10,879 nucleotides of DNA, from the NCBI GenBank assembly GCA_900755095.1, contig CAAEFE010000131.1, positions 1-10,879 on the forward strand. Reading direction: 5' to 3'. Below the pieces are notes generated by a model. The model was not told the DNA's origin. It did not search any database and saw only the letters and a list, made by a program, of their open reading frames with translations. A program made the position numbers and the translations under genes. Source of the stretch: an uncultured Bacteroides sp. (GTDB lineage: Bacteria; Bacteroidota; Bacteroidia; Bacteroidales; Bacteroidaceae). How positions within the stretch are numbered: position 1 is the first letter of the stretch; the number at the start of each line of letters is the position of its first letter. Below, in pieces: positions 1 through 10,879 of the stretch.

Positions 1-45
1 AATCGATTTTCTGCTAAATCCATAATGCTTCATTTTTATACATCG

Positions 46-77
46 CAAAAATATAAGAATGAAAAAAGGGCGACAAG
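46..77 (-). promoter_or_regulatory. Bacteroides-type promoter reading off the left edge
   Basis: Read on the minus strand, this is CTTG, 20 nt, then TATTTTTG. That matches the Bacteroides primary sigma pattern (TTTG, about 19-21 nt, TAnnTTTG) apart from one base in the -33 box. Transcription would begin near base 39 and run towards base 1. A minus-strand ATG at 23 opens a frame beginning MDLAENR that is still open at the window edge, and another ATG at 33 is also open. Either could be the start of the next gene, but only 7-11 codons are visible, so no gene is called. Confidence 0.45.
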
Positions 78-114
78 ATAGAATCGCGGAGACGCTTACA
101 AACGTGAAAGGATG

Positions 115-187
115 GGTGAAGGGAACACCCTTCACCTATAAACTGCTTATAGATAGGATAATACAAGGAAAAGTGAAGGGTGAAGAG
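115..187. repeat. GGTGAAGGG hairpin with extra direct copy, 3' of the ATPase gene
   Basis: GGTGAAGGG (115-123) and CCCTTCACC (128-136) form a perfect 9-bp stem with an AACA loop. A second small palindrome follows directly: CTATAA (136-141) against TTATAG (147-152). GTGAAGGG recurs in direct orientation at 173-180. The block lies between the stop of the minus-strand ATPase gene (196) and the next minus-strand promoter (46-77), the right place for a transcript end. No U-rich tract follows the stem on either strand, so a classic intrinsic terminator is not clear. It may be a small intergenic repeat element. Confidence 0.5.
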
Positions 188-195
188 ATTGTTCA

Positions 196-1953
196 TTATA
201 ACTCTTCGCATACCCGCATTTCCATACCTTTATATACCACTACAATTTTGTGTAGTTGCGTGGAGCCAATAGCTTGTTTCACCGTGTCCGTGTCGGCATA
301 GCGGTTGGCCTGGGCGATGGCTTCCTGACGCAATTCCTCCACACGGTTTTCAGAATCGCGATATTTGGCGTACTTCAACTCAACGATGTAGCTGTGCTTC
401 ATGTCAGAATATATGTCCAACATGGGACAGAGGAAAATATCGACGTAACCCGCTTGTGTATCTTGCTCGGAGATAGGACGGTAGAAGCGGTTTTGCGCAG
501 TCATGGCCAAGGTGAAGCCGTGAACGAAGAATTCGCCCTTTTGCTTGTCACGCTGGGATGCATAACGTTTCAGGCAGTCGGCAATGTAACCGAAATAGGC
601 TTGCCAATTGCCATCATAGGCGAGTTGACTTGAAAGTTCGCTCTTTTCGTAGCTGCTGAAATTCAAGTCTGCGTCGTTATAGGTATTCAGCAAATAAGTG
701 TAGAGCTGCTCTTGAACCACCAGGTTCGGAATGGTCAGTTTGGTCTTGCCTTTATCTATTCCGCTAATGGTTAACATTCCGAAATAGTAGAGCAGGCTTA
801 TAAAATTGTCCGGATTGGTGATGTTGACGGCAGGGAAACCTTTCTTCAGGTCACCAGTGATATAACCTTGACTCACTAAAGTTTGAATGACGGAAGCATC
901 GTGTGCAAACTCTTTATCCTTTCGAATGAGCATACGCAGCTTTTCATAGTCGATACGTATATTATCTTCTATCATTTCTCGTGGTGCTTTGCCGTTATCT
1001 ATGTAATTCTTCACGAAGTAGAGCACCATGTTGGAGTTGTACATGGTAGTTTCACCGTAACAATCCTGTGCGAAGCAATAATTGTCGTACCACGGTTTCA
1101 TTATTTCCATCAGTTCGTCAACAGTATGGCGGAAAGGGCTGTTCGTTGAATAATAAGTCAGCATTTCGCGCACTTCTTCTTCGGTGAACCCCATCATTTG
1201 GTTAAATTGAGGGGTAAGTGAGTAGTTTGTGCCGATGTTGAAGCCACTCGTCAGGTCATCCATCGTTACGGGGCTTACGCCGGTGATGAAACAACGCTCT
1301 ATGCTGGAATAAGTTCCTGCCTTCACCTTATTGAAGAAAGCACGCAGATAACCTTCGCCATGCGTTTCATCAGTGTAGCGGTGCAAACTTTCCGCATCGG
1401 AAAGGATGGCGTTGGTGAAGTGGTCGTATTCGTCGATGAAGAGATACATTTTCTGTCCGGCACGTTCGCACTCCGAAACCAAATAGTCCAGTTGGTTGAC
1501 AGCCCCGTCCTTTTCGTCCAATCGTTCTCTGATACCTTGTGGCAGGAGGTCAGAATAGACTTCACAGAAGAAGTCGAAGCGGATTTGGCAATGTGCATCC
1601 AGTCCTTTTCGATAATCGTTCAGTTCGCCGGTGATACCTGAAAAGTTGAGGTAAAGCACCAGATAGCTGTTGCGGTTTGCTGTGGGATGCTTCCCAATGT
1701 AGAGGTCGCCGAATAAGTCGTTGAACTTATCGCGGGTACGCACATCGTAGTAGTGTTGCAGTACGTTCAGCGTGAGGCTTTTGCCGAAGCGGCGGGGACG
1801 GATGAAGAAAAAGAACCGGTCTGCCTGCTCTATCATAGGAATGAAGCGGGTTTTGTCTACATAATAATAGTCTTCGCGGCGGATGACTGCGAAGTTCATC
1901 ATACCGTAAGGCAAACGCTTTCTGTTGGGTACTATATATTCCATTGGATCCAT
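196..1953 (-). CDS. AAA-ATPase-like / PD-(D/E)XK nuclease-superfamily protein
   Basis: This is a 585-residue protein with the two-part architecture of the AAA-ATPase-like (PF09820) plus PD-(D/E)XK (PF08011) families. The N-terminal third has the family's P-loop variant RPRRFGKS (about 52-59), a Walker B strand YLFIDEYD (170-177) and a conserved ITGVSPV segment (about 224-230). The C-terminal part has a nuclease-like core with Asp505 (GYVDIFL) and Glu525-Lys527 (IVELKYA). The start at 1953 is preferred over the ATG at 1986 because a perfect AGGAGG (minus strand, 1961-1966) lies 7 nt before it, unusually strong for Bacteroides, and because homologues as I recall them begin close to this point. 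It has no signal peptide and should be cytoplasmic. Such genes are abundant and multi-copy in Bacteroidales. Their physiological role is unknown; mobile or defence-type functions have been suspected, but nothing here shows one. It appears intact and monocistronic. Confidence 0.9.
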   Translation of the reverse strand: MDPMEYIVPNRKRLPYGMMNFAVIRREDYYYVDKTRFIPMIEQADRFFFFIRPRRFGKSLTLNVLQHYYDVRTRDKFNDLFGDLYIGKHPTANRNSYLVLYLNFSGITGELNDYRKGLDAHCQIRFDFFCEVYSDLLPQGIRERLDEKDGAVNQLDYLVSECERAGQKMYLFIDEYDHFTNAILSDAESLHRYTDETHGEGYLRAFFNKVKAGTYSSIERCFITGVSPVTMDDLTSGFNIGTNYSLTPQFNQMMGFTEEEVREMLTYYSTNSPFRHTVDELMEIMKPWYDNYCFAQDCYGETTMYNSNMVLYFVKNYIDNGKAPREMIEDNIRIDYEKLRMLIRKDKEFAHDASVIQTLVSQGYITGDLKKGFPAVNITNPDNFISLLYYFGMLTISGIDKGKTKLTIPNLVVQEQLYTYLLNTYNDADLNFSSYEKSELSSQLAYDGNWQAYFGYIADCLKRYASQRDKQKGEFFVHGFTLAMTAQNRFYRPISEQDTQAGYVDIFLCPMLDIYSDMKHSYIVELKYAKYRDSENRVEELRQEAIAQANRYADTDTVKQAIGSTQLHKIVVVYKGMEMRVCEEL

Positions 1954-2010
1954 CTTCTGTCCTCCTGCTGATTTCTTATTTAACAACTTGCTTCTTTAGC
2001 GTTAACGACA

Positions 2011-2018
2011 CAAAGATA
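2011..2018 (-). promoter_or_regulatory. -7 box for the ATPase gene
   Basis: The minus strand reads TATCTTTG here, a full match to the Bacteroides TAnnTTTG -7 element, about 58 nt upstream of the chosen ATG at 1953. No convincing TTTG -33 box lies 19-21 nt further upstream. Transcription would start near 2000-2005, giving a leader of roughly 50 nt that carries the AGGAGG site. The rest of 1954-2205 between the two divergent genes holds only the two promoters and an unassigned AT-rich spacer. Confidence 0.45.
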
Positions 2019-2149
2019 GTAAAAGTTCTTGTTGGGTACGAGGCATCCTCAAAAAAGTATTGGAAAAACTCATTCACACAAAGAACTACAGCCCTGACAA
2101 AGCTATTCTGAAACAGCAGTGAAGTGGCGGAAATAATTCTCGAGGTTAG

Positions 2150-2180
2150 CTTGTATATATTGAAAGATACTGTATTTTTG
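2150..2180 (+). promoter_or_regulatory. Bacteroides-type promoter of the DUF456 gene
   Basis: CTTG (2150-2153), exactly 19 nt, then TATTTTTG (2173-2180). This fits the Bacteroides housekeeping promoter with one mismatch in the -33 box. The predicted transcript begins near 2187, leaving a leader of about 20 nt before the ATG at 2206. Confidence 0.6.
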
Positions 2181-2205
2181 TGCAGAACTAAAAAAAGAAC
2201 AGACT

Positions 2206-2685
2206 ATGTTGGACATTATTTTGATTGTAATTAGTGCCCTTTGTATGATAGCCGGGTTAGCAGGTTGTATTCTGCCGTTTCTTCCCGGTCCGCCTATTGC
2301 TTATGTGGGGTTGATCATTCTGCACTTCACGGATAAGGTACAATATTCTACGACACAATTAATCGTATGGTTATTGATTGTAGCTGTTTTGCAGGTATTG
2401 GATTATTTCACTCCGATGCTGGGAAGTAAATATAGTGGCGGTAGTAAATGGGGTAATTGGGGATGTATCATAGGAACTCTTGTCGGTCTTCTTTTCTTGC
2501 CTTGGGGGATTATTCTCGGTCCGTTTCTAGGAGCGGTGATTGGTGAACTATTAGGAAATAAAGAGTTCTCGCAGGCACTCAAATCAGGTGTGGGCTCTTT
2601 ACTCGGATTTATATTCGGAACTTTACTGAAGTTCGTTGTCTGCGGTTATTTTTGCTATCAATTTATCATAGGTCTTATTCGGTAA
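2206..2685 (+). CDS. DUF456 family small integral membrane protein
   Basis: This 159-residue, very hydrophobic protein has about five membrane-spanning stretches (roughly 3-25, 29-42, 50-68, 86-112 and 124-157). Family-like marks of DUF456 are the LPGPP turn after the first helix (26-30), the polar loop GSKYSGGSKWG (73-83), and the Gly-rich helices that follow it (GTLVGLL and LGPFLGAVIGELLG, about 90-117). It belongs in the inner membrane. The family has no established biochemical function, so none is assigned. It has its own promoter 26 nt upstream and ends 111 bp before the carbohydrate cluster. No strong promoter is visible in that gap, so read-through into the cluster is possible, but the gene is probably not functionally part of it. 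Confidence 0.85.
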   Translation: MLDIILIVISALCMIAGLAGCILPFLPGPPIAYVGLIILHFTDKVQYSTTQLIVWLLIVAVLQVLDYFTPMLGSKYSGGSKWGNWGCIIGTLVGLLFLPWGIILGPFLGAVIGELLGNKEFSQALKSGVGSLLGFIFGTLLKFVVCGYFCYQFIIGLIR

Positions 2686-2796
2686 CCTATTTGATGTTGT
2701 AAAACATTCGTAAGAATAACCTATCTATTGCCTTTACATAGAGTACTAAATCGATGTGTGTTCGTCTTTATTGAAGTAGCACATTGAGGTAGTACC

Positions 2797-4674
2797 ATGA
2801 AAAAGACTTTTACTTATCTTTCTTTTATCATTTTCTTGGGGTGGTTTCCCTTGCTTTTTGCGGGAGAAATTTATGTATCCCTGCAGGGGAATGATAAGAA
2901 TCCCGGGACAAAGGAAGCCCCGTTTAATACATTAAACCGGGCAATCAAGCAGGCTCGTGAATGGCGTAGACTGAATCGGCCGGAAGTAGCCGGAGGAATT
3001 TATATTCGTTTGGAAGAGGGCGTTTATGCCCAGCGCAATTCTCTGTTTCTTCGTTCGGAAGATAGTGGGACACCCGATTCTCCAACAGTGATTTGTGCGG
3101 TAGATGGTGCTCACCCTGTGATTAGTGGTGGAGTTGCTGTTACAGGATGGAAGCGTGGATGCGATAATCCGGCAATTCCTGAAGAGTTGAGGCAGAAGAT
3201 ATGGTCGGCAGAGGTTCCCCTAATAGGAAATAGAAGAGTCGAAACCCGGCAAATGTGGGTGAATGGCAATAAAGTTCAAAGAGCTGCGCAATTTCCTGAC
3301 GGAGGAATGGAACGAATGATTGACTTCAATCCGGAGGAACAAACGATAACGATCCCTGCCTCTTATGTGAACAGTTCCCGGGAATCACAGAGTATAACTG
3401 GACTACAAAATGCCAGTCAACTGGAAATGATTGTCCATCAACGCTGGGCGATTGCTATTTTGCGCGTGAAAAGTATAGACGTGAAAGACGGACAAGCTGT
3501 AGTTCGCTTCCATGAACCTGAAAGTCACCTGGAGTTTGCGCATCCCTGGCCGCAACCCGTCATCGGAGGAGAGAAAGGAAATTCTTCCTTCTGCCTGATC
3601 AATGCACTGGAATTGCTGGACCAACCCGGTGAATGGTTCCAGGAATATCCTTCCGGCACGATTTACTATTATCCGCAGGCGAGCGAAAATATGGAAACAG
3701 CTGAAGTGATTATCCCTACCTTAGAAACTTTAGTGACCATAGACGGTACATTGTCTCGTCCGGTAAAACATATACAATTTAACGGAATTACTTTTGCGCA
3801 TACCTCCTGGATGCGTCCTTCTTTTCAGGGGCACGTCACCTTGCAAGGGGGATTTCCTTTATTGGATGCCTATAAACTACAAGAACCGGGGCTTCCGGAA
3901 AAAGCGGAACTGGAGAACCAAGCCTGGATCACCCGTCCCGAAACGGCAATACGTGTAAGAGGTGCCGAGCATATTGATTTCAAGCATTGCACGTTCCGTC
4001 ATTTATCATCCACCGGACTGGATTATGAATGGGCCGTTACTGCATCGAGTGTCGAAGATTGTCAATTTACGGATATTGGAGGAACGGCTTTACTGGTCGG
4101 TGCATTTCCGGACGGAGGATTTGAGACGCACATTCCTTTTATTCCTGCTGACGTACGGGAATTATGTTCCCATATTACTATCAGAAACAATTTCATCAGT
4201 AATGTGACTAATGAAGACTGGGGATGTGTAGGTATCGGTGCCGGATATGTCAGAAACATGGATATTTCTCATAATGAAGTCTGCCATCTGAACTATTCAG
4301 GGATTTGTGTAGGCTGGGGATGGACATCGCTGGAGAGCGGAATGTGTAACAACCGGATAGAAGCAAACTATGTACATCACTTTGCCCGTCGGCTATACGA
4401 TGCAGGCGGTCTGTATACTCTTTCCAACCAGCCGGGTTCCGTCATGCGAAATAATCGGATCGAACATTTAATCGAGGCACCCTACGCTACGAATGACCGT
4501 GCTTTTTATATCTATCTGGATGAAGCTACGGACGGATATACAATGGAAAACAACTGGTGTCCTGCTGAACGTTTTGATTCGAACCGCCCCGGGAAAAAGA
4601 ACGTGTGGAAGAATAACGGGCCTCAAGTGGCGGACAGTATTAAGTACAAAGCCGGAAGAATAAAGCAAGATTGA
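2797..4674 (+). CDS. secreted right-handed beta-helix glycosidase-like protein (GH141-like)
   Basis: This 625-residue protein starts with a typical signal peptide: MKK, a hydrophobic core, and probable cleavage after Phe21-Ala22 before GEIYVS. The mature part begins with the parallel-beta-helix entry seen in many polysaccharide-active enzymes (YVSLQGNDKNPGTKEAPFNT, 26-45). Next comes ISGGVAVTGW (109-118), then a WVNGNKVQRAAQFP segment (154-167) and repeated helix coils rich in N-[NR]-x-[IF] (about 380-590). The segments GWGWT (506-510), YDAGGLYTLSNQPGS (534-548) and IYLDEATDGY (572-581) recall GH141-type enzymes; Asp535 and Asp575 are plausible catalytic acids by position, an inference. GH141 includes an alpha-L-fucosidase acting on the pectin rhamnogalacturonan II, but the substrate here is unknown. 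The Cys near the processing site is absent, so it is probably periplasmic rather than a lipoprotein. GAGG precedes the ATG. It is the first gene of the cluster. Confidence 0.75.
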   Translation: MKKTFTYLSFIIFLGWFPLLFAGEIYVSLQGNDKNPGTKEAPFNTLNRAIKQAREWRRLNRPEVAGGIYIRLEEGVYAQRNSLFLRSEDSGTPDSPTVICAVDGAHPVISGGVAVTGWKRGCDNPAIPEELRQKIWSAEVPLIGNRRVETRQMWVNGNKVQRAAQFPDGGMERMIDFNPEEQTITIPASYVNSSRESQSITGLQNASQLEMIVHQRWAIAILRVKSIDVKDGQAVVRFHEPESHLEFAHPWPQPVIGGEKGNSSFCLINALELLDQPGEWFQEYPSGTIYYYPQASENMETAEVIIPTLETLVTIDGTLSRPVKHIQFNGITFAHTSWMRPSFQGHVTLQGGFPLLDAYKLQEPGLPEKAELENQAWITRPETAIRVRGAEHIDFKHCTFRHLSSTGLDYEWAVTASSVEDCQFTDIGGTALLVGAFPDGGFETHIPFIPADVRELCSHITIRNNFISNVTNEDWGCVGIGAGYVRNMDISHNEVCHLNYSGICVGWGWTSLESGMCNNRIEANYVHHFARRLYDAGGLYTLSNQPGSVMRNNRIEHLIEAPYATNDRAFYIYLDEATDGYTMENNWCPAERFDSNRPGKKNVWKNNGPQVADSIKYKAGRIKQD

Positions 4675-4707
4675 AACAAATCAATGGATTAACATAGTCA
4701 TTAATGT

Positions 4708-4826
4708 ACTAGTATAGCAATCAATAAACTAGTGTAATAATCATTAGAACTAGACTAGTATGGTAATCATTCAAACTAATATGATAATTATAGTAATCAA
4801 TAAACGATATTTAATCAATAAAATAG
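4708..4826. repeat. AT-rich degenerate ~20-bp tandem repeat before the GH31 gene
   Basis: Almost the whole gap between the beta-helix and GH31 genes is made of imperfect units that begin ACTAGT/ACTAAT and end with AATCAATAA or AATCATT. Units start at 4708, 4728, 4754 (preceded by a partial ACTAG at 4749), 4775 and, strongly decayed, 4804. ACTAGT itself occurs three times (4708, 4728, 4754) and AATCAATAA three times (4719, 4796, 4813). The last unit runs into the GH31 start codon at 4827, so the repeat forms the leader and ribosome-entry region. No TAnnTTTG promoter box and no terminator stem are visible in it. Confidence 0.65.
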
Positions 4827-7115
4827 ATGAAACCAACGAACTACCACTTATTTGATTTCCTTGATTTCGATACCGAGTTATCAAGGAATGAGTCGCTTTG
4901 GAAAGCATACAAGCCAACGGCTGTTTATGAAAAGGAAGGAGATATTTACGTAACAGTTCCCTTTCAGAAGCAAAAGCTGGCTAACGATATGATGGCGGAT
5001 ACCGATGTTCCCCAGGAGGAATATACGTTAATCATCCGTCAGTATAACATCGGCATCACCCGCCTGTTTCTTGGCTTCGGTGATTATGTACTGACAGATG
5101 AGTCGGAAATGCTACAATTCAGTGACCGGATTCAGAAAGTGCCCCTGTTTATAAAAGAACAAAAAGGAAAATGGATTCTTTCGACGGAAGACGGAACGAA
5201 GCGTGCCGTTATCAATGTGGAAGAGCCTCTATTAGACCGATGGAGCGAATTGCTTCCCGACCCTCAAGAAACGCTTGACATCACTTTATACCCTGATGGA
5301 AAGCGTGAAATCCGCTTGTCAGCCTACGACCATTTTTCGCCTCCCCGTTACGATGCGTTACCTGTTGCCTTTTGCAAACGCGATGGTCGGAAAGAACGGG
5401 CAACGCTTTCTTTTGAATGTAAGCCCGATGAATGTTTTGCCGGAACCGGAGAACGTTTCTTTAAAATGGACTTGAGCGGACAGACTTTCTTCCTGAAAAA
5501 CCAGGACGGGCAAGGAGTCAATAACCGGCGTACTTATAAGAATATCCCCTTCTATCTATCCAGCCGAATGTACGGAACATTCTACCATACATGTGCTCAT
5601 AGCAAGCTCTCGCTGGCCGGACATTCCACCCGTTCCGTCCAGTTTCTAAGCGACCAGGCATTGTTGGATGTATTTGTAATAGGCGGTGATACGATGGAAG
5701 ATATTCTTCGCGGTTATCGTGACCTGACCGGCTATCCGTCTATGCCTCCTCTTTGGAGTTTTGGCGTTTGGATGAGCCGTATGACTTATTTCAGTGCCGA
5801 TGAAGTAGACGAAATATGCGACCGCATGCGTACCGAACACTATCCCTGTGATGTAATTCATCTGGATACGGGCTGGTTCCGTACCGATTGGCTCTGCGAA
5901 TGGAAATTCAATGAAGAACGGTTCCCCGATCCGAAAGGATTCATCGGGCGGTTGAAAAAGAACGGCTATCGTGTCTCTTTATGGCAACTTCCATACGTTG
6001 CAGAAAATGCAGAGCAGATTGATGAAGCCAGAGCCAATGATTATATAGCCCCATTGACCAAACAACAAGCGACCGATGGTTCCAACTTCTCCGCCCTGGA
6101 TTATGCCGGAACAATCGACTTTACTTATCCGAAAGCAACCGAATGGTACAAAGGACTATTGAAACAACTCCTGGATATGGGAGTAACCTGTATCAAAACC
6201 GATTTCGGTGAAAACATTCACATGGACGCCCTCTATAAAGGTATGAAGCCGGAATTGTTGAACAACCTGTATGCCCTGCTTTATCAAAAGGCCGCTTGCG
6301 AAATTACGAAAGAAGTGACAGGTGACGGCATAGTCTGGGCACGTTCCGCATGGGCGGGATGCCAGCGTTATCCTTTGCATTGGGGAGGCGATTCCTGTAG
6401 TTCCTGGGATGGAATGGCAGGTTCTCTGAAAGGCGGTCTACATTTCGGCCTGTCGGGATTTGCTTTTTGGAGCCATGATGTTCCCGGCTTCCATACATTG
6501 CCCAATTTTATGAACTCGGTAGTAGTAGATGATGTGTACATGCGTTGGACCCAATTCGGCGTATTCACATCGCATATCCGTTATCACGGAACCAATAAGC
6601 GTGAACCCTGGCACTATCCGGCCATAGCTCCGTTGGTGAAAAAGTGGTGGAAATTGCGTTATTCGCTCATTCCATACATCGTAGAACAAAGTAAACTAGC
6701 CATAGAAAGCGGCTATCCGCTCTTGCAGGCACTCATTCTGCATCATCCGGAAGATAAACTTTGTTGGCATATAGATGATGAATACTATTTCGGCAATGAT
6801 TTCCTGGTAGCTCCGGTGATGAACAGCGAAAACCGTCGGGATATCTATCTTCCCGAAGGAAAATGGGTGAACTTCTTTACGGGAGAACATTTGGAAGGAG
6901 CATGCTGGTTGAGAGACGTGTATGTTCCGTTGGAAGAAATGCCCGTATATGTGCGTGCAAATGCCGTGATACCCATCTATTCGGAAGACGTGGACTGTAC
7001 GGATGAAATGGATTTAAGCAAGAGCATGGCTTTACGCATAGATAATGATTATAAAGGATTTTGGAATAGTTCACCACAGATTACACAGATTGACACAGAT
7101 GATAAGGGGAGATAA
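4827..7115 (+). CDS. GH31 family glycoside hydrolase, alpha-xylosidase type
   Basis: This 762-residue protein has no signal peptide, so it should act in the cytoplasm on imported saccharides. It has the GH31 layout: an N-terminal beta-sandwich (about 1-300, with GTGERFFKMDLSG at 206-218), a catalytic barrel (about 308-600) and C-terminal beta domains. The nucleophile is Asp459 in KTDFGE (457-462), the form found in alpha-xylosidases such as E. coli YicI, rather than the DMNE form of alpha-glucosidases. Asp522 in HWGGD is the likely acid/base, and FWSHD (547-551) is also conserved. The stretch HLDTGW (345-350) aligns with YicI HFDCFW, so the two YicI residues known to affect xylose/glucose choice (Cys307, Phe308) are Thr and Gly here, and specificity may differ. 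The last dozen residues are encoded by an intergenic inverted repeat and are unlikely to belong to the fold. The gene is 152 bp after the beta-helix gene and 78 bp before the corrinoid gene. Confidence 0.92.
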   Translation: MKPTNYHLFDFLDFDTELSRNESLWKAYKPTAVYEKEGDIYVTVPFQKQKLANDMMADTDVPQEEYTLIIRQYNIGITRLFLGFGDYVLTDESEMLQFSDRIQKVPLFIKEQKGKWILSTEDGTKRAVINVEEPLLDRWSELLPDPQETLDITLYPDGKREIRLSAYDHFSPPRYDALPVAFCKRDGRKERATLSFECKPDECFAGTGERFFKMDLSGQTFFLKNQDGQGVNNRRTYKNIPFYLSSRMYGTFYHTCAHSKLSLAGHSTRSVQFLSDQALLDVFVIGGDTMEDILRGYRDLTGYPSMPPLWSFGVWMSRMTYFSADEVDEICDRMRTEHYPCDVIHLDTGWFRTDWLCEWKFNEERFPDPKGFIGRLKKNGYRVSLWQLPYVAENAEQIDEARANDYIAPLTKQQATDGSNFSALDYAGTIDFTYPKATEWYKGLLKQLLDMGVTCIKTDFGENIHMDALYKGMKPELLNNLYALLYQKAACEITKEVTGDGIVWARSAWAGCQRYPLHWGGDSCSSWDGMAGSLKGGLHFGLSGFAFWSHDVPGFHTLPNFMNSVVVDDVYMRWTQFGVFTSHIRYHGTNKREPWHYPAIAPLVKKWWKLRYSLIPYIVEQSKLAIESGYPLLQALILHHPEDKLCWHIDDEYYFGNDFLVAPVMNSENRRDIYLPEGKWVNFFTGEHLEGACWLRDVYVPLEEMPVYVRANAVIPIYSEDVDCTDEMDLSKSMALRIDNDYKGFWNSSPQITQIDTDDKGR

Positions 7116-7155
7116 ATCATATCTGTGTTAATCTGTGTAATCTGTGGTGGACTAT
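7066..7155. repeat. CACRGA inverted repeat 1 (35-bp arms), overlaps GH31 stop
   Basis: The arms 7066-7100 and 7121-7155 match at 33 of 35 positions around a 20-nt loop. Both differences become G-U pairs in plus-strand RNA, so the transcript can pair over all 35 bp. Each arm carries three CACAGA hexamers (left arm at 7075, 7084 and 7094) spaced 9 and 10 bp apart. The left arm lies inside the GH31 coding sequence and the TAA stop (7113-7115) is in the loop. No long U tract follows. It may act as an RNA-stabilising or attenuating hairpin between GH31 and the corrinoid gene, or be a REP-like mobile repeat. Confidence 0.85.
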
Positions 7156-7193
7156 GATAGATTGTGGTAGAAAATTAATTAATTTAGTATAGT

Positions 7194-8999
7194 ATGAAAA
7201 CATGGAAGAGTAATTTAGAAGAAACAAAACAACGTTATATAAATTGGTGGAACCATAAAGGAATCATTCTCAATATGTGGGAGCACTTCCAGGAAGGAGT
7301 GCAACCACATGCAGAGATAACACCTCCCGCACCGGCAAAAGATTTGTCGCAAAAGTGGTTCGACCCTCAATGGAGAGCTGAATATCTGGACTGGTACGTA
7401 GCGCACAGCAGTCTGAAAGCGGATATTCTTCCGGTTGCGAATACCCAACTGGGCCCCGGCTCACTGGCCGCCATCTTAGGCGGAGTGTTTGAAGGTGGGG
7501 AAGATACCATTTGGATTCATCCCAACCCGGATTTCACCGATGAAATAGTCTTTAACCCCGAACACCCGAACTGGATTCTTCATAAAGAACTCCTGAAAGC
7601 CTGTAAAGCGAAAGCCAACGGACACTACTTTGTCGGTATGCCCGACCTGATGGAAGGACTGGATGTCCTGGCCGCACTGAAAGGAACGGATAGGGTATTA
7701 TTGGACACAGTGATGCAGCCCGAAATCCTGGAACAACAGATGCAGCAAATTAACGACATCTACTTCAAAGTATTTGATGAACTATACGACATCATCCGTG
7801 AAGGCGACGAGATGGCTTTCTGTTATTTCTCGTCTTGGGCTCCCGGAAAGATGAGTAAACTGCAAAGTGATATTTCAACCATGATTAGTCAGGATGATTA
7901 TCGCCGGTTTGTGCAACCTTTTATTCGTGAACAATGTCAGAAGATTGATTATACCCTTTATCATCTGGATGGAGTGGGAGCCATGCATCACCTGCCTGCC
8001 TTGCTTGAAATTGAAGAATTGAATGCGATTCAATGGACCCCCGGAGTGGGCGAACCACAAGGAGGATCTCCCAAATGGTACGATCTGTATAAGAAGATTC
8101 TGGCAGGAGGAAAGAGCGTGATGGCTTGCTGGGTGACATTAGACGAACTAAAACCCCTATTGGATCATATCGGCGTGGACGGTATACATTTGGAAATGGA
8201 TTTCCATAACGAAAAGGAAGTGGAACAGGCCATGCGGATTGTTGAAGAATATACCGGTTCTTCTACTTCTGTAAATACCAATGAACATCAACAGGATGCC
8301 GACTTGGCAGCTACCGGACAGGAACGTATTTGTATACGGGAAGAACAACACCTGGAAGAGGATAAACTGAAACCTCTGTATGAAGCCATTGTTGCCGGGA
8401 AACTGGAACCTGCGGTTGAAATCACCCGGCAAGCCATTGCGGAAGGAGTAGCTCCCCAAATGATTATCAATAATTATATGATTAAAGCAATGGGCGAAGT
8501 GGGACAACGTTTCCAGGATGGAAAAGCTTTTGTTCCCCAACTGTTGATGGCAGGACGTGCTATGAAAGGGGCTTTGGAGCTACTGAAACCTTTATTGGCA
8601 GGAAGTGCTTCCACTACAATCGGTAAGATTGTCATCGGTACAGTGAAAGGAGATCTCCATGATATTGGTAAAAACCTAGTGGCTTCCATGCTGGAGGGTT
8701 GCGGCTTTGAAGTCATTAATATTGGTATTGATGTGACTTGTGACAAGTTTGTGGAAGCTGTGAAGGAAAACCATGCTGACATCTTGTGCATGAGCGCATT
8801 GCTGACTACTACCATGACGTATATGAAAGAGGTTATTCAGGCATTGGAAGAGGCCGGTATTCGTAATCAAGTGAAAGTGATGATTGGCGGAGCACCCGTC
8901 AGTCAGGGGTTTGCTGACGAAATCGGTGCGGACGGATATAGTGACAATGCGAATACAGCTGTAGCAGTTGCCAAAGAACTGATTGGAAATAAAAAATAG
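7194..8999 (+). CDS. URO-D-like methyltransferase domain fused to cobalamin-binding corrinoid protein
   Basis: This 601-residue protein has two parts. Residues about 1-355 resemble the uroporphyrinogen decarboxylase/MtaA/CmuA superfamily, a TIM-barrel fold used by corrinoid methyltransferases. After a polar linker (about 356-386) comes a complete corrinoid protein: a helical cap (about 388-470) and a Rossmann cobalamin domain (about 476-600). The latter has the base-off B12 motif GDLHDIG (486-492), with His489 as cobalt ligand, and the downstream MSALLTTTM and GGAPVS segments. The arrangement recalls the chloromethane methyltransferase CmuA. The barrel differs from MtaA/CmuA because the zinc motif HxC is replaced by HLDG (257-260) and no late Gly-Cys ligand motif is seen; Cys311 is the nearest alternative. 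Its place between a glycosidase and a sugar symporter suggests a methylated-carbohydrate substrate (inference). No reductive activator or second methyltransferase lies in the window, so these would have to be encoded elsewhere. Confidence 0.88.
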   Translation: MKTWKSNLEETKQRYINWWNHKGIILNMWEHFQEGVQPHAEITPPAPAKDLSQKWFDPQWRAEYLDWYVAHSSLKADILPVANTQLGPGSLAAILGGVFEGGEDTIWIHPNPDFTDEIVFNPEHPNWILHKELLKACKAKANGHYFVGMPDLMEGLDVLAALKGTDRVLLDTVMQPEILEQQMQQINDIYFKVFDELYDIIREGDEMAFCYFSSWAPGKMSKLQSDISTMISQDDYRRFVQPFIREQCQKIDYTLYHLDGVGAMHHLPALLEIEELNAIQWTPGVGEPQGGSPKWYDLYKKILAGGKSVMACWVTLDELKPLLDHIGVDGIHLEMDFHNEKEVEQAMRIVEEYTGSSTSVNTNEHQQDADLAATGQERICIREEQHLEEDKLKPLYEAIVAGKLEPAVEITRQAIAEGVAPQMIINNYMIKAMGEVGQRFQDGKAFVPQLLMAGRAMKGALELLKPLLAGSASTTIGKIVIGTVKGDLHDIGKNLVASMLEGCGFEVINIGIDVTCDKFVEAVKENHADILCMSALLTTTMTYMKEVIQALEEAGIRNQVKVMIGGAPVSQGFADEIGADGYSDNANTAVAVAKELIGNKK

Positions 9000-9006
9000 A
9001 ATAAAA

Positions 9007-9084
9007 AGGCACGGATTACACGGATCAACACGGCTCTTAATTACATAGCCTATTAAAACCGTGAAATCCATGTAATCCTTGCCT
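9007..9084. repeat. CACRGA inverted repeat 2 (imperfect), after the corrinoid gene
   Basis: The arms 9007-9040 and 9053-9084 pair imperfectly, with scattered mismatches and a small length difference, around a 12-nt loop. The left arm has three hexamers CACGGA, CACGGA and CACGGC at 9010, 9019 and 9029, the same 9- and 10-bp spacing as repeat 1, but with CGG in place of CAG. It begins 8 bp after the stop of the corrinoid gene and lies wholly in the 133-bp gap before the symporter gene. It looks like a decayed or diverged member of the same repeat family. No promoter box is obvious between it and the ATG at 9133. Confidence 0.75.
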
Positions 9085-9132
9085 GAAAGAAAATTAGATT
9101 TAAACTTACGTTACTTATTTAATACTTGAATT

Positions 9133-10704
9133 ATGCATGTGAAATTTTTAGAGACATTAGATTGGAGTATTCTGATTGCCTACTTCCTGATTTTGATAGC
9201 TATTGGTATATGGGCAAGTTCAAAACGAAAAAAGGGGAGTAGTCTTTTCCTTGCGGAGAATTCGTTGAGATGGTATCATATCGGCTTCTCCATGTGGGGG
9301 ACGAATGTCGGACCTTCCATGTTGATAGCTTCCGCAAGTGCCGGATTTACTACTGGTATTGTTTCGGGGAATTATGCCTGGTATGCATTTGTCTTTATAT
9401 GTCTGCTTGCTTTTGTCTTTGCTCCCCGATATTTGGGTAGTCGCATCACGACATTGCCCGAATTTATGGGAAAACGTTTCGGACAATCTACCCGTAACAT
9501 CCTTGCCTGGTATACCATTATTACCATTCTTATTTCATGGCTTGCATTGACTTTATTTGCCGGTGGAGTCCTGATCCGTCAGGTCTTCGATATTCCTATG
9601 TGGCAATCGGCATTGCTGTTACTTGTCATCTCCGCTTTCTTCACAATGCTTGGCGGACTGAAAGCTGTGGCCTACACGAATGTATATCAAATGATACTGT
9701 TGATTGTAGTATCAGCCACACTGGCTATCATGGGAATCTATAAAGTGGGTGGTGTAGGAGCACTGGTGGACGCCGTTCCAGCGGATTACTGGAATCTTTT
9801 CCATCCAAATGATGACCCGGCTTTTCCTTGGCTACCTATTATCCTGGGTTATCCTATTATGGGAGTTTGGTTTTGGTGTACGGATCAGTCGATGGTGCAA
9901 CCGGTTCTTGCTGCCAGGAATCTGAAAGAAGGACAGATGGGAACCAACTTTACCGGATGGTTGAAAATATTAGATGTACCTCTTTACATTCTTCCCGGCA
10001 TTATCTGCCTCGCTTTATTCCCACAATTGGAGAATCCCGATGAGGCTTACATGACAATGGTGACTCATCTGTTCCCGACAGGAATGGTTGGCTTGGTATT
10101 GGCTGTATTGACAGCAGCATTGGTAAGTACTGTCGGCTCTGCTTTGAATGCATTAAGTACGGTATTCACGATGGATATCTATGTGAAGAAAATCCGACCG
10201 CAGGCCAAGCAGAAAGAGATTATCAGAGTGGGACAAGTGGTTACGGTAGTTGGTGCACTGATCTCTGTGATAATAACCATAGCGATCGACAGCATCAAGG
10301 GACTGAATCTGTTTAATGTTTTCCAGTCTGTACTGGGATTTATAGCTCCTCCGATGGCAGCTGTATTTCTCTTTGGCGTGTTCTGGAAACGCACCACTAC
10401 TCTGGCTGCTAATATGGCTCTAACATTGGGAACAGTGTTCAGTATCGGAGTAGGAATCTTGTATTTATGGGTGTTTCCGGCAGAACAATATGATGCATGG
10501 CCTCATTTTATGCTGCTTTCCTTCTACTTATTCGTTATCATCGGAATAGGCATGATAGTAGTCAGCCTGTGGGATAAGTCTCCGCAATTGGGCATCTTGA
10601 ATATGGAAAAGATAGAGGACAAACCTGCACGAATTGTTCTTATCCTATGGGGATTACTTATTGTGACCATGATTGGGCTTTACATCTTCTTCAATGGCCA
10701 CTAA
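9133..10704 (+). CDS. SGLT-type sodium:sugar symporter (SSS family)
   Basis: This 523-residue inner-membrane protein has about 14 hydrophobic segments, as in SGLT-type members of the sodium:solute symporter family. Segments lie roughly at 12-28, 47-75, 82-98, 125-147, 157-176, 180-203, 235-252, 275-296, 316-336, 366-386, 395-418, 425-447, 456-478 and 499-520. Signatures are GGLKAVAYTNVYQ (174-186), the sugar-SGLT-like WFWCTDQ (246-252), the Ser/Thr-rich sodium-site helix followed by TMDIY (about 328-350), and LFGVFWKR (413-420). It should import a sugar or small glycoside together with Na+. It is the last gene of the collinear cluster, 133 bp after the corrinoid gene. No SusC/SusD pair is present, so outer-membrane entry must use another system or diffusion. 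The substrate cannot be read from the sequence. Confidence 0.93.
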   Translation: MHVKFLETLDWSILIAYFLILIAIGIWASSKRKKGSSLFLAENSLRWYHIGFSMWGTNVGPSMLIASASAGFTTGIVSGNYAWYAFVFICLLAFVFAPRYLGSRITTLPEFMGKRFGQSTRNILAWYTIITILISWLALTLFAGGVLIRQVFDIPMWQSALLLLVISAFFTMLGGLKAVAYTNVYQMILLIVVSATLAIMGIYKVGGVGALVDAVPADYWNLFHPNDDPAFPWLPIILGYPIMGVWFWCTDQSMVQPVLAARNLKEGQMGTNFTGWLKILDVPLYILPGIICLALFPQLENPDEAYMTMVTHLFPTGMVGLVLAVLTAALVSTVGSALNALSTVFTMDIYVKKIRPQAKQKEIIRVGQVVTVVGALISVIITIAIDSIKGLNLFNVFQSVLGFIAPPMAAVFLFGVFWKRTTTLAANMALTLGTVFSIGVGILYLWVFPAEQYDAWPHFMLLSFYLFVIIGIGMIVVSLWDKSPQLGILNMEKIEDKPARIVLILWGLLIVTMIGLYIFFNGH

Positions 10705-10710
10705 TTTTTA

Positions 10711-10803
10711 TTCACCACAGAGAACGCAGAGGACACAGAGTCTTTTATTATTAGATAATAATCTCTGTGTCCTCTGCGTTCTCCTTTAGATTTGCACTGT
10801 GAA
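10711..10803. repeat. CACRGA inverted repeat 3, after the symporter gene
   Basis: A perfect 21-bp match joins 10720-10740 with 10763-10783. An outer TTCAC (10711-10715) can pair with GTGAA (10799-10803) across an asymmetric internal loop, and the loop region contains a small palindrome, TTATTA/TAATAA. The left arm carries CACAGA, CGCAGA and CACAGA at 10716, 10725 and 10734 (9-bp spacing). It starts 6 bp after the symporter stop and could form the transcript-end hairpin of the operon. Its distal end overlaps the -33 region of the next promoter. Confidence 0.82.
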
Positions 10804-10829
10804 AAATAAAGGTTGAAATATTACCTTTG
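10798..10829 (+). promoter_or_regulatory. promoter of the next gene, beyond the right edge
   Basis: TGTG (10798-10801), 20 nt, then TACCTTTG (10822-10829). The -7 box is a full TAnnTTTG match and the -33 box differs from TTTG at one base. The transcript would start near 10836. No ATG-started frame is visible before the window ends at 10879, so the gene itself is outside. Confidence 0.6.
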
Positions 10830-10879
10830 TGGTTAAAACAAGTTAACCAAGGAAAGCAGGTGACCCATTGTGTTCTCTA

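Follow-up and report, generated by a model that had tools for sequence, protein, structure and literature searches.

A four-gene operon in the window, the 10,879-nt stretch of DNA analyzed here (uncultured Bacteroides sp., GCA_900755095.1, contig CAAEFE010000131.1, forward strand), probably encodes a B12-dependent pathway that removes the methyl group from a 2-O-methyl sugar of rhamnogalacturonan II (RG-II), most likely 2-O-methyl-D-xylose-α-1,3-L-fucose. An earlier note on this DNA had read the operon as a B12-dependent methyl-sugar pathway, an interpretation that is partly supported by the gene set, domains, predicted fold, motifs and co-occurrence that we read from the sequence. The four collinear open reading frames that it had described were all recovered on the plus strand (Table 1), and Pfam bears out the gene types, assigning GH141_M and Beta_helix to the first product, three GH31 domains to the second, B12-binding_2 and B12-binding to the third and SSF to the fourth.

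The substrate, step order, direction, reactivation and acceptor that we infer for the window's species can be put together as follows. The secreted GH141 would free 2-O-methyl-D-xylose-α-1,3-L-fucose from RG-II, the disaccharide would be taken up by the symporter, and the cytoplasmic GH31 would separate xylose from fucose either before or after demethylation. The UroD-like domain of the fusion protein would transfer the O-methyl group of the sugar to the Co(I) center of the corrinoid domain, and the methyl-Co(III) so formed would methylate homocysteine, within the same polypeptide in three-domain relatives. For the two-domain form of the window the acceptor would lie elsewhere, for example on the homocysteine domain of MetH or on the MtaA-like neighbor c5, and a MetH-type protein (c4) together with SAM would rescue oxidized cobalt.

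Table 1. Features of the operon and of the fusion protein, in window coordinates
Feature	Position	Strand	Length (aa)	Basis or proposed role
GH141 glycosidase, signal-like N-terminus (read by eye)	2797..4674	+	625	PF21231, 199.3 bits
GH31, alpha-xylosidase type, no signal-like N-terminus (by eye)	4827..7115	+	762	three GH31 Pfam domains
Methyltransferase-corrinoid fusion	7194..8999	+	601	
N-domain, predicted UroD-fold methyltransferase module	7194..8330	+		below all Pfam cut-offs
H257-x-D259 and D336 of the N-domain	within 7194..8330	+		proposed metal/activation site
Corrinoid module, helical cap and B12-binding domain, DxHDxG	8370..8999	+		PF02607, 76.6 bits; PF02310, 101.5 bits
Sodium:solute symporter (SSS)	9133..10704	+	523	PF00474, 195.7 bits; proposed importer of released methyl sugar

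The glycosidases and the conserved neighborhood

The best PDB match of the GH141 protein is BT_1002 (5mqp; residues 18-620, 592.6 bits), the reported releaser of 2-O-methyl-xylose-fucose from RG-II. Two of its Asp residues align with D523 and D564 of BT_1002, a numbering offset inferred from their spacing; the GH141 insertion domain and the BT_1002-type catalytic Asp pair are both present (catalytic residue numbers from PMC10154630). The window has in common with the Bacteroides thetaiotaomicron RG-II degradome a GH141 with both catalytic Asp residues; unlike BT_1002, however, its GH141 shares an operon with a cytoplasmic-type GH31, a methyltransferase-corrinoid protein and a symporter. The GH31 is probably cytoplasmic, as judged from its N-terminus. 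NCBIfam places it nearest to alpha-xylosidase, with a score of 481.9 bits that falls short of the cut-off, 606, and its best PDB match is 5f7c (1656 bits), followed by YicI-type enzymes, with which it has in common the KTDFGE and GGD stretches that we take to be catalytic in GH31.

For comparison we used 80 related Bacteroidales loci and sets of 28 genomes, 12 genomes (for the activase) and 399 Bacteroidaceae genomes (for an RG-II marker). Whether the four genes stay together across Bacteroidales had been posed as a check on the earlier reading, and by ORF clusters both GH141 and GH31 are close to the fusion in 46 of the 80 loci, with the symporter as well in 39, so that the clustering is not due to chance; the symporter by itself is near the fusion in 44. 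Eighteen loci have no labeled glycan gene cluster within the available stretch, seven of them on pieces longer than 15 kb, and two of the 18 (L038 and L075) have a partial GH141 or GH31 match. No SusC/SusD pair is found among the six annotated proteins of the window. As nothing in the window or in 13 loci reaches the Rfam gathering score, they contain no known riboswitch, and riboswitch control is not supported.

A predicted UroD-fold domain joined to a corrinoid module

No Pfam family matches residues 1-379 of the fusion at its cut-off (11.2 bits for URO-D, PF01208, where 23.9 are required), and PDB sequence searches with this N-domain gave no match. Its predicted structure has the UroD/MtaA fold, a UroD TIM-barrel, with UROD and MtaA as the best matches. 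This model was built on an alignment that includes standalone relatives (A4) and replaced a weak earlier one (A2, pLDDT 74) of the same fold family. With hhalign, the N-domain and c5 alignments, which are shallow, revealed no profile similarity (prob 0.8, E 0.074). The stretch YHLDG (residues 256-260), which holds H257-x-D259, occurs in all 88 N-domains, and D336 in 87 of 88. With standalone relatives included, D336 is nearly but not fully invariant. Strand order and one short aligned stretch would place these residues at the metal site of MtaA. Two further candidate ligands, H332 and E334, were dropped because both change in four split forms, and D336 was retained.

At what would be the position of the His-x-Cys of S-methyltransferases, the N-domain has an invariant His-x-Asp, and a carboxylate in place of the Cys ligand has been described for O-methyltransferases of the UroD superfamily. 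A role as an S/Se-methyltransferase is rejected, given that there is no His-x-Cys at the strand end. The current annotation as a methylamine/betaine methyltransferase is likewise rejected, as the corrinoid domain scores below the cut-offs of those families and the N-domain model best matches UROD and MtaA. The absence of MttB-type chains from the structure matches listed carries no weight here. Conserved neighbors, the predicted UroD fold and the apparent replacement of the Cys ligand by a carboxylate together support the earlier proposal that a B12-dependent methyl-ether pathway is tied to glycoside import.

The corrinoid DxHDxG motif is found in 77 of the 80 proteins, the other three being fusions that end at contig ends before the corrinoid domain. 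In 65 of the 80 loci the protein also includes a homocysteine S-methyltransferase domain, which has the GxNC and GGCCG motifs in all 66 fusions longer than 800 aa and is absent, by Pfam, from the window's 601-aa protein. Quick trees on whether this domain was gained once or repeatedly gave weak support and long branches. Given how often the domain is fused, the methyl acceptor is probably homocysteine and not tetrahydrofolate (THF). The earlier note had suggested looking for a corrinoid activase and a THF methyltransferase. The RACE activase domain (PF14574) was found in none of 12 genomes, all of which have a small MetH-type reactivation protein instead, such a protein (c4) lying near the cluster, and no THF methyltransferase was found among the annotated neighbors. 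Neither THF as acceptor nor RACE as activase is therefore supported. Another neighbor, c5, is an MtaA-like gene with a His-x-Cys...Cys motif.

The proposed sugar substrate and source of the methyl group

RG-II had been put forward as a guess, and the genome survey supports it. The RG-II marker domain BT_1020 (PF24067) is present in 35 of 399 Bacteroidaceae genomes and the N-domain in 17, all of which carry the marker, which makes RG-II more than a bare guess as the source of the substrate. The Fisher p for this overlap overstates independence owing to the shared ancestry of the genomes. The N-domain is not required for having the marker, as 18 of the 35 marker genomes are without it, and a BT_1020-like gene lies within the locus in three of the 80 loci.

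The same chemistry could instead act on the 2-O-methyl-L-fucose of chain B, released by a GH139, to yield L-fucose and methionine. In 15 of the 80 loci the fusion has near it either L-fucose isomerase or two or more members of a set (aldo-keto reductase, amidohydrolase, alcohol dehydrogenase) that we link to L-fucose oxidation. The GH139 enzyme BT_0984 acts specifically on 2-O-methyl-fucose (PMC12282258), but the cluster has GH141 with a GH31 of the alpha-xylosidase type, and no GH139 was seen among the Pfam-annotated neighbors, and we consider this variant unlikely. A methoxylated aromatic on the imported glycoside would be the substrate if the protein resembled OdmB, VdmB and MtvB in its action; these phenolic O-demethylases are UroD-superfamily corrinoid methyltransferases according to an excerpt of PMC13222342. 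That reading appears distinctly improbable: the genomes with an N-domain all fall among those with the RG-II marker, fucose and RG-II type genes are close to some loci and, as a softer argument, the many invariant Trp, Asp and His residues of the N-domain resemble sugar sites.

We also considered a variant methionine synthase in which methyl-tetrahydrofolate is the methyl donor for the N-domain and the presence of the sugar genes is incidental. The MetH-type homocysteine, corrinoid and reactivation modules are indeed present, but the pterin-binding domain (PF00809) has no match in the fusion proteins of the window, L035 or L073. Furthermore, in five of 28 genomes, which have MetA but neither MetF nor a canonical MetH, the fusion is the sole homocysteine methyltransferase, whereas all 22 MetF-positive genomes also have a canonical MetH, so that this explanation is very improbable. 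No MetF, canonical MetH or MetE was found in the assemblies of Xylanibacter caecicola (L073) and Marseilla massiliensis (L036). Returning to the sugar methyl ether as donor, we tentatively suggest, at somewhat less than even confidence, that in some gut Bacteroidales such as these two the three-domain fusion has replaced folate-dependent methionine synthesis, serving as a methyl-ether-dependent methionine synthase that uses the methyl groups of pectin.

Relation to known systems and significance

The acetogen corrinoid O-demethylases (methyltransferase I; MtvB, OdmB and VdmB; archaeal MtoB) share the UroD-superfamily methyltransferase and the corrinoid protein, and a carboxylate replacing Cys, as reported for O-methyltransferases of this superfamily, would be a further likeness. 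As judged from their descriptions, the present system differs in its glycan operon, in the homocysteine domain fused in 65 of the 80 loci, and in having neither RACE nor a separate THF methyltransferase in the sets searched. The three-domain relatives resemble MetH in their homocysteine S-methyltransferase and corrinoid modules, the reactivation domain being a separate nearby gene; unlike MetH, they have a UroD-fold domain instead of the methyl-THF domain, and the window form is without the homocysteine domain. In the split MtgBCDE system of Ruegeria, as excerpted from PMC12478193, one corrinoid protein also links a demethylase to methionine synthesis, but the donor is glycine betaine, the methyltransferase belongs to pfam06253, the methyl group passes to THF and the bacterium is aerobic. 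Type 1 mlp clusters also combine a corrinoid protein with an MtaA-like His-x-Cys...Cys gene, as c5 is here, but their assignment is to methyl-S/Se and they carry RACE, Mlp2 and Mlp3 (excerpt of PMC10418091). The marine cytochrome P450 acting on 6-O-methyl-galactose likewise strips a monosaccharide methyl ether, but oxidatively and with formaldehyde as product (excerpts of PMC10033563 and PMC12316285).

No description of corrinoid demethylation of a sugar was recognized in the open-access literature among the matches listed, and the cluster offers a concrete candidate system by which gut bacteria may demethylate sugar ethers anaerobically. B. thetaiotaomicron was reported to leave one RG-II linkage uncleaved (PMC12282258), and the cluster may account for that linkage if it is the one from 2-O-methyl-xylose to fucose. 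If the proposed pathway is true, BT_0340, BT_0342 and BT_0343, listed in an excerpt of PMC8941943 as methylamine methyltransferase corrinoid proteins, would need renaming, and a single operon would tie the supply of methionine to vitamin B12 and to pectin from the diet.

Gene content and conservation of the neighbourhood

The four-gene cluster proposed in the earlier note was recovered from ORFs and Pfam/NCBIfam matches in the same place and order, with GH141, GH31, the methyltransferase-corrinoid fusion and an SSS symporter collinear on the plus strand. Residues 1-378 of the fusion are 100% identical to Bacteroides ovatus protein P0014, whose whole annotation is "corrinoid protein". A search of GTDB genomes with the fusion's N-domain, which has a predicted UroD fold, returned 225 relatives, and the best 80 of the 225 were kept (L001-L080). 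The DUF456 gene lies beside the cluster in 2 of these 80 loci (L001 and L002) and the AAA-ATPase_like gene in none, and hence both upstream genes were left out of the cluster. The window stops short of the position where L001 carries genes for the companion proteins c4 and c5.

Coordinates of the features in the window and in two related loci
Feature	Location	Strand	Basis or remark
AAA-ATPase_like + PDDEXK_9 protein	window 196-1986	-	Pfam; adjoins cluster, not a member
DUF456 protein	window 2206-2685	+	Pfam; upstream of cluster
GH141	window 2797-4674	+	
GH31	window 4827-7115	+	
Methyltransferase-corrinoid fusion	window 7194-8999	+	601 aa
SSS symporter	window 9133-10704	+	
Split GH31	L105 (G746) 5139-7372		two frames
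c4	L035 12821-13411	-	Cys-rich terminal motif

Scored by ORF clusters, with some loci running out at a contig edge, GH141 and GH31 are each present in 50 of the 80 loci and the symporter in 44; GH141 and GH31 occur together in 46, and 39 have the symporter as well. GH31 lies upstream of the fusion in 33 and downstream in 18 of the 51 stretches carrying both (window counted). Median spacing is 10 bp between GH141 and GH31 (47 pairs, 17 overlapping) and 13 bp between GH31 and the fusion (33 pairs, 9 overlapping), again counting the window. Of the 80 loci, 18 have no labelled glycan cluster, with annotation covering part of the neighbours and two of the 18 (L038, L075) showing a partial GH141 or GH31 match, and this counts against a simple operon rule. 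The fusion adjoins an Asp/Glu-racemase-like protein and, by eye, a transporter-like protein in L020, L021 and L028, rather than labelled glycosidases. The split of the L105 GH31 may mark a pseudogene or faulty assembly. Two URO-D-like genes directly adjoin a GH31-like gene, by eye, in L083 and L085 from other Bacteroidota, perhaps another UroD-GH31 pairing.

Association with rhamnogalacturonan II

Among 399 Bacteroidaceae genomes, the N-domain was found in 17 (E up to 1e-40), all of them within the 35 in which PF24067, the BT_1020-type propeller that marks rhamnogalacturonan II (RG-II), exceeds its cut-off (37 at E up to 0.001; Fisher p 1.4e-20, kinship not corrected). Although the general pectin marker GH28 also includes all 17, it occurs in 225 of the 399, so the RG-II marker encloses these genomes more tightly. 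Of 395 Bacteroidota genomes drawn evenly, only G003, the centre itself, gave a close N-domain match; six others matched weakly. A BT_1020-like gene lies two genes upstream of the fusion, with GH78 in between, in L059, L067 and L078; GH78 or GH106 is present in 11 of the 80 loci and L-fucose isomerase in 6 (ORF clusters, representatives by Pfam).

The GH141 of the window aligns over 18-620 to BT_1002, the RG-II GH141, and retains both catalytic Asp residues. BT_1002 is described as freeing 2-O-methyl-D-xylose-alpha-1,3-L-fucose from RG-II chain A (PMC10154630), and another study reports one RG-II linkage as not broken by B. thetaiotaomicron (PMC12282258), which we infer to be the linkage within this disaccharide. 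Both B. thetaiotaomicron and B. ovatus are recorded as growing on RG-II (PMC3243724). The B. thetaiotaomicron counterpart of the cluster, matched by names and gene order, appears to be BT_0338, a GH141 (PMC8264420), BT_0339, listed as an alpha-xylosidase (PMC10434189), and BT_0340, BT_0342 and BT_0343, labelled "Mta" (PMC8941943). BT_0338 and BT_4136, together with two genes of RG-II breakdown, BT_0984 and BT_1002, make up four fucosidases that differed more than 2.8-fold in a co-culture (PMC8264420), and the grouping of BT_0338 with BT_0984 and BT_1002 lends weak support to the RG-II link.

Two further gene sets were seen near the fusion. A DHDPS-family aldolase with a second SSS symporter (L049, L059, L071, L077, L078, L104, L105, L108) may handle Kdo/Dha or a deoxy-sugar acid. 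The other set, an aldo-keto reductase with an amidohydrolase and a zinc alcohol dehydrogenase (L014, L018, L033, L035, L036, L052, L058, L062, L073; by ORF clusters, and by Pfam for L014), resembles an oxidative L-fucose route.

Architecture of the fusion and proposed reaction

The two-domain form of the window is found in 11 of the 80 loci, and 65 carry a three-domain form with an added homocysteine S-methyltransferase domain (PF02574, 281.3 bits in L035); three are truncated by a contig edge beyond the second domain, and the L061 fusion was missed by the ORF caller, the spacing of its pieces agreeing with three domains. The GxNC and GGCCG motifs are present in all 66 fusion proteins longer than 800 aa. 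Conservation across 67 three-domain rows is highest in the N-domain, at a median identity of 90%, compared with 83% for the corrinoid and 65% for the homocysteine domain. In a third, split form (G722, G746, G479 and G511) the methyltransferase and corrinoid protein are separate adjoining genes, the pair sitting between GH31 and the symporter.

We propose that the secreted GH141 would free a methylated disaccharide outside the cell, which the symporter would bring in and GH31, having no signal-like start, would cleave. The N-domain would activate the ether oxygen, the methyl group passing to Co(I), and the methyl-Co(III) would give it to homocysteine, a transfer for which the two-domain protein of the window would need a partner. 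The reaction probably runs towards demethylation of the sugar, the sensible direction given a homocysteine acceptor fused to the same protein.

The earlier note had advised looking for a corrinoid activase elsewhere in the genome; 12 genomes selected from among the 80 loci gave no match to the RACE C-terminal domain. All 12 contain PF02574, and all 12 also contain PF02965, in every case including a frame the size of c4 (218-238 aa). Of the two companions, c4 has a median length of 216 aa and, in L004 and L035, a Met_synt_B12 reactivation domain; c5 has a median length of 336 aa and is a URO-D, MtaA-like protein in L004. Each is present in 45 of the 80 loci, and one or the other in 51. By analogy with MetH, we infer that c4 may rescue the corrinoid using SAM, and a motif in c5 points to a possible thiol or selenol. 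A Cys-rich terminal motif, CGLCx4CY, is present in 38 of the 45 c4 proteins, a possible metal or Fe-S site, and we know of no such ending in MetH.

Every module is known singly. For glycine betaine, a single corrinoid protein is known to connect a demethylase with methionine (PMC12478193), and the cluster would share this arrangement. Among the matches listed in the open-access literature, nothing was found on corrinoid demethylation of a sugar, nor any description of the fusion's domain order.

Methionine synthesis in genomes carrying the N-domain

We compared 28 N-domain genomes, 12 from the 80 loci and 16 from the family draw (a 17th, G003, being already among the 12), of which, by frame length, 15 have the three-domain, 9 the two-domain and 4 the split form. 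MetF (PF02219) was found in 22 and not in the other six (G006, G007, G511, G608, G693 and G709). Canonical MetH, taken as a PF02574 frame of 913-1251 aa distinct from the fusion, is present in exactly the 22 MetF-positive genomes and in none of the six; all nine two-domain genomes retain both. The absences could reflect incomplete assemblies, but paired losses of MetF and MetH are hard to obtain in this way. MetE (PF01717), searched in the first 12 genomes, was matched in one (G011, partially) and not found in G006 or G007, each of which has a single pterin-binding protein of folP size (302 and 310 aa). MetA (PF04204) is present in all six MetF-negative genomes and in 27 of the 28. G511, which has the split form, also encodes a homocysteine methyltransferase of 283 aa that shares 26% identity with the fused domain. 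The other five MetF-negative genomes are all three-domain, with the fusion as their sole PF02574 protein. With MetA kept, these five seem able to begin homocysteine synthesis, and the methylation of homocysteine would fall to the fusion alone.
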